DNA from: a virus
Virus record (IMG/VR): IMGVR_UViG_3300027987_000011
Location: 1 to 56,191 of that record
Strand: one strand, 5' to 3'
DNA length: 56,191 nucleotides
Part shown: piece after piece, positions 1-56,191 of the stretch
How the letters are laid out: each line of letters starts with the position of its first letter
How positions within the stretch are numbered: the stretch's first letter is position 1
The notes under the pieces: model-generated
Told to the model about the DNA's origin: nothing
Databases searched by the model: none
What the model saw: the letters and a program-made list of their open reading frames with translations, nothing else
Made by a program: the position numbers and the translations under genes

Positions 1-40
1 AGCGGACCCCCTGACAGACCCGAAACGCGCCCGAATAGAC

Positions 41-69
41 TGTAACAATTTCGCCCGGATTGTAACAAT
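41..69. repeat. Pair of TGTAACAAT direct repeats
   Basis: TGTAACAAT occurs at 41-49 and again at 61-69, exactly 20 bp apart, close to two helical turns. The 9-mer is AT-rich against a GC-rich background. Phased direct repeats of this size usually bind a regulator or replication protein; which one is not visible. Confidence 0.5.
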
Positions 70-98
70 GCGACGCACCCGCAGACAGGCACAGACAG

Positions 99-290
99 CC
101 CCCAGGGGGCTCCCAGGGCGCGCCCTGGGGGCTCGCAGGGGTGCGCCCAGGGGTGTCCTGGGGGGGTGCGCCTGGGGGCTGTCCTGGGGCACCCTGGGGC
201 GCTGTAGCTGGCGCAAGCTGGGGCACCCTGGGGCGCTCCCAGGGGCGCACCCTGGGGGGTGCCCTGGGGGGTGCCCAGGCGCGGGGGCAC
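99..290 (+). repeat. G-rich palindromic repeat cluster (CCTGGGG/CCCAGGG)
   Basis: About a dozen copies of CCTGGGG or its complement CCCCAGG are crowded into 190 bp. Perfect palindromes include CCCCCAGGGGG (99-109) and an 18-bp one at 112-129 centred on GGCGCGCC. A 20-bp sequence at 184-203 is repeated exactly at 218-237. The plus strand has many runs of four to seven G, so it could fold into hairpins or G-quadruplexes. Candidate roles are a packaging signal, a replication element or a transcription block; the sequence does not decide between them. Confidence 0.7.
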
Positions 291-320
291 CTAGCGGAAG
301 ACGTTGGGGCACTTGCAGAT

Positions 321-541
321 ACAGTACTAGATTCGTCGCGGGTAGTACTACTTTCGTCGCGGGTACCTCGCACCACAGTACTAGGATGGGCGCGGGTAGC
401 GGGGGGTCGGATCGCCCCTCGCGAGACAGTACTAGATCCGTCGCGGGTAGCAGGCTCGAAGCCCGCAGACACAGTACTAGATCCGTCGCGGGTAGCGGGC
501 TCCAGCCCTGCGCGGACAGTACTAGAATCGCCTCGGGTACA
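321..541. promoter_or_regulatory. Array of six bipartite GTAC elements
   Basis: Six copies of a 24-bp element lie here, starting (AGTACT) at 323, 344, 377, 428, 473 and 518. Each has AGTACT, twelve bases, then GGTA(G/C); the second half starts exactly 18 bp after the first in all six. The centre is mostly TCGTCGCG. Copies 4, 5 and 6 are 45 bp apart and separated by short hairpins such as GGCTCGAAGCC (453-463) and GGGCTCCAGCCC (497-508). The element is near-symmetric (RGTACY-N12-RGTACY), as expected of a dimeric regulator's operator. The same element occurs at 4839-4879 and 7262-7310. Confidence 0.7.
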
Positions 542-565
542 CACCCTGGGAGCGGTTCTGCTGTG

Positions 566-594
566 TTGACCCGTGGGGCATATGCCCCCATCAT
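566..594 (+). promoter_or_regulatory. Candidate rightward promoter with palindromic operator
   Basis: A -35-like TTGACC (566-571) and a -10-like CATCAT (589-594) are 17 bp apart. The spacer holds the perfect 14-bp palindrome GGGGCATATGCCCC (575-588). A dyad inside a promoter spacer is the classic place for a repressor. This would drive the operon starting at 660. The -10 matches consensus at only four of six positions, so the promoter is tentative; the palindrome itself is certain. Confidence 0.4.
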
Positions 595-659
595 TCAGAG
601 CGGCAGGGCAACCGTGCCCGCCGCCTCACTCCACCTGGGCTTTGCCCGGAGGATGCGCC

Positions 660-1721
660 ATGTCGGCCATGAGTTCCGTAGTACCCGACCTCACACCCTC
701 AGAGTTGGACATCCTGCTTACCGCAGCGATGCCAGCCCGGAAGCCCGTGATCGTCACGGGCGCACCGGGGGTCGGTAAGACCCAGATCATCCGGCAGGTG
801 ACGGCAAGGCTGGGCTTCAATCTCGTTCTCTCTCACCCTGCGGTCGAAGACCCGACCGTACCCGCAGGCTTCCCGTTCCCGTCGCCTGACGGGACGCACG
901 CGACGTTCCTCCCGTTCGGTAACACCTTCAAGGTGCTCCAGGCTGACGGGGGACCCATCACGGTGTGGTTCCTCGACGACTTCGGGCAGGCGACGAACGC
1001 GACCCAGGCAGGGTACATGCAGTTCCTCCTGGGCGGTCAGCTTGGCGAGCACAAGCTGCCCGACAACGTGGTGATGATCCTCGCGACGAACCGGCGCATT
1101 GACCGCGCCAACGTCGGCGGGATTCTGGAGACAGTGAAGTCGCGGGCCGTCACCATCGTGAATCTCGTGCCGGATCTGAACGACTGGTGCATCTGGGCGT
1201 TCGCGAACGGCATCGACCCCATCCTCATCGCGTTCCTGCGGTTCCGGCCCGACTTGCTGTGCGCGTTCGAGCCGACCGCCGACCTCACCAACAGCCCGCT
1301 CCCTCGCACCTGGGAGAACTTCAACGAGATCCTGTCCTGGGGTCTGCCGAAGGGGCTCCGCTCGAAGGCGCTGGGCGGCTCGACGGGTGTGCCCGCGACG
1401 ACGGAGTACGAAGCGTTCGAGTCGATGTTCAAGCAGCTTCCGAACATCGACGGCATCCTGTTGGACCCGGACAACGCGAAGATCCCCGACAGCCCCGGCG
1501 CGCTGTACGCAGTGACGACCGCGCTCGCGAGCAAGGTCAACGTCTCCAACTTCGGGCGCATCATCCGGTACGGCGAGCGGCTGATGGATGCGATGCACGG
1601 CGAGTTCGCTGCGCTCCTGATGAGGGACTGCACGCGCAGGGACCCCGACGTTGAGAACACCACCGACTTCACCCGGATGATCTCCGGGGACCTCGGTGGG
1701 CTGATCGGGGGGGCACTCTGA
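660..1721 (+). CDS. MoxR-type AAA+ ATPase
   Basis: This 353-residue protein is an AAA+ ATPase of the MoxR/CobS type. Walker A is GAPGVGKT (residues 34-41), Walker B is WFLDDFGQ (103-110; the second acidic residue is Asp, not the usual Glu) and sensor 1 is ILATNRR (140-146). An upstream in-frame start at 573 exists, but ATG 660 has a GGAGG seven bases before it (648-652). MoxR ATPases remodel targets together with a VWA-domain partner, and such a partner is encoded two genes downstream. The stop overlaps the next start as TGATG, so the three genes are probably translated together. ATPase assignment is sure; the target is unknown. Confidence 0.9.
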   Translation: MSAMSSVVPDLTPSELDILLTAAMPARKPVIVTGAPGVGKTQIIRQVTARLGFNLVLSHPAVEDPTVPAGFPFPSPDGTHATFLPFGNTFKVLQADGGPITVWFLDDFGQATNATQAGYMQFLLGGQLGEHKLPDNVVMILATNRRIDRANVGGILETVKSRAVTIVNLVPDLNDWCIWAFANGIDPILIAFLRFRPDLLCAFEPTADLTNSPLPRTWENFNEILSWGLPKGLRSKALGGSTGVPATTEYEAFESMFKQLPNIDGILLDPDNAKIPDSPGALYAVTTALASKVNVSNFGRIIRYGERLMDAMHGEFAALLMRDCTRRDPDVENTTDFTRMISGDLGGLIGGAL

Positions 1722-2611
1722 TGACTGACACCACGATTCACTCCAGGGCGGTTCTCGTGAGCCTGTCCATCTCGTCGTGGGCGGCTCGCAAGTTCGACAG
1801 GGTGGTCAGCGAGGAGACGACCCGCGCACACGGTGCGAAGGCAGATGCGGGCCGGTTCAACAAGGTGCTGATGCCCGCGAAGGAAGTGGCGGGCGCTGAC
1901 GCCTACTACGACCTCATCGCGCTCGTTCAGGACACGCGGAAGTGGCACTACGCGAACACGCTTCCTTGGACTGACGGCACGTCGGGATGGCGGCTGCTGC
2001 CTTCCGCCAACTTCATGCAGTACAGCGATCACACCCGCAGGGTAGCGGCTGACTTCGAGCGGATGGCAGACACGTTCGAGGTTGCGTACCCGTACCTGCG
2101 GGAGAAGGCACGCGAGCGGCTGTCGGATCTGTGGCGCGAGCAGGACTACCCGTCCATCGCGGAGATCCGCAGGAAGTTCGCGTTCAGGTTGGAGTACGCG
2201 CCCCTCCCGGCGCACGGCGACTTCCGCCTGGACCTCCCCAGCGCCACGCTGAACGATCTGGAGTCGCAGGTGCAGGACCGGATCACGCGGGCCACGCAGG
2301 CTGCGGCTGCGGACTGCTGGGAGCGTCTGCACACGGTCGTGTCGAACATGCACGAGCGGCTGACCGACGAGCGCACGGGGATCTTCCGCGACACGCTCGT
2401 GACCAACGTGCGCGATCTGGTGGACGTGCTCGCACGTCTCAACGTGACCGACGATCCGCAGTTGGAGCAGATGAGGGTGCGCGTGATGACGCAGCTTGCC
2501 GTACACGAGCCGCAGACGCTTCGGGACGACCCGGAGGTACGGCAGGACACCGCAGCGAAGGCAGCGGCGATTCTGGACGCCATGTCGGCGGTCTACGGGG
2601 GTGCGCGATGA
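1721..2611 (+). CDS. Helical protein between MoxR ATPase and VWA-peptidase (possibly DUF3150-like)
   Basis: This 296-residue protein has no catalytic motif that I recognise. It is predicted to be mostly helical and rich in charged residues, with a long acidic/basic helix region around residues 110-240. It overlaps both neighbours by one to four bases, so it belongs to the same complex or pathway as the MoxR ATPase and the VWA-like peptidase. The N-terminus (VSLSISSWAARKFD) and the context recall DUF3150 proteins, which I remember beside CobS/CobT-like pairs on mobile elements; this is from memory and tentative. A role as adaptor or substrate is inference from position only. Confidence 0.8.
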   Translation: MTDTTIHSRAVLVSLSISSWAARKFDRVVSEETTRAHGAKADAGRFNKVLMPAKEVAGADAYYDLIALVQDTRKWHYANTLPWTDGTSGWRLLPSANFMQYSDHTRRVAADFERMADTFEVAYPYLREKARERLSDLWREQDYPSIAEIRRKFAFRLEYAPLPAHGDFRLDLPSATLNDLESQVQDRITRATQAAAADCWERLHTVVSNMHERLTDERTGIFRDTLVTNVRDLVDVLARLNVTDDPQLEQMRVRVMTQLAVHEPQTLRDDPEVRQDTAAKAAAILDAMSAVYGGAR

Positions 2612-3963
2612 GAACCGCAGCGGAGAAGATGCAGGCTGCGCGCACCTCGCTGGTGCTCGACAGCCGCACGGCTTTCTTCGGGGTCCTGGCCCTGAAGCTG
2701 AAGATCGTCCCCGACCCGACGTGCGAGCGTGCGTGGGTCGATGGGGTGAGCCTGGGCTACAACCCCACCTACATCGACAGCCTCACGCTCGACAGGGTGA
2801 AGGGTGTGGTCATGCACGAAGTGCTGCACCCCGCGATGGGTCACAACTGGCGCAGGGACGGGCGCAGCCCCAAGCGGTACAACCGTGCCTGCGACTACGC
2901 GATCAACCCCATCATCGTCGAGTCGGGCTTCACGCTTCCTGACAACGTGTGCCTGGACGATGCGTACAAGGGCAAGTCGGCTGAGTGGATCTACGCTCGC
3001 CTGGACGACGAGCCCGAAGACCCCCAGGCGGGGGACGAAGGGGACAGCGGGGACGATGGCGACGAAGGGGGCCAGGAAGCCGCTGGGGGCTCCCAGGGCG
3101 ACGACGACGACGGGGACGGGCAGCAGAGCCCCGGAGACGGCGACGACGGCTCCCAGGGCGATTCTGGGGACGACGACGGGGACGGGGACGGCACGGGCGA
3201 CGGGCAGGGTGACGACGGGCAGGGGTCAGGTACCGCTCCGGGGTCGGGTACCCCCGACCTCACCTCGAACACCTGGGACGGTGTGAGGGACGCACCTGCC
3301 GACGCAGCGGAGCAGGATGCGGGTGAGGCCGACTGGAAGCGGTTCGTCCAAGAGGCCGCGAACGCTGCCGCAGCGCAGGGCAATCTCCCTGGCAACCTGA
3401 AGCGGTTCGTCGAGGAGATCACGCGGCAGCGCATGGACTGGCGGTCACTGCTGCGGCGGTTCATGCAGGAAGCGTCGAAGCTGGACTACACGTTCACCCG
3501 CCCGAACCGCGCCTACGTTCCTCACGGGCTGTACGTCCCCTCGCTGCACGCGGAGGGGATGGGTCCTGTGGTGGTCGGCTTCGATACGAGCATGAGCATC
3601 GACGACATCACGGTGTCGGTGTTCGGTGGTGAGACGCGGGACGTGATCGACGAAGCGCAGCCGATCCGCACTCACGTCGTGTACTGCGACACGCGGGTAG
3701 CGCATGTGGACACGTTCGAGCAGGGCGACCCTGTGGAGATCGTGCCGCATGGCGGGGGGGGAACGGACTTCCGCCCCGTGTTCGAGTACGCGGACAGCCT
3801 GGACGAGCCGCCTGCGGCTCTGATCTACCTCACCGACTTGATGGGGGACTTCCCAGAGCACGCACCCGACTACCCGGTGTTCTGGGCCACGGTGAAGCCC
3901 CTGAGAGAGCTTCCTGAGTACTACCACCCCCCGTTCGGGGAGGTAGTGGAGATCGACTGCTGA
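2608..3963 (+). CDS. Putative metallopeptidase with C-terminal VWA-like domain (COG3864/DUF2201 type)
   Basis: This 451-residue protein begins at ATG 2608 (ATGA overlap); a longer in-frame ORF from 2131 is an artefact inside the previous gene. The N-terminal domain carries the zinc-binding HEVLH (residues 70-74) followed by GH at 77-78. A very acidic Asp/Gly linker covers roughly residues 133-235. The C-terminal domain has a MIDAS-like DTSMS after a hydrophobic strand and ends in a compact VWA-like fold. This matches the DUF2201 pattern of peptidase plus VWA-like domain, a known partner type for MoxR ATPases. The likely job is metal-dependent proteolysis or remodelling driven by the ATPase; the substrate is unknown. 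Confidence 0.82.
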   Translation: MRTAAEKMQAARTSLVLDSRTAFFGVLALKLKIVPDPTCERAWVDGVSLGYNPTYIDSLTLDRVKGVVMHEVLHPAMGHNWRRDGRSPKRYNRACDYAINPIIVESGFTLPDNVCLDDAYKGKSAEWIYARLDDEPEDPQAGDEGDSGDDGDEGGQEAAGGSQGDDDDGDGQQSPGDGDDGSQGDSGDDDGDGDGTGDGQGDDGQGSGTAPGSGTPDLTSNTWDGVRDAPADAAEQDAGEADWKRFVQEAANAAAAQGNLPGNLKRFVEEITRQRMDWRSLLRRFMQEASKLDYTFTRPNRAYVPHGLYVPSLHAEGMGPVVVGFDTSMSIDDITVSVFGGETRDVIDEAQPIRTHVVYCDTRVAHVDTFEQGDPVEIVPHGGGGTDFRPVFEYADSLDEPPAALIYLTDLMGDFPEHAPDYPVFWATVKPLRELPEYYHPPFGEVVEIDC

Positions 3964-4586
3964 TGGCACGCAGACGGTGGTACTGCCCGCAGTGCGGGGG
4001 GGGCATCCTCGCCCCCTCCCGCATGGCGGCAGACGACACACGGCGCTTCTGTCTGGAGTGCTCCGCGAAGTCACCGAAGCTGGTGGCCCGGACGTGCCCC
4101 AGCATGGAGCGGGTACGCGAGCGCAAGCAGGAGACGCGCAACCGACGCGAGCGCAACAGGCGGCAGCGCGAACGCGACAAGCTGTACCGTCTCACCGATG
4201 GGTCTGATCTGCGCGTGCTGATCCGTCGCGTGAAGGCGCTCACGACGTGGCGGAAGGAAGGCGAGCGGGTACGTCCCGCCCTGTCGAAGCTCACGGTCGA
4301 GGTGACAGACTCGCATCGCAGCATGGACGCTGACGGGTTTGTGATGGACATGATCGGCAGGTGCGCGTCGCGGACGCTGGAGGTTGTGCGGAAGACCCGC
4401 TCGGAGTCGAACCTGCGTAGCTTGATTCTCGCTGCGGGGTGCGAGTACTTCGGGCTGGATCAGGCAGACGTGATCCGACGCCACAGGGTGACGCACGCGC
4501 TGCGCGGCAGGGCAGACGACAAGCTGTACTACCCACCCACAATCATCGCAGCCGCCAGGGCTGCTAGGAGCGAACACGATGGGTAA
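3963..4586 (+). CDS. Zinc-ribbon protein of unknown function
   Basis: This 207-residue protein has an N-terminal zinc ribbon (Cys 8, 11, 30, 33) followed by an Arg/Glu-rich basic helix (about residues 48-75) and a helical C-terminal part. The basic helix suggests nucleic-acid binding. The start overlaps the previous stop as TGATG, so it is the fourth gene of the same operon. I do not recognise the family. No enzyme motif is visible. Confidence 0.75.
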   Translation: MARRRWYCPQCGGGILAPSRMAADDTRRFCLECSAKSPKLVARTCPSMERVRERKQETRNRRERNRRQRERDKLYRLTDGSDLRVLIRRVKALTTWRKEGERVRPALSKLTVEVTDSHRSMDADGFVMDMIGRCASRTLEVVRKTRSESNLRSLILAAGCEYFGLDQADVIRRHRVTHALRGRADDKLYYPPTIIAAARAARSEHDG

Positions 4587-4833
4587 GGTGCGCATCGACA
4601 AAACCATCTTGCGGGGGGATCGCGTCGGCCACGCCGACCGCTTCCTCGAAGACACGGGGCAGTTCACAAAGACCGACCGGGGACCCGACGCGCCGTGCCA
4701 CTGGGGCCACAACGCACGGGGCACGGTGAAGCACCGCGCCAACGGGTCAGCGTGGGTCACGGTCGAGTGGGACGACGGGGTGATCCGCAAGCACCTCGCG
4801 GGCAACCTGAAGCGGGTCAGCGACGACGGCTGA
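4579..4833 (+). CDS. Small hypothetical protein, possibly SH3-like
   Basis: This 84-residue protein overlaps the previous gene by eight bases. The second half (VTVEWDDGVIRKHLAGNLKR) looks like a small beta-barrel of the SH3/KOW kind, with a single Cys/His pair (CHWGH) in front. Function unknown. It is the last gene before a 77-bp gap that carries two GTAC elements, so a new transcription start or control point may follow it. Confidence 0.65.
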   Translation: MGKVRIDKTILRGDRVGHADRFLEDTGQFTKTDRGPDAPCHWGHNARGTVKHRANGSAWVTVEWDDGVIRKHLAGNLKRVSDDG

Positions 4834-4838
4834 TCCGT

Positions 4839-4879
4839 AGTACCATCATCTCCACGGGTACTTCGCTTCGGCGGGTACC
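4839..4879. promoter_or_regulatory. GTAC elements in the gap before the Cys-rich genes
   Basis: In the gap between two operon genes three GTAC cores are phased: AGTACC 4839-4844, GGTACT 4857-4862 and GGTACC 4874-4879, with start-to-start distances of 18 and 17 bp. The first pair reproduces the 6-12-6 geometry of the array at 321-541. A GGAGG (4901-4905) and ATG (4911) follow. This suggests a second control point inside the rightward operon. Confidence 0.6.
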
Positions 4880-4910
4880 CTCCACACCTGGGCGATGCCC
4901 GGAGGAACAC

Positions 4911-5375
4911 ATGAGAACCGATACCTGCTTCTTCTGCCGCCAGGACATCACGGACGGCGCGAAGGAATCTGGCTGGACCGGCCTTGGCCCCGACTGGATG
5001 GTCGATGGCGACTTCGGCTGCGACAAGAACCCGATCACGGGCGAGGAAGGCTGCGGTGGGCACATGACCCGCGAGGAAGCGATGGAGATTCTGACCCTCG
5101 CGCAGTTGGACGGACCCCTCGGGATGTTCGAGTTGATGCGCGAGCGGCTGTACGGCTCCCCTGCGTCGATGCGTGCAGAGGCCGATAGGCTGCTCGCGAA
5201 CGTCTGCGCGGATCTGATCCTCGTCGCGAAGGCCAGGGACGAGCGCCCGGACTTCGAGCGCAAGATGCGCGAGACGGTCGCGAAGAACCTCACCGACCTC
5301 GGCGCGGCGATCACGGGGGGCGGCTGGCCCGATCCGTTCCCCTACATCCGCCACGGGGGAGACGAGCGCATATGA
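4911..5375 (+). CDS. Cys-rich small protein of unknown function
   Basis: This 154-residue protein starts at ATG 4911, five bases after GGAGG (4901-4905). A CFFC knuckle (Cys 6, 9) and Cys 37/48 with HM at 51-52 suggest one structural zinc site; the rest is helical and charged. An upstream in-frame extension lacks a ribosome binding site and crosses the GTAC elements, so it was rejected. It overlaps the next gene by ATGA. Family not recognised. Confidence 0.75.
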   Translation: MRTDTCFFCRQDITDGAKESGWTGLGPDWMVDGDFGCDKNPITGEEGCGGHMTREEAMEILTLAQLDGPLGMFELMRERLYGSPASMRAEADRLLANVCADLILVAKARDERPDFERKMRETVAKNLTDLGAAITGGGWPDPFPYIRHGGDERI

Positions 5376-5923
5376 GCGCCCGTGTCCGCAACATCCAGAA
5401 TTGGAAGCCGACCCCGCTGGGCAGGAAGTGCGGCGGCTGCGACCTATGCTGCGTGAACCTGCCCATCGTCGCCCTGGAGAAGCTGGCGGGTGAGCGATGC
5501 CAGCACGCACAGGGGGACGGCTGCGCGATCTACGCAGACCGCCCCAAAGAGTGTGCCGACTACGGGTGCCTGTGGATCTTCGGGCAGGGCACCTGGGATC
5601 AGCGACCGGACAGGATGGGCGCGTGCCCGACGCGCACCGACAACGGGCGGTACGATGCGCTGTACCTCGTGCCGCCGATGACACCTGTGAACCTCTCGTC
5701 AGGCGTTAGGGCGTGGGTCCGCAGCCAGCAGCGCAGGAGCAAGCCTGTCGTGCTACTGTGGGGCGAAGGGTACAGCATCTCCACGATCCTCCACCCGGAC
5801 GGGAGACGCGAAGACCGGAAGACAGAGTGGGTGGGACCCCTGACACAGATCATCGACAACCGCAAAAGGACCCTGACCGATGACGCGCCCGACGACCGTA
5901 CCCGAACCGATCACACTGGATGA
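5372..5923 (+). CDS. YkgJ-type cysteine-cluster protein
   Basis: This 183-residue protein carries the CxxCxxCC signature (Cys 20, 23, 26, 27) followed by Cys 43, 51, 61 and 66, the pattern of the YkgJ family, thought to bind zinc or an iron-sulfur cluster. The cluster lies in the first 70 residues; the C-terminal part is a mixed, charged region. The start overlaps the previous stop as ATGA. YkgJ proteins have no settled function, so the metal site is the only firm statement. Confidence 0.78.
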   Translation: MSARVRNIQNWKPTPLGRKCGGCDLCCVNLPIVALEKLAGERCQHAQGDGCAIYADRPKECADYGCLWIFGQGTWDQRPDRMGACPTRTDNGRYDALYLVPPMTPVNLSSGVRAWVRSQQRRSKPVVLLWGEGYSISTILHPDGRREDRKTEWVGPLTQIIDNRKRTLTDDAPDDRTRTDHTG

Positions 5924-6122
5924 TGAGATCGCAGTGCTGAAGCTGCGCATCGGTGAGTCGGGTCTGTCCGCTCGCCGTTTCGCGGTCGAGGTACTGCACC
6001 GTGACGAGCGCACGGTTCGCAGATGGATCTCTGGGGACGTTGACATCCCCAACTGCGTGCTCGACTGGCTGATCGAACCATCCCCTCACCCCTGGCCCCC
6101 GAAGAAGAGAGGCGCACGATGA
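5880..6122 (+). CDS. Small helix-turn-helix protein, candidate regulator
   Basis: This 80-residue protein has a helix-turn-helix around residues 28-52 (LSARRFAVEVLHRDERTVRR then WISG), the layout of Cro/XRE-type DNA-binding proteins. It is encoded in another frame over the last 44 bases of the YkgJ-like gene. It is the only obvious DNA-binding regulator in the rightward operon and therefore the first candidate for the factor that binds the GTAC elements or the palindrome at 575-588. That link is inference. Confidence 0.75.
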   Translation: MTRPTTVPEPITLDDEIAVLKLRIGESGLSARRFAVEVLHRDERTVRRWISGDVDIPNCVLDWLIEPSPHPWPPKKRGAR

Positions 6123-6322
6123 TTCTCACGTTCCTGATGGTCACGTTCCGGCTCGTCGGTGCCGTCGCTGTGCTGCTCATCGGGATTGCCTGGACGGCTT
6201 CACACCTCGACAGGTTCTTCGAGCACCCCACCTGGGATGGCGCGATGGCGCTCCTGGCCTTCGGCACGTTCGTCGGTACGATGACGCTGGTGGGGGCCTA
6301 CATGATCTTGACCATCCAGTAA
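6119..6322 (+). CDS. Two-helix small membrane protein
   Basis: This 67-residue protein has two hydrophobic segments (about residues 5-27 and 42-65) separated by a short charged loop, so it should be an integral membrane protein. It overlaps the previous gene by ATGA and is the last gene before the terminator at 6341-6373. Size and topology fit a class II holin, but it is far from the lysis genes at 31.6-33.7 kb, so holin is only a possibility. Confidence 0.75.
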   Translation: MILTFLMVTFRLVGAVAVLLIGIAWTASHLDRFFEHPTWDGAMALLAFGTFVGTMTLVGAYMILTIQ

Positions 6323-6340
6323 GCCCCGGAGGTAGGGTAG

Positions 6341-6373
6341 AGCCCCCGTGGTCCGCTCAGGGCCACGGGGGCT
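6341..6373. terminator. Terminator hairpin between convergent operons
   Basis: A perfect 11-bp stem, AGCCCCCGTGG (6341-6351) with CCACGGGGGCT (6363-6373), encloses an 11-base loop and is followed on the plus strand by TTTCTGCT. It separates the last rightward gene (stop 6322) from the end of the leftward genes (stop 6379), so it probably ends transcription from both sides. Confidence 0.8.
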
Positions 6374-6378
6374 TTCTG

Positions 6379-7023
6379 CTACCCCCTGGCGGGTGCGGGC
6401 ACGGGGTGATCGCTCCAGGCATACCCGAAGCGGGCCATCTCCCGGTGGTACCGCTCTTCGATCCACTCCCTGCACAGCGGGTCGAGCTTCGCGCTGTAGT
6501 GCTCGCCCCTGGGCTTCGGCATCGTGTGGTGCTGAGACTCCGACCGGATCAGTTCGTCGGGCCGTAGGGGAGGGAGCCCGTGCCGCTCCAGCAACGCAGC
6601 AACGTCTTCCCGCGTGTGGTCGAACCGGATCTCCTGGCAGTCCCGCACCTCCCAGAAGCTCGGGAACAGGATATGCGCTCCTCGCCGGTACAGCATCGGG
6701 TGACGCCACAGGTAGTACTCGAACCGCTCAGGCGTCGGCGGATTCCCGCCGATGCCCGCGTAGGCGATGGAGTGGAAGACCTCGAAGTGGTTCCTGTGGC
6801 TGGCGTACCACGTCCAGTCCTGCTCGTCTTCTAGGTACCAGTCCCACGAATCACCCGCCATTTCATAGTGCGACGGGCGCGGGTTCTCCGGTCCCCAGGG
6901 CACGCCGTGATGCCCGTACAGTTGGGAGAACCCCCTGCGCTTCAGAACCTCTTGCCCGATCTCCCTAGATGCCGTCCGGGGGTTCGCGATGAACGCGACC
7001 TTGCACTGCCTGGAGATCCACAC
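6379..7023 (-). CDS. Sulfotransferase-like protein
   Basis: With a GTG start at 7023, one base after the previous stop, this is a 214-residue protein. The N-terminus (VAFIANPRTASREIG, about residues 9-23) matches the phosphosulfate-binding loop of PAPS-dependent sulfotransferases, and the C-terminal YHREMARFGYAW resembles the helix that ends many of them. An alternative start at 7116 adds an Arg-rich stretch typical of shadow sequence. A product could modify a host surface sugar or a phage component. It is the last gene of the leftward strand and looks like an accessory gene. The family call is moderately sure; the substrate is unknown. Confidence 0.65.
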   Translation of the reverse strand: MWISRQCKVAFIANPRTASREIGQEVLKRRGFSQLYGHHGVPWGPENPRPSHYEMAGDSWDWYLEDEQDWTWYASHRNHFEVFHSIAYAGIGGNPPTPERFEYYLWRHPMLYRRGAHILFPSFWEVRDCQEIRFDHTREDVAALLERHGLPPLRPDELIRSESQHHTMPKPRGEHYSAKLDPLCREWIEERYHREMARFGYAWSDHPVPAPARG

Positions 7024-7024
7024 G

Positions 7025-7246
7025 TCAGGGCTTCCCCTGTCCCTTCGCTGCGTCGAGGCGACGCTGGTACTCCGCATCTTCCTCGGCCTGCTTGATCGCA
7101 GCCTCACGCTTCGCACGCTCGATCATCATGTCAGGCGTGCCGTGCTCGCTGACGATGGTCTTCGGCTTGCCCCTCGCCCAGATCGTCAGGGCGACGAGCG
7201 CGATGATGCCGACGAAGATCAGGAGCACGATGAAATTCTGGCCCAT
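7025..7246 (-). CDS. Small single-helix membrane protein with coiled coil
   Basis: This 73-residue protein has one N-terminal membrane helix (about residues 5-24) and a charged, probably coiled-coil tail rich in Glu, Arg and Ala. GAGGT lies just before ATG 7246. Its promoter region holds two GTAC elements and a TTGACA. Spanin-like and holin-like roles are conceivable; there is no motif to choose. Confidence 0.7.
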   Translation of the reverse strand: MGQNFIVLLIFVGIIALVALTIWARGKPKTIVSEHGTPDMMIERAKREAAIKQAEEDAEYQRRLDAAKGQGKP

Positions 7247-7261
7247 TGAGTCACCTCGCTT

Positions 7262-7310
7262 GGTACTGTGTGGGGGTCGGGTACCTAGTACTGCTCGGGC
7301 AGCGGGTACC
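7262..7310. promoter_or_regulatory. Two GTAC elements upstream of the leftward membrane gene
   Basis: GGTACT 7262-7267 pairs with GGTACC 7280-7285, and AGTACT 7287-7292 pairs with GGTACC 7305-7310; both pairs have the same 18-bp start-to-start distance as the array at 321-541. They fill the gap between leftward genes, showing that the element is not restricted to the rightward operon. Confidence 0.65.
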
Positions 7311-7316
7311 TGTCAA
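7287..7316 (-). promoter_or_regulatory. Candidate leftward promoter overlapped by a GTAC element
   Basis: On the minus strand a perfect -35 TTGACA (7316-7311) is followed at once by GGTACC and, 18 bases from the -35, by AGTACT at the -10 position. The -10 is a poor match to consensus, so activity would need help or is regulated. The element covers exactly the spacer and -10 zone, as an operator would. It would drive the gene starting at 7246. Confidence 0.35.
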
Positions 7317-8014
7317 CGGCTCCCGATGCGAGCCGTGCGGAACGCCCTGACCAACTCCTCATTGAAGTAGCGGTTCCACTTCGAGTCGTAGGTCTTCTTC
7401 GCGTTGCCGAAGAACTCGTAGACGGGTTCGATCTCCGCGCTCTCGTGGAGAATCCACATAAGCTGCACGTTCGGGTCATCCTTCAGTCCGAACCGCTGCC
7501 CCGGAGCCGTCTTCGTGAAGCCCTTCTGCCTGCGGCCCAGGCGTTGGAACACGCCGAACTTCCCATCCTTAAACGGGACGAGAAACGTGCGCTTCAGCTT
7601 GCTCGGCCTCATGCGTGCCGGGATGAGCCCGGAGGCTAGGCGCTGAAGGCCGACAGGAGAGAACTGCGACTCTTCCTGCGGTGGGATCGCGAGCCGCTTC
7701 CTGCCGAACGTGGGCTCGCGTCTCCCGCCGTACTCCTGCCTGCGCCAGATGTCGAACTTGGGGACCTTGCCCTTCGGGTCGATGCCCATGACGCCAGTCA
7801 GGTCACTCACCTTCGCGAACTGGAGGATCTTCACCGACTGATCCCAGTACTGCTTCTTCCTGATCTCGAAGACCCTGCGCTGGTGGTACCGCTGGTACCT
7901 CTGCATCTCCAGAATCGTTCGGTTGATCGCCTTGTAGGTCGCGAACGGGAACTGGCGGGAGATGGTGTTGAACATGGCCCGAACCCTCCGGGCATCGACC
8001 TTGACTTGGAACAC
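7313..8014 (-). CDS. Minor tail protein, gpZ-like (putative)
   Basis: This 233-residue basic protein starts at GTG 8014, overlapping the previous stop (TAGTG) after a GGAGGG; the longer ORF to 8227 is a shadow. It begins with a strand-helix (VFQVKVDARRVRAMF) and an AINRT helix, and carries a KFGVFQRLGRR segment, an order that recalls lambda gpZ and HK97 gp10-like tail completion proteins. It lies directly after the terminase cluster, where head/tail completion genes are common. The family assignment rests on pattern memory only. Confidence 0.5.
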   Translation of the reverse strand: MFQVKVDARRVRAMFNTISRQFPFATYKAINRTILEMQRYQRYHQRRVFEIRKKQYWDQSVKILQFAKVSDLTGVMGIDPKGKVPKFDIWRRQEYGGRREPTFGRKRLAIPPQEESQFSPVGLQRLASGLIPARMRPSKLKRTFLVPFKDGKFGVFQRLGRRQKGFTKTAPGQRFGLKDDPNVQLMWILHESAEIEPVYEFFGNAKKTYDSKWNRYFNEELVRAFRTARIGSR

Positions 8015-8247
8015 TACTGCTCCCTCCAGTGCCTCAGTCGGATCTCCACCAACGTGTTGCAGAGTGATCCGTCCCTGAGCAGGCGGGCGCACTGGTAGGT
8101 CTGGATCACGTCGTCGGGTCCAATCTCGGGATCGGTCAGCGCGTGCGCCAGCATCCTCATCGCAGCGTCGGTGTTCCGAAGTCGCACCGGAGCGTGGCAT
8201 GACGGGCAGCGAGCGGTGAGTCTCCACACCTTGGGTCTAACCAACAC
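8014..8247 (-). CDS. Small zinc-finger protein after terminase
   Basis: This 77-residue protein starts at GTG 8247, inside the last codons of the terminase gene. Cys 14/17 (CPSC) and Cys 53/63 make a probable zinc site. It may support packaging, since it is wedged between the terminase and the gpZ-like gene, but that is only context. Confidence 0.65.
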   Translation of the reverse strand: MLVRPKVWRLTARCPSCHAPVRLRNTDAAMRMLAHALTDPEIGPDDVIQTYQCARLLRDGSLCNTLVEIRLRHWREQ

Positions 8248-10165
8248 CGACCCCCGTCGAACGTACTCGCCTGCTCACGGGCTTCACGCCCCCCGCCTTG
8301 ATCGCCGCAGCGATGGTGTCGAGCCGCACGCCGCTCAGGAACGCACCCTCGAACGCACCCAGGGCGTACACGCGGCAGTCCAGAGTCTCAGCGCGGCGAC
8401 CGGGGCGACGAATCCACACCCTCTTCAGGTACCCGTTCGGGGACCTCCGCACGACGACAAGCTCCGATGTCATCTGACGGAAGTACTCCTCGTCGTAGGG
8501 CTCGCGAGCGGGGAAGTGGGCGTAGCCTGGGATCGCCTCACCCTCCCATCCTTCGGGCTGCTGGATGCGGAGGTGGCTCATCACGACCGTCTTCGCCGTG
8601 TCCACGCCCATCGGGTAGAGTGGGACCTTGAACTTGTTCTTGATCGTGGGGCGGTCCCAGATCGGACGGCCCTCGCCCGCGATGCCCTTGATCGGCCAGA
8701 TGTTCGCAGCGCGTCGCGTGTGGCAGTACTTGTATACCTGCTGCGTCAGGTACCCGGAGTCGATGGCGGCGGCGAACACCTTCAGCTTCATGCCGCTCGG
8801 GTGCTGGAACTGACGTGAGAGTACGTGGTCGAGTGTCTGCCAGACCCCACCCTCCAGCGTCGGGTCGCCTGGGATGCGCAGGTAGTTCAGCGACCACGAC
8901 TCGTACCCCAGGCCCCAGCCTACAAGCTCGACCTCCAGGCGGTCGGCCTGGATGTCCACGCCAGCCGTGACCAGCAGTACTCCGGGCGGCACGGGCTCTT
9001 CGGGGTAGACCTCGCAACGTGCCAGCAGCGGGTGCGCGTCGAGGCGGAACCCCGCCTCTTTGAAGACCTCGCCCAGCACGGTGTTCACCCAGACCTGCAA
9101 CCGGAGGCGGTCGCCCTTCGAGTTCAGGAAGCCCGACACGATCTCCTGCCACTTCATCCACGGCGAGTAGAGCGCGTTCAGGTGGAACCCGATGGACTTG
9201 GGGCGCTTCACCGGAGCCTCGGAGCGGTGCCACGACCCATCCTCCGGGTCCAGATGTCCGTCGAGCCAGCGCCCGTTGAGCAGCATCCACATCTTCTTCC
9301 GCTCTGGGATCAGCGCACCGCAGGACTCGCAGGTGTACTCAGCCGTCTCGGGTAGGTGGACGCCTGAGTCGTCATCCTTGTCCCACACGATCTGGCTGAA
9401 CTCCAACGTCTGCTCGTGGGTGCAGTGAGGGCAGGGGACGTGGTACTTGCGCACCACATCAGCTTCCTTCATCGCGGCTTCGATGCGGCTCAGGTTCTCC
9501 AGCGTTGGGGTGCTCGCGTAGAACAACAGCCGGTTCCAGAACGTCCGCGTCCTGGCCTCCACGAGATCCATCGGATCGCCCTCGGCACCCGCGCTGGGTG
9601 CCCAGCCGTCGATCTCGTCGCCCAGGATGATCCGGCGCGCACGCGACCGAAGGCCAGCGGGAGCGTTCGACCCAGCGATGGCGAGGTGCCCACCTGGGAA
9701 CTCCTTCTGGAGTGTCGTGTTGGTGGCGTCGCGTGCCTTACTCGCGGCGACGCGGCTGGCGAGCACTGGCGTCGCGAGGATCATGGGCGTGATCCGTTCC
9801 TTCGAGTACGCCTTCGCCTCTTTCTCACCGATCTGCACCATCAGGATCGGGGAGGGGTCCTGATGGATGTAGTAGCCCAGCACGTTGTTCAGCGCCTCGG
9901 AGCCGCCGATCTGCGCTGCCTTCTGGAAGATTACCCGCTCGACCCCCGGCTCAATGCAGGCGTCCATGATGCCGACGAGGTAGGGCGTGCGCTCGTTTCG
10001 CCAACGTCCCGGCTCGGCGCTCGTGTCGGGCAGGTAGCGATACTGGTCTGCCCACTCCGACACGAGTAGCTGCTTCGGGGGAGTCAGTCGCTCGACAACC
10101 GTCTCCCACGCTGCTCGCTGGGCGCGCTGACGTGACTGGGTGGGGCTCAGGACGGCGGTTGTCAC
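8237..10165 (-). CDS. terL: Terminase large subunit, GpA family
   Basis: This 642-residue protein is the DNA-packaging motor and nuclease of the lambda gpA type. The ATPase part shows a Walker A-like KAAQIGGSEA (residues 82-91) and a Walker B RRIILGDEID (178-187). A zinc-like Cys cluster (CPHC, CESC) follows around residues 235-285, and the nuclease region starts near GVDIQADRLEVE. The length fits the family. It starts at GTG 10165 with a GTGA overlap with the small subunit. GpA-type terminases usually cut at a cos site, but no cos could be located. Confidence 0.95.
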   Translation of the reverse strand: MTTAVLSPTQSRQRAQRAAWETVVERLTPPKQLLVSEWADQYRYLPDTSAEPGRWRNERTPYLVGIMDACIEPGVERVIFQKAAQIGGSEALNNVLGYYIHQDPSPILMVQIGEKEAKAYSKERITPMILATPVLASRVAASKARDATNTTLQKEFPGGHLAIAGSNAPAGLRSRARRIILGDEIDGWAPSAGAEGDPMDLVEARTRTFWNRLLFYASTPTLENLSRIEAAMKEADVVRKYHVPCPHCTHEQTLEFSQIVWDKDDDSGVHLPETAEYTCESCGALIPERKKMWMLLNGRWLDGHLDPEDGSWHRSEAPVKRPKSIGFHLNALYSPWMKWQEIVSGFLNSKGDRLRLQVWVNTVLGEVFKEAGFRLDAHPLLARCEVYPEEPVPPGVLLVTAGVDIQADRLEVELVGWGLGYESWSLNYLRIPGDPTLEGGVWQTLDHVLSRQFQHPSGMKLKVFAAAIDSGYLTQQVYKYCHTRRAANIWPIKGIAGEGRPIWDRPTIKNKFKVPLYPMGVDTAKTVVMSHLRIQQPEGWEGEAIPGYAHFPAREPYDEEYFRQMTSELVVVRRSPNGYLKRVWIRRPGRRAETLDCRVYALGAFEGAFLSGVRLDTIAAAIKAGGVKPVSRRVRSTGVGVG

Positions 10166-10791
10166 ATGTCCCCCATCCAGAGGCGGATCTTCTTCGCGGT
10201 CGCGCTACCGATCCCAGGCAGGTCTGTCAGTTGATCGACTTCGATAAGGTCCACCAAGGTACGGACCCCTGCGGCGATGAGCTTACCACGTCCCGGTATA
10301 TCCTTGGGCAACCCCTCGGAGTCTTCGATCCGGCGCTCGGCTTTTCCGACGATGGAGCGGAGCGCGTCGTCGATTTCTCGGACGAGGACTTGCTGGATGT
10401 CTCGCGCATCGTCGAGTCCGACCAGTCGTGGAGCGAGAGCGCCAGGGAGGTTGCGGACGTTCGACCGCACGAGGTCGAACGCCTCGGCCATAGCTGCCTT
10501 GTGCGCTTCGATGGTGATGAGACTGCCTTCATGTTGGGCATACTCCAGTTCCCTCCGTCTGCGTTCGATGCGTGCCGTCAACAGCTTCTCTTGATTCAAC
10601 TCCGACGTGCGTGTGGTCCCCTCGCTCATCCGCCGCAGATACGCGATGTACTGTGCGACGCACTCCTGAAGGCGGTACTTCCCCCTCCCTTCTTTCGGAA
10701 GAACCCCCTCATCGGTTAGCTGGATCACCCGACGCTGGGTCACGTCCAGCCATGAGGAAAGTTCCTTCAGACCCACTACATCGCTCGGCAC
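10162..10791 (-). CDS. terS: Terminase small subunit, Nu1-like, with C-terminal HhH
   Basis: From GTG 10791 (three bases after the previous stop) this is a 209-residue protein. The N-terminal VGLKELSSWLDVTQRRVIQL is a Nu1/MerR-type winged helix for cos-site recognition, followed by a long charged helix, the usual oligomerisation part. The last 35 residues (TDLPGIGSATAKKIRLW) form a helix-hairpin-helix, which is not part of lambda Nu1. A longer in-frame form up to 10881 overlaps the DnaC-like gene and is less likely. Start uncertain, role fairly sure because of the terminase neighbour. Confidence 0.8.
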   Translation of the reverse strand: MPSDVVGLKELSSWLDVTQRRVIQLTDEGVLPKEGRGKYRLQECVAQYIAYLRRMSEGTTRTSELNQEKLLTARIERRRRELEYAQHEGSLITIEAHKAAMAEAFDLVRSNVRNLPGALAPRLVGLDDARDIQQVLVREIDDALRSIVGKAERRIEDSEGLPKDIPGRGKLIAAGVRTLVDLIEVDQLTDLPGIGSATAKKIRLWMGDM

Positions 10792-10793
10792 AC

Positions 10794-11606
10794 CTAGCGC
10801 CTGTCGGAGCCGACCATCGCGAGGCTCCGGTATGCCCGCAGGCGTGAGAGGAACCTTCCCACCACATCCATCTGCGCCCACTTCTCCGCGAGCGCCTGCC
10901 TACTCAGGTTCGAGGTGACGATGGTCGGGTGGCCCTCGCGTGCATCGAAGATCGTCTCGACCACCCGGAACGCATCCGGGGTCAGCTTCTCCGTGCCCGC
11001 GTCTTCGTAGACCCACAACCGCGCCTTCTGCCTACGCTCGCTGAACTCGTCCACGCCCCCAGTCGAGTAGCGGTCCTGAAGCTGCGTGACCATCCGACGA
11101 GCGGAGTCGTAGACGATCTCGTGGTGACGCAGCACACCCATGCGTAGAAGCTCGTGGACGACCGCGACCGCGAACTGGGACTTCCCCGTCCCCGTGCCCC
11201 CCCAGACGAAGAGCCCCTGCACCTCGCCATACTTGCCAGCGGACAGCACGTCTCCGATGAACGACCTACCTGCCGTCTCAGCTTCCCCACCTACATCAGC
11301 CAGGAGCAGCTTCCCGTGCCTTCTCACGTTCACGCCCACCTTCTCCAAGCCCTGAAGCCCTTCGATCTCGGGGGAGGTGGACCGGAACTCCGGGGTGGGG
11401 ATCGTGACCTGCCTGAACGCGCCGTAGCACTCGCGGCACATGGGTTGTACTTCGACGCCTGCTGGTAGGCGGATGTTGCCGCCCTTCGGCTTCTCGAACT
11501 CTTTCCCGCACTCGGAGCAGACCTGCATCTCCGGTTCTGGCTTCGGCGGCAGTGCCGCCCTCTTCTCGTCCAGGCGCGCCTGGATCGCCTCCGGTGTGTC
11601 ACCCAT
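10794..11606 (-). CDS. DnaC-like helicase loader (AAA+)
   Basis: This 270-residue protein is a DnaC/IstB-type AAA+ ATPase: Walker A GGTGTGKS (136-143), Walker B LWVYEDAG (about 196-203) and sensor VTSN, with an Arg-rich end for the arginine finger. The N-terminus has a CSEC...CREC zinc site (Cys 30, 33, 57, 60). It is encoded just after an O-like initiator with TGATG coupling, the same gene order as lambda O-P or other initiator-loader pairs. It would load the host replicative helicase, since no phage helicase or DNA polymerase is visible. Confidence 0.88.
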   Translation of the reverse strand: MGDTPEAIQARLDEKRAALPPKPEPEMQVCSECGKEFEKPKGGNIRLPAGVEVQPMCRECYGAFRQVTIPTPEFRSTSPEIEGLQGLEKVGVNVRRHGKLLLADVGGEAETAGRSFIGDVLSAGKYGEVQGLFVWGGTGTGKSQFAVAVVHELLRMGVLRHHEIVYDSARRMVTQLQDRYSTGGVDEFSERRQKARLWVYEDAGTEKLTPDAFRVVETIFDAREGHPTIVTSNLSRQALAEKWAQMDVVGRFLSRLRAYRSLAMVGSDRR

Positions 11607-12559
11607 CAGTCGTCCATCCGCTTGTAGAGTCGGCCAGCGGGGTCACGGGCGAACCCCTCGGGTATGTCATCGTCCTGCTGCTTGGCTGGGGCACCCAGGG
11701 GAAGTTCCGCCTGCTGGTGTGGGGCCGACCGCTTGACGGCCACCTCCAGCTTCGTCTGGAGTGTCCGAATCTGCCCCAGGTGCCCACGAGAGGATGCGTA
11801 CATGCGTTCGGTTCTCTCCGACTCACTCAGAAGCTCGTTCAGGGATGTGGCGATCAGCTTCTTCCTGTCGCCCGGAGCGAGTGGACCGAACCCTCTGGGT
11901 CCCGTGCCGTGCTCCACCCAGGTCTGCACGGTGCGAAGGTACCCGTGCTGACGACTCGTCTCGACGCGCTCCCTGAAGTAGTCCTGCATCGCTGATCGAC
12001 AGCCTGCCCAGATCGGATCATCCAACGCCTGACTCACTCGCTTGTCCAAGGCATGTGCTGGGGGGACTACAGGGGGGCTACCTCTACGTACTCCTTCTTC
12101 TTCTTCTACTACTGAGGGGTCGCCACGCGACCCCCTAGGTGCCCCTGTGGGGTCGTTGAACGACCTCACTGGGTTTTCTTCGGGTGCCTGAAGGTACTCT
12201 GAAGGCCCTGTGGGTGCGCTAGGCGACCCCATAGGGTCGTCTCCTGTGGGGTCGCTGGGCGACCCCCTAGGTGCCTCCACTGTGAGGTCGCCCGGAGAAC
12301 CCCTATCTGGTGGGACGAACTCGTAGAAGTCCGACCTCCCCCATCCCCCAGGGGTGCGTTGCAGCCATCCGTGCTTCACGGCGGAAGCCAAGGCACGGCG
12401 CACTCTTACGCGACCTCCGTGGTCTAGGATCTCGCTGAACGTATCGAAGGGAATCTCGTGCTTTCCCTTCCCCCTCGTCGCCACAAAAATCACGACGGAT
12501 CGGGCGTCAGAAATTATGCGGAGGTCCGTCGCTAGTTTTTCGAGATCCGCGTTCAGCAT
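11606..12559 (-). CDS. Replication initiator, O/DnaD-like, with internal origin-like repeats
   Basis: This 317-residue protein has an N-terminal winged helix (residues about 1-85; IPFDTFSEILDHGGRVRVRRAL), a low-complexity middle rich in Gly-Ser-Pro-Asp-Pro-Thr repeats (about 88-165) and a helical C-terminal domain that could bind the loader. The next gene is the DnaC-like loader. The repetitive middle is encoded by inverted repeats of GGGGTCGC/GCGACCCC, the arrangement of lambda O, where the origin lies inside the initiator gene. The function is inferred from domain order and neighbours. Confidence 0.75.
   Translation of the reverse strand: MLNADLEKLATDLRIISDARSVVIFVATRGKGKHEIPFDTFSEILDHGGRVRVRRALASAVKHGWLQRTPGGWGRSDFYEFVPPDRGSPGDLTVEAPRGSPSDPTGDDPMGSPSAPTGPSEYLQAPEENPVRSFNDPTGAPRGSRGDPSVVEEEEGVRRGSPPVVPPAHALDKRVSQALDDPIWAGCRSAMQDYFRERVETSRQHGYLRTVQTWVEHGTGPRGFGPLAPGDRKKLIATSLNELLSESERTERMYASSRGHLGQIRTLQTKLEVAVKRSAPHQQAELPLGAPAKQQDDDIPEGFARDPAGRLYKRMDD
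12079..12292. repeat. Candidate replication origin: inverted repeats inside the initiator gene
   Basis: Two nearly identical 32-bp units lie at 12112-12143 and 12244-12275; each contains GGGGTCGC, a short centre, GCGACCCC and then CTAGGTGCC. Partial copies occur at 12145-12165 (GGGGTCGTTGAACGACC), 12222-12239 and 12281-12292. A pyrimidine-rich, less GC-rich tract (12079-12115) adjoins them, like the unwinding element beside lambda iterons. The repeats also encode the Gly-Ser-Pro-Asp-Pro repeats of the protein, so part of the pattern could be protein-driven. Confidence 0.6.
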
Positions 12560-13110
12560 CAGCCGGGAATCCCCCCCGGCTGGAGGGATGCCAGTTGCTC
12601 GTCACGCTTCTCGGGGGGGACGCACTCCAGACCGGCGATGGAGAAGAACTGCTCCTCCGTCTCCGTGGGGACGAGTTCACCCGTGTGGATGTGTCGGGCA
12701 CGACCGTCCGCGTGCATGATGTCGAAGTCCCGGCAGCGGGTCACGACGTACTTCCCCAGGTCCGCAGGACCCGTCCTGATCGCCAGGATGGAGCCCCACG
12801 CTGCCGGGGGCCAGACGAGGAAGATGTCCACGTACTGATCCGCTTTCGTGAGGTGGAGGCGGATGTAGCGGTCCCCGTTCTTCACGAGCGTCCCGATGTC
12901 TGCGAGCGACGCCCGAAGGTCGTCGAGCAGGGGGGTCGCTTCCTTCGCGAACAGGTCCCGATTGAGATGGGGTCGTGCTACGAGTTCGATGTCCCCAACC
13001 GTCTCCCTTTGACGCCGCACAGAGCCCGCGATCTCGACCCGCTCCACCATCGGGGCGATCCGCTCGACAAGGTGCCCTGCGAGCCACGCAGCGTACTTCA
13101 GGTCCATCAT
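12559..13110 (-). CDS. Mini PolX-like nucleotidyltransferase
   Basis: This 183-residue protein has the palm motif of DNA polymerase family X: GSVRR (29-33), DIE (40-42) and a third acidic residue in YVDIFLV (Asp 95). The segment WGSILAIRTGPADLGKYV (105-122) corresponds to the conserved thumb region with TG-x-x-x-(F/L)-N/G. The 8-kDa and finger domains of cellular PolX are absent. It overlaps the initiator gene by TGATG and could fill gaps or add nucleotides. Second Met at 13107 is an equally possible start after GGAG. Confidence 0.75.
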   Translation of the reverse strand: MMDLKYAAWLAGHLVERIAPMVERVEIAGSVRRQRETVGDIELVARPHLNRDLFAKEATPLLDDLRASLADIGTLVKNGDRYIRLHLTKADQYVDIFLVWPPAAWGSILAIRTGPADLGKYVVTRCRDFDIMHADGRARHIHTGELVPTETEEQFFSIAGLECVPPEKRDEQLASLQPGGIPG

Positions 13111-13114
13111 CGGT

Positions 13115-13381
13115 TCATCTCCTAGCGTTGGGAGTCTGGATCGACTCTGGGCAGATCAGTGTGACGTGAACGGAGTCGTCCACCTCGCCCGCCTGACCGA
13201 CCCATCGGTACACCTTCCCCGCCGTCCTGCAAGCTGCCCAGGGGGCGGGTACCACGATAGGGTCTATCTCCACCTCGGGGACGGCCCGGACCTCATCACT
13301 CCATCCGTGGAAGTACCAGCCCACGAACGCGCCCATCAGGTAGACGGACAGTGAGTAGGAGAGGAATCTTCCGGGCGTCAT
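13115..13381 (-). CDS. Small protein with N-terminal membrane helix
   Basis: From ATG 13381 (ATGA overlap with the previous gene) this is an 88-residue protein. A hydrophobic N-terminus (FLSYSLSVYLMGAFVGWYF, about residues 6-24) serves as a membrane anchor or signal; the rest carries two Cys that could pair outside the cytoplasm. Function unknown. Confidence 0.65.
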   Translation of the reverse strand: MTPGRFLSYSLSVYLMGAFVGWYFHGWSDEVRAVPEVEIDPIVVPAPWAACRTAGKVYRWVGQAGEVDDSVHVTLICPESIQTPNARR

Positions 13382-13653
13382 CCGCAGCACCCTCCGTCGT
13401 CGGGGTCGCGCAGGCGCTTCATGTCGTTCCGGGTCGAGTGCAGTCGCTTCTTCAGGGGAGCCAGCACGTCGGCTGTCACCTCGACCGATTCAGCCTGCTC
13501 CATCGAACCGACCCACCCATGCACGAACGAAGCGAACCCCATCATCAACTCCAACTGCTCTTCTTGCCGAAGGATCAGCGTGAGCGCGTCTGCTGCTACG
13601 CCACCCCCTTCCTCCCTGAGCCGTTCCTTCAGCCGGTTAGTCTTCTTCCCCAT
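13378..13653 (-). CDS. Small hypothetical protein
   Basis: The chosen start is ATG 13653, which has GGAGGAG directly upstream; the longer ORF to 13704 has no such site. The 91-residue product begins with a basic helix (GKKTNRLKERL), continues with amphipathic helices and ends in a Cys pair (GGCCG). No family recognised. Confidence 0.65.
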   Translation of the reverse strand: MGKKTNRLKERLREEGGGVAADALTLILRQEEQLELMMGFASFVHGWVGSMEQAESVEVTADVLAPLKKRLHSTRNDMKRLRDPDDGGCCG

Positions 13654-13792
13654 CAAGCTCCTCCATGACGCGCTCTCCCAGCGCGAGAATGTCGTCGAAG
13701 GCACTCAGACGTTCGTAATGGATCTTGGCTTCTCTGATCCCCCAGCGCAGCGACGACCAGACCCTCTTCAGCCACCGCCGAAAGTTCTTCAT
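13637..13792 (-). CDS. 51-residue hypothetical protein
   Basis: A short gene fills the gap between MazG and the next gene: ATG 13792 overlaps the MazG stop as ATGA and the stop TAA lies at 13639-13637, overlapping the following start by 17 bases. The product begins MKNFRRWLKR and ends in an acidic helix. It is one of three small coupled genes that are easy to miss. Confidence 0.65.
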   Translation of the reverse strand: MKNFRRWLKRVWSSLRWGIREAKIHYERLSAFDDILALGERVMEELDGEED

Positions 13793-14100
13793 GCCCGCTT
13801 ACCGCCGTGTCGGTACCCGCGCCCCCGGTTGACTTCCATCTTCGCGAGGATCGCGCCTTCGAGGTCGATGTCGAGCCCGCCGCACAGGTCGAAGACGCGG
13901 ATCACGGTGTCTGCCAACTCCTCCGCGAAGTTGTCTCGGTCGTTCTTCCTCACGGCCTCCAGCGCCTCACTCACCTCGGAATGGATGAGGCACAGGCAGC
14001 GAATGATCGGGTCCACCTGATCGAAGCCGGTGGGCGTCTCGAATCCGTTCTGCTTCGCGATGGCGTGGCACTCCATGAGTGTCGAGTCGATGCCCGCCAT
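13789..14100 (-). CDS. MazG-like nucleotide pyrophosphohydrolase
   Basis: This 103-residue protein shows the MazG/all-alpha NTP pyrophosphatase pattern: EVSEALEAVR (ExxE) followed by EELADTVIRVFDL (EExxD), four acidic residues that bind magnesium. Such phage enzymes hydrolyse NTPs, dNTPs or alarmone-like nucleotides and are common in metabolic-takeover regions. It starts with TGATG after a 49-residue gene and overlaps the next by ATGA. Confidence 0.85.
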   Translation of the reverse strand: MAGIDSTLMECHAIAKQNGFETPTGFDQVDPIIRCLCLIHSEVSEALEAVRKNDRDNFAEELADTVIRVFDLCGGLDIDLEGAILAKMEVNRGRGYRHGGKRA

Positions 14101-14249
14101 CAGCAGTCCACCCCGTCATCACGTAGCGCGTCGAGACAGGTGTCGATGTGATCGCGGATTTCCTTCAGCCGCTCGGCGGTCGTCTCTGGGTCCACGGTCG
14201 TGTCCCCGAAGATGTCGTCGATCCCGGCCTTCACCTCGTCTACGTCCAT
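14100..14249 (-). CDS. 49-residue acidic hypothetical protein
   Basis: ATG 14249 lies two bases after the stop of the RuvC-like gene and the TGA stop (14102-14100) overlaps the MazG start. The product (starting MDVDEVKAGIDDIF) is acidic and helical. It fills a gap otherwise without a gene, and the tight coupling supports it. Confidence 0.65.
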   Translation of the reverse strand: MDVDEVKAGIDDIFGDTTVDPETTAERLKEIRDHIDTCLDALRDDGVDC

Positions 14250-14251
14250 GC

Positions 14252-14788
14252 TCAGAACTCCAAGTGTTCGACGACCGGCCAGGAGATCCCCTGGAGCGCC
14301 GTCATGTGTAGCTGGGGAAGGTCAACGCGACCGTCCCACCCGTAGTGGTGCAGCGCCATCTGGAGCAGCCACAGCGCGTCCGACTCGTCGTGGCTACTGC
14401 CCTGGTAGTCGAGGCGACGGATCGCCTCACCGAAGGGGGCCTCTTTCTTACCGGAGCCCTTGCCCGTCGCGAACTTCTTCAGCTTGTTGGGTGCGATCTC
14501 CACGTATGGGATCGCCCTCTGATGAAGTCCCAGCCGGATTACTCCACCTAGCTCACCGATCTGGTGCCCACCCTGCTTCGCCATGTAGGCGTAGCCTTCG
14601 ATGACCACCACGTCGCAGTTGGTGACGACCTTCATCACCTGATGCAGTGCGTCCCAGAGCCTCGGGGCTCCGCGCCCCTTCGGATGGATCACGCCCGACT
14701 CCCACGCCGGTCCCAGGGCGGGCACGGTCTTCTTCGACCGCGCCCACCCGATGGACGTGAGAGACAGGTCCAACCCTGCCGCCCGCAC
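14252..14788 (-). CDS. RuvC-like Holliday junction resolvase
   Basis: This 178-residue protein has the RNase H-like fold of RuvC: first catalytic Asp in AGLDLSLTSIGWA (Asp 7), second in VVVIEGYAY, and a C-terminal SHDESDALWL acidic pair. It starts at GTG 14788, overlapping the previous stop. Phage RuvC homologues resolve branched DNA before packaging, fitting its place in the replication/recombination block. Confidence 0.85.
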   Translation of the reverse strand: MRAAGLDLSLTSIGWARSKKTVPALGPAWESGVIHPKGRGAPRLWDALHQVMKVVTNCDVVVIEGYAYMAKQGGHQIGELGGVIRLGLHQRAIPYVEIAPNKLKKFATGKGSGKKEAPFGEAIRRLDYQGSSHDESDALWLLQMALHHYGWDGRVDLPQLHMTALQGISWPVVEHLEF

Positions 14789-15543
14789 TACTCCTCGGGG
14801 AAGAGCGGCAGTTGATGCAGATGCTCCACGCGAGCGCCGATCTCGACGACCCGCTGAAGCTCCATCATCTCACGGAAGACGCGGGGTCCGAAGACCTCCA
14901 TCTCGTCGTAGAATCCCGTGAAGTCGGGACCCAGCAGCGAACCCGCCTGATCCAACTGGCGAAGCTCATGGTAGAGCGCGAACGTCCGCTGAAGCGGGTT
15001 CAGCGTCTTCCAGTGGTGGAAGTTGATCTCCAACGACGCGACGCTGCCATCGGTCAGGAAGCGCGTCCGCGTGTTGTGCTTCGCGACGTTGCCCCTGACC
15101 GTCTTACCTCCGCTCACCCACTTCTCTTTGTTCCGCCACAGGAACCGGACGGAGTTCGGGTTGACCGTGAGCTTTGGGCACCCACGGATCAGCACCGATG
15201 CCATCAGGGCAAGCTGGCTCGACTCGCAGTACTCGTCTTCCTCTTCGGCGGGCCACTGTTCGGGTGGCGTGAAGAGCGGATGCACGTCGATCAACTGGAG
15301 CAGCGAGGAGACTGCGCTGTCTGCTCCGATGATGTCGGCACCCTTGATGGACTCCCACACCTTCTCGGCGGTCTTCACATCCTTCTTCGAGGGTGTGGGT
15401 GCGACGTAGGGGGGGGACTCCGACTCCTGATCCTCGTCGCCTGGGGGGGCTTCGAGATTCAGGCCGTCCGTCGTCTCCTCTTCGATGCCCTCGTCTTCCG
15501 GCTCATCTGGTGGGGACTGCCTCTGCTGTGTCACGCTGACCAT
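14788..15543 (-). CDS. Phage metallopeptidase-like protein, incomplete zinc motif
   Basis: ATG 15543 follows a strong GGAGGAG. The 251-residue product has an acidic, low-complexity N-terminus (about 1-55) and a C-terminal domain with ALYHELRQL, which matches the position of the HExxH of putative phage metallopeptidases but has Gln in place of the second His. It is either inactive, uses another ligand, or belongs to a different fold. It overlaps the RuvC-like gene. Confidence 0.6.
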   Translation of the reverse strand: MVSVTQQRQSPPDEPEDEGIEEETTDGLNLEAPPGDEDQESESPPYVAPTPSKKDVKTAEKVWESIKGADIIGADSAVSSLLQLIDVHPLFTPPEQWPAEEEDEYCESSQLALMASVLIRGCPKLTVNPNSVRFLWRNKEKWVSGGKTVRGNVAKHNTRTRFLTDGSVASLEINFHHWKTLNPLQRTFALYHELRQLDQAGSLLGPDFTGFYDEMEVFGPRVFREMMELQRVVEIGARVEHLHQLPLFPEE

Positions 15544-15949
15544 CTCTCCTCCGGTGGTGAATGATTCGGTCGATCAGTTGGTGATCGACCCACGAGCGAA
15601 CGACATAGCCACGCACGTACAGAGGGGACTGCTCGGAGCGAGTGGAGGGGGAAGGGCCGGGTGGCTCAGACCCAGCGGTGATGTCGGGCACCGTCCCTTT
15701 CGGGCCACCTTCCGCCCTCCACAGTCTGCGAAGCCATCGACTGGCACGGGAACTGCGTCTCGGCTCAGTCATGCGCTTGCTGCCCCTGATGGTATTGCTG
15801 GGCTGCGTCGATGCGCCTACGCGCCCAACGGATCGTCCCGAAGAGCCGGTCTGCCGCATCCGCCTCACCGCGACCGACACGGAGACAGGCGACACGATCT
15901 ACGACTCTGGGTGGCTCGACATGGACGACCCTCGCTGCGGTGCCCATCG
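15544..15949. other. 406-bp stretch without a clear leftward gene
   Basis: Between the stop at 15950 and the start at 15543 no leftward gene is well supported. A leftward ORF from ATG 15772 to 15503 (89 residues, Arg/Ser-rich, codon third bases less GC-biased than neighbours) and a rightward lipoprotein-like ORF from ATG 15771 start at the same CATG. The strong Shine-Dalgarno for the next gene is at 15547-15553. No convincing promoter or terminator was found. Confidence 0.5.
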
Positions 15950-16265
15950 TCAGGTCAGGGACTCCGCGACTTCGATCAGCGCGCTCGCCTTGGCGGTCCA
16001 CGGCTCACCGAACGCTCCCGGCAGGCGCTTCCCCATCCCGGCCAGCAAGTCGGCTGCTTCGAGGATCTTCTTCGTCGCCTCTTCGAGCACGGCGACCGGA
16101 CCCTCGACGGGCGTCTCCACCTCAGTCGATGCAGACACGACCTCCGTTTCGGGCTCCTCCGGGGCCTGGGCCGTCTCCTCCGGGGGCTCGGGGGCCTTCG
16201 GCGGCTCCGGGGCTGGCGTGGGTGGAATCGCGCTCCCAGCGGCTCCTGTGCCGTCTCCGTTCTGA
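15771..16265 (+). CDS. Possible lipoprotein on the opposite strand (doubtful)
   Basis: The 164-residue ORF begins with a lipoprotein-type signal: positive residue, hydrophobic core and lipobox LLGC (Cys 12). The next 50 residues look like real protein and use mostly G/C-ending codons. From about residue 60 the frame runs antisense through the end of the gene at 15950-16963, where the sequence becomes Ser/Gly/Ala-rich. No ribosome binding site is evident. It may be a genuine Rz1-like or exclusion lipoprotein whose end overlaps its neighbour, a decayed gene, or chance. Confidence 0.28.
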   Translation: MRLLPLMVLLGCVDAPTRPTDRPEEPVCRIRLTATDTETGDTIYDSGWLDMDDPRCGAHRQVRDSATSISALALAVHGSPNAPGRRFPIPASKSAASRIFFVASSSTATGPSTGVSTSVDADTTSVSGSSGAWAVSSGGSGAFGGSGAGVGGIALPAAPVPSPF

Positions 16266-16963
16266 ACGGATCGCAGGACGTGCAGGGCGCGGTCGAGTAC
16301 CGACCGGCTCCCACCCTTGCCCTTCGTGATGATCTTGCTCACCTGACCATCGCCCATCCCGATAGCGGACCCGATCAGTTCGTGGGTCCAGCCGTACTTC
16401 TCGCGGAGTGTGTATAGGGTCTTCGCGAGCTTGCCCACGTCTGCGTCCGTCAGGCGCTCGTTCATCGGGAGCCGACCGGCCCGCCCCTTCGTCGGCACCT
16501 CGGCCAGCCGTTCCAGCCGCTTGATGTCGCGCTCTGCGACCATGCCGTTGTACTTCAGCGCCTCGGAGCCCCACGCTTCCTGCCCCTTCACCTCGCGACC
16601 GATCTCAGCCACGCTCATCCCGCTCTCCTGAAGCTGACGGATGAGTGACTTCGCGTAGCACCACCGCGAGTACTTCACCTTCTCGTTGTCACCTGTTCTC
16701 TCGTGACTCTTCAGCTTGCTCATCTTTCCTAGCCTCCGTAGTTCGATCTGCCACGCAACAGGTAGTTCCTGCGGTGGCTCTGGGGGGGGTGGACTTGCGC
16801 GCTCCAGCACTGCCTTCGCGATGCGCTCGCGCTCGTCTGCGGGGATCTTGAAGATGCGGTTGACGAACCCTCGCACAGCGTCGGGCTCCACCTTGACCCG
16901 ACAGAGATCGAAGTCGATGAGGACTGTCCGCACGCGAGCCTCGAACAGTCCATCGTCACTCAC
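15950..16963 (-). CDS. Putative DNA-binding protein with HTH and Pro-rich linker
   Basis: This 337-residue protein starts at GTG 16963 (GTGA overlap). A helix-turn-helix-like stretch lies around residues 195-215 (WTHELIGSAIGMGDGQVSKI), the last part of which fits a recognition helix, and another helical segment with SVAEIGREV occurs near 117-125. A Pro/Glu-rich linker (about 245-285) leads to a C-terminal amphipathic helix. A transcription or partition-like role is possible. No family recognised. Confidence 0.65.
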   Translation of the reverse strand: MSDDGLFEARVRTVLIDFDLCRVKVEPDAVRGFVNRIFKIPADERERIAKAVLERASPPPPEPPQELPVAWQIELRRLGKMSKLKSHERTGDNEKVKYSRWCYAKSLIRQLQESGMSVAEIGREVKGQEAWGSEALKYNGMVAERDIKRLERLAEVPTKGRAGRLPMNERLTDADVGKLAKTLYTLREKYGWTHELIGSAIGMGDGQVSKIITKGKGGSRSVLDRALHVLRSVQNGDGTGAAGSAIPPTPAPEPPKAPEPPEETAQAPEEPETEVVSASTEVETPVEGPVAVLEEATKKILEAADLLAGMGKRLPGAFGEPWTAKASALIEVAESLT

Positions 16964-17283
16964 CCTACCAGTTCCTCGACCAACTCGCGGTCGGTCTTCC
17001 CGATGAAGCGGTATGCGTTCGTCAGGGAGGCCACAAGCTCTTCCTTCGTGACCGCCACCATGCGCGAGTACTCCAGGCGGTCAACGCGATTCGGATAGAC
17101 CACCGTGCTCGTTCTGCGGCCCATGATGAACGGGCCTCGGTCGGTGACCCCGTAGGTGTCCATAAAGGGGTTGGTCAGCACCTCGTACACGTCGTGCGGC
17201 CCGACTGGGGTGGGTTCCTGATCGTGCCGCCAGTCACGCCGCCGCACGAACGAGCCGACAGGGAACCGCAGTTCATCCGCCAT
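16960..17283 (-). CDS. Hypothetical protein
   Basis: ATG 17283 is preceded by AGGAGG at a good distance, whereas the upstream starts at 17322 and 17289 are poorly placed. The 107-residue product has a beta-rich first half (VGSFVRRRDW, FIMGRRTSTVVY) and a C-terminal helix. It overlaps the previous gene by 11 bases and the next by GTGA. Function unknown. Confidence 0.65.
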   Translation of the reverse strand: MADELRFPVGSFVRRRDWRHDQEPTPVGPHDVYEVLTNPFMDTYGVTDRGPFIMGRRTSTVVYPNRVDRLEYSRMVAVTKEELVASLTNAYRFIGKTDRELVEELVG

Positions 17284-17680
17284 CAGCATCCTCCTGTGGT
17301 ATGCCGTGCTCCAACAGAACATGGATCGTCTTCTCGTAATCCCTCACCGTGGGTGCCTTGCCGACCCTCCCTTTCAGTGCGAGGCGGGCCTTGGTCATAC
17401 GGACAACGAGCCCGTCGTGCAACCCGAAGTACTCGGTCGTCGCGATCTCGTAGACCCGCGTCGATCCGGGCCATTTCCCGCCCTGCGCCACGACGTGTTC
17501 CTTTGCCTTGCGGAGCACGTACCGGATCACTTCCTGGGCGTAGACGTGCTCGGGGACCCACATCGCGACTTGGTACTCTCCCACCTTCGGGTCGTAGTCC
17601 AGCACATCCCAGATGCGGAGCCCGCGCACCTTCCCGATGATGACATCGGTGTCGTATTCTACCCGCCAATTCGGGCTCAC
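17273..17680 (-). CDS. Hypothetical protein
   Basis: A 135-residue protein starting at GTG 17680 (GTGA overlap). It mixes beta strands and helices and has no Cys cluster or nucleotide-binding motif. It belongs to the run of small coupled genes between 15.9 and 19.7 kb. Family not recognised. Confidence 0.65.
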   Translation of the reverse strand: MSPNWRVEYDTDVIIGKVRGLRIWDVLDYDPKVGEYQVAMWVPEHVYAQEVIRYVLRKAKEHVVAQGGKWPGSTRVYEIATTEYFGLHDGLVVRMTKARLALKGRVGKAPTVRDYEKTIHVLLEHGIPQEDADGG

Positions 17681-17940
17681 TGGACACGACCACCAGCCAG
17701 CACGTAGATCGTCCGAAGCTCTTCGTCGGTGATCTCGTCGTGCGTCGGGGTGACTGGCCCGTCCACAGCCATGCAGCGGATCTCCACACCGTCGATCACG
17801 GCGACGATGCCGTGGAACCGCTGCTCGTAAGCGTGCAGCGCGCCCCGGATCTGCCGTGCTATCTCGGCGCGTGCCTCGTCGCCTTCCTCGCGCTGCTCCA
17901 ACTCGACCTCATTCAGCAGCGTGACCCACTCGGTTATCAC
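17677..17940 (-). CDS. Hypothetical protein
   Basis: An 87-residue acidic protein starting at GTG 17940. A helix rich in Glu/Ala/Arg (residues 10-45) is followed by a beta-hairpin-like part (GIVAVIDGVEIRCMAV). Coupled by GTGA overlaps on both sides. Function unknown. Confidence 0.65.
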   Translation of the reverse strand: MITEWVTLLNEVELEQREEGDEARAEIARQIRGALHAYEQRFHGIVAVIDGVEIRCMAVDGPVTPTHDEITDEELRTIYVLAGGRVQ

Positions 17941-18149
17941 TTGGCACGCTCCCTTGCGATGCGCTCGCGGTTCGCTGCTGCGCTGTTGCCTTCGGGCTGA
18001 TGCCTGTGGAGTTCGAGGCTTGTGCCCTGGTACGCGACGAGGTGTCCGTCACAGGTCCCGAACGTCACCAACTCCAGGCACACTTCACACTGATCTGCGG
18101 TGGTCGCCCTGTCCTGCACGTTCCGCTTGGGAGTCGGCATCTTGGTCAT
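17937..18149 (-). CDS. Small Cys/His protein, possible zinc finger
   Basis: The real start is ATG 18149 (ATGA overlap); the open frame continues upstream to 18404 only as shadow. The 70-residue product has CEVC, then C and H (CDGHL), a possible zinc knuckle, and a basic C-terminus. Function unknown. Confidence 0.65.
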   Translation of the reverse strand: MTKMPTPKRNVQDRATTADQCEVCLELVTFGTCDGHLVAYQGTSLELHRHQPEGNSAAANRERIARERAK

Positions 18150-18445
18150 CCCAGCTTCTCCTTCGTGGCAACGTGTAGTAGGGCGGCGGCGAACGTGCCC
18201 CAGAAGCCCTCGACCTGGGCACCCTGCTCCGTCAACTGATTGTGCATGTCCCTGTAGCCCACGCCCTCCATCGTCGCGAGGGTGGCCGTCTTCAGGATGC
18301 GCGCAAGCTCCGGGTACTCGGGTCGGCCACGCTCGTCGAGCCCGATGATGACGACGGGGCCGTCCTGCTTCATCAGCCCCACCCACTCGGCACTGTTGTC
18401 CCACCAGATTGCGCCTCCCCTGCGCATCCCGATGGCGGTCTTCAT
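18146..18445 (-). CDS. Hypothetical protein, possibly a nucleotide-fold fragment
   Basis: A 99-residue protein from ATG 18445 (ATGA overlap). It contains GPVVIIGLDERGRP, a beta strand with an Asp that looks like the core of a small alpha/beta domain, then helices. No catalytic set is complete. Function unknown. Confidence 0.65.
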   Translation of the reverse strand: MKTAIGMRRGGAIWWDNSAEWVGLMKQDGPVVIIGLDERGRPEYPELARILKTATLATMEGVGYRDMHNQLTEQGAQVEGFWGTFAAALLHVATKEKLG

Positions 18446-18759
18446 TGCGTGAGCAGGCGAATGAAGTCGAAGATCGCCAGCAGCGCCCCTTCGATGGCGA
18501 GCGCCAACAGAAAGCGCGTCGCCCACATGACGTGCTGGTGAACTTCGATCTTGCCCATCGTGATCGGCACCGTCACCTGCACCGACCCTTCCTTCATCTC
18601 GACCGTCGTCGGGACCGTCACCTGCACGGGGATCGTGTCGCGGTGTTCGATGATGGTCATGTGTTCGCCAGCGTGCGGGTCTTCCGGGTTCTCTCCGGTG
18701 CCCACCACGTCTGTCGTCTCGTCCGGGTTGGCCCCGGTCCCGTCCACGGTGTCACTCAC
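18442..18759 (-). CDS. Small protein with C-terminal membrane helix
   Basis: This 105-residue protein starts at GTG 18759. The first 35 residues are acidic and Gly/Thr-rich, a beta region with repeated VQVTVP follows (about 45-68), and a single C-terminal membrane helix (about 82-103) would anchor it with the N-terminus outside the bilayer. Function unknown. Confidence 0.65.
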   Translation of the reverse strand: MSDTVDGTGANPDETTDVVGTGENPEDPHAGEHMTIIEHRDTIPVQVTVPTTVEMKEGSVQVTVPITMGKIEVHQHVMWATRFLLALAIEGALLAIFDFIRLLTQ

Positions 18760-19003
18760 TTAGAAGCCCCCTTCTCAGAATGTTGGCGGCGGCTCGGTAG
18801 TCGCCCTGCTCCACGCAGTCCATACAGAACTTCGCCTGCTGCTCGCTGGCGTAGCCCCTGGTTTCCATCAGTCGCAGGAACTCATCCTGAGCCCTGGACT
18901 GCGCCCTGCGTTCGCTGACTGCGTGGGCGAACATCAGCCCCACGAAGAGCGTCAGCATAAACGCCAGCCAGAGCATGACGACGATCTTCACCAGATCCAG
19001 CAT
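18752..19003 (-). CDS. Small protein with N-terminal membrane helix
   Basis: ATG 19003 overlaps the stop of a 43-residue gene (TGATG). The 83-residue product has one strong N-terminal membrane helix (about 4-27) and a charged cytoplasmic tail with two Cys (CMDC). The longer ORF upstream is shadow. Part of a group of three consecutive membrane proteins. Confidence 0.68.
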   Translation of the reverse strand: MLDLVKIVVMLWLAFMLTLFVGLMFAHAVSERRAQSRAQDEFLRLMETRGYASEQQAKFCMDCVEQGDYRAAANILRRGLLSE

Positions 19004-19134
19004 CACAGGATCTCGTCCATACGGGCACGCACCTGCTTCCGGTAGTGGTGCCTCTGGAAGAGGCGAAGCGTGTTCCTCGCGGCCATCCAGAACGAGACGG
19101 CGGCGAGCGTAGCGAGCAGGATGTTGTTCGACAT
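19003..19134 (-). CDS. 43-residue membrane peptide
   Basis: ATG 19134 follows GGAGG (about 19145-19141), and the stop at 19005-19003 overlaps the next ATG. The product has a hydrophobic helix (NILLATLAAVSFWMA) and a basic tail. It is too short for routine gene calling but well supported by signal and coupling. Confidence 0.65.
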   Translation of the reverse strand: MSNNILLATLAAVSFWMAARNTLRLFQRHHYRKQVRARMDEIL

Positions 19135-19161
19135 GACAGCCTCCAGCGGTGGTGGTGGTAC

Positions 19162-19692
19162 TCAGTTCGGGTCCCCGGTCGGGTGCCCTCCCAGTGTGAT
19201 GTGTTCGAGCGTCGCGTTGATGACCTTCGTCCACGTCGGCTCGTGGTGGGGGTTCGGGAAGGGCGGCTCTGCGGGAACCAGCCCGTGGGCCACGCCCTTC
19301 GCGAGCAGTGTCAGAAGCTCCTGCGCCTGCTCGTCCGTCGCGTTGATGTGGATGCAGACGTTGATCGGGTGCAGGTGCGTGAACGTCTTCCCCTTCACCA
19401 GCATGTCGGGCTCCCACTCAGGGTGCTCGTCCGGTGCGAGCGCGACCATCAGGATCTCGTGGGTCGCCTCGGGGAACTGCTTCTTCGGCGGCTTGGTCTG
19501 GCCTGGGAGATCGCGGAGCGCGACCCCAGTCAGGACGTAGTACCTCCACGCGGGGGACTGCCCAGGGCAGTCGCAGAGCCATGCGTCCATCGTGCCTGCG
19601 GCCCGCCAGTCGCCCGTGTACTCAGGCTGCGGCATCCACTCGACGGTGCCCGCTGGACCGACGAACGACTTCACGTCAGGGTTCGTTCTCAT
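19162..19692 (-). CDS. Hypothetical protein
   Basis: A 176-residue protein from ATG 19692 (ATGA overlap with the Gp3-like gene). It has a CDC motif near residue 40 and a His-rich segment (HLHPINVCIHINA). I do not recognise the family. A 27-bp gap separates it from the 43-residue gene. Confidence 0.65.
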   Translation of the reverse strand: MRTNPDVKSFVGPAGTVEWMPQPEYTGDWRAAGTMDAWLCDCPGQSPAWRYYVLTGVALRDLPGQTKPPKKQFPEATHEILMVALAPDEHPEWEPDMLVKGKTFTHLHPINVCIHINATDEQAQELLTLLAKGVAHGLVPAEPPFPNPHHEPTWTKVINATLEHITLGGHPTGDPN

Positions 19693-20921
19693 GTCTGGTT
19701 CCTCAGTCCCTCGTGGACGATCTCGTACAGCCGCCTCAGTGCCTTCTCCGGGTTCTTCCTCCCGCTCGACTGGTTCAGCGCCGATTCGATGTACGCCTCG
19801 GCCTCCAAGTCGAGCAGTTCCATCTCCCGTGCGGAGTCACGGTAGAGCCGCAGCGTGTTCTTCAGTTCGATGGGGTCCATGTCGGCGGGGTCTTTCGCCT
19901 CGCCGTAGCGACCCGGAGCCGGTGGGTCCTGCGAGGGAGGGTCGAAGAGGCCACCCTGGGGCTCCGGGCCTGCCTGCTGCTCCGGGGGGTCTTCGGCCTC
20001 TCCGACTTCCTCGCTGGTGGGTCCCTGGGGCTCCTGGGGCTCCTGTGCGGGCTCGACGGGCTCCAGCCCCTCTACCACCTCGTCCAGACGCTTCTGCGTC
20101 CCTATGGACGCCTCCATGCCCCGTGGCGGGCCGAACTCGTCCACGATCTCCTCGGCCTCTTCCTCATCCATCGCGTCGAGGTCTGCCTTCACCTCGCCAG
20201 CGGTGAGCAAGAGGCGCGAGCGAGTCGCTTCGAGTCGCTGCTTCGCGCCGACCATCAACTGGGCGGCGGTGTCGTAGTCCACGTTCAGGACGAGCGCCAC
20301 CTTGAACGACCGGCCCGTCCGATCCTTCCCGTCCTGCGTGTACGAATCCTCCGACTCGTAGCACATCAGCTTGACCGGAGCTTGGAAGAGCGTGCCGAAC
20401 CTCGCGTGGATCTCCTCCAGCGCGGTCTGGATGTTGTTGATCGACTCCCAGGAGCGCGTGCGGAAGACGTAGTAGCCCCCGGTGTAAGGGCTCGCTCGCA
20501 GTTGAAGCTGGAGCCGACCGTAGGGGCGACATGGGCAGGTGCCGCCGCCGATGCGCGAGCACGGTCCCTTCTTCCCCGTCTTCATGTCGGTCTGCTCTTC
20601 GCCGTCACAGGTGATCGACGGCTTCTTCCCTGCGTAGTGCGCCATCACGGTGTGGAGGTTCTGATCGACCTCGGGGAACATCAGGAAGCCCTCCAACTCG
20701 CGGGGGCTGTTGCCGATCTGCTCATGCACAGCTTCGTCCCGCTGGAAGGCTCCCTCGCCTCCCTTGCGCGTCCGGGTCACGACCTCGAAGTGGTCGTACT
20801 TCTCGGGGACGTACATCTGGTTTCCACCCGACGTGCCCGCCTTACGACCGCGCCCGCCCAGCTTGATCTTCCCGATCTCCTGGGGTCGCACCTCCAGCAA
20901 CCTACGGCTGATGAGGGTCAT
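19689..20921 (-). CDS. Gp3-like/zinc recombination protein (putative)
   Basis: From ATG 20921 (TGATG) this 410-residue protein has a conserved N-terminal domain beginning RRLLEVRPQEIGKIKLG, a Cys set (TCDGEE..., GPCSR, TCPCRPYG) that should bind zinc, and a Glu/Pro-rich low-complexity linker (about 270-330). The N-terminal domain resembles the Gp3-like proteins annotated as recombination directionality factor or hydrolase/metal-binding protein in phages. Its neighbour is a YqaJ-type nuclease, so it may act as the single-strand annealing or recombination partner. Tentative. Confidence 0.6.
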   Translation of the reverse strand: MTLISRRLLEVRPQEIGKIKLGGRGRKAGTSGGNQMYVPEKYDHFEVVTRTRKGGEGAFQRDEAVHEQIGNSPRELEGFLMFPEVDQNLHTVMAHYAGKKPSITCDGEEQTDMKTGKKGPCSRIGGGTCPCRPYGRLQLQLRASPYTGGYYVFRTRSWESINNIQTALEEIHARFGTLFQAPVKLMCYESEDSYTQDGKDRTGRSFKVALVLNVDYDTAAQLMVGAKQRLEATRSRLLLTAGEVKADLDAMDEEEAEEIVDEFGPPRGMEASIGTQKRLDEVVEGLEPVEPAQEPQEPQGPTSEEVGEAEDPPEQQAGPEPQGGLFDPPSQDPPAPGRYGEAKDPADMDPIELKNTLRLYRDSAREMELLDLEAEAYIESALNQSSGRKNPEKALRRLYEIVHEGLRNQT

Positions 20922-21259
20922 CAGTTCTCTCCCTCGAAGTCGTCGCGCATCGTCTCCCATAGCTCCTGCCACATGAGCAGCTTGCGGTCCTGTGAGTCAC
21001 GCATCTCCTCGTACCGCTTCGTGTGCGTCGCGAGGATGGCGGATGCCGCCACGAGGTTCCGTCCCGACTGCTGTAGGTTCTTCATCAGCAGCAGGGCGGA
21101 GCGCAGGTGGTTCAGGAACGCCAGCGCCTCGTTGTCGCCCAGGAAACGGTCGATGGTGACTTGCACGTCCGCGAGCCACTGATCCAGCGACCCCTCCGGG
21201 GGTATGGTGGTGAAGGCCGACGTGACCGCCAACATCATCTGCATCTCTCTCTGGCTCAC
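20921..21259 (-). CDS. Helical hypothetical protein in the recombination block
   Basis: A 112-residue, almost entirely helical protein starting at GTG 21259, wedged with TGATG/GTGA overlaps between the YqaJ-type nuclease and the Gp3-like protein. The position suggests a helper of the recombination pair. No motif visible. Confidence 0.68.
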   Translation of the reverse strand: MSQREMQMMLAVTSAFTTIPPEGSLDQWLADVQVTIDRFLGDNEALAFLNHLRSALLLMKNLQQSGRNLVAASAILATHTKRYEEMRDSQDRKLLMWQELWETMRDDFEGEN

Positions 21260-22602
21260 TGGATCATCTCCGCTGGGTTGGGGCCGACGACCTTCACGTC
21301 GATCTTCTTCTTCGGTTCGGTTTTGAAGTAGAACCTATCCTCAGTCGCGTCCAGCGCGAGCAGCGCGTCCGCGTCACCTTCCTTCTGGGCAAGCTCGACG
21401 GCAGCAACGAACGCGCCCGCGTTGAATCTCCGCTGACTGGCGCTCTGCGTCCGCTTCACCACAACGCCATTCCCGACGACGTGATTGCTCTCATCACCGT
21501 CGCCCAGCAGCGCCACCAGATTCGCTTCAGTCTGCTCATACGCCCGCTGCGCCTCCACGAGTTCGTACCAACGTCTCGCCACGAGGTCTGCCTGCTCGAA
21601 CCACTCGCCGTCGTTCCGCACCGTCGCCTCCCCCTTGATCCTTGCGGGCCAGACGGGCGGGTCGGGCATCGGCTTCATCGGACGCACGCGACCGTCGATG
21701 TGCTTCGTGTACCACACCGGGATCTGCTCACGCATCCACTTCCCGATCCGCTTCTCGCGGACCACGGGGAAGGCGTAACAGGTGTCGTACTCGGGGTTGT
21801 AGAAGACCATGATGCCCCACTCCAGATCAGCGACCTCCATGTGGTGCTGCATCTGGATCGCGTGGCCCGTCAGCATCCCCTCATCCCGGTACTCGAAGAA
21901 CTTCGCCGTGCGGGGGACCTTCACCTCCACGGCTCCGGGTCCCTTACAGTTCTCGCGGACGTGATCCCACAGTGTGTTGTCGATGATCTCCTGCGGCCAC
22001 TGTGCGGGGCGCAGAACTACGGCGTCGAGATCGGAGACGATCAGGTCCACCTCGCGATGGCGGATCATCCCCACGGGGTCAGTCTCCAGCCCGTACATCT
22101 CCGTGAATCGCTTCAGCGCGTTCTGCTCCTGCCGATTGCCGCGCCGGATGTCACCGGAGGGCTCCCCAGGCTGCTCGTCCCACTTGCCCAACAGGATGCG
22201 ATCCCAGACCTGCCACGGCCCCTGGTACTGATCCCTGCCCAGCAGTGCCGCCAGATCGGACGAGCCGATGAGCGGGCCACGGACCTTCTTCCACTCTTCG
22301 CGGTTGTGCTGCGGGGAGACGGGCTGGCCGTCCGCGCCCAGCATGAGCGTCGCGTGGACAGCCTTGTGGATCTTCCTGACAGGCTGTTGCACGGTGGGGC
22401 GCGACGGGTCAAAGATCCGCCAGACCTGCGCGGGCCGTCCGGTGGACTGCGCCCGCTTCTCCCCGGTGCGCTCCACGTCGGGCAGCTTCGGCAGGATGCG
22501 CTGAACCTTCGAGCGGGGGATGCCCGACTGCGCGGCGATCTCCTCCGGGGTGCCGGTGCCGATGATCTCCAGCGTGCGGATGATCGTGTCGTGATTCGTC
22601 AT
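21256..22602 (-). CDS. YqaJ-type PD-(D/E)XK nuclease with N-terminal winged helix
   Basis: From ATG 22602 this is a 448-residue protein. Residues about 1-65 form a winged-helix domain (TPEEIAAQSGIPRSKVQRILPKL). The nuclease domain follows: GSSDLAALLG, a Gly-Glu-rich first motif region, LIVSDLDAVV with the catalytic Asp, and VEVKVP (E-x-K), then a Gln/His helix (IQMQHH). YqaJ/lambda-exonuclease-like enzymes resect DNA ends for recombination. The fused winged helix is unusual for the family. Confidence 0.78.
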   Translation of the reverse strand: MTNHDTIIRTLEIIGTGTPEEIAAQSGIPRSKVQRILPKLPDVERTGEKRAQSTGRPAQVWRIFDPSRPTVQQPVRKIHKAVHATLMLGADGQPVSPQHNREEWKKVRGPLIGSSDLAALLGRDQYQGPWQVWDRILLGKWDEQPGEPSGDIRRGNRQEQNALKRFTEMYGLETDPVGMIRHREVDLIVSDLDAVVLRPAQWPQEIIDNTLWDHVRENCKGPGAVEVKVPRTAKFFEYRDEGMLTGHAIQMQHHMEVADLEWGIMVFYNPEYDTCYAFPVVREKRIGKWMREQIPVWYTKHIDGRVRPMKPMPDPPVWPARIKGEATVRNDGEWFEQADLVARRWYELVEAQRAYEQTEANLVALLGDGDESNHVVGNGVVVKRTQSASQRRFNAGAFVAAVELAQKEGDADALLALDATEDRFYFKTEPKKKIDVKVVGPNPAEMIQ

Positions 22603-22970
22603 CGGACAATCTGCCCACACGTCGGGCACCGTTCTTTGGTCGGCTTGTAGTCGGACCACGGTGTGTCGGTCGCGTGCCAGACCATCTCGTTGTTGCCCCT
22701 CGTGTTCATGCGCTTCCCTTCCTTCCGCAGCAGCCCCAGGTCGCTCAACTCCGTGAGTCGCGTGCGCACGCTCGACTCCGTGCGGTCTGGGTACAGCGCG
22801 CAGACCTCGAAGCCAGCGAGCCCTATGGGGCTGGCCTTCACCGCTTGGTAGACCTCCCGCCTCCACGTCGCCACGGTGGACTCGACCTTGGCGGCTGCTT
22901 CGACTTCGGTCGTATCTGGGTTCCGGTGGATCTGCGGCGGTCCATCGAACAGCGGTCCCAGGTCGTTCAC
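22599..22970 (-). CDS. Winged-helix protein with C-terminal zinc knuckle
   Basis: GTG 22970 overlaps the previous stop (GTGA); the ORF further upstream is shadow. The 123-residue product has a winged-helix core (about 32-100; SSVRTRLTELSDLGLLRKEG) and a C-terminal CPTCG. It lies just before the nuclease that carries a similar winged helix, so the two may act together. A DNA-binding role is likely. Confidence 0.7.
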   Translation of the reverse strand: MNDLGPLFDGPPQIHRNPDTTEVEAAAKVESTVATWRREVYQAVKASPIGLAGFEVCALYPDRTESSVRTRLTELSDLGLLRKEGKRMNTRGNNEMVWHATDTPWSDYKPTKERCPTCGQIVR

Positions 22971-23230
22971 GGGAACACCTCGTCGGGCGGATCGCCGGGA
23001 CGCTCGACGTAGACGAACTCCAGCTTCCCATCCTTGTACCTGAGATGCGTGTCCCAGCCCAGCGTGTCGGCGGCAGCAGCGCGCTCTGCGATGCCTCGCA
23101 GGTCCCAGCCCTCCGATAGTCGCTTCCCGTCGAAGACGAACATTATCCGGCGACGCGGGCGTGCCACCTTCCAGACCCACGCCACCATGACGCGCTGGAG
23201 CCTGCGGTACGGCCCCTCTCTGTTGCCCAT
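22967..23230 (-). CDS. Small basic hypothetical protein
   Basis: An 87-residue protein from ATG 23230 (TGATG after the Topo VI-A-like gene). Basic N-terminal part with a beta stretch (RRRIMFVFDGKRL), then helix and a beta-hairpin. Coupled to both neighbours. Function unknown. Confidence 0.65.
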   Translation of the reverse strand: MGNREGPYRRLQRVMVAWVWKVARPRRRIMFVFDGKRLSEGWDLRGIAERAAAADTLGWDTHLRYKDGKLEFVYVERPGDPPDEVFP

Positions 23231-24147
23231 CAGTCCCCCTTGCCGTCTAGGTACGCCGTCACTTCGTCGTAGCGGTCTGAGATCGCCTGGAGGTGCCGCA
23301 TGGCTTCCTCTTCCTCTTCGACGCTCTCGTCCCACAAGTCCTGATCGCGCACGCTGTCCACCTCTGCCTGCACGAGCGCGCTCAGGGTCGCTGGGTCGAG
23401 CGCGTCAAGCTCCCAGGACTGGCGACCGTACTTCGCCACGTAGTCGTCGGCTCGGGAGTCCGTGAGCTTGGCGGGGTTCGGCGGCGGGCTGTACTGCTGG
23501 ACCTGGGGCATGTTGAGCGCGATGCGCCAGACTTCCACGGCTGCGTCGTATCCTGCGAACGTCTCCACTCGGTCGTTGATGTCGCGAGTCATGTCGATCC
23601 CGCTGGGGTCGTGGTCCCCGAAGTGGAGAATGATCGTCTGCTTGCCTTCCTCGCTCCGCTCGCGGAGCCGTTGGCTCGCGCTCCACATCTCGCTCAGGGA
23701 CACGTACCCACGGCACGCGAAGAAGGGGACCTCCAGCGTATTACAGATGCGCTCGAACACACCCGCCAGGGCTTCCTTCTCAACCCAGACCTCCACGTAA
23801 GCGGGCTGGCGCTCCCACTTCTCCAGCGTGAAGTGTCGGCGCAGGCGAGCGATAGCAGCCTGGGGACTGTCGTCGGTCTGCCACTTCACGAGGTTCCGGG
23901 TGCGGTCTTCGATGGCTTCCCAGTCGATCCATCCGGCCATCCTCGCCTTCGCGATCACGCCCCCCAGGTTGTTGTACGACTTCTGGGTGTTGGGGATCAG
24001 GGCACGGGCGACGAACTGGTAGTACAACTGCCGCAGCGTGAGCAGGTACCCCTGGGCTTGGTACTGACGGATGATGGAGTTGGCCTGCTGGATGAGCGCG
24101 ACCGTCTCGGGACGCGGACTCCATTCCTCGTAGGCGATACGGGGCAT
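23230..24147 (-). CDS. Stand-alone Spo11/Topo VI subunit A-like TOPRIM protein
   Basis: From ATG 24147 (TGATG) this 305-residue protein has two parts. A winged-helix domain carries LRQLYY (residues 38-43), the place and shape of the catalytic-tyrosine motif of Topo VI-A/Spo11. A TOPRIM domain follows with EVWVEKEAL (Glu 123) and HFGDHDPSG (Asp 178, Asp 180), the metal-binding acidic set. Order and spacing match Topo VI-A. No ATPase B subunit is seen nearby. Similar stand-alone proteins from mobile elements have been described as Mini-A (from memory). It may nick or cleave DNA in replication or recombination. Confidence 0.75.
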   Translation of the reverse strand: MPRIAYEEWSPRPETVALIQQANSIIRQYQAQGYLLTLRQLYYQFVARALIPNTQKSYNNLGGVIAKARMAGWIDWEAIEDRTRNLVKWQTDDSPQAAIARLRRHFTLEKWERQPAYVEVWVEKEALAGVFERICNTLEVPFFACRGYVSLSEMWSASQRLRERSEEGKQTIILHFGDHDPSGIDMTRDINDRVETFAGYDAAVEVWRIALNMPQVQQYSPPPNPAKLTDSRADDYVAKYGRQSWELDALDPATLSALVQAEVDSVRDQDLWDESVEEEEEAMRHLQAISDRYDEVTAYLDGKGD

Positions 24148-24422
24148 CAGTCTCTCCGCTCGAAGCTGGTAAGGAAGCGTTCCATCTCGGCGTTCTGCTC
24201 CGGGGTGAGTGGCTGGTTCAGCATCTCGTCCCTGACGAACGACAGAAGTCCGTCGCGGACCTGCCGGATCGTCTGGAGGCCAGTCCACCGCTCACCCGTC
24301 ACAGTGTCTTCCAGGGTGTAGTCCCCGGTGTCGCCGGTCAGGATGAAGCGACCGTCCGGGGAGTCTTCGCGGCCACCCTGCGGGTTCCGTACCCAGGCGA
24401 CCGGCTCGTACTTGCTGGTCAT
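24147..24422 (-). CDS. Hypothetical protein
   Basis: A 91-residue protein from ATG 24422 (ATGA overlap). It starts with a beta-rich part (DGRFILTGDTGDYTLEDTV) and ends in a charged helix. Translationally coupled to the Topo VI-A-like gene. Function unknown. Confidence 0.65.
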   Translation of the reverse strand: MTSKYEPVAWVRNPQGGREDSPDGRFILTGDTGDYTLEDTVTGERWTGLQTIRQVRDGLLSFVRDEMLNQPLTPEQNAEMERFLTSFERRD

Positions 24423-24838
24423 GGACGCCACCCCCGGTACTCCTCGGTGAGTGGCGGCGTGGGGTCGGACTCCAGCACCTCCATCAACTCGTCCACGGTC
24501 CAGAGATGGACCGGCTCGTAGAAGACGAACGCGGCTGCTGCCCTGGCATGGGGAGACGGCGAGTCGGCACCGCTACAGGTGTCGATGATCGTCCCGTCAG
24601 GCAGGACGGTCCAGCCGTGAGGGTACCGACGCTTGGAGGCGAACGGGTTACGGTTGTGCAGCCACCCCTCGACGTAGCGTGCTCCGCTGTTGCCGCAGCA
24701 GCACGTCACCATGATGGCGCTGTTCCAGCACCAACCGGGACGACCAAGGTCGGGGTCGATACGCTGGATCACCCTGCCCATCTCGCAGGACTGGATCACG
24801 TCCCAGCGGGCCGCTGCGTGGATGAGTTCACTCGACAT
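24419..24838 (-). CDS. Hypothetical protein with Cys...HGW...D pattern
   Basis: From ATG 24838, behind AGGGGG, this 139-residue protein has a Cys-rich helix (MVTCCCGNSG) and then YPHGWTVLPDGTIID. The order Cys, His, Asp with a Trp and a DG turn resembles a transglutaminase-like catalytic core, but this is a weak pattern match. It overlaps the previous gene by 11 bases. Confidence 0.62.
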   Translation of the reverse strand: MSSELIHAAARWDVIQSCEMGRVIQRIDPDLGRPGWCWNSAIMVTCCCGNSGARYVEGWLHNRNPFASKRRYPHGWTVLPDGTIIDTCSGADSPSPHARAAAAFVFYEPVHLWTVDELMEVLESDPTPPLTEEYRGWRP

Positions 24839-25133
24839 CGCCAGCCCCCTTGCAGCAGCCACCGTTCCGGTCGAGCCAGTCTGCCGCTGCGACCATCGCA
24901 TCGTAGAGGCTCCTGGCGCGGACACCACCACGGTAGGCGCGGACGAGGTGGCCGTGACGCTTCTCCAGCATCCCCTTGGGATTGATCCCATCGGGCCACT
25001 GGGTGAGCCAGCAATCAGAGAGACGGTCGAGCCGCAGGACGATCTCGTCGAACATCGACTGAGGGATGTCCGGGTTCTCTGCGGGACCCTTCTTCTGAGC
25101 GGCGGTGAGCTTCGCCTGCTTGCGCTTCGACAT
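24828..25133 (-). CDS. Small hypothetical protein
   Basis: A 101-residue protein with a Lys-rich start and mostly helical body, ending in a Cys pair (GGCCKG). It is the second gene after the leftward promoter. No family recognised. Confidence 0.65.
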   Translation of the reverse strand: MSKRKQAKLTAAQKKGPAENPDIPQSMFDEIVLRLDRLSDCWLTQWPDGINPKGMLEKRHGHLVRAYRGGVRARSLYDAMVAAADWLDRNGGCCKGAGDVE

Positions 25134-25154
25134 GAGCCAGGGATCTCCTCTAGG

Positions 25155-25349
25155 TCACTGGGAGAACCCCCACTCTTTCACTTCGACGGAGCAGAATCGC
25201 GGCGAGCCGCCACCGGGTCGGTAGTGGGGCAACGGGTTCTGTTCTTTCGCCATCCAGCGACGCACCGTCATGGTGGTCACTCCGAACCAGTCAGCTACGT
25301 CTTTCAGCTTCCAGTCGAGCTTCCTGTCGGTGTCGGATGGTCCTAGCAT
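25155..25349 (-). CDS. Excisionase/MerR-like helix-turn-helix protein
   Basis: This 64-residue protein has LKDVADWFGVTTMTVRRW (about residues 14-31), a helix-turn-helix of the excisionase/MerR type, followed by a wing-like GGSPRFC. It is the first gene after the promoter at 25392-25421, a typical place for an early regulator. ATG 25349 was chosen because it follows the predicted transcript start; a Shine-Dalgarno is weak. No integrase is present, so a transcription role fits better than excision. Confidence 0.72.
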   Translation of the reverse strand: MLGPSDTDRKLDWKLKDVADWFGVTTMTVRRWMAKEQNPLPHYRPGGGSPRFCSVEVKEWGFSQ

Positions 25350-25391
25350 CGGAAAGATCCAGAGTGGGGGGCGAGAACCTGATCGCACCCC

Positions 25392-25421
25392 ATTCTATCA
25401 CGCGGAGTAACATTCGCGCAA
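25392..25421 (-). promoter_or_regulatory. Sigma-70-like promoter for the leftward replication operon
   Basis: On the minus strand, TTGCGC (25421-25416) and TAGAAT (25397-25392) are 18 bp apart and lie in the only AT-richer gap between the late genes (ending 25430) and the replication genes (starting 25349). The -10 matches five of six consensus bases, the -35 four of six. The transcript would start near 25385. Confidence 0.6.
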
Positions 25422-25429
25422 GCCTGGGA

Positions 25430-25846
25430 CTACGGCATCACCCGGACCCATACGCGGGTCGCGACCTCCAGGGTGGGGTCGTCGGCACGGTCAGCGACGA
25501 CGAGGAACGAGTAGATGTCCCCCGCGTTTGGGGCGGTCGCGCCCTTCGCGACGCGGAACTGCACCGCCCCGTCTACCATGACCACCGCGCCATCTTCGTC
25601 CACGTCGTCCACGACCGTGATCTGGCTGATCGTCGGCGGGTCGCCCGTGGTCTGAGCACCCCACGTCTCGGGGCGCTCCACCAGAAGCTCTTGGAACGTG
25701 ACGGTCGGCGCGGCCCCATCTTCGTCGAGGTGGGTCGCCGCCTTGATGAGTTCGTCGGACTCACCGAAGCCGACGTGGAATAGCTGCGTCGCGCTCGGAT
25801 ACCATTCGAGGTACGTCTTGCGGACGTAGGCACTGGGCTCAGGCAT
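25430..25846 (-). CDS. Hypothetical virion-associated protein
   Basis: A 138-residue, beta-rich acidic protein at the far end of the late operon. Its composition (many Val, Asp, Thr) fits a structural protein or adsorption accessory. No motif recognised. It starts eight bases inside the end of the previous gene. Confidence 0.65.
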   Translation of the reverse strand: MPEPSAYVRKTYLEWYPSATQLFHVGFGESDELIKAATHLDEDGAAPTVTFQELLVERPETWGAQTTGDPPTISQITVVDDVDEDGAVVMVDGAVQFRVAKGATAPNAGDIYSFLVVADRADDPTLEVATRVWVRVMP

Positions 25847-26150
25847 CGTGGCTCCTGTCGGCTGATTCAGTCCACGACCTCACCCTGGTGACGATCCACG
25901 AGCGTGAGTTCGAGTAGAGGGTGTGCGTTCGGGTCAGTGCTGAACCGACCCACTGCCTAGATCCAGCCAGTCCTGCCCAGAACCGTTCGACAGACGCAAG
26001 CCACTGTCGGTCGGAGTGGGCGACCCACACGCGAGAACCGGCTGAGATGTACTGCGTGAGAAGTTCGACGATGAAGATGACCCTGCGGCCCAGCCCCGCA
26101 GTGACCAGCATCCCGCTCCGTTTCCCCAGACCTCTTGTGACATGGTTCAC
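25839..26150 (-). CDS. Trp/Ser-rich hypothetical protein
   Basis: A 103-residue basic protein from GTG 26150 (GTGA overlap). It has a short hydrophobic stretch (VIFIVELLTQYI) and then repeated W-containing segments (SRVWVAHSDRQW, SRQWVGSAL, SRSWIVTR). The coding status rests on tight overlaps with both neighbours. Function unknown. Confidence 0.5.
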   Translation of the reverse strand: MNHVTRGLGKRSGMLVTAGLGRRVIFIVELLTQYISAGSRVWVAHSDRQWLASVERFWAGLAGSRQWVGSALTRTHTLYSNSRSWIVTRVRSWTESADRSHDA

Positions 26151-26710
26151 TCCAGTCGCTCGCGGCGTTCGATCCCGTCACCCTTGTAGGGGATCGTGCC
26201 ATCCTCATCCTCGAAGATGTCCCCGCTCAGGAACGGGGTCACGCCGTCGTCGTCGAAAATGGTCATCTTGCCCGTCGCCTTCGAGGTGACGGCCTTGTTC
26301 TGGAGGATCTTCCGCATCTCCTCCGCGTTGAGCAGCGTACCCGAAATCGACTGCCTGATCTGGACCTGCGTGTAGTCGGTTGGGTTGACTGGGTTGTTGT
26401 TGTAGATGTTCGACGCCACGATGGTCCCACCCCGAATCACGCAGGACTCGAAGGTGGGACCGGCCCTGGCCTCGAACTCCACACGCCAGTCGTCGGAGAG
26501 GATCAGGATGACCTCGCTGAACACCTCCGGGGTGCCGCCCAACGACACCTTCCCTCCGAACTCCGCGAACCATGTGATGTCTAGGTTCTCGGGCTCTTCG
26601 AGAAAGTCCGCGATCTGATCCACCAACTCCTGTACGGTGATCTCCGTGTCAGGACTGGGGACCCTGATGATCTTCGTTGCCGGATGGAAAGTCACTGTTG
26701 GCACGGTCAC
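26147..26710 (-). CDS. Putative virion structural protein
   Basis: A 187-residue beta-rich protein starting at GTG 26710, overlapping the previous gene by 62 bases. The central part (VILILSDDWRVEFEARAG) looks like a fibre or baseplate fold, and the end carries TGKMTIFDDDG, a type of terminal strand seen in phage tail-associated proteins. Tail accessory protein by context. Confidence 0.6.
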   Translation of the reverse strand: MTVPTVTFHPATKIIRVPSPDTEITVQELVDQIADFLEEPENLDITWFAEFGGKVSLGGTPEVFSEVILILSDDWRVEFEARAGPTFESCVIRGGTIVASNIYNNNPVNPTDYTQVQIRQSISGTLLNAEEMRKILQNKAVTSKATGKMTIFDDDGVTPFLSGDIFEDEDGTIPYKGDGIERRERLE

Positions 26711-26969
26711 GCTCCCAGCGTTCGATCTCTCTGTCTCTCTCCTGGCACAGCTTGATCTGCTCTCGTCGTTCTTCGATCACGGTCGCCTGCTCGTTGATCG
26801 CCTGCTGGAACCCGTCGATCCGGGCCTGCGCGTTCCGAATGTCGGCCTCCAGCGCGTCGATCCGCCAGAGCGGGTACCTCTTCCTGGGGTCGGGGGGCAG
26901 GTCATAGACCTGCACCCCCTCGCCCTGGCCGATCAGCTTCGCTCCGCTAGGAAGCCTAGGTTGCTTCAT
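26649..26969 (-). CDS. Small coiled-coil protein
   Basis: ATG 26969 overlaps the stop of the large fibre-like gene (TGATG). The 106-residue product has a long charged helix (about 40-90, EADIRNAQARIDGFQQAI) that should form a coiled coil. It could be a chaperone or accessory of the adjacent fibre proteins. Confidence 0.62.
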   Translation of the reverse strand: MKQPRLPSGAKLIGQGEGVQVYDLPPDPRKRYPLWRIDALEADIRNAQARIDGFQQAINEQATVIEERREQIKLCQERDREIERWERDRANSDFPSGNEDHQGPQS

Positions 26970-29368
26970 CACGTCACCACGGCGTCGGTGATTCGCACCG
27001 CCGCGACCTCACGGCCCGTGTTCGGCACCGTCTGGTCGGAGGTGAACGGCTTGAAGCCCTTCAGCCGGAAGACGAATCTCGCCTCCACGTCCGCGCTGTA
27101 GATGTACGTGTTGCTCACGCTCGCCGCTGTCGCGACCTGCGCGAAGAAGGGCACGTACACCTCGTCCGACGTGGTGGTCGCGAACGGGAGCACGTTGATG
27201 TCGTACCCGTTCGTGCTCGTCCAAGTGAGCGCCTGACCGGGAGCCGACACCGTGGTCAACTGGGTGGTCGAGTCGATGCTGACCACGAAGCCCCACTGAC
27301 CCGTCGTCGAGTTCCTGATCGTGTCCCCGACCCTCACGTCATCTGCCCCACCGAAGTCCGCAGCGGAGTCGATCAGCGTGTCGCCGGTCGATCCCGCCGT
27401 GGCGGTCCCGGTTCCTGCTCCGCTCGCCAGCGTGAACGTCACGCTCGCCCACGAGGCGTACCGCAGCAGGGCCTCGGGAAGCTCCGGGTCGCTGATGTCC
27501 ACCACTTTCACGACGCCCGCAGCAGGCTCGTCGGAGGTGATGCCCGTGCCCACCACCACGGTCGCCGCGCCCGCCGACTGCACCGTGCCCAGGTACCGAT
27601 CCTTTTCGATGGGACCGGCAGCACCCGTGCGGCGGAAGCAGCCCGCTCGGTCGCCAGCCGTCAGACCGGACATCGACACCGCAATCTGGTTCGGTGGGTT
27701 CTGAACCACACCCAGGTCGTCGGTCAACTGGTACGCCTTGATGTCCCCGGCGTCGAGGTCGAAGACGTACACTCCGGGTGCTCCGAAGAACGTGCCACCA
27801 GCGAAGCTACCGAACGGTGCCTGCTTGTTCGGCGTGATGGTCTGCACGCCACTCGCGTCGATGGTCGCGCTGTTCGTACCGTCGCTGACGTTCGTCGCAT
27901 CGTCCGTGAACGTGCCCTTCACGTTCGACAGGATCACGATGTCTTCCGGGCTGGAGTGGTAGGCCACGATCACGCCCGTGGCTCCCGCCCCCGCTCCCCC
28001 GGTCTGGGTGAGCGTGTTGCCCTCCGTGAATCCACCGGGGGCGGGCGTGGCCGTCTTCAGCCGCACCACGTTCCCGATGTACTGCTCGCCGTCTTCGGTC
28101 GCGCCTGCCGGTCCCAGCGCCGTCGTGGAACCCCTGCGCGTCCGGTACTTCAGCGCCTCGTAGACCGCCGCCAGCGTCTCCGCGTTGCAGTCGATCTCAA
28201 TGCTGTACGGACGGGACCCGCTTCCGTTGTTCAGGTCGCGGGCGATGGCACCGAACGCGATGGTCGCGGTGCTGGTCGCGGGACCGACGTTCGTCGGCGC
28301 AGCCGCGAGCTTGTTCGCAGAGGCACTGGAGTCTTCCCCGGTGATCGTCTCGGTGCCCGTGAACTCCGTCAGATCCTTCCCGACGAGGTAGTAGTCCAGG
28401 CTCGTGTCCGCGACCTGTGCGGTCACGATAGCCTTCGCACCGGAGGTGCCGCCCGTGATGACCTCGCCCACTGTGAACGGGCCACCTGAGAACGCGCCGG
28501 TCGTCACACGACGATAGCCTGTCGTGTTGTTCAGGTCGGCGCTCGTCGCGAGCGGGGCAGGCTGACGGGACCCCGCCGACAGGTCGGCGGTGAAGTGGTC
28601 GTACAGCGTGTTGGCCTGCCTCGCGAAGACAGTCACCAGACCGGAGTCGATGAACGCTCCCATCTCGCGAACGAGCACCAGCAGGTCGAGGTGGGCCGTC
28701 ACGGCGTCGAGCCACCACGACGTGAGCTTCACGTCGTCCTGCACGAGATAGATGTCCGTGTCGTTCTTGATCTGGGCGATGGAGTAGAGGTTCGTCCATC
28801 GCTGCTCGCCGCTCACGGTCCCGGTCGTCGCATCGGTGTCGATGTTCCAGCCCGTGCCGGTGATCGCCTCGCCGCCTGCGGTGAACTGCGTGGCCGACGT
28901 GTTGCGGACGTAGATGGTGTCGTTCGCGTTGTCGGCCCAGAGGATCGTGCCGGTCGCACCGGAGGTGCCGCCCGTGAGCACGACGCCAAGGTCAGTGTAC
29001 CCGTCGCCGCCCTGCGTCGGCGCACCGTCTCCGGTATACCGCAGGAGCGTGATGCCGAAGCCTCCGACGCTCGACGTGTGGACCGTCCCGAACTTCGTCC
29101 AACCGTTCGAGTCGAGCCCACCACCGTAGAACGCCTTCGCGCTCGTCGGGTCGATGAACCAGGGGTACAGGATCTCGTACTGCGTGGGAGTCAGGCCGTC
29201 CATCGGAGAGGGATCGTCAAGCTGTGCTGGCTCGTCGAACACGTCCATGAGGTAGCTGTAGACGGCGTTCATATCGTAGGTGGCGTCGGGGACTCCGTTG
29301 GTGAACCCCCCGACATAGGAGATCACGCCGTTCGCGTAATCAATGTCCAAGTCTGTGCTGAGTGGCAT
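26969..29368 (-). CDS. Large virion protein, fibre-like
   Basis: This 799-residue protein is Gly/Thr/Ala-rich and beta-rich, as tail fibres or decorating virion proteins are. A short motif, GGTSGAxG or GGTSGAK followed by a hydrophobic strand, recurs about three or four times, which points to repeated small beta domains. Its place among late genes and its size suggest a structural or adsorption protein. Which particle part it belongs to cannot be said. Confidence 0.7.
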   Translation of the reverse strand: MPLSTDLDIDYANGVISYVGGFTNGVPDATYDMNAVYSYLMDVFDEPAQLDDPSPMDGLTPTQYEILYPWFIDPTSAKAFYGGGLDSNGWTKFGTVHTSSVGGFGITLLRYTGDGAPTQGGDGYTDLGVVLTGGTSGATGTILWADNANDTIYVRNTSATQFTAGGEAITGTGWNIDTDATTGTVSGEQRWTNLYSIAQIKNDTDIYLVQDDVKLTSWWLDAVTAHLDLLVLVREMGAFIDSGLVTVFARQANTLYDHFTADLSAGSRQPAPLATSADLNNTTGYRRVTTGAFSGGPFTVGEVITGGTSGAKAIVTAQVADTSLDYYLVGKDLTEFTGTETITGEDSSASANKLAAAPTNVGPATSTATIAFGAIARDLNNGSGSRPYSIEIDCNAETLAAVYEALKYRTRRGSTTALGPAGATEDGEQYIGNVVRLKTATPAPGGFTEGNTLTQTGGAGAGATGVIVAYHSSPEDIVILSNVKGTFTDDATNVSDGTNSATIDASGVQTITPNKQAPFGSFAGGTFFGAPGVYVFDLDAGDIKAYQLTDDLGVVQNPPNQIAVSMSGLTAGDRAGCFRRTGAAGPIEKDRYLGTVQSAGAATVVVGTGITSDEPAAGVVKVVDISDPELPEALLRYASWASVTFTLASGAGTGTATAGSTGDTLIDSAADFGGADDVRVGDTIRNSTTGQWGFVVSIDSTTQLTTVSAPGQALTWTSTNGYDINVLPFATTTSDEVYVPFFAQVATAASVSNTYIYSADVEARFVFRLKGFKPFTSDQTVPNTGREVAAVRITDAVVT

Positions 29369-29395
29369 GGTCGCTTCCCTCCAGAGTCCGACCCG

Positions 29396-31609
29396 TTAGT
29401 TGTTCTGGGGATCTTCGAGCAGCGTGACGGTTACGTTGAGCCCCGATGCGCCAATGACCTGCGGACTTTTCAGATGCTTGTATCGCGGACTATCCGCAGC
29501 ACTGCTCTTCCGCGAGCGAACTTCGACGTTGACTGCTCCTCCGTAGTTGTAATTGGCGTTCTCCACGATGCCGCTGGCGTTCGTGTCGGCCCCCCCTGAG
29601 CCACTGATAAGCTCGTCGCCCTTCGAGACGCCACCACCTGTGGCCGTAACATAGATCCCGGTCTGGGCGTTCTGCACTGGCGAACCCGCCTCGTCCAGCA
29701 CCGTGACCTTCAGGCTCACGGTGTTGATGATGGAGATGGCCGAAGCGGGCGATCCTGACCGCGACTTCGTGGTGGGGTTGGAACCGCTGCTGGCGTTTGC
29801 CTGCACTTCGCCGTCCCGCCAGACGGCGTGGATAAGGTCGTAGCTCTGAGCGGTCCAACCTCCACCTGACGCGAGGGTCGCAGCGTTACCTGCCGAAGAC
29901 GGGGCAGACGAGTCGTAGCCGACCACGACGTAGTTCGATCCGTCGCCACCCGTGTATTCGATAGCGATGGTGTAGTTCGTCGAGCCCAGCATGTCGTAGA
30001 ACTCTGCTGCCTCGAAGTAGAAGTCCACGTCCGCGAGCGAACCCGTCAGGGTGCTCACGTCGAGGACCGTCGCTGCCACGAGCGTCGCGCCCGTGGGCAC
30101 GGACGACGTGCCGAACGTACCGCTGTGGGCGTAGAGCTTCACCGTCGCGTTGCCGGTCGGTGAGCCCACCTTCCGCAGATAGAACTGAGCGCGAACAAGC
30201 TGCCCCGCCGTGGCGTTCGCGAACGACTGGGCCACCCCGTCGAGGGTGCCGTTTCCGATGTTGACCTCGGCATCCTGATTCGTGTTCGCGTAAGCCTGGA
30301 CGGAGGTCGCGTTGTTGGCGTTCCTGATGTCCACGTCGTTCCCGCTGAAGAGCAGGCCGACGTAACTGAAGTCGCCCTCGGTCTGGTGGTAGATGCCAGC
30401 CGGATCGTTGGTCGCGTCGGTGTTGGCAAGGAACGACGAGTTCCTGACGTTCGCGTTCGCCTCCCAGTTGAGTGCGCCCTGCGTGCCGGTGTACCCGGAG
30501 AACACGCAGTTGCGGAGCACCACCCGACCGGAGTCGATCATCTCGCAGTTCGTGAACGTCACGCCCGCGTAGACGTGATTCGGTCCATCCGTCGCGTCGT
30601 TCGAGAGCGTCGTTGTCGTGCCGTCGAACCCGTCGAACACGGTGCCGTGCATATCCACGGCGGTGATCGTGCCGCTGAAGTTGAGGTCGAGGGTGTTCGT
30701 GTTGGCTGCGCCCGTGATGCCCAGGCCAGCCTTCTTGAACACCGACCCGCCCGTACCAGTGCGGTCGTCACCTGAGCCCACGAGGATGCCATCCTCGACA
30801 TCCGTCGTCCCGGTGCCCTCTTGGATCACGAGTGCGTTGAAGCCCGACGCGAGCGCGGTGACGATGCTCGTGCCGTTCTCGTACTCCTTCGGCTCCCACA
30901 CGAGAACCTGACCACCGTCGTCGAGGTAACAGTCGCCCGCCCCGCTCGGGGCACCCAGCGCGATCCGACCGGCGCAGAAGTACACACCCGACCGCTCCTG
31001 AATCAGACCGTAGGCGCTACCTGCGTCAGCCGACGCGATGTCCGACCATAGGAGCCGGTCCCCGGATGTTCCCCCTGTGACGTAGGGTCCGGTGGTGTAC
31101 CGGATGATGTCCATGAGGATGTTGTCGCTGGTGCCACCGACCGCGCCCGCGAGCGTGAGTTCGACGCCGATGTACGTCACGGACGCCATGTTGGGCGAGC
31201 CCGTGTCGGTCACGCTCCCCGTTTTGGTCGGGTCGATCACATACATCTGCCAACCCGCCTTCACGGTGTCGCTGCCGCCGATGTAAAAGCTCCGGTAGTT
31301 GGCGCTGCTGGAGCCGACCCGGAGGATCATCCCGCCGTTCGCGATGGTGTCGAGAGCGCCGATGCTCTTGCAGTTGATCCAGGCGTAGATGTGCGTCACG
31401 CTGGAGGACATGTTCACGCCCGTCCCAGCGGTGTAGACGATGCCGCGACCCGATGCCGTCTTCCGCCCCCCGAAGCTGTTCGTGCCTTCGATGAAGTCGT
31501 CGGTATTGGCCGCCCCTCCCGGCCCCGCACCGATATTTCCCCAGCCTGCGTCCGCTCCGTTCCCACTGGAGCCGAACTGGGTCATCCCGTTGATGGTCGC
31601 GGTCGCCAT
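29396..31609 (-). CDS. Large virion protein, beta-helix-like tail fibre
   Basis: A 737-residue Gly/Ser/Thr/Asn-rich protein. The middle (about 280-430) alternates short strands and Asn/Gly turns (VVLRNCVFSGY, NVRNSSFLANT), the look of a right-handed beta-helix. A jelly-roll-like region (about 470-590) and a C-terminal Ig-like domain (SLKVTVLDEAGSPV) follow. A receptor-binding fibre is the best guess. Confidence 0.72.
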   Translation of the reverse strand: MATATINGMTQFGSSGNGADAGWGNIGAGPGGAANTDDFIEGTNSFGGRKTASGRGIVYTAGTGVNMSSSVTHIYAWINCKSIGALDTIANGGMILRVGSSSANYRSFYIGGSDTVKAGWQMYVIDPTKTGSVTDTGSPNMASVTYIGVELTLAGAVGGTSDNILMDIIRYTTGPYVTGGTSGDRLLWSDIASADAGSAYGLIQERSGVYFCAGRIALGAPSGAGDCYLDDGGQVLVWEPKEYENGTSIVTALASGFNALVIQEGTGTTDVEDGILVGSGDDRTGTGGSVFKKAGLGITGAANTNTLDLNFSGTITAVDMHGTVFDGFDGTTTTLSNDATDGPNHVYAGVTFTNCEMIDSGRVVLRNCVFSGYTGTQGALNWEANANVRNSSFLANTDATNDPAGIYHQTEGDFSYVGLLFSGNDVDIRNANNATSVQAYANTNQDAEVNIGNGTLDGVAQSFANATAGQLVRAQFYLRKVGSPTGNATVKLYAHSGTFGTSSVPTGATLVAATVLDVSTLTGSLADVDFYFEAAEFYDMLGSTNYTIAIEYTGGDGSNYVVVGYDSSAPSSAGNAATLASGGGWTAQSYDLIHAVWRDGEVQANASSGSNPTTKSRSGSPASAISIINTVSLKVTVLDEAGSPVQNAQTGIYVTATGGGVSKGDELISGSGGADTNASGIVENANYNYGGAVNVEVRSRKSSAADSPRYKHLKSPQVIGASGLNVTVTLLEDPQNN

Positions 31610-31621
31610 GCTCTAGCTCCC

Positions 31622-32377
31622 TCAGTACGACCAGTCGTAGCTGTATGGGTGGCTGGGCGATGAGTCGCCGCCCAGCACCGAATCGAATAGCCAGTAGAGC
31701 CCCGCGCCCAGGATGCCGCCGCCGACAGCCCAGACGGCCTTACCGACCGTGAACGAGAAGATCGGCACCGGCTGGATCGGGTTGCACACGTCGGGAGAGA
31801 TCACACCACGTTCCGGGGTGGCGCGCACCCACGGCGGCGTCGTGATGTTCACCAGTGCGTTGCTGCCTTCGCAGCCTACACTGTAGGTCTGTGTGAACGG
31901 ACTCACTGTGAGGTTCGTGCGGAGCCTCCACGGCGACTCCGGTCGGTACGTGACGAAGAGGTCGCCCTGGATCGGTGGCCCCTCGACTTGGAACGTCGCT
32001 TCCTGGGTTCCCTCTGGTTCGTTATCCGGCACCTCTACCACCACGGATGATTCGACCGATGTCCGGTAGGCGTCGAACTCCACACGCACGCTGTTGAGCG
32101 CCCGGAGCGCCTGCGCTCGCCCGTTCACGGCAAGGTCCAGGGACGTGAGCAGTCCGGTGATCGAATCCTCGTCCACCTGACCCTGGGTCTGCATGATGGA
32201 GACGGTCGTCGAGAGAGAGTCCCCGTACATCGTCAGGGTGTCCCGCAGGGCGGCAGCGTTCGCCGCAGCTACGTCGAGGTCCCGGCGCATCTCCACGCTC
32301 TGGGCGTATAGGACGGCAGCAGCCAGCCCGGACGCTACGGTACCTGCCAGCAGCAGGATGATGAGCAGCTTCTTCAC
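31622..32377 (-). CDS. Membrane-anchored lysis-region protein, spanin-like
   Basis: GTG 32377 overlaps the previous stop (GTGA) and has GGAGGG upstream. The 251-residue product has an N-terminal membrane helix (about 3-26), a coiled-coil periplasmic part (about 28-110), a beta part with two Cys, and a hydrophobic C-terminal stretch. The first half resembles an inner-membrane spanin. It lies in a cluster with small membrane proteins and a DUF5675-like protein. Confidence 0.55.
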   Translation of the reverse strand: MKKLLIILLLAGTVASGLAAAVLYAQSVEMRRDLDVAAANAAALRDTLTMYGDSLSTTVSIMQTQGQVDEDSITGLLTSLDLAVNGRAQALRALNSVRVEFDAYRTSVESSVVVEVPDNEPEGTQEATFQVEGPPIQGDLFVTYRPESPWRLRTNLTVSPFTQTYSVGCEGSNALVNITTPPWVRATPERGVISPDVCNPIQPVPIFSFTVGKAVWAVGGGILGAGLYWLFDSVLGGDSSPSHPYSYDWSY

Positions 32378-32589
32378 GGTGCCCTCCAGGCGCGAATCCA
32401 ACGCTCCACGCCGTCGATGATGTCCGGTCCCGCGATGCTGCCCGCGAGCACGCAGACCATGATGAGGAACGCCAGCGCCACCCTCCAGTCGTTGAAGATG
32501 TCGCGGAGCGCCCGGATCAGTTCCCGAACCACATCCCAGGCGTTCGAGCCCTGGATCTTGTCGTCTGGCACGTCGTTGTCAGGTGGCAT
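32374..32589 (-). CDS. Small membrane protein of the lysis region
   Basis: ATG 32589 sits behind GGAGGAGG; ATG 32604 is an alternative. The 71-residue product has an acidic start, an amphipathic helix and one membrane helix (about 40-58). It may be part of a holin/antiholin system with its neighbours. Confidence 0.6.
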   Translation of the reverse strand: MPPDNDVPDDKIQGSNAWDVVRELIRALRDIFNDWRVALAFLIMVCVLAGSIAGPDIIDGVERWIRAWRAP

Positions 32590-32953
32590 CTCCTCCTCCG
32601 TCATAGCCAAGTCCGACCCAGGCAACCGTGCCCAGGCTCAACATGAGCAGCCCCAGAGTATGAGCCACCCAGAAGTCCGCAAGATATGCGAACACTGCGG
32701 TCGCCGGTCCCACCACGTCACCGATGCCGTCGATGAGCCAGACCCAGGCGGGATGAGACTTCAGTCGGTGTTCTTGGTACTGCCGGTACTCGAACCACCC
32801 GTAGATCCCCAGAGCAGCGAGAAGACCCAGTGCAGCAATCGCGAAAGGGATGAAGTCCACGACCGCGACGAAGAGGTCTGCGACGACGAGGTGAACGACC
32901 CAGGTGGTGGGTTGGAAGGCGTCGATCCTTCCCCAGTATCCTTTCAGGCCCAC
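32579..32953 (-). CDS. Multi-helix membrane protein, holin candidate
   Basis: The ORF extends far upstream as shadow; the coupled start is GTG 32953, overlapping the end of the DUF5675-like gene. The 124-residue product has about three membrane segments (near residues 17-50, 70-95 and 98-115). Size, topology and neighbours fit a class I holin. Confidence 0.55.
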   Translation of the reverse strand: MGLKGYWGRIDAFQPTTWVVHLVVADLFVAVVDFIPFAIAALGLLAALGIYGWFEYRQYQEHRLKSHPAWVWLIDGIGDVVGPATAVFAYLADFWVAHTLGLLMLSLGTVAWVGLGYDGGGDAT

Positions 32954-33438
32954 GGCTGCATCTCCGTCACATGGAGGACACACTTCTCCCCTGCGATCAG
33001 GGCAGTAGCAATCTCCTCGTACACCTTCTTGTAGGCGGCTTCTGACCGCCCGATGAAGAACTCCCCGTCCGGGTAGATGCCGGGGACCTCGCCCACGCCC
33101 ACACATCCCTTCGTCTGCGTCTCGTAATTCAGGATGTGGATGTAGACGCTCGTGAACTCGGGCACGTTCTGGAGTTCGATCATGCCCTTGTGCCACTCGC
33201 CGTACTTGCGGCGGTAGTCGTGGTTCATCATCTCGGGGTTGTCCATGCCGTCCGTCCGCAGCTTCAACTCGTAAGTGCCGACCGGGATGCACGTCTCCCC
33301 GTAGACCTTCGTGTGGCGACGCTCGTCTTCGAGCGTGAAGGCCATGTCCACCGTGTCACCGCCGTCGATCAACCTGCGAAAGAGGCCCAGGGTCGAGTTG
33401 CGGCCCAGGCCGTACCTCACCACGGCGTACTGCTTCAT
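32944..33438 (-). CDS. DUF5675-like protein
   Basis: A 164-residue protein from ATG 33438 (ATGA overlap). The sequence KVYGETCIPVGTYELKLR and a later VGVGEVPG recall DUF5675, small phage proteins often next to holins and thought to have an L,D-transpeptidase-like shape. Cys 50 and Cys 111 region could form the active centre. It is the best candidate here for a cell-wall-active protein, but activity is unproven. No classic lysozyme or amidase motif occurs in the window. Confidence 0.65.
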   Translation of the reverse strand: MKQYAVVRYGLGRNSTLGLFRRLIDGGDTVDMAFTLEDERRHTKVYGETCIPVGTYELKLRTDGMDNPEMMNHDYRRKYGEWHKGMIELQNVPEFTSVYIHILNYETQTKGCVGVGEVPGIYPDGEFFIGRSEAAYKKVYEEIATALIAGEKCVLHVTEMQPWA

Positions 33439-33719
33439 CGGTTGTCGTCCCTGCGGGACACGTAGGAGTCGAACTTGGACTCCAGTGATCGCATCCGGTC
33501 GTTCATCCGCTGTTCGAGAGCCTGAACCTGATCGTACTGGCGGCTCTCCTGACTAGCCACCTCGGCACGTAGCAGCGTGACGTTCGTGTCCAGCCTGCCC
33601 ACCTGCGAATAGGTGGCGATGGCTCCTATGACTCCAGCGGACAGCAGGAGCGAGATCACTCCCATCACCCACCAGAAGGCTTTGAAGCCGCTGCCTTCAT
33701 TGTTCGGTGTGTCTGTCAT
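33435..33719 (-). CDS. Membrane protein with coiled-coil tail
   Basis: From ATG 33719, behind AGAGGA, the 94-residue product has one membrane helix (about 14-36) and a heptad-like charged tail. It resembles small phage lysis-associated proteins with one helix and a coiled coil. It directly follows the tail-tip genes. Confidence 0.62.
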   Translation of the reverse strand: MTDTPNNEGSGFKAFWWVMGVISLLLSAGVIGAIATYSQVGRLDTNVTLLRAEVASQESRQYDQVQALEQRMNDRMRSLESKFDSYVSRRDDNR

Positions 33720-33723
33720 TCCT

Positions 33724-36285
33724 CTAAGCGCCCATGACGAAGGAAGGTGTACGCCGAACGGTGCCGACCTCGGAACTGGCACCGATGGGAGTGATGCGGA
33801 ACTCCACCCTCTTAGATAGGTCAGCATCGTCGCTACTCCTCTGCGCGAAAGTGTACGTCTGCGACGTGCCCGTCACGCCGGTCCATGAACGGACGGAAAC
33901 TCCGTCGATCAGGACTTCGATGGTGAGCGTACCGACCAGGGTGAAGCCGATGGAGTCGTCCTGGGCGACCATCTGAGACTGCCCAGTACGGGACCGATGT
34001 GACCACGAGAGGACCACATCACCGGACGTTGTAGCGGGCCAAGTCTCGTAGCCTGCTCCGTCCAGTTGCACATTGCCGGGGGGGTAAGGCGCACTGGCAC
34101 GCTGCCCAACTAGGGCGGTGTGCATCTCGGCCCTATCCACCTCTTCCGACGTTCCGTCGATGTCCACGATCACCGGCCACATCTGGACGTTCGTGAAATC
34201 GTCCAGATCGTCGGGGTCCGTTAGGTCGAGCGCGCTGTTCGCGCCCGTCGCGTTGTAGTAGAAGAAGACGGGGCTGCTCGGGACGTGATAGTCGGGCACT
34301 GTGTCCAACTGGCCGCGCCACACGCCACCAATCAGGTATCGGTTCCCACCCAGGTTCGCGATGTACTGCCAGCACAGGATCTCGTTATCGACGATGCACA
34401 GGCGCTCGCCCGCCAACATCCCCGCGAACGTCACGTTGGTCAGGTCTTCGAGGTTGCCCGCACTCTCCACGACGAAGGTGATGCTCTTCATCGGGACGCC
34501 CTTCTGGGGTAGCTCGTCTTCGAGCAAGCCGACCGCGACGAAATCCTTCGCGCCGACCATCTTCTCGCGCTCCGCGCCGTGGATCGCCCGCCAGCACTCC
34601 CAGTAGTTGTCGTGGTTCGTCGTCCGACTCACGCAGGCCCACGCACGACCACCTGTCGTGTTGTGCCAGTACGGTGCCTCGAAGAGCTTCACGTAGGGGT
34701 GGGTGGAGTAGACCGCACCCGGATCGTCTGCGGGATCGTACCCTGCCACGATCAGGGCGAGTGGCCCACATGGCTCCAGATCCACGAGGTCGTCCGGGGA
34801 AGCGTAGGCGCGGGTCGAGAGATCCCACGCATCCTGAACCGCTTCGATGCGCACCTCGCCCTCGACCAGTGAGCCGTAGTCGATGCTCGCGACGCGGCAG
34901 ACCATCGCGGTCACGCCGTACTCGCTGCTCGTGATCTTGAACGGCTTGCCGGGGTGGAAGCCGTAGGTGACTCGGTTCGTCCGCAGGCGGAAGCGGTTCA
35001 GCGGAACGGAGGTCGTCCGGTTCAGGCGCTCCGCTGCCGTCTGGGCCTGCTGGTGCGTGCCCAAGCCCTTCAGCGTCACCTCGCGGCTGATGATCTCTCC
35101 GTCCATCGCCTGGATCGCTGCGAGGTTCTGCGCCTGCGCTGCGGCGTCCGTGAAGCGACGGTGGATGTCGATGAACTTCACCTTCGTCTCGTTGACGGCC
35201 TCGCCCCACGAGCCCCGCGTGAACGAGTCGATCACGCTGTTCGTCTCGTCCAGGGAGACGAGGTTGCCCACGGTGTAGTCGTTCCTGATGAGCTTGATCG
35301 TGATGAGCCCGGAGGTCGGGTCCTGATAGATCAGCCCCTCGACGTGCCGCAGGATCTCACCGATGGCGGTGTACGCTTCGCCCGTCGAGGCAAGCTGCCC
35401 GGAGTAGCCAAGGCCCTCGCTGTAGAGCGTCGCACCCACAGCCTGGAAGCTGGCGAGGTCGATGTCGTTGGGGTTCCGGCCCAGGCCCCACACAGTGTCC
35501 GTCAGGATCTCGTAGATGCACTCGGCTGCGTTGGCGACCTCGTTCCCATCCTCGTCTGTGATGACCGACAGTGCGGTCTGCCCCAGCACGTCCGGGCAGC
35601 GACGCATCACGAAGCGCCAAGGCGGCGGGGAGGGGGACTTCCCCATGTTCATCCGACGCAGCACGGCGTAGGTGAGGAGTCTGTACTGCGGCAGGATGTC
35701 CGCGCCCCAGAACGCCGCGAGGTAGTCGTTCGGACCCTGGACGTTCGAGCCCCAGTGCATATCGAACTGGCCGACGACCCCGCCGCTTTGTTCGATACCG
35801 CCCATCAGGTCGGGTGCGTTCACGGAGACGCGGGTGACGTTCCCGTCCGCTGGATAGTCGATGGGCAGCACGGGCTTCGTGAGGTCAGGCCACTTCTTCG
35901 GCTCCTCTTCTTGCTCCTCCGAAATGAACTGCTCCGTTCTGCTGAGTCGCTTTTCACCGATGAAGATGTCGATGAGTTGATCGACGGGTCCGTGGCAGAG
36001 CGTGAGCATCATCCCGCAGTAGTAGTCGTGGCCTGCCGGGACATCCTGTCTGATGATCCCCCACAACTGCGTGACTTCCTTCGAGACTTCCTTCGCGCTC
36101 ACGTCACCGAACCATGTGATGCTCGGCCCGACGACCGTGGTCCCGAAGATCACGGGTATGGCTTCGCCCTCACGAGGCTTCGGCGGGCGGAAGATGCCGG
36201 GATCAGGATGCTCTGGCTTCGGACGCAGCCACAGGTACAGCAGCGTCGTGCCGACCCACAGGGCGATGTAGATGAGCCAGTCCAT
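33724..36285 (-). CDS. Tail hub/tip attachment protein (gpJ-like)
   Basis: An 853-residue protein, the largest of the tail-tip set. It starts with a hydrophobic segment (LIYIALWVGTTLLYLWL), has a conserved hub-type middle with DPTSGLITIKLIRNDY, and beta-sandwich-like parts at the C-terminal end, where receptor contact is expected. Together with the BR0599-type gene just upstream this matches the tail-tip block of GTA/YuA-like phages. TGATG overlap with that gene. Confidence 0.75.
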   Translation of the reverse strand: MDWLIYIALWVGTTLLYLWLRPKPEHPDPGIFRPPKPREGEAIPVIFGTTVVGPSITWFGDVSAKEVSKEVTQLWGIIRQDVPAGHDYYCGMMLTLCHGPVDQLIDIFIGEKRLSRTEQFISEEQEEEPKKWPDLTKPVLPIDYPADGNVTRVSVNAPDLMGGIEQSGGVVGQFDMHWGSNVQGPNDYLAAFWGADILPQYRLLTYAVLRRMNMGKSPSPPPWRFVMRRCPDVLGQTALSVITDEDGNEVANAAECIYEILTDTVWGLGRNPNDIDLASFQAVGATLYSEGLGYSGQLASTGEAYTAIGEILRHVEGLIYQDPTSGLITIKLIRNDYTVGNLVSLDETNSVIDSFTRGSWGEAVNETKVKFIDIHRRFTDAAAQAQNLAAIQAMDGEIISREVTLKGLGTHQQAQTAAERLNRTTSVPLNRFRLRTNRVTYGFHPGKPFKITSSEYGVTAMVCRVASIDYGSLVEGEVRIEAVQDAWDLSTRAYASPDDLVDLEPCGPLALIVAGYDPADDPGAVYSTHPYVKLFEAPYWHNTTGGRAWACVSRTTNHDNYWECWRAIHGAEREKMVGAKDFVAVGLLEDELPQKGVPMKSITFVVESAGNLEDLTNVTFAGMLAGERLCIVDNEILCWQYIANLGGNRYLIGGVWRGQLDTVPDYHVPSSPVFFYYNATGANSALDLTDPDDLDDFTNVQMWPVIVDIDGTSEEVDRAEMHTALVGQRASAPYPPGNVQLDGAGYETWPATTSGDVVLSWSHRSRTGQSQMVAQDDSIGFTLVGTLTIEVLIDGVSVRSWTGVTGTSQTYTFAQRSSDDADLSKRVEFRITPIGASSEVGTVRRTPSFVMGA

Positions 36286-37100
36286 CAGTTCCCCGTCAGG
36301 TCTACGAAGGGATCGCGTTCGGGGTGCAGCGGGAAGCCCCCGAAGTTCGGAATGTTGTCGAACTTGTCACGACACGTTGTGTGCTTCCGGTCGCAGCCGA
36401 CGTAGGCGGTCATCGCGTCGCTGACGGTCCAGTACGACGGGGGCGTCTGAAGAAGAGTGAACTCCTGCCCGCCGACCCAGTTGCGGTGGTCCTGAATGAA
36501 CGCCTTGAAGCCCGTGCCGTTGTGGACGAGAACGCCCGCATTGAAGTAGTCGGCCCCCAGGTTGGGGATCGTGTCCACGGTGACGATGTTGTTCACGATG
36601 GAGTAGATCGAACCCGTGTAGGCGTAGTTCGCCGGGTCGAGCGCGCAGCGTGGCCCATACAGGACGTGAGGGCACGTCCGCATGATGATGTGGCGAGGGA
36701 TCGACTTCTCCGCGCTGCCCAGGGGGCTCTGGCAGTCGAGCGTGATTTCCTCGCTCTCCAGTTCCGCGTTCGAGACACGACCCTTGAAGAGCACGATGAA
36801 GTCCGGGTCGTTCCGGTGCATCCGATAGATCGTCAGCGTCACCGGACTCGGGGTGGACCCGTTGATGAACTGGGCGCAGACCTTCAGGGTCCGGTCGAGC
36901 CGCACCTTCAGCTTCGAGGAAGCCGTATCCTCGTCTCGCTCGAACGCACCACGGCTGATCGTCTGGGGAGAGTACGTGATGCCCTGGAAGACGTGGGACA
37001 TGTCCCCTGACGTGTACGGCCAGCAGATCCCCTTCCGCTCGAAGAGGTAGAGTTCGATGGGCCGTCCCTCTGCCCCACTCTCGTATCCGCTGAAGCTCAT
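36285..37100 (-). CDS. BR0599/DUF2163-type tail-tip protein
   Basis: From ATG 37100 (ATGA) this 271-residue protein has the DUF2163/BR0599 pattern: a beta-rich first domain and a C-terminal CPHVLYGPRCALD followed by GCDRKHTTCRDKFDN, paired Cys that should form disulphides or bind a metal. Such proteins link the distal tail to the hub. The longer ORF upstream is shadow. Confidence 0.78.
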   Translation of the reverse strand: MSFSGYESGAEGRPIELYLFERKGICWPYTSGDMSHVFQGITYSPQTISRGAFERDEDTASSKLKVRLDRTLKVCAQFINGSTPSPVTLTIYRMHRNDPDFIVLFKGRVSNAELESEEITLDCQSPLGSAEKSIPRHIIMRTCPHVLYGPRCALDPANYAYTGSIYSIVNNIVTVDTIPNLGADYFNAGVLVHNGTGFKAFIQDHRNWVGGQEFTLLQTPPSYWTVSDAMTAYVGCDRKHTTCRDKFDNIPNFGGFPLHPERDPFVDLTGN

Positions 37101-37789
37101 GGTACCGGGGCCTCCCTCGGGACTTCCATCCAGCCGATCCGCGCCTCGGCCAGCGAGTGCCCGAACCAGTCCAACTTCACGCTGTCTGTCTGGAGGCGAG
37201 CGAGCACGAGGAAGCTCACCATGAATTGTCCCAGTGTGTGCGTGCCGATGTTCGAGAAGAGCGTCAGGCTCTCCGTCGTGCCGTTGTCGCTCGGCGTCGG
37301 GGAGATGCCTACGGGGGTGATCGTGCCGTCGTAGTCGATGACCGCGATGTGCCGTCTCGCGTAGTGCGGCCACAGGTACCCAGAGTACCCTATGGATTCG
37401 ATGGTGAGGGCCGTGCCCGTGATGCTCGCCGTGGGCTCCAGATCGCGGTGCCACGTCGGCACCCAGACCGGGATCTGCCGCCCCCGGAACGAGCGCAGCC
37501 AGGACCGGAACTCGTTGATCGCATCCCTGCCCTCCAGCGTGACCGTCACGTCGAAGCGGGGGACGGGGGTGGCGGTGTGCGAGCGCGTCTTCTGGAGCCC
37601 TGTGACGTTCTCCAGGGTGGTCATCCCACGGATGATTCTCTCCCTGGGGTTGTCGGCCCAGTTCAGCGGCAGGTCGAACACGTTGTACCCCTTGTAGGGC
37701 GCGAGCGAGCGTTCACCGATGAGAGGATCGTTCACCTCGGTGATGAGCCGGTCGCTGGCTTCCGTGTTGAGGTACTGTGGCAGTGCCAT
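37097..37789 (-). CDS. Distal tail protein (putative)
   Basis: A 230-residue, beta-rich protein just before the BR0599-type gene, with Trp-rich loops (WVPTWHRDL) as in distal tail/hub-linking proteins. In this phage group the slot is filled by a DUF2460-like or Dit-like protein. Assigned by position and composition. Confidence 0.6.
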   Translation of the reverse strand: MALPQYLNTEASDRLITEVNDPLIGERSLAPYKGYNVFDLPLNWADNPRERIIRGMTTLENVTGLQKTRSHTATPVPRFDVTVTLEGRDAINEFRSWLRSFRGRQIPVWVPTWHRDLEPTASITGTALTIESIGYSGYLWPHYARRHIAVIDYDGTITPVGISPTPSDNGTTESLTLFSNIGTHTLGQFMVSFLVLARLQTDSVKLDWFGHSLAEARIGWMEVPREAPVP

Positions 37790-37790
37790 C

Positions 37791-38003
37791 CTACTTCTCG
37801 CCCTCCCTCTTCCTGACCTCGTAGTGTAGCATCATCGCCGTCTGGCCCTCCGGGTCGATGACGGGAGCGTTGTTCAGAGCGCCCATGAGAGCCATGAGAT
37901 CCTGGGACGGCCCAGACAGCAGCCCCGCGATGTTCGTGTGAATCGGTGCCTCCCCGATCAGGTCGATCACCTTCTGCTTCTGCTCCTGCGAGTCAAAGAT
38001 CAC
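37791..38003 (-). CDS. Small helical protein in the tail region
   Basis: A 70-residue helical protein starting at GTG 38003 behind GGGGG. No motif recognised. It separates the fibre-like proteins from the distal tail protein. Confidence 0.6.
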   Translation of the reverse strand: MIFDSQEQKQKVIDLIGEAPIHTNIAGLLSGPSQDLMALMGALNNAPVIDPEGQTAMMLHYEVRKREGEK

Positions 38004-38015
38004 TACGCCCCCTAG

Positions 38016-38981
38016 CTAGGCGGAAAGGATGCCCTTCGTCTTCAGGTCTTCGATGAGCGTGCCCACGATGTCGGCAAGCTCGGCCACCACCACCGTGTCC
38101 GCGTCACAGGTGCGGTCGGTGCTCAGATTCGTGAACGTCGTGTAGCCAGTCTGCGGGGCACTCGGTGCCGCACCAGCGAAGCCGAAGTTCGTGCCGTCGT
38201 GATTCAGGGTCCCGGCGATCTGTATTTCACCACCGAAGTAGCTCGCGTTGTTCGCCACATAGATCGCCCAGTTGGTCGCGCCCTGGGTCTGCGCGGCGAC
38301 GTAGACGCCGTACAGTGTCGTGATCGTCGAGCCCGCACCCTTCGAGGCGTCGAGGACGTTCAGGCCGTACCCAGCAGCCATCGTGAACGCTGCTGCCGCC
38401 GTCGCCACCTGCGCCCGGAGCGCGGCACCTGCTACGGTCGCAGCGGACCCGAACGTCGCTGCGATGTCAGCACCCAACTGCGTCGTTCCAGTGAGCGCAG
38501 CCGTCCCGATGTAGAGCCCCTTGCCCGCGTCGGGAGCAGCACCGACGCCCAACAACGTGCTCCTGACAGATGCACCGAAGACAGCCGCCATGCTGGCGCG
38601 GGTGATCTTCAGGGCGGTGCCGACCGCAGCGCCCGCGTCCGTGTAAGCGACGACCTCGAAGTCGGAACCGGCGTCAGATCCCGCCTCGGCGGTGCTTTCG
38701 GCGCGCACCGACCAGCGTGCCACCCCGCCTGTCTGATAGATGACTGAGCGAAGCTGTCCAGCAGCGGTGTTCAGGTAGACGCTCAGGGGTGATGCGAGCG
38801 CATCGCCACCGAAGTCGCCGTCGCCAGCAGACGCGACGCTGGAGAACGATCCAGCACCAACGGAAGCGAGGATCTGCGAGAGCGTCATCTTCTTCGTGGT
38901 GCCACCCTGGTTCACCGCGAACTCGTCGGTGCCCGCAGGGGTCACGACTGCCGGAAGGGCACTGATTTTCACGTCAGCCAT
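38016..38981 (-). CDS. Ala/Gly/Thr-rich tail fibre-like protein
   Basis: This 321-residue protein starts with MADVKISALPAV and a conserved N-terminal attachment segment (FAVNQGGTTKKMTLSQI) common in phage tail fibres, then has Ala/Gly-rich repeats (GLYIGTAALTGT) typical of shaft regions, and ends in a helix. It overlaps the FN3-containing gene by eight bases. Confidence 0.72.
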   Translation of the reverse strand: MADVKISALPAVVTPAGTDEFAVNQGGTTKKMTLSQILASVGAGSFSSVASAGDGDFGGDALASPLSVYLNTAAGQLRSVIYQTGGVARWSVRAESTAEAGSDAGSDFEVVAYTDAGAAVGTALKITRASMAAVFGASVRSTLLGVGAAPDAGKGLYIGTAALTGTTQLGADIAATFGSAATVAGAALRAQVATAAAAFTMAAGYGLNVLDASKGAGSTITTLYGVYVAAQTQGATNWAIYVANNASYFGGEIQIAGTLNHDGTNFGFAGAAPSAPQTGYTTFTNLSTDRTCDADTVVVAELADIVGTLIEDLKTKGILSA

Positions 38982-41493
38982 TGTCTACGGCCTCCAGTAC
39001 AAAGGTGACTCGGAAGTCACCGATCTCGGGTGCGTCACGGTCGAAGTCCGCGCTGGGCATCATGCGTCCGATCCGGCAGGGGATGATCTGTGTTGCGTGC
39101 GCCACGAACGCCTGGGACGTGGTGCCTGTGAGTGTGATCGAGCCGTCTGAGTTGAGCGTGGCGGGGAGGAAGTCCCATGTGAACTGGTCGGTCCAGATCG
39201 CCACGTAGTCCATCTCCTCGAAGCGTCGCCCACTCGCATCGAAGTAGCCTGTTGGGATCGTGCCCGACGACGCAGCCAGATCCGTCGTGAGCGTCGCCGC
39301 GTCCATCCAGAGGGGCACGCCCCACCGGGACGGCTGTTCCTCCCAGATGAGCGCCTTCGCGGCTCCCAGTTCGCGGGAGGTCGGGAGGGTCGTGAGCCAC
39401 GAGATACGTTCGGCTGGGATGTCTCGCAGGGAGATCCGCTGCTCCGTCTCGTCGCGGGAAGTGATGACATCGGACGGATGGACCCATTCCTCTTCCACGT
39501 TGCCGTTCGGCGGGCACGGGAAGAAGACGGGGGCGGGCAGCGCATCCTCCGCGACCGGGGTGCAGGTATCGACAGTCGGCTCGACGTAGGGCGTCAGTGC
39601 GTCGCGGTTGTACGCCACCTCCAGACCGTCGTCGCGGAGTGCCTTCCACCGCAGTCCGAAGTACTGGATGAACGACGACTCCCAGGCATAGGCGAACTGC
39701 CGCCGCCAGAAGCCAGGGAAGCCACATACGGTCAGGCAAGGGAAGGTGTAGTCGATGTCCCACTGATCGCCCGCAGCCGCCTTGCGATCCAAGTAGGCTT
39801 CGGGGAGCCCCGTGTCGTACCAGCCCGCGTAGTTGATCCGCCCACGGATGCGGCTCGTCAGCAGAGACACGTCCCTCTGAATCCACAGTTCGACCTTGTA
39901 GACCGGGAAGTGCGTGTACTCCGTCAGCCAGGGACCGATGGGCTGGCCGTAGAGCGGAGTCACCCCGGCGATCACCTGCGAGTAGGCGATGAACTGATCG
40001 CCACGCACGGTCTTCGCTGGCGGGCTTCCGCTGTAGGCGTTGCAATCCTCGGAGAACTGGGCGTAGGAGTACGGCTTCGCGTAGTGCCCCCCGGAGATCC
40101 CAGTGAACGCCGCCTTCGTGCCGTAGTCGAGCCCGAACATCACCCCCGTCTCGCCACCACGAACGGAGTCGCCGTAGAACAGTCCGATGCCCCCGACCTG
40201 AAGCTCCGTGTCCGTTCCGATCCATCCGCAGTAGCAGCCGCCCGCCATCATGTAGCCTTCGATGAACGCGGAGCCGATCCGCTCTGCGTCGGGATCGACG
40301 AGCGCACCCACGGGCTGCTCGTGGTACCCAGGCCCCAGGTCAGACCAGTCACCTGCCCGCATTTCGAGGCCCAATCCATCAGCCGTGTAGGTCGCGTTGC
40401 GCTCCCACTTCTTGTACCAGCCCGTCCTGTTCTCGGGGATCTGGAAGAACGCCTCCGTGCAGTAGCCACCCCAGGTGCTCGCGTTGTCCTGAAAGCGCGC
40501 CCGGATCATGCCCATGAACCCAGGCGGCAGGTTGGAGAACGTGTAGAGAAGCTGTTCTGTGGAGTCGGTCGTCTCGACGTTCACGACGGGGTTCGACCAG
40601 TCGCCACCGAAGGGGATCATCTCCCAGTCGGTCGCCTGCCACGGACGTGAGAACGGGTGGCTGTAAGCGTCGAGTTCGGCTGTCACGTAGCTCTTGCCGA
40701 CCTCGACGATGCGGATGCGCGGGATCGCTGGCTGATCCGCGATGAAGATGCTGAAGAACGACTGATCCGCTGGGCCGTCCCCATCTCCGTCGTTCGCCCA
40801 GACCTCCACCACGTAGTCCCCGACCGCGAGCGAAGTGGTGTCCCACGAGTAGGTGAGGCCAGCCTGCGGCCCGAATAGGCTCGTCCACGAGGTGGCACCG
40901 ACAGCCTGATAGCGACCGTAGTAGACGAGCGAGTCCATGTCCGGGTCGGTCGCCGCGTTCCACTCCAGTGAGTTCGTGGTCTTCTGCCACTTCTCTCCCT
41001 CGTAGGGCGACGTGATCTCGGGCTCGGTCGGGATGCCGTTGTGGATCGTGAACGTCAGCGTGTTCTTCGACGACGAAGCTCCACCCACCGGGGTCTGCGC
41101 CCACAACTCGAAGTTGTAGGTCCCGTCCGTGAGGCCGCTGATGTCGTAGTTGTACTGGTCGGTGCCAGAGCGGGCCGTGAAGATGTCCGTCCACACGGTG
41201 TCTGTGGTCAGCTTCAGGCGTGCGTAGTAGACCGGCGTCTCGCCCAGCGGGTCGGTGGACTCGCCATACAGGATCGCGAGGTTCGAGGAGTACGTGCCGC
41301 TCTGGACGGGGTTGTAGAGCGGTGGCCTCGACGGGATCGGCTCGGTGACGAGCACGTTCCGGCCCAGCAGCGTGACGCGAAGCGCGGCATCGGCGTTGAG
41401 CGCAACGTCACGACCGGCCTGGGTGACGCGAAGCTCTTCGGTGTCCTGTACCGCAGCCTGACGACCGGCCTGGGTGACGCGGAGATTCGCCAT
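38974..41493 (-). CDS. Large FN3-containing tail protein with N-terminal repeats
   Basis: An 839-residue protein. Residues about 4-52 hold three tandem repeats of the form LRVTQAGR/LRVTLLGR. FN3-like domains follow (about 55-250; YNFELWAQTPVGG, YVVEVWANDGDG), then a lectin- or jelly-roll-like region with many Gly/Trp. A carbohydrate-binding adsorption protein is likely. The N-terminal repeats may dock onto the tail. Confidence 0.72.
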   Translation of the reverse strand: MANLRVTQAGRQAAVQDTEELRVTQAGRDVALNADAALRVTLLGRNVLVTEPIPSRPPLYNPVQSGTYSSNLAILYGESTDPLGETPVYYARLKLTTDTVWTDIFTARSGTDQYNYDISGLTDGTYNFELWAQTPVGGASSSKNTLTFTIHNGIPTEPEITSPYEGEKWQKTTNSLEWNAATDPDMDSLVYYGRYQAVGATSWTSLFGPQAGLTYSWDTTSLAVGDYVVEVWANDGDGDGPADQSFFSIFIADQPAIPRIRIVEVGKSYVTAELDAYSHPFSRPWQATDWEMIPFGGDWSNPVVNVETTDSTEQLLYTFSNLPPGFMGMIRARFQDNASTWGGYCTEAFFQIPENRTGWYKKWERNATYTADGLGLEMRAGDWSDLGPGYHEQPVGALVDPDAERIGSAFIEGYMMAGGCYCGWIGTDTELQVGGIGLFYGDSVRGGETGVMFGLDYGTKAAFTGISGGHYAKPYSYAQFSEDCNAYSGSPPAKTVRGDQFIAYSQVIAGVTPLYGQPIGPWLTEYTHFPVYKVELWIQRDVSLLTSRIRGRINYAGWYDTGLPEAYLDRKAAAGDQWDIDYTFPCLTVCGFPGFWRRQFAYAWESSFIQYFGLRWKALRDDGLEVAYNRDALTPYVEPTVDTCTPVAEDALPAPVFFPCPPNGNVEEEWVHPSDVITSRDETEQRISLRDIPAERISWLTTLPTSRELGAAKALIWEEQPSRWGVPLWMDAATLTTDLAASSGTIPTGYFDASGRRFEEMDYVAIWTDQFTWDFLPATLNSDGSITLTGTTSQAFVAHATQIIPCRIGRMMPSADFDRDAPEIGDFRVTFVLEAVDNG

Positions 41494-42581
41494 TACAGCT
41501 TCTCCACCACCGTCAGGGCGGCGTTCGCGTCAGTCGGGTCCCACGCAGCGGCAGTGTCCGGGTCCGTCTCGTAGATGTCGCTTCTCACGCCCTCGTAGGA
41601 AGACGAGAGCACGCCGAACGACTTCAGGTCCACCGTGGTGCCCGACTTGACGCCGATTTTGCCGGTCGCCGGGAGCCCGTCCGTCGCGGAGCCCACGATG
41701 CCCAATGCCTGGATCGCGGACGGGGGGTTCGCGGTCGAGAGCCCCTGGTCGGAGTGCGCGAACGAGTCGCGGTCGGTCGAGGTCGATGACGAGTTGTACG
41801 TGCTCCCGCCGTCGTTGCCCACGTCGTCCACGTTCTGGTGGTTCGATCCGGTCGAGGGGGTGAAGTCCGCGTCGTCGCCAGCCGTGTCACAGGGTTGGTA
41901 GTAGCACCCGGAGATGCCCATGAGCGTCGCGTCGTCACGGATGTAGATGTCCGTGATCCGGGCGAGCGGGTCCCAGTCGCTCGTGGCGTGTGCGAAGTTC
42001 GGGAGGAACCACACGCTGTCCATGTCGTCGGTGACGGTCGCGTACTTCGTGTCGATGCCCGTGGTCGAGCCATCGGACCCGCCATCCACGTAGAAGTGGA
42101 CCTCGCCGCCCGTGCCGTCAGCGAAGACGATGGTGACTTCGCAATAGAACCACTGCTGCTCGGGGACAGCGTTGTTGCTCGCGGCCACAACGCTCGACGT
42201 GGTGGACCCTGACGAGTCGATGGAGTAGACCAGCTTCCCGTCCGACGCCCTGATGCCCAGGATGCCCTGGTACCCGTAGCGCGTCTCACCGAACGCGACG
42301 AGGCCCTGGCCCTGATTGATGTCGTCGATCCAGAGCCGCATCCCGATGGTGAGCGTGCAGGTGCCGCCGCCGCCGAACGGCTTCGCGCTGCCGGGGATGC
42401 GTGGGATGATGTTCTGCTGCGCCCCGGTGATGTAGCACTTCCGCCCCTTCGTGCCGTTCTCCAACTCGGTCACGGTCAGGGAGGCGTACTGCTGCCAGTT
42501 CACGTCGAGATCGTCGCCCACGCCGTGGCTGTGAGACGCCGCGCTGGCGTATCCGAACCCGTCCATGAAGATGAGTGCCAT
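41493..42581 (-). CDS. Lectin-like tail protein, paralogue 3
   Basis: From ATG 42581 this 362-residue protein has the family start (LIFMDGFGYASAASHSH), a concanavalin/LamG-like beta-sandwich (WFYCEVTIVFADGTGGEVHFYVDG) and the family end (ETDPDTAAAWDPTDANAALTVV). It is the most divergent of three tandem relatives. Likely a receptor-binding or virion surface protein. Confidence 0.75.
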   Translation of the reverse strand: MALIFMDGFGYASAASHSHGVGDDLDVNWQQYASLTVTELENGTKGRKCYITGAQQNIIPRIPGSAKPFGGGGTCTLTIGMRLWIDDINQGQGLVAFGETRYGYQGILGIRASDGKLVYSIDSSGSTTSSVVAASNNAVPEQQWFYCEVTIVFADGTGGEVHFYVDGGSDGSTTGIDTKYATVTDDMDSVWFLPNFAHATSDWDPLARITDIYIRDDATLMGISGCYYQPCDTAGDDADFTPSTGSNHQNVDDVGNDGGSTYNSSSTSTDRDSFAHSDQGLSTANPPSAIQALGIVGSATDGLPATGKIGVKSGTTVDLKSFGVLSSSYEGVRSDIYETDPDTAAAWDPTDANAALTVVEKL

Positions 42582-42583
42582 GA

Positions 42584-43654
42584 CTACGCCGAGTGGTTGT
42601 AGACCGTCTCGGCGGCGTCGGCAGCAGCCGCGCTCGCCCAGGCAGATCCGGTGTCGGGGTCGAGTTCGTACAGCTTCCCCTGCACGCCCACGTAGGACGT
42701 GGAGGAGACGGAGACGGCGGTGTCCAGATCCTCGGTGGGGGTCCCGGCAGGGTCGCTCAGGATGCCCACTTGGAAGTTCTCTGCGGTCGATTCCGCACGG
42801 ACCATGCACATCGGCTGGATGCAGAGCGGAGCGGCTGGTAGCGCGTCGCTGTGCGCGATCTGATCCTTCGTGCCTGTCGCGGTCGAGTAGTTGTAGCTGG
42901 TGTCCCCATCCGACCCGATCTCATCGACCTCGCCCTCGTTCGTCGTGCCGACTCCGGGTGTCCACGCGGACGACGAACCCGCCGTGTCCGCAGCCTGATA
43001 CCAGACCTCCATCGGCCCGTGGACGGTCGCGTCGTCCACGTACAGGTCCGCGAATCTCCAGTTGTCGGGGATCTCGCCCAGGGAGCCCTGATGGAAGCGC
43101 AGATAGTCCACGTCGGCGGTGCCACCGATCAGTGTGTCCACGCTCGAACCTGAGCCCGCATCATCTCCATCGACGTAGAAGTTGTAGCTCCCCGTCGTGT
43201 CGTTCAGCGTGATCTTCAGTTCGAGGTAGTTCCACCGCCCGAAGATGATCCGCTTCGTGCCCCGGAAGAGGACGTTGCCCTCATCGTAGAAGCCGCTGTT
43301 GTCGAGCAGGCAGGGGTACCCATACCCGTCGATGCCGAAGTTGAACAGCAGGTTGTCGGACGAGTCACGCCCCCCGATGAGTCCCTTCGTGTCGAAGTTG
43401 TTCGACCCCGGCGCGTAGAACCGGAACCCGATGACGATGGTCGCGCCCGCACCTCCGAAGCTCGGGGTGCGGAGGTTGGGCGTCGAAGAGAACTCCACGT
43501 ACCCGCGTCGCCCGATGGTGCCGCTCGTGATCTGCGTGACCGTGAAGTTGCCCGACCACGAGTTCCAGCCGTTCAGGTAGGGGTCCGCTCCGCTCGCGTT
43601 GGTGTGCGAACCGGCTGCGTAGCCACCGAACCCTTCGAGGAATAGGAGACTCAT
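42584..43654 (-). CDS. Lectin-like tail protein, paralogue 2
   Basis: A 356-residue relative of its two neighbours: start LLFLEGFGGYAAGSHT, sandwich strand WNYLELKITLNDTTGSYNFYVDG, marker VDEIGSDGDTSYNYST and end ELDPDTGSAWASAAAADAAE. Two bases separate its stop from the next start. Same proposed role. Confidence 0.77.
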   Translation of the reverse strand: MSLLFLEGFGGYAAGSHTNASGADPYLNGWNSWSGNFTVTQITSGTIGRRGYVEFSSTPNLRTPSFGGAGATIVIGFRFYAPGSNNFDTKGLIGGRDSSDNLLFNFGIDGYGYPCLLDNSGFYDEGNVLFRGTKRIIFGRWNYLELKITLNDTTGSYNFYVDGDDAGSGSSVDTLIGGTADVDYLRFHQGSLGEIPDNWRFADLYVDDATVHGPMEVWYQAADTAGSSSAWTPGVGTTNEGEVDEIGSDGDTSYNYSTATGTKDQIAHSDALPAAPLCIQPMCMVRAESTAENFQVGILSDPAGTPTEDLDTAVSVSSTSYVGVQGKLYELDPDTGSAWASAAAADAAETVYNHSA

Positions 43655-44706
43655 CAGGCAGAGTGGTTATAGACGATCTCGGCGGCATCGGCGTTCGCTG
43701 CCGTCCACGCCGCTGCGGTGTCGGGGTCCGTCTCTTCGATGGGACCCAAGAACGGGTGGTACTGGCCTGAGACGACGCCCTGTGTCCCGCTCAGGCTTTC
43801 GGTCGGGGTGCCGCTCGGATCTGACCGGATGCCGACCTTCAGCTTCTCCGTGCCCTGCGTGCTCGTCTTTGCGGTCGCCATCGCCTGGATCGCGAGAGGC
43901 GCTTCGGAGCCCACGGACTTCGAGGTCGTGAGACGGTCGAAGTTGCCGGTCGAGGTCGAGTAGTTGTACGACGTGTCGCCGTCGTGCCCGATCTCGTCCA
44001 CCTGCGACTGGTTCGTGCTCGCGAGCGGCGTGAAGTTCGCCGTACCGCCCGCAGAGTCGGCCTGCTGGTAGACGATCCGCATGGGACCGTGGAAGGTGGC
44101 CGTATCGACGTAGATGTCCGCGAGAAGCTGGTCGGTGTTCCAGTCGTACTCCAGCGTGTTCTGCATGAAGTAGAGGCCCGTGCAGGGACCCGCGTTCAAC
44201 TGGGTATCCACGTTCGTCGCGGAGGCCACAGTGACCCCGTTGTGCCTGATCTCGACGGAGCCGGTCGTGTCGTGGAACACGACCTTGATTTCGATGTAGT
44301 GCCACCGATCTTCGGTCAGCCCGTCCGTCCACGCGAGGTCGTAGGTTGCGGGCTCGTATCCGTCGCCTCGGGTGACTGCGATGCGGTTGTCGCGACGCCT
44401 GACGACGCCGAGGATCAGGTCGCCCGCTCCGTTGAAGAAGCTGAAGAGGTGTCCGTTCTGCGTGCCCGTGAACTGGACCCTGAACCCGACCACGAGCGTC
44501 GAGTGCGAGCCCCCCAGGTCCAGCATCGCGTTGTCGCCTGTGCTTCCAGACCAGTAGTTCCGGGTACCCACGGAATCGGACTGGAGCGAGGTGAGCGTGG
44601 TGGACGCACCGGGGCTCACCCAACGGGCGTACATCATGTCGCCACCCGTGGAGGAGTGAGCACCCGTGCCGTACCCGCCGAACCCTTCGATGACCAGTAG
44701 ACTCAT
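43654..44706 (-). CDS. Lectin-like tail protein, paralogue 1
   Basis: A 350-residue protein directly after the tape measure gene. Start LLVIEGFGGYGTGAHS, sandwich strand WHYIEIKVVFHDTTGSVEI, marker VDEIGHDGDTSYNYST and end ETDPDTAAAWTAANADAAE match paralogue 2 closely. ATGA-type coupling to the tape measure (44703-44706). Confidence 0.77.
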   Translation of the reverse strand: MSLLVIEGFGGYGTGAHSSTGGDMMYARWVSPGASTTLTSLQSDSVGTRNYWSGSTGDNAMLDLGGSHSTLVVGFRVQFTGTQNGHLFSFFNGAGDLILGVVRRRDNRIAVTRGDGYEPATYDLAWTDGLTEDRWHYIEIKVVFHDTTGSVEIRHNGVTVASATNVDTQLNAGPCTGLYFMQNTLEYDWNTDQLLADIYVDTATFHGPMRIVYQQADSAGGTANFTPLASTNQSQVDEIGHDGDTSYNYSTSTGNFDRLTTSKSVGSEAPLAIQAMATAKTSTQGTEKLKVGIRSDPSGTPTESLSGTQGVVSGQYHPFLGPIEETDPDTAAAWTAANADAAEIVYNHSA

Positions 44707-47700
44707 CGTCCCAGCAGTGCCCTCCGATTCTTCGAGACGACCTTCAGGATCAGGCGCTCGCCAGCCGGTGTGTCCAGTTGGTCGAGCACCAGACCATCTT
44801 GCAGTCCGACAGTCAACTCGCCACGGAAGTCTTTCCCGCTCTCGGGCTGCTCGGTGCCGATGAGGCCACCGGAGGCGAACCGGCGCAGGTTGGCGATCTC
44901 TCTCGGGAGCGCCCCGGAGTTCAGGGCGTGGAGGAAGTTCGCGCCGTACTTGTCCACGGCAGCGGCACGCACGATGTACTCGCCCGTCGAGACACGGGCC
45001 AACATGCTGTCAGAGGTTCCGCTGCCGGGACCCGACAGGAGCCCGCCCCCTGCCGCCCGGACGATGCCCCTTCCCGTGATGAGCCCGCCCTGCGCACCGA
45101 AGCCGACGAGGCCCGGAGGCGGGGGCAGGCTCAGGGCGCGGAAGCTCGAAATGATAATCTGGGCTGCGATCATCTGAGAGATCAGCCTGATGATGTCCGC
45201 GAGGAGCGCGCCCGCGAGGTTGCGGAGCGAGTCCATGTCACCGCCCAGCAGCTTCAGCGTGTCCCCGAAGTTCTCCGCTTCGATGGCTGCGTTCGCGAAG
45301 AACTCGCCCAGGTTGTTCGCCGCGATCTGTCCCACCTGCTGGCCGAACTCGACCCACTGATTCCCGATGGAGCGGATCTGGTTTTCAAGCTCGGCAAGCT
45401 GGGCCTCCATCTGCTGCACGGCAGCGACCAGCCGGGGGTCCCCGACCAGTTCGGCGTAGGTCCGCAGCAGCGGGATGATGCTCCGCAGGATACGGGCCTG
45501 CTCCTCATACGCAGCCTTCAACTCCTGGCGAGCCTGGGCCTTCGAGATGTTACCGAACTCCAGCCGCGATTCGATGTCCCGCACGCGAGCCCGGAGCCGC
45601 TGTTCGCCCTGGGAGATGACTTCCTCCAACTCCGCGAACGTGCCGCGCCACTCTGTGAGGTCGATGATCTTCTCGGCGTTCGCGATCTCCTCTCGGCCAA
45701 GCTCGCCCAGCGCCAGTAGGGAGTCGCGGATGGCGTCGAGGTCGCGCTGCATCCGCAGCCTCGTCGCCTCCACGCTGTCGCCCTGTAGTTCGAGCACCTG
45801 GGCCTGACGGTTCACCTGATCCTTCAGCAGATCGTCGGACGCCTGGGCTCGCTGCACTTCGATCTGCCACAGCTTGATCCGTCGCTGCGACTCGGCCTCC
45901 AGCGCCTTCGTCCTGAACCCTTCAGCCTTTTCGATGTCGAATGAGTCGTACAGGGCCGCGATCTCGCGGAAGATGCGGGCCTGCTCGGTCAGGTTGGTGA
46001 CATGGAGGTCGGTGATCTCGTCGTAGTACTGGACGATGTTGATGACGTTCGTGTCGAGGCGGTGCTTGATCTCGGCCTCGGCTTCCTTCAGGTCGTTCTT
46101 CATCCGGGCGATCTGCTCTTCCAGCACCTTCGCCTGGGCCTTCAGCTTCTCCTCTTCGTCACCCGTGTCCACAGGTTCCACGTTGATGACGCCCTGGGCC
46201 AGAGCCGCCCGGATCAACTCCAGCGACTCCTCGAAGCGCGCACGCTGCGCCGGGATCGCCTCCAGCGCACGTTCGAGTTCGATGATCTCGTCGGTGAGCT
46301 TCGAGGGCGTGCCCCGCACGAATGGCTCTGCGGGAAGATTCTCGCCACGGAACGCACGGTTCGACTCGCGCTCCCGCACCTGTCGAGCGAGGTCGGCTTC
46401 CACTTCGGCCCTCGCCGCCGTGAGCCGCGCTTCCGTCTGCTGCTTGTAGAGGTCGAGTAGGGTGATCTGACCCTGGATGTCCTGCGCCCGTGTCCGCAGG
46501 AGAGCCTTCACGGACTCCTCCAGATCGCCGTTCGCTTCCGTCGCCTCTTCGATGGCGCGGGTGTACTGCGGGCTGATCCGCGTCAGCCGTTGCAGCAGTG
46601 CCTCCATCTGGGCGTTTGCGTCAGCCAGATCCTCCGAAGCGACCTGCCCGTCCGCGATAGCCTGCTTCAGTTCGATGTACTCGCGGGTGAGACGCAGGAC
46701 TTCCTGGGCCTCGTCTGCGGTCGCCTCGCGAAGCTCTACCTCCGTCTCCCAGAGCCGCGTCATGTTCACCACGGCTTCCGCTGTGGACGTGCTCATCCGG
46801 TCAATCAGGGAGGTGATCGTCACGATGCCAGCCGCCGCCGTCGCGATGCCCGCTGCGACCGGCCCTACGACCGCACCGATGATGGCGAGCACGCCCGCAG
46901 CACCAGCGATGGTGGCGAGTGCGCTCAGTCCGGGGCTTCGGGCGATCCTGCGGAAGATGTCCCCGATGGTTTCGGCGTGCTGCTGGATCACGCCCATTTC
47001 GATGCTCCACTTCACCACGCCGCCGACAAGTTGGTTCGAGGCGCGGATCATCTCCCCGAACCCGCTAATCATGCTGCCGATGCCCTCGACCGTCGCGTTG
47101 ATCGTGGCCTCGTTGTCGATCAGCCAGCGGTTCAGGTCGGCAGCGTTGTCCACGGCACGTTCGATCAGCCCAGCCAGCGAGTTGCCGATGCCTCCGAACA
47201 CGTTCTGGAGTTGTCGGATGATCTGGGCGAACTCGTCGCTGATCTCGGCGGTGTCGAAGTCGAAGATCCGGCTCAGTTGGATCAGCCCCCGACCACGCAG
47301 TTCCTCGAAGAGCGGCAGCGTCGCCTCGCCCGCCAGAAGCTCGAACGCTTCCTTCACGTTCGACCGCAGCGCGGCCCAGGTGTTCACGATCCGCTCGCCC
47401 GCGACACCGAACGCCTCGAAGCGGTCCAAGAGGAACTGGGCAAGTTGGCCCTGCTCCTTCATCAGCTTGACCTCTTCGTTCCTGATGCCCAGCGCCTTCG
47501 CGATCCGGGTGTTCTGGTCGATGGTGCCCGACAGCAGCGACCGGATCTCCTCGTTCAACTGCCGGTACGGGACACCCAGCGCACCCGCAGCCTGAGCGAT
47601 GCGGATGGTGACTTGCCGGATCTCGTCGAGGGTCAGCCCGGACGCGATCCCCGCGCCGGTCGCCTGCTGGAACGCATCAACGAGTTCCTGGGTGGTCGCC

Positions 47701-48134
47701 GCCGTCTGGATGCCCGCGATGCGGAGCTTACGGATCTGGTCTGTGGCAAGCTGGTACGCACCGTCCAGCTTCTCGACGCCCTGGAGGTGACGCCCGTTCG
47801 CGTCGGTGAGTTCGGCCTGAGCGGAGATGAGCGACGCAATGCCCAGTCGCGCCGTTTCGATTGTCTCGTTGTACTCAATGCCGGTGTCCACGGCGGTGCG
47901 CATGGCACCCGTGATCGCACGGAAGCTGCGGACGATCCCGATGTAGGCGGCGGTGCGGAGCGCGATGTTCCTGAACGACGTGCCAAGTTCGGTGCCAGCG
48001 CGGGAGGTGCGCTTCGCCTGCTGCTCGACGCCACCCAGGCTACGACCCAGGAGACGCAGGGAATCAGCGATGGCTTGGATGCCCGTCTGGGTGACGGCAA
48101 CCTCGAACTCGCTGCGCCCGCCGACTGGACTCAT
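44703..48134 (-). CDS. Tail tape measure protein
   Basis: The longest gene (1143 residues) lies right after the tail chaperones, as expected for the protein that sets tail length. It is mostly long helices; a hydrophobic segment near residues 395-440 (LAIIGAVVGPVAAGIATAAAG) is the usual membrane-inserting part. The C-terminus (SDSMLARVSTGEYIVRAAAVDKYG) is a conserved tape-measure ending. Length predicts a tail of roughly 170 nm at 0.15 nm per residue. Confidence 0.92.
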   Translation of the reverse strand: MSPVGGRSEFEVAVTQTGIQAIADSLRLLGRSLGGVEQQAKRTSRAGTELGTSFRNIALRTAAYIGIVRSFRAITGAMRTAVDTGIEYNETIETARLGIASLISAQAELTDANGRHLQGVEKLDGAYQLATDQIRKLRIAGIQTAATTQELVDAFQQATGAGIASGLTLDEIRQVTIRIAQAAGALGVPYRQLNEEIRSLLSGTIDQNTRIAKALGIRNEEVKLMKEQGQLAQFLLDRFEAFGVAGERIVNTWAALRSNVKEAFELLAGEATLPLFEELRGRGLIQLSRIFDFDTAEISDEFAQIIRQLQNVFGGIGNSLAGLIERAVDNAADLNRWLIDNEATINATVEGIGSMISGFGEMIRASNQLVGGVVKWSIEMGVIQQHAETIGDIFRRIARSPGLSALATIAGAAGVLAIIGAVVGPVAAGIATAAAGIVTITSLIDRMSTSTAEAVVNMTRLWETEVELREATADEAQEVLRLTREYIELKQAIADGQVASEDLADANAQMEALLQRLTRISPQYTRAIEEATEANGDLEESVKALLRTRAQDIQGQITLLDLYKQQTEARLTAARAEVEADLARQVRERESNRAFRGENLPAEPFVRGTPSKLTDEIIELERALEAIPAQRARFEESLELIRAALAQGVINVEPVDTGDEEEKLKAQAKVLEEQIARMKNDLKEAEAEIKHRLDTNVINIVQYYDEITDLHVTNLTEQARIFREIAALYDSFDIEKAEGFRTKALEAESQRRIKLWQIEVQRAQASDDLLKDQVNRQAQVLELQGDSVEATRLRMQRDLDAIRDSLLALGELGREEIANAEKIIDLTEWRGTFAELEEVISQGEQRLRARVRDIESRLEFGNISKAQARQELKAAYEEQARILRSIIPLLRTYAELVGDPRLVAAVQQMEAQLAELENQIRSIGNQWVEFGQQVGQIAANNLGEFFANAAIEAENFGDTLKLLGGDMDSLRNLAGALLADIIRLISQMIAAQIIISSFRALSLPPPPGLVGFGAQGGLITGRGIVRAAGGGLLSGPGSGTSDSMLARVSTGEYIVRAAAVDKYGANFLHALNSGALPREIANLRRFASGGLIGTEQPESGKDFRGELTVGLQDGLVLDQLDTPAGERLILKVVSKNRRALLGR

Positions 48135-48859
48135 CTAGTGTCTCCTCAGTATCGACGGGAGCTTCGGTGCCTTCTTCAGACCTCCCGCCACGTACATCTG
48201 CTGCTCATGCCTGAACTGCTCCAGCGCACGTTCTCGCGCTCGTTGTACGAAGGCGTCCAGCCCATCCCTGACTCGAACCTTCCTGGCGACCTCATCGTAG
48301 AGAGTCGGGTCCCACCCAGCGAGTTCCTGAATGACTACTCGGAAGTCGCCAAGGCGCTGTCCTGATCGGACCCGATCCCGTCGCGGATCTGTGCGGCGAC
48401 CATCACCAGATCCGAAGACTTCAGGGAAGTCAGCATAGATTCGAGCCCGTTCAGAAAAAAAGCGACGACCGTCTGCCCCAGTAGCACGTTCGCGGTTTCG
48501 ATGTCGGGGCGACCCTTCATCTTGCCCAGGAACGCCTTCGTCTCCTCCGCTACCTCGTAGCTCCACTCCTCGCCCCTCGGGGTGAGCACACCTGCCAGCA
48601 CGTCGAGGTGTGCGCGCTCCCGATAGGCCCTGCTGATGATGGCTTCGGTGAGGCTCTTGGCCTGATCCTCGGTGAGCGGCTGTTCCTTCTCCAACGCCTG
48701 CTGCACGACGGGACTCATCCGTTCGATGAGTTCGTGCCCCAGGCCAGCCTTGTCCGCTGCCTGCTGAATCCACGCAAACTGATCGAACGTCATGTCGTCG
48801 GTTTCTGCTGCGACGAACACCCGTCCCCCTAGCGTGACCGTCTTCTGCGTGTCGCTCAT
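48135..48859 (-). CDS. Tail assembly chaperone fusion (gpGT-like, by -1 frameshift)
   Basis: If ribosomes slip back one base on the T7 run at 48461-48455, translation leaves the gpG-like frame after 135 codons and continues for 106 more (SERARIYADFPEVF... to LPSILRRH), giving a 241-residue fusion. The frame relation is exactly -1 and the run splits as T TTT TTT in the zero frame. The extra C-terminal part has no start of its own. This is the known gpG/gpGT system of long-tailed phages, which controls tape measure loading. Confidence 0.82.
48335..48859 (-). CDS. Tail assembly chaperone (gpG-like)
   Basis: A 174-residue mostly helical, acidic protein from ATG 48859 behind GGGGAGAC. It lies between the major tail protein and the tape measure gene, the fixed place of lambda G. 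It ends in its own frame 120 bases after the slippery run; a fraction of ribosomes would shift to make the longer product. Confidence 0.85.
   Translation of the reverse strand: MSDTQKTVTLGGRVFVAAETDDMTFDQFAWIQQAADKAGLGHELIERMSPVVQQALEKEQPLTEDQAKSLTEAIISRAYRERAHLDVLAGVLTPRGEEWSYEVAEETKAFLGKMKGRPDIETANVLLGQTVVAFFLNGLESMLTSLKSSDLVMVAAQIRDGIGSDQDSALATSE
48455..48461 (-). other. Programmed -1 frameshift site (T7 slippery run)
   Basis: The minus strand reads GC TTTTTTT CTG; in the gpG frame this is GCT TTT TTT CTG, so the heptamer T TTT TTT satisfies X XXY YYZ. Slipping back by one base gives TTT TTT TCT and opens a 106-codon frame to 48135. Runs of seven T are rare in this GC-rich genome. Confidence 0.85.
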
Positions 48860-48877
48860 GCTGCTGTGTCTCCCCTA

Positions 48878-48920
48878 GAAGAAGAAAGTGCCCCGGTAAG
48901 GAGGGTCCTCACCGGGGCAC
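48878..48920 (-). terminator. Terminator after the major tail protein gene
   Basis: A perfect 10-bp stem, GTGCCCCGGT (48888-48897) with ACCGGGGCAC (48911-48920), is followed on the minus strand by TTTCTTCTT. It lies between the abundant major tail protein gene and the chaperone gene, where partial termination would lower expression of the later tail genes. Confidence 0.8.
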
Positions 48921-48957
48921 CGGCTCATGGTTCCCTCAGTCCGTCAGACCACCGTCA

Positions 48958-49737
48958 TCAGCGGTAGTCGGCCCGGTCCACCGCGAGGAAGTACGGCTCG
49001 TTCGGGTGGTTCACGGTGTCGTCGAGGATTTCGCAGTTGAGGGTCCATTCGAGGAAGTCGTCCCCGATCAGGTCCAGCCCTCCCTGCGGTTCGATGGACA
49101 CACGCCACACCTGCACGTCCATCGCGGGACCCGCTGCGGGGTCCCCGATGAAGACGATGGTGCCGTAGATGTCCCCCGTGTCTCCACCACGGATCGTCGT
49201 CTTCGTGTCGGCAGAGTAGGTGTAGTCGATGTCCACCTGCACCCCGTCCGTCCAGATCGCCCCGCCTTCGAGGATGTGGATGAGGCCCAGTTCGGTGTCG
49301 ATGACCTCGTAGTCATCGGCCAGCACCAGCGTCTTCGTGCCCTGCGTGATCGTGATGGCGCTGATGTTCCTGAACGCCGTCTGGTAGTACGCGCCCGCGA
49401 CTGCCTGAGCGCCGGTTGCCAGTATCTCTCCGGTCACGGACGAGGCACCCTGCGCGAGTGCGCTGAGAGAGCCCATCGTGACCATCGCGGCGTTCTGCGG
49501 GTTGAACTCCTGGCCGATGATGTTCAGGCGACCCGTCCGCTTCGACGTGACCTTCCGGTACGTGCCCTGCGAGGATGTCATGCGGTTGATGACCTCCCGC
49601 TTCTCATCCTCGAACTCGATGCGGAACTGGGTGCAGTTGCCCAGATGCACGAGGCCCTTGTCCACGTCTTCGCGATTGAAGTAGACGGCCCCGGCTCCAA
49701 GCAGGAGATTGGTGTTGTCCGGTGCAAGTGGTGACAT
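48958..49737 (-). CDS. Major tail tube protein
   Basis: A 259-residue beta-rich protein (many short strands with Thr/Ile/Val) directly upstream of the chaperone genes. The N-terminal NTNLLLGAGAVYFNREDVD and the EFEDEKREVINRM segment are typical of siphovirus tube proteins. A strong terminator follows. It would be the most abundant tail protein. Confidence 0.85.
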   Translation of the reverse strand: MSPLAPDNTNLLLGAGAVYFNREDVDKGLVHLGNCTQFRIEFEDEKREVINRMTSSQGTYRKVTSKRTGRLNIIGQEFNPQNAAMVTMGSLSALAQGASSVTGEILATGAQAVAGAYYQTAFRNISAITITQGTKTLVLADDYEVIDTELGLIHILEGGAIWTDGVQVDIDYTYSADTKTTIRGGDTGDIYGTIVFIGDPAAGPAMDVQVWRVSIEPQGGLDLIGDDFLEWTLNCEILDDTVNHPNEPYFLAVDRADYR

Positions 49738-49765
49738 GAATCAGTCCCTCGTGTCGGTTGGGGTG

Positions 49766-50026
49766 TTACTGGTCGGGCGTCTCGTCCGCGCCCTCGTTGG
49801 GTGACTCGCTGGCGCTCTCCTCGACGGGAGCCGCGACCTCTTCCTCGCCCTGCTTGCGGGAGCGGCGTGACGACTTCCGCTCCTCGCTGTACGGCTCTGC
49901 GATGCCCCTCTGGAGCAGGAAAGCCGCCTGTCGGGGCCAGACCTCCAGAATGTCGCCCTCTTCCACCAGTCGATCTCGGTGGGTGTGACCCTGGGGATTC
50001 GTGACCCGCACCTTCACCATGTCCAT
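49766..50026 (-). CDS. Small acidic-tailed protein between connector and tail genes
   Basis: ATG 50026 has GAGGAG six bases upstream; an earlier TTG overlaps the previous stop but is less likely. The 86-residue product has a beta-rich start (MVKVRVTNPQGHTHRD) and a basic then very acidic low-complexity tail. Such small proteins occur at this place in several lambda-like head-tail regions. Function unknown. Confidence 0.65.
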   Translation of the reverse strand: MDMVKVRVTNPQGHTHRDRLVEEGDILEVWPRQAAFLLQRGIAEPYSEERKSSRRSRKQGEEEVAAPVEESASESPNEGADETPDQ

Positions 50027-50028
50027 GC

Positions 50029-50520
50029 TCAACTCCTCACCTCGGGGTTGTCCGTGCGCGTGTGGAAGGCGACATCCAGAATCATCTCCCGCACCGCGAT
50101 GACCTCACTCGACTCGTCGAAGCTCGTGTAGAAGTCTTCCTGGCCTTCCTCGCTGATCCAGTGAGCCAGCCCACCCAACGTCGGCTCACTCTGTAACGCC
50201 TGGACGAGCCAGACATAGGGCGGATCGACAGCCTCGGAGTTGGGCACGTCGTTCGCGTTCGCCGTGATCGTCACCAACACCTGCATGGTGCGGTTCAGCA
50301 TCGGTGACTTGTAGTGGTCCCGCTGGGTTTCCTTCTGACCGCCCATGTGGACGACAATCAGGGGACCCTGGTAGACCTGACGAGGCGTGATCTTCCCGAT
50401 GCGCTCCCGATCCACCGTGAGGTTCGCTGGCGGGAAGACTTCGACCCCGTTCACGAACACACTGGATGCCTCCAGCCGCGCCTTCACGGCTGCGAGGATC
50501 TGGAGTGCGATGGAAGCCAT
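50029..50520 (-). CDS. Tail terminator/completion protein (putative)
   Basis: From ATG 50520 (TGATG) this 163-residue protein has the alpha-beta layout of tail terminators: a first helix (ASIALQILAAVKARL), then strands (QVLVTITANA). It sits between the head-tail connector and the major tail protein, the slot of lambda gpU. Assignment by position and pattern. Confidence 0.65.
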   Translation of the reverse strand: MASIALQILAAVKARLEASSVFVNGVEVFPPANLTVDRERIGKITPRQVYQGPLIVVHMGGQKETQRDHYKSPMLNRTMQVLVTITANANDVPNSEAVDPPYVWLVQALQSEPTLGGLAHWISEEGQEDFYTSFDESSEVIAVREMILDVAFHTRTDNPEVRS

Positions 50521-50825
50521 CAGGTTCTCACGCTCGTCTTCAGTGCTATGTAAATGGTGCCCGCATCCCCCGGAGTCATCCACTCACCCACGAGGTAGTC
50601 GTCACCGTCAACCGTGATGAGGGTGCCTTCCTCCAAGTTCGGGAACACCCTCGGGTCCCCGACTAGGATCTTCGCGATCCCCTGCACGCTCCCCTGGATC
50701 GCGAAGATGTCTTCGTTCGTCGGGTTCTCGACGTGGAAGTAACCTTGCTGCCCACGGTACTCGACCAGACAGCCTCCGGTACCCTGGAGGATCTGCTGGA
50801 CGGTCGTTGCAGGGAACCACTCCAC
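50520..50825 (-). CDS. Head-tail joining protein (putative)
   Basis: A 101-residue, beta-rich protein from GTG 50825 with GGGAGG upstream. It holds the place of gpFII-like stoppers between the capsid and the tail terminator. No motif is decisive. Confidence 0.6.
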   Translation of the reverse strand: MEWFPATTVQQILQGTGGCLVEYRGQQGYFHVENPTNEDIFAIQGSVQGIAKILVGDPRVFPNLEEGTLITVDGDDYLVGEWMTPGDAGTIYIALKTSVRT

Positions 50826-50826
50826 G

Positions 50827-51123
50827 TCAGCCTCCCAGGTACTTCAGGATGGCGTCTGCGGACTTCGGCCCGATGCCCTTCAGGGACGTGAGGTCTTCGA
50901 CTGCGCGGATCGCGTCCAGCGAATCGAAGCCCAGCCCATCGAACACAGACCTGTATGGCAGGTCGTCGGGGAGCCCAGCCATCTCGACTGGAACCGGATG
51001 CACCAACTCGACCGCCCCACCCCTCACGCGCATCTCGGCCACCTCGGGGGGAAGCTCGAACTCCTCCCCGATCATGTACCACCGACTCCCATGCTTCACC
51101 GTTTGCTTCGCTCGAACTCTCAT
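50827..51123 (-). CDS. Head-tail connector-region protein with HhH motif
   Basis: A 98-residue protein with a beta-rich N-terminal half and a C-terminal helix-hairpin-helix (LTSLKGIGPKSADAILKYL). HhH motifs bind DNA non-specifically, so it might contact the packaged DNA end at the neck. A similar HhH ends the terminase small subunit. Confidence 0.65.
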   Translation of the reverse strand: MRVRAKQTVKHGSRWYMIGEEFELPPEVAEMRVRGGAVELVHPVPVEMAGLPDDLPYRSVFDGLGFDSLDAIRAVEDLTSLKGIGPKSADAILKYLGG

Positions 51124-51247
51124 CGCTCTCTCCGTGTTGAAGATCAGGCTGGGTACTGGGGGCCTCCATCCGAAGTACCCCCAGCACCAGCCCCCAGAGC
51201 AGCGGGCTAGGAACCGCTACCTGGGCACGCCCCCCCAGGGCGAGAGA
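51124..51247. other. Gap after the capsid gene with hairpin
   Basis: The 124-bp gap between the capsid stop and the next start contains a stem of GCTGGG..TACT (51148-51157) and AGTACC..CCAGC (51174-51185) around a GGGGGCC/loop. It has no T-run, so it is not a clear intrinsic terminator; it may stabilise the capsid message. Nothing else is recognisable. Confidence 0.4.
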
Positions 51248-52279
51248 TCAGCCGTTCAGCACGTCGATGCTGAGAGACGAGTTCGGGCGGTAGGGCACCA
51301 CCAGCGGGGCGCTCTGCATGAGCAGGAGACGCCTCGAAGGATCTTCCTCCGTCCACGACTTGGCGAAGAGGCGCTGCGCCCTGTGCTGGGCAGCGTAATC
51401 CTTCACCATGCCGTAGTGACGGACGCCCTCCAGATCGGCCCCGTTCACCATCACGACGGTACCGGACGGCATCATGTTGCCCGCCGCACCCGCGTCGTCG
51501 ATGTAGGTGTCGGAGTAGACGTAGATGTTGAAGTCTCCGATCTGACCGGGGTTGCGAACTCGCCGCGAAGCGAGCGGCCCCGTCTCGGCACGCGACTCCG
51601 AACCACGTCGCGTTTCGAGGATCGCGGCCACGTCGGCGTGGGCACGGAAGTTCTGCCACACGTCGGTCGCCATGATGACATCTGTGGCGACGCCGCCCCC
51701 GTTGCTCTGGATCAGCCCCGCCCACGTCTCCAGATCCGTCAGCGGAGTCGAGGTGGTGGCCGACCAGAGTGCGGTGCCCGTGAGGTCCGCAGGCGTCAGC
51801 GCGGCGGCACGACCGAAGTCCACCACGATGTCGTCGAAGCCCTCACCGGAGATCGTGACCTTCCCCGTCCGCAGCACCTCGGACGCCATGACCTCTTCGC
51901 GTCGGGTGAGCATCCGGTTCTGGTTCCGCAGCGCGTTCGCGAGGAGACGCTGCGTGCGCTCTGCCGCCGACAGGGAACCCATCGGCTGCTCGCCGGGAAC
52001 CCGCTTCACCGGAGCGTCCGGGTCGAACAGACGCTTGTCCTTGATGTAGGCGGGCTTCAGCGTGTTGGTCGTGTACCCTTCGTGCTCGACGATGCGTCCA
52101 GCCTTCAGGGGCGACACGAAGGGACTGATGCGGGGCTGCTCGTCCGTCACGTCGAAGTGGATCTCTTCCGATTCCTCGGTGATCTCCGCTCCGAAATAGC
52201 GGGTGAGAAAGAAGGCGGCTGGGTCGACCTCCAAGGCCCCGACGACCCTTGTCAGCACGCCAGTGGTGTAGATGTCCAC
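51248..52279 (-). CDS. Major capsid protein, gpE family
   Basis: This 343-residue protein starts at GTG 52279. The N-terminal MDIYTTGVLTRVV..., the ERTQRLLANALRNQNRMLTRREEVMASEVLRTG helix and the ending with a beta-rich P-domain match the lambda gpE family of HK97-fold capsids. It is preceded by a gpD-like decoration gene, the lambda order. Confidence 0.9.
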   Translation of the reverse strand: MDIYTTGVLTRVVGALEVDPAAFFLTRYFGAEITEESEEIHFDVTDEQPRISPFVSPLKAGRIVEHEGYTTNTLKPAYIKDKRLFDPDAPVKRVPGEQPMGSLSAAERTQRLLANALRNQNRMLTRREEVMASEVLRTGKVTISGEGFDDIVVDFGRAAALTPADLTGTALWSATTSTPLTDLETWAGLIQSNGGGVATDVIMATDVWQNFRAHADVAAILETRRGSESRAETGPLASRRVRNPGQIGDFNIYVYSDTYIDDAGAAGNMMPSGTVVMVNGADLEGVRHYGMVKDYAAQHRAQRLFAKSWTEEDPSRRLLLMQSAPLVVPYRPNSSLSIDVLNG

Positions 52280-52327
52280 GATTCAGGTTCTCCAGTGGCT
52301 CAGGTTCACGCTTTCGCGATCAGGTGA

Positions 52328-52343
52328 GCCCGCTTAGGCGGGC
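52328..52343 (-). terminator. Hairpin over the decoration gene stop
   Basis: GCCCGC and GCGGGC form a 6-bp stem around TTAG at 52328-52343, enclosing the stop codon of the decoration gene. There is no strong T-run. It may be a weak terminator or an RNA stability element between the decoration and capsid genes. Confidence 0.35.
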
Positions 52344-52714
52344 GTCGCCGTGACCGGATCGACGAGGTAGATGTTGAAGTCCCAGAGGCCCTGCTTGATG
52401 CTCGCGACCGTGTGGCCTGCGCCCAGGGTGATCTGGTCTTGGTTGAACTCGCCCTCGACGTAGGCGTGCATCGCCTTGTCGCCCGCCGTGGCGTCTTTGT
52501 CTTCCGCTGCGATGGCACGGACGACCTGCGACCCGTCCGTCGCGGCTGCGAGGCTCGCGCTGAACTTGCCGCTCGCCGTGATCTCGCCCAGAGCCTCCCC
52601 CCGAACGACGTTCTCGCCGCTCAGAAGGATGATGGGGACGGCCTTCGCAGGCGGCTTTCCGCCCGCGATCAGGTTGTCCGGGGTCTGGGAGGTGCTGCTG
52701 AAGCTCGCATCCAT
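52334..52714 (-). CDS. Head decoration protein, gpD family
   Basis: A 126-residue beta-rich protein with the gpD pattern: flexible Ser/Thr-rich N-terminus, VVRGEALGEIT, and a C-terminal core with strands. It lies between protease/scaffold and capsid, exactly as in lambda. It would form trimers on the capsid surface and stabilise it. Confidence 0.85.
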   Translation of the reverse strand: MDASFSSTSQTPDNLIAGGKPPAKAVPIILLSGENVVRGEALGEITASGKFSASLAAATDGSQVVRAIAAEDKDATAGDKAMHAYVEGEFNQDQITLGAGHTVASIKQGLWDFNIYLVDPVTATPA

Positions 52715-52773
52715 GTCCCGTTCTCCTCAGTGAATGGGCTCGTGTCGAAGTGTGATGCTCGCGTGGTGTGGGC

Positions 52774-54096
52774 TCAGACTTCGAGCGCCACCACCTCGCT
52801 GTCCTGCGCGGTCGGCATCCACTTCAGGATGGATGCGGCCAACTGATCCTCCGTCCCGATCTCCTCGGTCGGGAGGGTCGCACCGGGGAGGGCCGCAAGC
52901 TCGCCCTCGTCGGCGGCGAGCGAATCCTTCACGGCCTGCTTGCGACGCGACTCCTGCTCGCCCTTCGCGGACAGGATCGCCTGAGCGGCGGTTCCTGCGG
53001 TCGCGGAGGGATCGCCCATCTTCTCACGCTTCAGGTCGTCGAACCCGTGAGCGTCGAGGTCGTGGATCGCCAAGATCCGCGTGCGCTCGGACTCCGCACC
53101 CTCGGCTCTGATCGCCTTGACCAGATCCGGGTGGTTCGACGCCAGGAAGTCGCGGTCGATGACGGGGGCCTGAGCCTCGACCTTCTGCTCGCCTTCCTTC
53201 ATCTGGACATCTCCTGTCGTGGTTTCGAGCCCCGCAGCGAGGCTCACGGATTCGGAGGCCCCTCGTGGGCCACCCGATAGGGCTGCGACCAACTTCTCCA
53301 GCGTACCGATCTCGTCAGCCAGCCCGATCCTGACGGCATCGGTCCCTACGTACATCGCGCCACTCGTCTCCATGACGCTCTCGACACTCGCGCCACGGTA
53401 CTCCGCGACCCGCTCCGCGAAGACGGCACCCACCTTGTCCACGATGCCCTGGAGCTTGGCGTGCGCCCGCTCCCGCTCGCTCTTCTTCTCGCTGAACGGG
53501 TCGAGCCGCTTGTCGGGGGAGAAGCTGGACACGAACTCCAGCCGCTCGACCCCTTCGCCCTCGGGATGGTTCGTCACGGCGATCACCGCACCGATGCTTC
53601 CGGCCATTGCCGTCTCGGCCATCACGATCCTGTCCGCAGCCGACGCGATCCAGTAGGCGGCAGACGCCCCCAGGTGGGAGATGTAGGCGGTCTGAGGCTT
53701 GTGTGATCTGAAGGACGCGATGAGTTCTGCAAGCTCGCCTGCCCCATCCACCTCACCACCTGGGGAGTTGATGTCGTACACGACGTGCCGCACGTCGGGG
53801 TCGTGCATGACGAGCCCGATGTCGGACGCCAGCCGCTCGTAGGAGACGGCACCGCTGATCTGCGTGAAGAGGTTCGCGTACCGGAACATCGGACCTGCGA
53901 CCGGCACGATGGCGACCCCGTTCCTGATGGTCGTGTTGCGCGTCCCATAGACCGGCTCGCCCAGGTACATCTGGATGAGCCTCATGCTCTCCTTCGTCGC
54001 TTCCGCGTCACGCTCTGCGACCGCGATCAGGAGCGACAGGTACTCGTCGGACATCGCCCACTGACGCGATTCGATGTACTGCCGCACTAGCCTCAT
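52774..54096 (-). CDS. S49 head maturation protease fused to scaffold
   Basis: A 440-residue protein from ATG 54096 (ATGA with the portal gene). The N-terminal half is an SppA/gpC-type S49 peptidase: DINSPGGEVDG, then HLGASAAYWIASAADRI with the catalytic Ser and a Gly-rich AGSIGAVIAV. The C-terminal part (from about residue 290) is helical and charged, the scaffold. In lambda an internal start makes the scaffold (Nu3) alone; several Met codons near residue 297 (MKEGEQ) could do so here. Confidence 0.88.
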   Translation of the reverse strand: MRLVRQYIESRQWAMSDEYLSLLIAVAERDAEATKESMRLIQMYLGEPVYGTRNTTIRNGVAIVPVAGPMFRYANLFTQISGAVSYERLASDIGLVMHDPDVRHVVYDINSPGGEVDGAGELAELIASFRSHKPQTAYISHLGASAAYWIASAADRIVMAETAMAGSIGAVIAVTNHPEGEGVERLEFVSSFSPDKRLDPFSEKKSERERAHAKLQGIVDKVGAVFAERVAEYRGASVESVMETSGAMYVGTDAVRIGLADEIGTLEKLVAALSGGPRGASESVSLAAGLETTTGDVQMKEGEQKVEAQAPVIDRDFLASNHPDLVKAIRAEGAESERTRILAIHDLDAHGFDDLKREKMGDPSATAGTAAQAILSAKGEQESRRKQAVKDSLAADEGELAALPGATLPTEEIGTEDQLAASILKWMPTAQDSEVVALEV

Positions 54097-55787
54097 GCCG
54101 CGTTCTCCCCGGACGGGCGTTGCCCGCCCTTCTGTGGATCGTTCAGGCCCGATTCCATCTGCTCGGCCATCCGCTCGGCATTGCTCTCCTGCACCGCCGC
54201 CGATGCGTCCGCTGCGAATGGCATCTCCGCATCGTCGAGGCGCTTCTTCTCTGCCTCACGCTGCGGCTGGACCTCGCTGTCCCAGTCCCGACCCGTCATC
54301 GCCGCAGTCTCCTCGGCACGAGTCGAGAGGCCCGCGTCGATTCGGATGACCGCAGCCTTCGCGGAATCCTGCTCGTTGATCGCTCCCGGTGCGTCACCGA
54401 CCCAGGACGACCCCAGCCAAGCCATGCGAGACATGTCGTCCGTCAGGAAGCCGGGGAGTTCGATCAGGCCCTCGGCCACTGCGTCGATCATCACCCACTC
54501 GTAGACCATCTGGAGGAAGTTCTGAGCGAGCCAGACCCGACGCCCACGGAAGAAGCGCCACGCATCCAGCAGGGCGGCACGCGACGCGGAGTAGCTGGAG
54601 TTGTAGAGGTGCATCAACACCTCGTAGGGGATCTCCAGCGCCATGCCGATCTGCTGTACGATGGCACGGAAGAACGGATCGAAGGCGTTGTTCGGACGGT
54701 TCGGATTCGCCGTCACGATGTCTTCACCGGGGAGCAGGTCGATGACCGCCCCTGGGTTCAGGAACACGTCGCCCGTCTTCGTCGGAAGCTCCGTCGAGTC
54801 CGTCCCCTCCGGTGCGCTCGGGAGCCCCCCGCTCTGCGGCTGCTCCGTCTTCACGAAGACCGTGAAGAGAGACGACACGACCGATGCCGTGAGTTCGTAG
54901 TCGGTCAACCGGCTGATCTGCTTCAGGGGTTCGATCACCGGAGCGAGCGCCGGGACTCCTCTCCTCTGCCCCGGACGCCGCTTGTCGAAGAGGAGACGCG
55001 AGAGCGGGATGCCGCCCCGGCCATCCTTCACGATCCTGAACCACCGCTGCGACTGGATGCCCAGCGTGAACTCGCCAGGGTGCCGGTCGCTGACGTGGTA
55101 CGCCTTCGTCACACCACGCCGATCAGCCTCGACGCCACCACTGATCTTGTCGGTGTCGGAGTTGCCGTCCGGGTTCGAGATCCGGTCGGCTTCGATCATC
55201 TGCACCTTCAGCGGGATCAGGTTGCCGGGGCGCAGATCCCTACGTCGTACCGCGAGGATGTCGCCCGACTCGAAGACGCCCCGGTACGTCATCGCCTGGA
55301 GCCCCATCATGTCCAAGTCCCCCTCGAAGTCGAGGGAGTTCTGAACCATCCGCCACACGCGCTCCATCTCGCGCTGCTTCTGCTGGGTCTGCTCTTCACT
55401 CAGGCCCAGGTACTCACCGTCGATGCGTGAGTGGAGGCGCAGCCCCGTGCCGACGATAGCGGTGGTGGCGGTGTTCACCGCTCCCGCTGCGACCGACGAG
55501 TTCTTCGTCAGGTCACGGGACCGGCCTCGGATCGTCTCCGACTGGTAGTTGAACTCGGAGTTCGCTTCGGCGGCGACCGGATTCCATTCCTGAAGGGACT
55601 TCCGGTCAGAGCGTCCAGCGACGTACCCCATGCTCGCCATGAGCCTCGTCGCGTTCGCCTCTTGGATGCGGGCGGCGAGCCTCCGAAGTCCCCGCTCGGG
55701 ACTCACGACGCTGACCATCCTGTCGATGAGGTTGCGCTTCACCTCGAAGCGACCCTCGACGCTCCCGCTGATCTCGACCTTACCCAC
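54093..55787 (-). CDS. Portal protein, gpB family
   Basis: A 564-residue protein starting at GTG 55787. The sequences RGRSRDLTKNSSVAAGAVNT and MTYRGVFESGDILAVRRRD are typical of lambda-type portals, and the C-terminal tail is Gln/Glu-rich and disordered. It forms the dodecameric ring through which the terminase pumps DNA. GTG start overlaps the gpW stop; ATGA to the protease. Confidence 0.92.
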   Translation of the reverse strand: MGKVEISGSVEGRFEVKRNLIDRMVSVVSPERGLRRLAARIQEANATRLMASMGYVAGRSDRKSLQEWNPVAAEANSEFNYQSETIRGRSRDLTKNSSVAAGAVNTATTAIVGTGLRLHSRIDGEYLGLSEEQTQQKQREMERVWRMVQNSLDFEGDLDMMGLQAMTYRGVFESGDILAVRRRDLRPGNLIPLKVQMIEADRISNPDGNSDTDKISGGVEADRRGVTKAYHVSDRHPGEFTLGIQSQRWFRIVKDGRGGIPLSRLLFDKRRPGQRRGVPALAPVIEPLKQISRLTDYELTASVVSSLFTVFVKTEQPQSGGLPSAPEGTDSTELPTKTGDVFLNPGAVIDLLPGEDIVTANPNRPNNAFDPFFRAIVQQIGMALEIPYEVLMHLYNSSYSASRAALLDAWRFFRGRRVWLAQNFLQMVYEWVMIDAVAEGLIELPGFLTDDMSRMAWLGSSWVGDAPGAINEQDSAKAAVIRIDAGLSTRAEETAAMTGRDWDSEVQPQREAEKKRLDDAEMPFAADASAAVQESNAERMAEQMESGLNDPQKGGQRPSGENAA

Positions 55788-56001
55788 GCGGCACCAGCGT
55801 TCTCACTCGGATACCTCCGGTGGACTCACGAGCGACCTCCGCTTCCAGTTGCCCTCGAAGGCGACGGAGCTTGTCGAGGTCGTGTTCGCGGTAGCGACGC
55901 CCGTTCCATTCCGCCTCGGAGTAGCCGCCAAGCAGGCGCATGATCGTCTCGTTCAGAGCGTCCAGAAGCTCCTGCGAAGTCGGTGCCGCCATGTGGCTCA
56001 T
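55780..56001 (-). CDS. gpW-like head-tail joining protein
   Basis: The chosen start is ATG 56001 (ATG 55992 is also possible); upstream codons would lie inside the terminator hairpin. The 73-residue product has two helices and a short hairpin (LRRLRGQLEAEV, then TGGIRVRTLVPRG), the size and order of lambda gpW, and stands directly before the portal as in lambda. Confidence 0.78.
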   Translation of the reverse strand: MSHMAAPTSQELLDALNETIMRLLGGYSEAEWNGRRYREHDLDKLRRLRGQLEAEVARESTGGIRVRTLVPRG

Positions 56002-56014
56002 CCGGGTGGCAAGG

Positions 56015-56052
56015 AAAAAGGCCCCAACCCCCGATCCGGGGGCGTGGGGCCT
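56015..56052 (-). terminator. Intrinsic terminator in the late leader
   Basis: On the minus strand AGGCCCCA (56052-56045) and its complement TGGGGCCT (56026-56019), with an inner CCCCCG/CGGGGG stem, make a long GC stem followed by TTTTT (56019-56015). It lies between the late promoter and the first late gene and would stop most transcription unless overridden. Confidence 0.85.
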
Positions 56053-56092
56053 CGTCTGGGCCATCAAAACCGCTGATCTGAACGACGCTGCG

Positions 56093-56122
56093 AGGATAAT
56101 CCGCCAGAAAGTGTCCCGTCAA
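56093..56122 (-). promoter_or_regulatory. Candidate late promoter
   Basis: On the minus strand TTGACG (56122-56117) and TATCCT (56098-56093) are 18 bp apart. The -35 matches five of six bases, the -10 four of six. The start point would be near 56086, about 35 bases before the terminator. GTCCC...GGGAC (56113-56128) forms a small dyad around the -35. Confidence 0.5.
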
Positions 56123-56147
56123 GGGGACAGAAGTGAAACGATCCGGC

Positions 56148-56160
56148 TTGGGGACCCCAA
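56148..56160. promoter_or_regulatory. Palindrome upstream of the late promoter
   Basis: TTGGGGACCCCAA is a perfect 13-bp dyad located about 26 bp upstream of the -35. It may be an activator or operator site. The last 30 bases of the window show nothing else. Confidence 0.4.
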
Positions 56161-56191
56161 CTAGCGAACACGAGCGCAGTCGTGCGTCACC

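Follow-up and report, generated by a model that had tools for sequence, protein, structure and literature searches.

Oriented two-block sites clustered ahead of a phage MoxR/VWA operon: a putative operator array

The window, i.e. the whole stretch of DNA analysed here, comprises the 56,191 bases of a virus record for which no close relative was found in the phage collection. Genes for a lambda-type large terminase, a portal, a tape-measure and tail proteins are located on its minus strand. A rightward block on the plus strand (660-6322) begins with the gene of a MoxR-like AAA+ ATPase (660-1721; phrog_1297, E 2e-58), followed by a second gene (1721-2611), which is conserved beside MoxR/VWA in several environmental relatives, by the gene of a protein with a metallopeptidase-like and a VWA domain (2608-3963; DUF2201_N, DUF2201) and by smaller genes. 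The family of this third protein, phrog_1314, is labelled 'HNH endonuclease' in PHROGs, while Pfam reports metallopeptidase-like and VWA-like domains, and the label looks wrong for the 2608-3963 protein. The rightward operon ends with a stem-loop followed by TTTCT (6342-6372, plus strand), which, as read from the sequence, is likely to be a bidirectional terminator.

Much of the 659-bp gap before the rightward block is occupied by a single family of six 24-bp copies (321-541), starting at 321, 342, 375, 426, 471 and 516, with start-to-start steps of 21, 33, 51, 45 and 45 bp. All are on the plus strand: copy 1 spans 321-346 (core 323-344, AGTACT-N10-CGGGTA), copy 2 spans 342-367 (core 344-365; with its start 21 bp past that of copy 1, it overlaps the end of the latter), copy 3 spans 375-400 (core 377-398), copy 4 spans 426-451 (core 428-449), copy 5 spans 471-496 (core 473-494) and copy 6 spans 516-541 (core 518-539). 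An earlier note on this DNA had described a six-copy array of RGTACY-N12-RGTASY. The array is real and the pattern is matched exactly on the plus strand by five copies (at 323, 344, 377, 428 and 473), while in the sixth (518-541) the right half is GGTACA and the last base is A instead of Y. The half-sites lie 18 bp apart, measured start to start, in each of the six copies, and the 45-bp spacing of three copies is true of the last three, just as had been stated. The TCGTCGCG-like centre, attributed previously to all copies, is present in four; it is replaced by GGGCGCG in the copy at 375 and by CGCCTCG in that at 516. In the whole window 14 strand-matches to RGTACY-N12-RGTASY were listed, some sites being counted on both strands, versus a mean of 0.08 in whole-window dinucleotide shuffles. 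The site is described better by RGTACY-N10-CGGGTA.

Four further sites with the strand and the spacing of the array, overlooked in the earlier note, were found beyond it. The one at 3229-3252 (GGTACC-N12-GGTACC) lies in the low-complexity linker of the VWA gene and is the weakest of the ten; that at 4839-4862 is in the 77-bp gap that precedes the 4911 gene, and those at 7262-7285 and 7287-7310, the second starting 25 bp after the first, are in the gap between the leftward genes 7025-7246 and 7313-8017. In the 56-kb window the pattern GTAC-N12-GGGTA has ten sites on the plus strand, none on the minus strand and none past 7310. Since circularity had to be avoided, the outlying sites were tested by a matrix for which only the six array copies were used and by spacing bins. 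In the matrix ranking of the window the positions 4837(+) and 7285(+), both intergenic, follow directly after the array, i.e. the 4839 site is the best and the 7287 site the second-best match outside it; 7260 ranks lower and 3227 is absent from the top 16 listed. When RGTACY-n-CGGGTA was counted in 542-56191, n=10 gave four matches, all on the plus strand, and any other spacing-and-strand bin gave at most one. The probability of four matches in one given bin is approx. 5e-7 at the background of about 0.06 per bin taken from the other bins, a value that is somewhat favourable because the RGTACY/CGGGTA core was chosen with the outlying sites already seen. Nine of the ten sites are intergenic, and so are three of the four outlying ones, where intergenic DNA makes up 4.6% of the sequence (P approx. 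4e-4); these shares rest on our own gene calls, made from open frames and third-position GC. Scatter of the spacing-constrained motif through coding DNA, raised before as a possible objection, was not observed, and the region past 7.3 kb is devoid of sites. A second GGGTAC stands 17 bp past the 4839 site and forms a near-copy, GTAC-N11-GGGTA, with a spacer one base shorter (4856-4879), and in a 124-bp gap GGGTACTGGGGG and AGTACCCCCAG form an inverted repeat (51140-51180) with a spacing unlike that of the array site.

These data bear on whether the array could be a functionless repeat expanded through slippage or recombination. Copies 4 and 5, with an identical 24-bp unit and similar spacers, look as such an expansion would. 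However, the spacers of the other copies vary in length and sequence while the site itself is kept, and the two blocks recur at their usual spacing in single, diverged sites kilobases from the array; we give this explanation hardly any weight.

The sites had also been called near-symmetric. A partial dyad does exist, with 3-4 of the 6 half-site positions symmetric in the array copies and 4-6 of 6 in the outlying sites, but the central 12 bp show little of it (0-3 of 6), most array copies are not palindromic, the core is asymmetric, and the orientation is constant, CGGGTA being on the right in all ten sites. The dyad symmetry expected of a lambda-type palindromic operator is thus absent from these sites, and they are better described as two-block and oriented. 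The ten plus-strand sites parallel the rightward operon; those at 7262 and 7287 nonetheless lie within a leftward gene block.

The small hairpins reported between the copies are real, with folding energies of the DNA of -9.2 kcal/mol at 399-425 (z -2.5), -3.7 kcal/mol at 450-470 (z -1.3) and -5.0 kcal/mol at 495-515 (z -0.6), but two of the three are unexceptional for their composition and fold no better than many shuffles. The sites might act at the RNA level, e.g. as antitermination or processing signals in the transcript, which would suit their single orientation along the rightward transcription and the observation that 316-545, folded as RNA, is somewhat more stable than shuffles (z -2.3). 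On the other hand, no helix is common to all copies, the halves are not fully paired in most of them (GTAG at the right in four of six), Rfam gave no match, and the array stands before, not after, the promoter-like sequence. A role in the transcript seems very unlikely to us.

The promoter-like sequence is the sole sigma-70-like match in 1-8400 (TTGACC-17-CATCAT, 566-594, plus strand). Shuffles yield 0.8 such matches on average versus the one found, i.e. its score is no better than chance, and the argument for it is its position: about 25 bp separate the end of the array from its -35 box. A perfect 14-bp palindrome, GGGGCATATGCCCC (575-588), lies inside the promoter spacer and is a possible second operator. 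Before the MoxR gene there is a leader hairpin with a ribosome-binding sequence, CCTGGGCTTTGCCCGGAGG (634-652, plus strand). A second copy of this leader (4887-4905, plus strand) precedes the gene at 4911, and the combination was seen at no third place in the window; the genes at 660 and 4911 are the two rightward genes with sites in front.

In the earlier note the geometry had been taken as strict and as pointing to a protein-bound element in front of the MoxR/VWA operon. This view is supported by the fixed spacing and orientation of the motif, by its intergenic placement, by the promoter-like sequence beside the array and by the extra sites, all of them directly observed, and from the sequence we infer that the sites are very probably bound by a regulatory protein and affect transcription. 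It appears reasonably probable that the array is an operator cluster for a sequence-specific, probably phage-encoded, putative regulator of the rightward MoxR/VWA operon, with the outlying copies serving as operators or stoperator-like sites. Such a regulator would bind sites of a single orientation, in which 10 bp separate the RGTACY block from CGGGTA, and its side-by-side occupation of the six array sites would govern the 566-594 promoter and with it the operon. Rightward transcription would also be the target of the copies at 4839, 7262, 7287 and perhaps 3229, as outlying operators or as stoperator-like sites. They may serve the genes at 4911 and 7246 as operators, or they may be stop sites for the rightward transcription. 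Repression rather than activation is our guess for the direction of the effect. The rightward direction of all ten sites fits an action on the rightward polymerase, also where it runs through the 6342-6372 terminator; for the 7262-7310 pair, however, a simple operator of the leftward gene is an equally good reading.

Some observations count against the operator model. The 7262 and 7287 sites are oriented opposite to the transcription of the adjacent gene, and most array copies lie far upstream of the promoter-like sequence, beyond what classic repression needs. The absence of the motif from the relatives and the chance-level score of the promoter-like match are further points of this kind. The stop-site reading is further weakened by the six array copies that precede the promoter-like sequence. 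In a bolder version, one regulator of a new class would use the two-block oriented site in two ways, clustered beside the promoter and scattered as stop sites along and just past the operon, limiting the start as well as the run-through of rightward transcription; we hold this version to be unlikely. The possibility that each site is a sigma-factor promoter was rejected, since a 10-bp spacer is too short for such a promoter and two sites point away from their neighbour gene.

The position of the array close to the contig end brings up a packaging function. Next to the array, a very G+C-rich block of CCCTGGGG-type repeats (94-290) contains a 13-bp perfect inverted repeat (94-106/171-183), folds as RNA far better than shuffles (z -4.8) and includes one of five plus-strand G-run (quadruplex-like) matches; it may be the reason why the contig ends here. 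Still nearer to the contig start (40-69), two TGTAACAAT repeats are found 20 bp apart, the second within ATTGTAACAAT, and they are a possible separate operator pair. As a cosB-like site, the array would consist of oriented repeats near the physical genome end, to which the small terminase subunit would bind. In favour of this, the phage encodes a large terminase of the lambda GpA type together with a small subunit whose N-terminal part includes an HTH-like stretch, and the oriented sites of the array, placed in the largest intergenic gap, lie at most 541 bp from the contig end. The arrangement resembles the cosB R sites of lambda, with its oriented repeats close to the contig end and its lambda-type terminase. 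Unlike the R sites, four sites are found up to 7 kb away, some of them within the operon and one of these inside a gene, and the array is not beside the terminase genes. Moreover, the contig ends have no common sequence and may reflect an assembly break beside the G+C-rich repeats, thus a genome end is unproven. A packaging site is, in our opinion, quite unlikely.

Conservation was examined in other viruses and genomes. None of the MoxR relatives L001-L015 (26-45% identical) has the motif; their few loose matches are in AT-rich loci and on the other strand. The TerL relatives, which are too distant, are also without it. The comparison was extended by a profile search to 73 MoxR loci with identities of up to 55%, and RGTACY-n-GGGTA (n 8-12) did not occur in the 700 bp upstream of any of those with enough upstream sequence. 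Conservation in related phages, which the earlier note had made a test of its proposal, was therefore not seen in any of the approx. 70 MoxR relatives. However, with relatives at most 55% identical in MoxR the absence of the motif is a poor test of conservation. A two-copy pattern scan of viral contigs returned, among the matches listed, nearly exclusively coding repeats or other repeat families, a tighter version gave 45 stretches, all within long open frames, and a scan of a genome collection gave 6 stretches, coding or unrelated repeats. The scan with the exact array-type single-site pattern had no match, and the motif was not matched in the literature search. That it is unseen elsewhere does not imply uniqueness, as near relatives may be left out of the collections searched.

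The phage MoxR/VWA relatives (phrog_1297, phrog_1314) share the gene pair, and gene 2 is common to several environmental ones, but the approx. 70 checked are without this motif upstream. Four of them have AGAATC repeats upstream of MoxR instead, nearly all on the MoxR strand (L001 7755-7816, L002 5734-5812, L003 7164-7562, L008 7153-7530); in L001 and L002 these are followed by TTATACACA, a DnaA-box-like sequence. A repeat array upstream of MoxR was rejected as a family trait because most of the relatives have no repeated 8-mers there, although this measure can miss diverged copies, and L226, which is L001 re-fetched, also scored zero.

The AGAATC repeats and the DnaA-box-like TTATACACA of L001 and L002, located at the matching place, would suit a replication origin or partition site, in which our copies would be iterons for an initiator or a centromere-binding protein; the repeats are tandem, oriented and spaced, in a long non-coding region beside strongly structured G+C-rich DNA. 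Nevertheless, replication iterons are expected within or beside the gene of the initiator and accompanied by a DnaA box or an AT-rich stretch, and the array region is G+C-rich, the window has no DnaA box, and lone outlying sites would be unexpected. A better fit is offered by 35-37-bp repeats with inner dyads (12109-12311), which lie inside a weakly O-like gene (11606-12559; phrog_391, E 0.043) adjoined by a DnaC-like loader gene, as in the lambda arrangement, and are likely to be a lambda-style replication origin. We regard an origin or partition function of the array as distinctly unlikely.

For the operator model a binding protein has to be named. The candidate proposed earlier, an 80-aa helix-turn-helix protein (5880-6122, plus strand), has a structure model with a mean pLDDT of 73, which weakly resembles XRE-type regulators, e.g. 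HipB, HigA and Aca proteins, the fold comparison giving no match with E <0.001. Its relatives are encoded near the MoxR genes of L001, L002, L003 and L008. Since these loci lack the motif, the protein is not favoured as the binder, though binding sites can change, and its assignment is a guess. Another candidate is a small HTH protein (25155-25388). A 337-aa HTH protein (15950-16963) was considered as a two-domain binder and rejected, its model being poor and no relatives having been found. The Pfam and PHROGs scans, which covered part of the genes, named no L5-type repressor.

Lambda operators are 17-bp palindromes. Like OR and OL of lambda, the array has several neighbouring sites at an early-type promoter; unlike them, it has an asymmetric conserved core, and its six sites are found mainly ahead of the promoter. 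Phage operators and stoperators that are asymmetric and oriented with transcription are well established. In the Cluster A mycobacteriophages (L5, TipsytheTRex) a monomeric repressor, which has two DNA-binding domains, acts on many asymmetric operators and stoperators; these lie in the promoter region and in short intergenic gaps, with an orientation tied to transcription (PMC9283540). This is the closest known case, here too the asymmetric sites being in the promoter region and short gaps; all of ours face one way, but two of them lie in a leftward gene block. However, the L5 sites are contiguous, of 13 bp and genome-wide, whereas ours are two-block sites of 22-24 bp in ten copies, six of them clustered, all within 7.3 kb; although nine of the ten are intergenic, the gaps between 7.3 and 56 kb contain none. 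Membership in the Cluster A type is not claimed, because the sites are not genome-wide and no such repressor was identified.

Operator-like sites as a kind of system are known in outline, and the searches did not show this motif anywhere else. MoxR/VWA pairs occur commonly in phages, and the literature searched gave no account of what they do during infection. The array offers a defined DNA target for finding the regulator of the MoxR/VWA operon in a phage to which none of the searched collections has a close relative. Should the sites act on elongation, stoperator-like control would reach beyond the Cluster A mycobacteriophages, in which it has been described.
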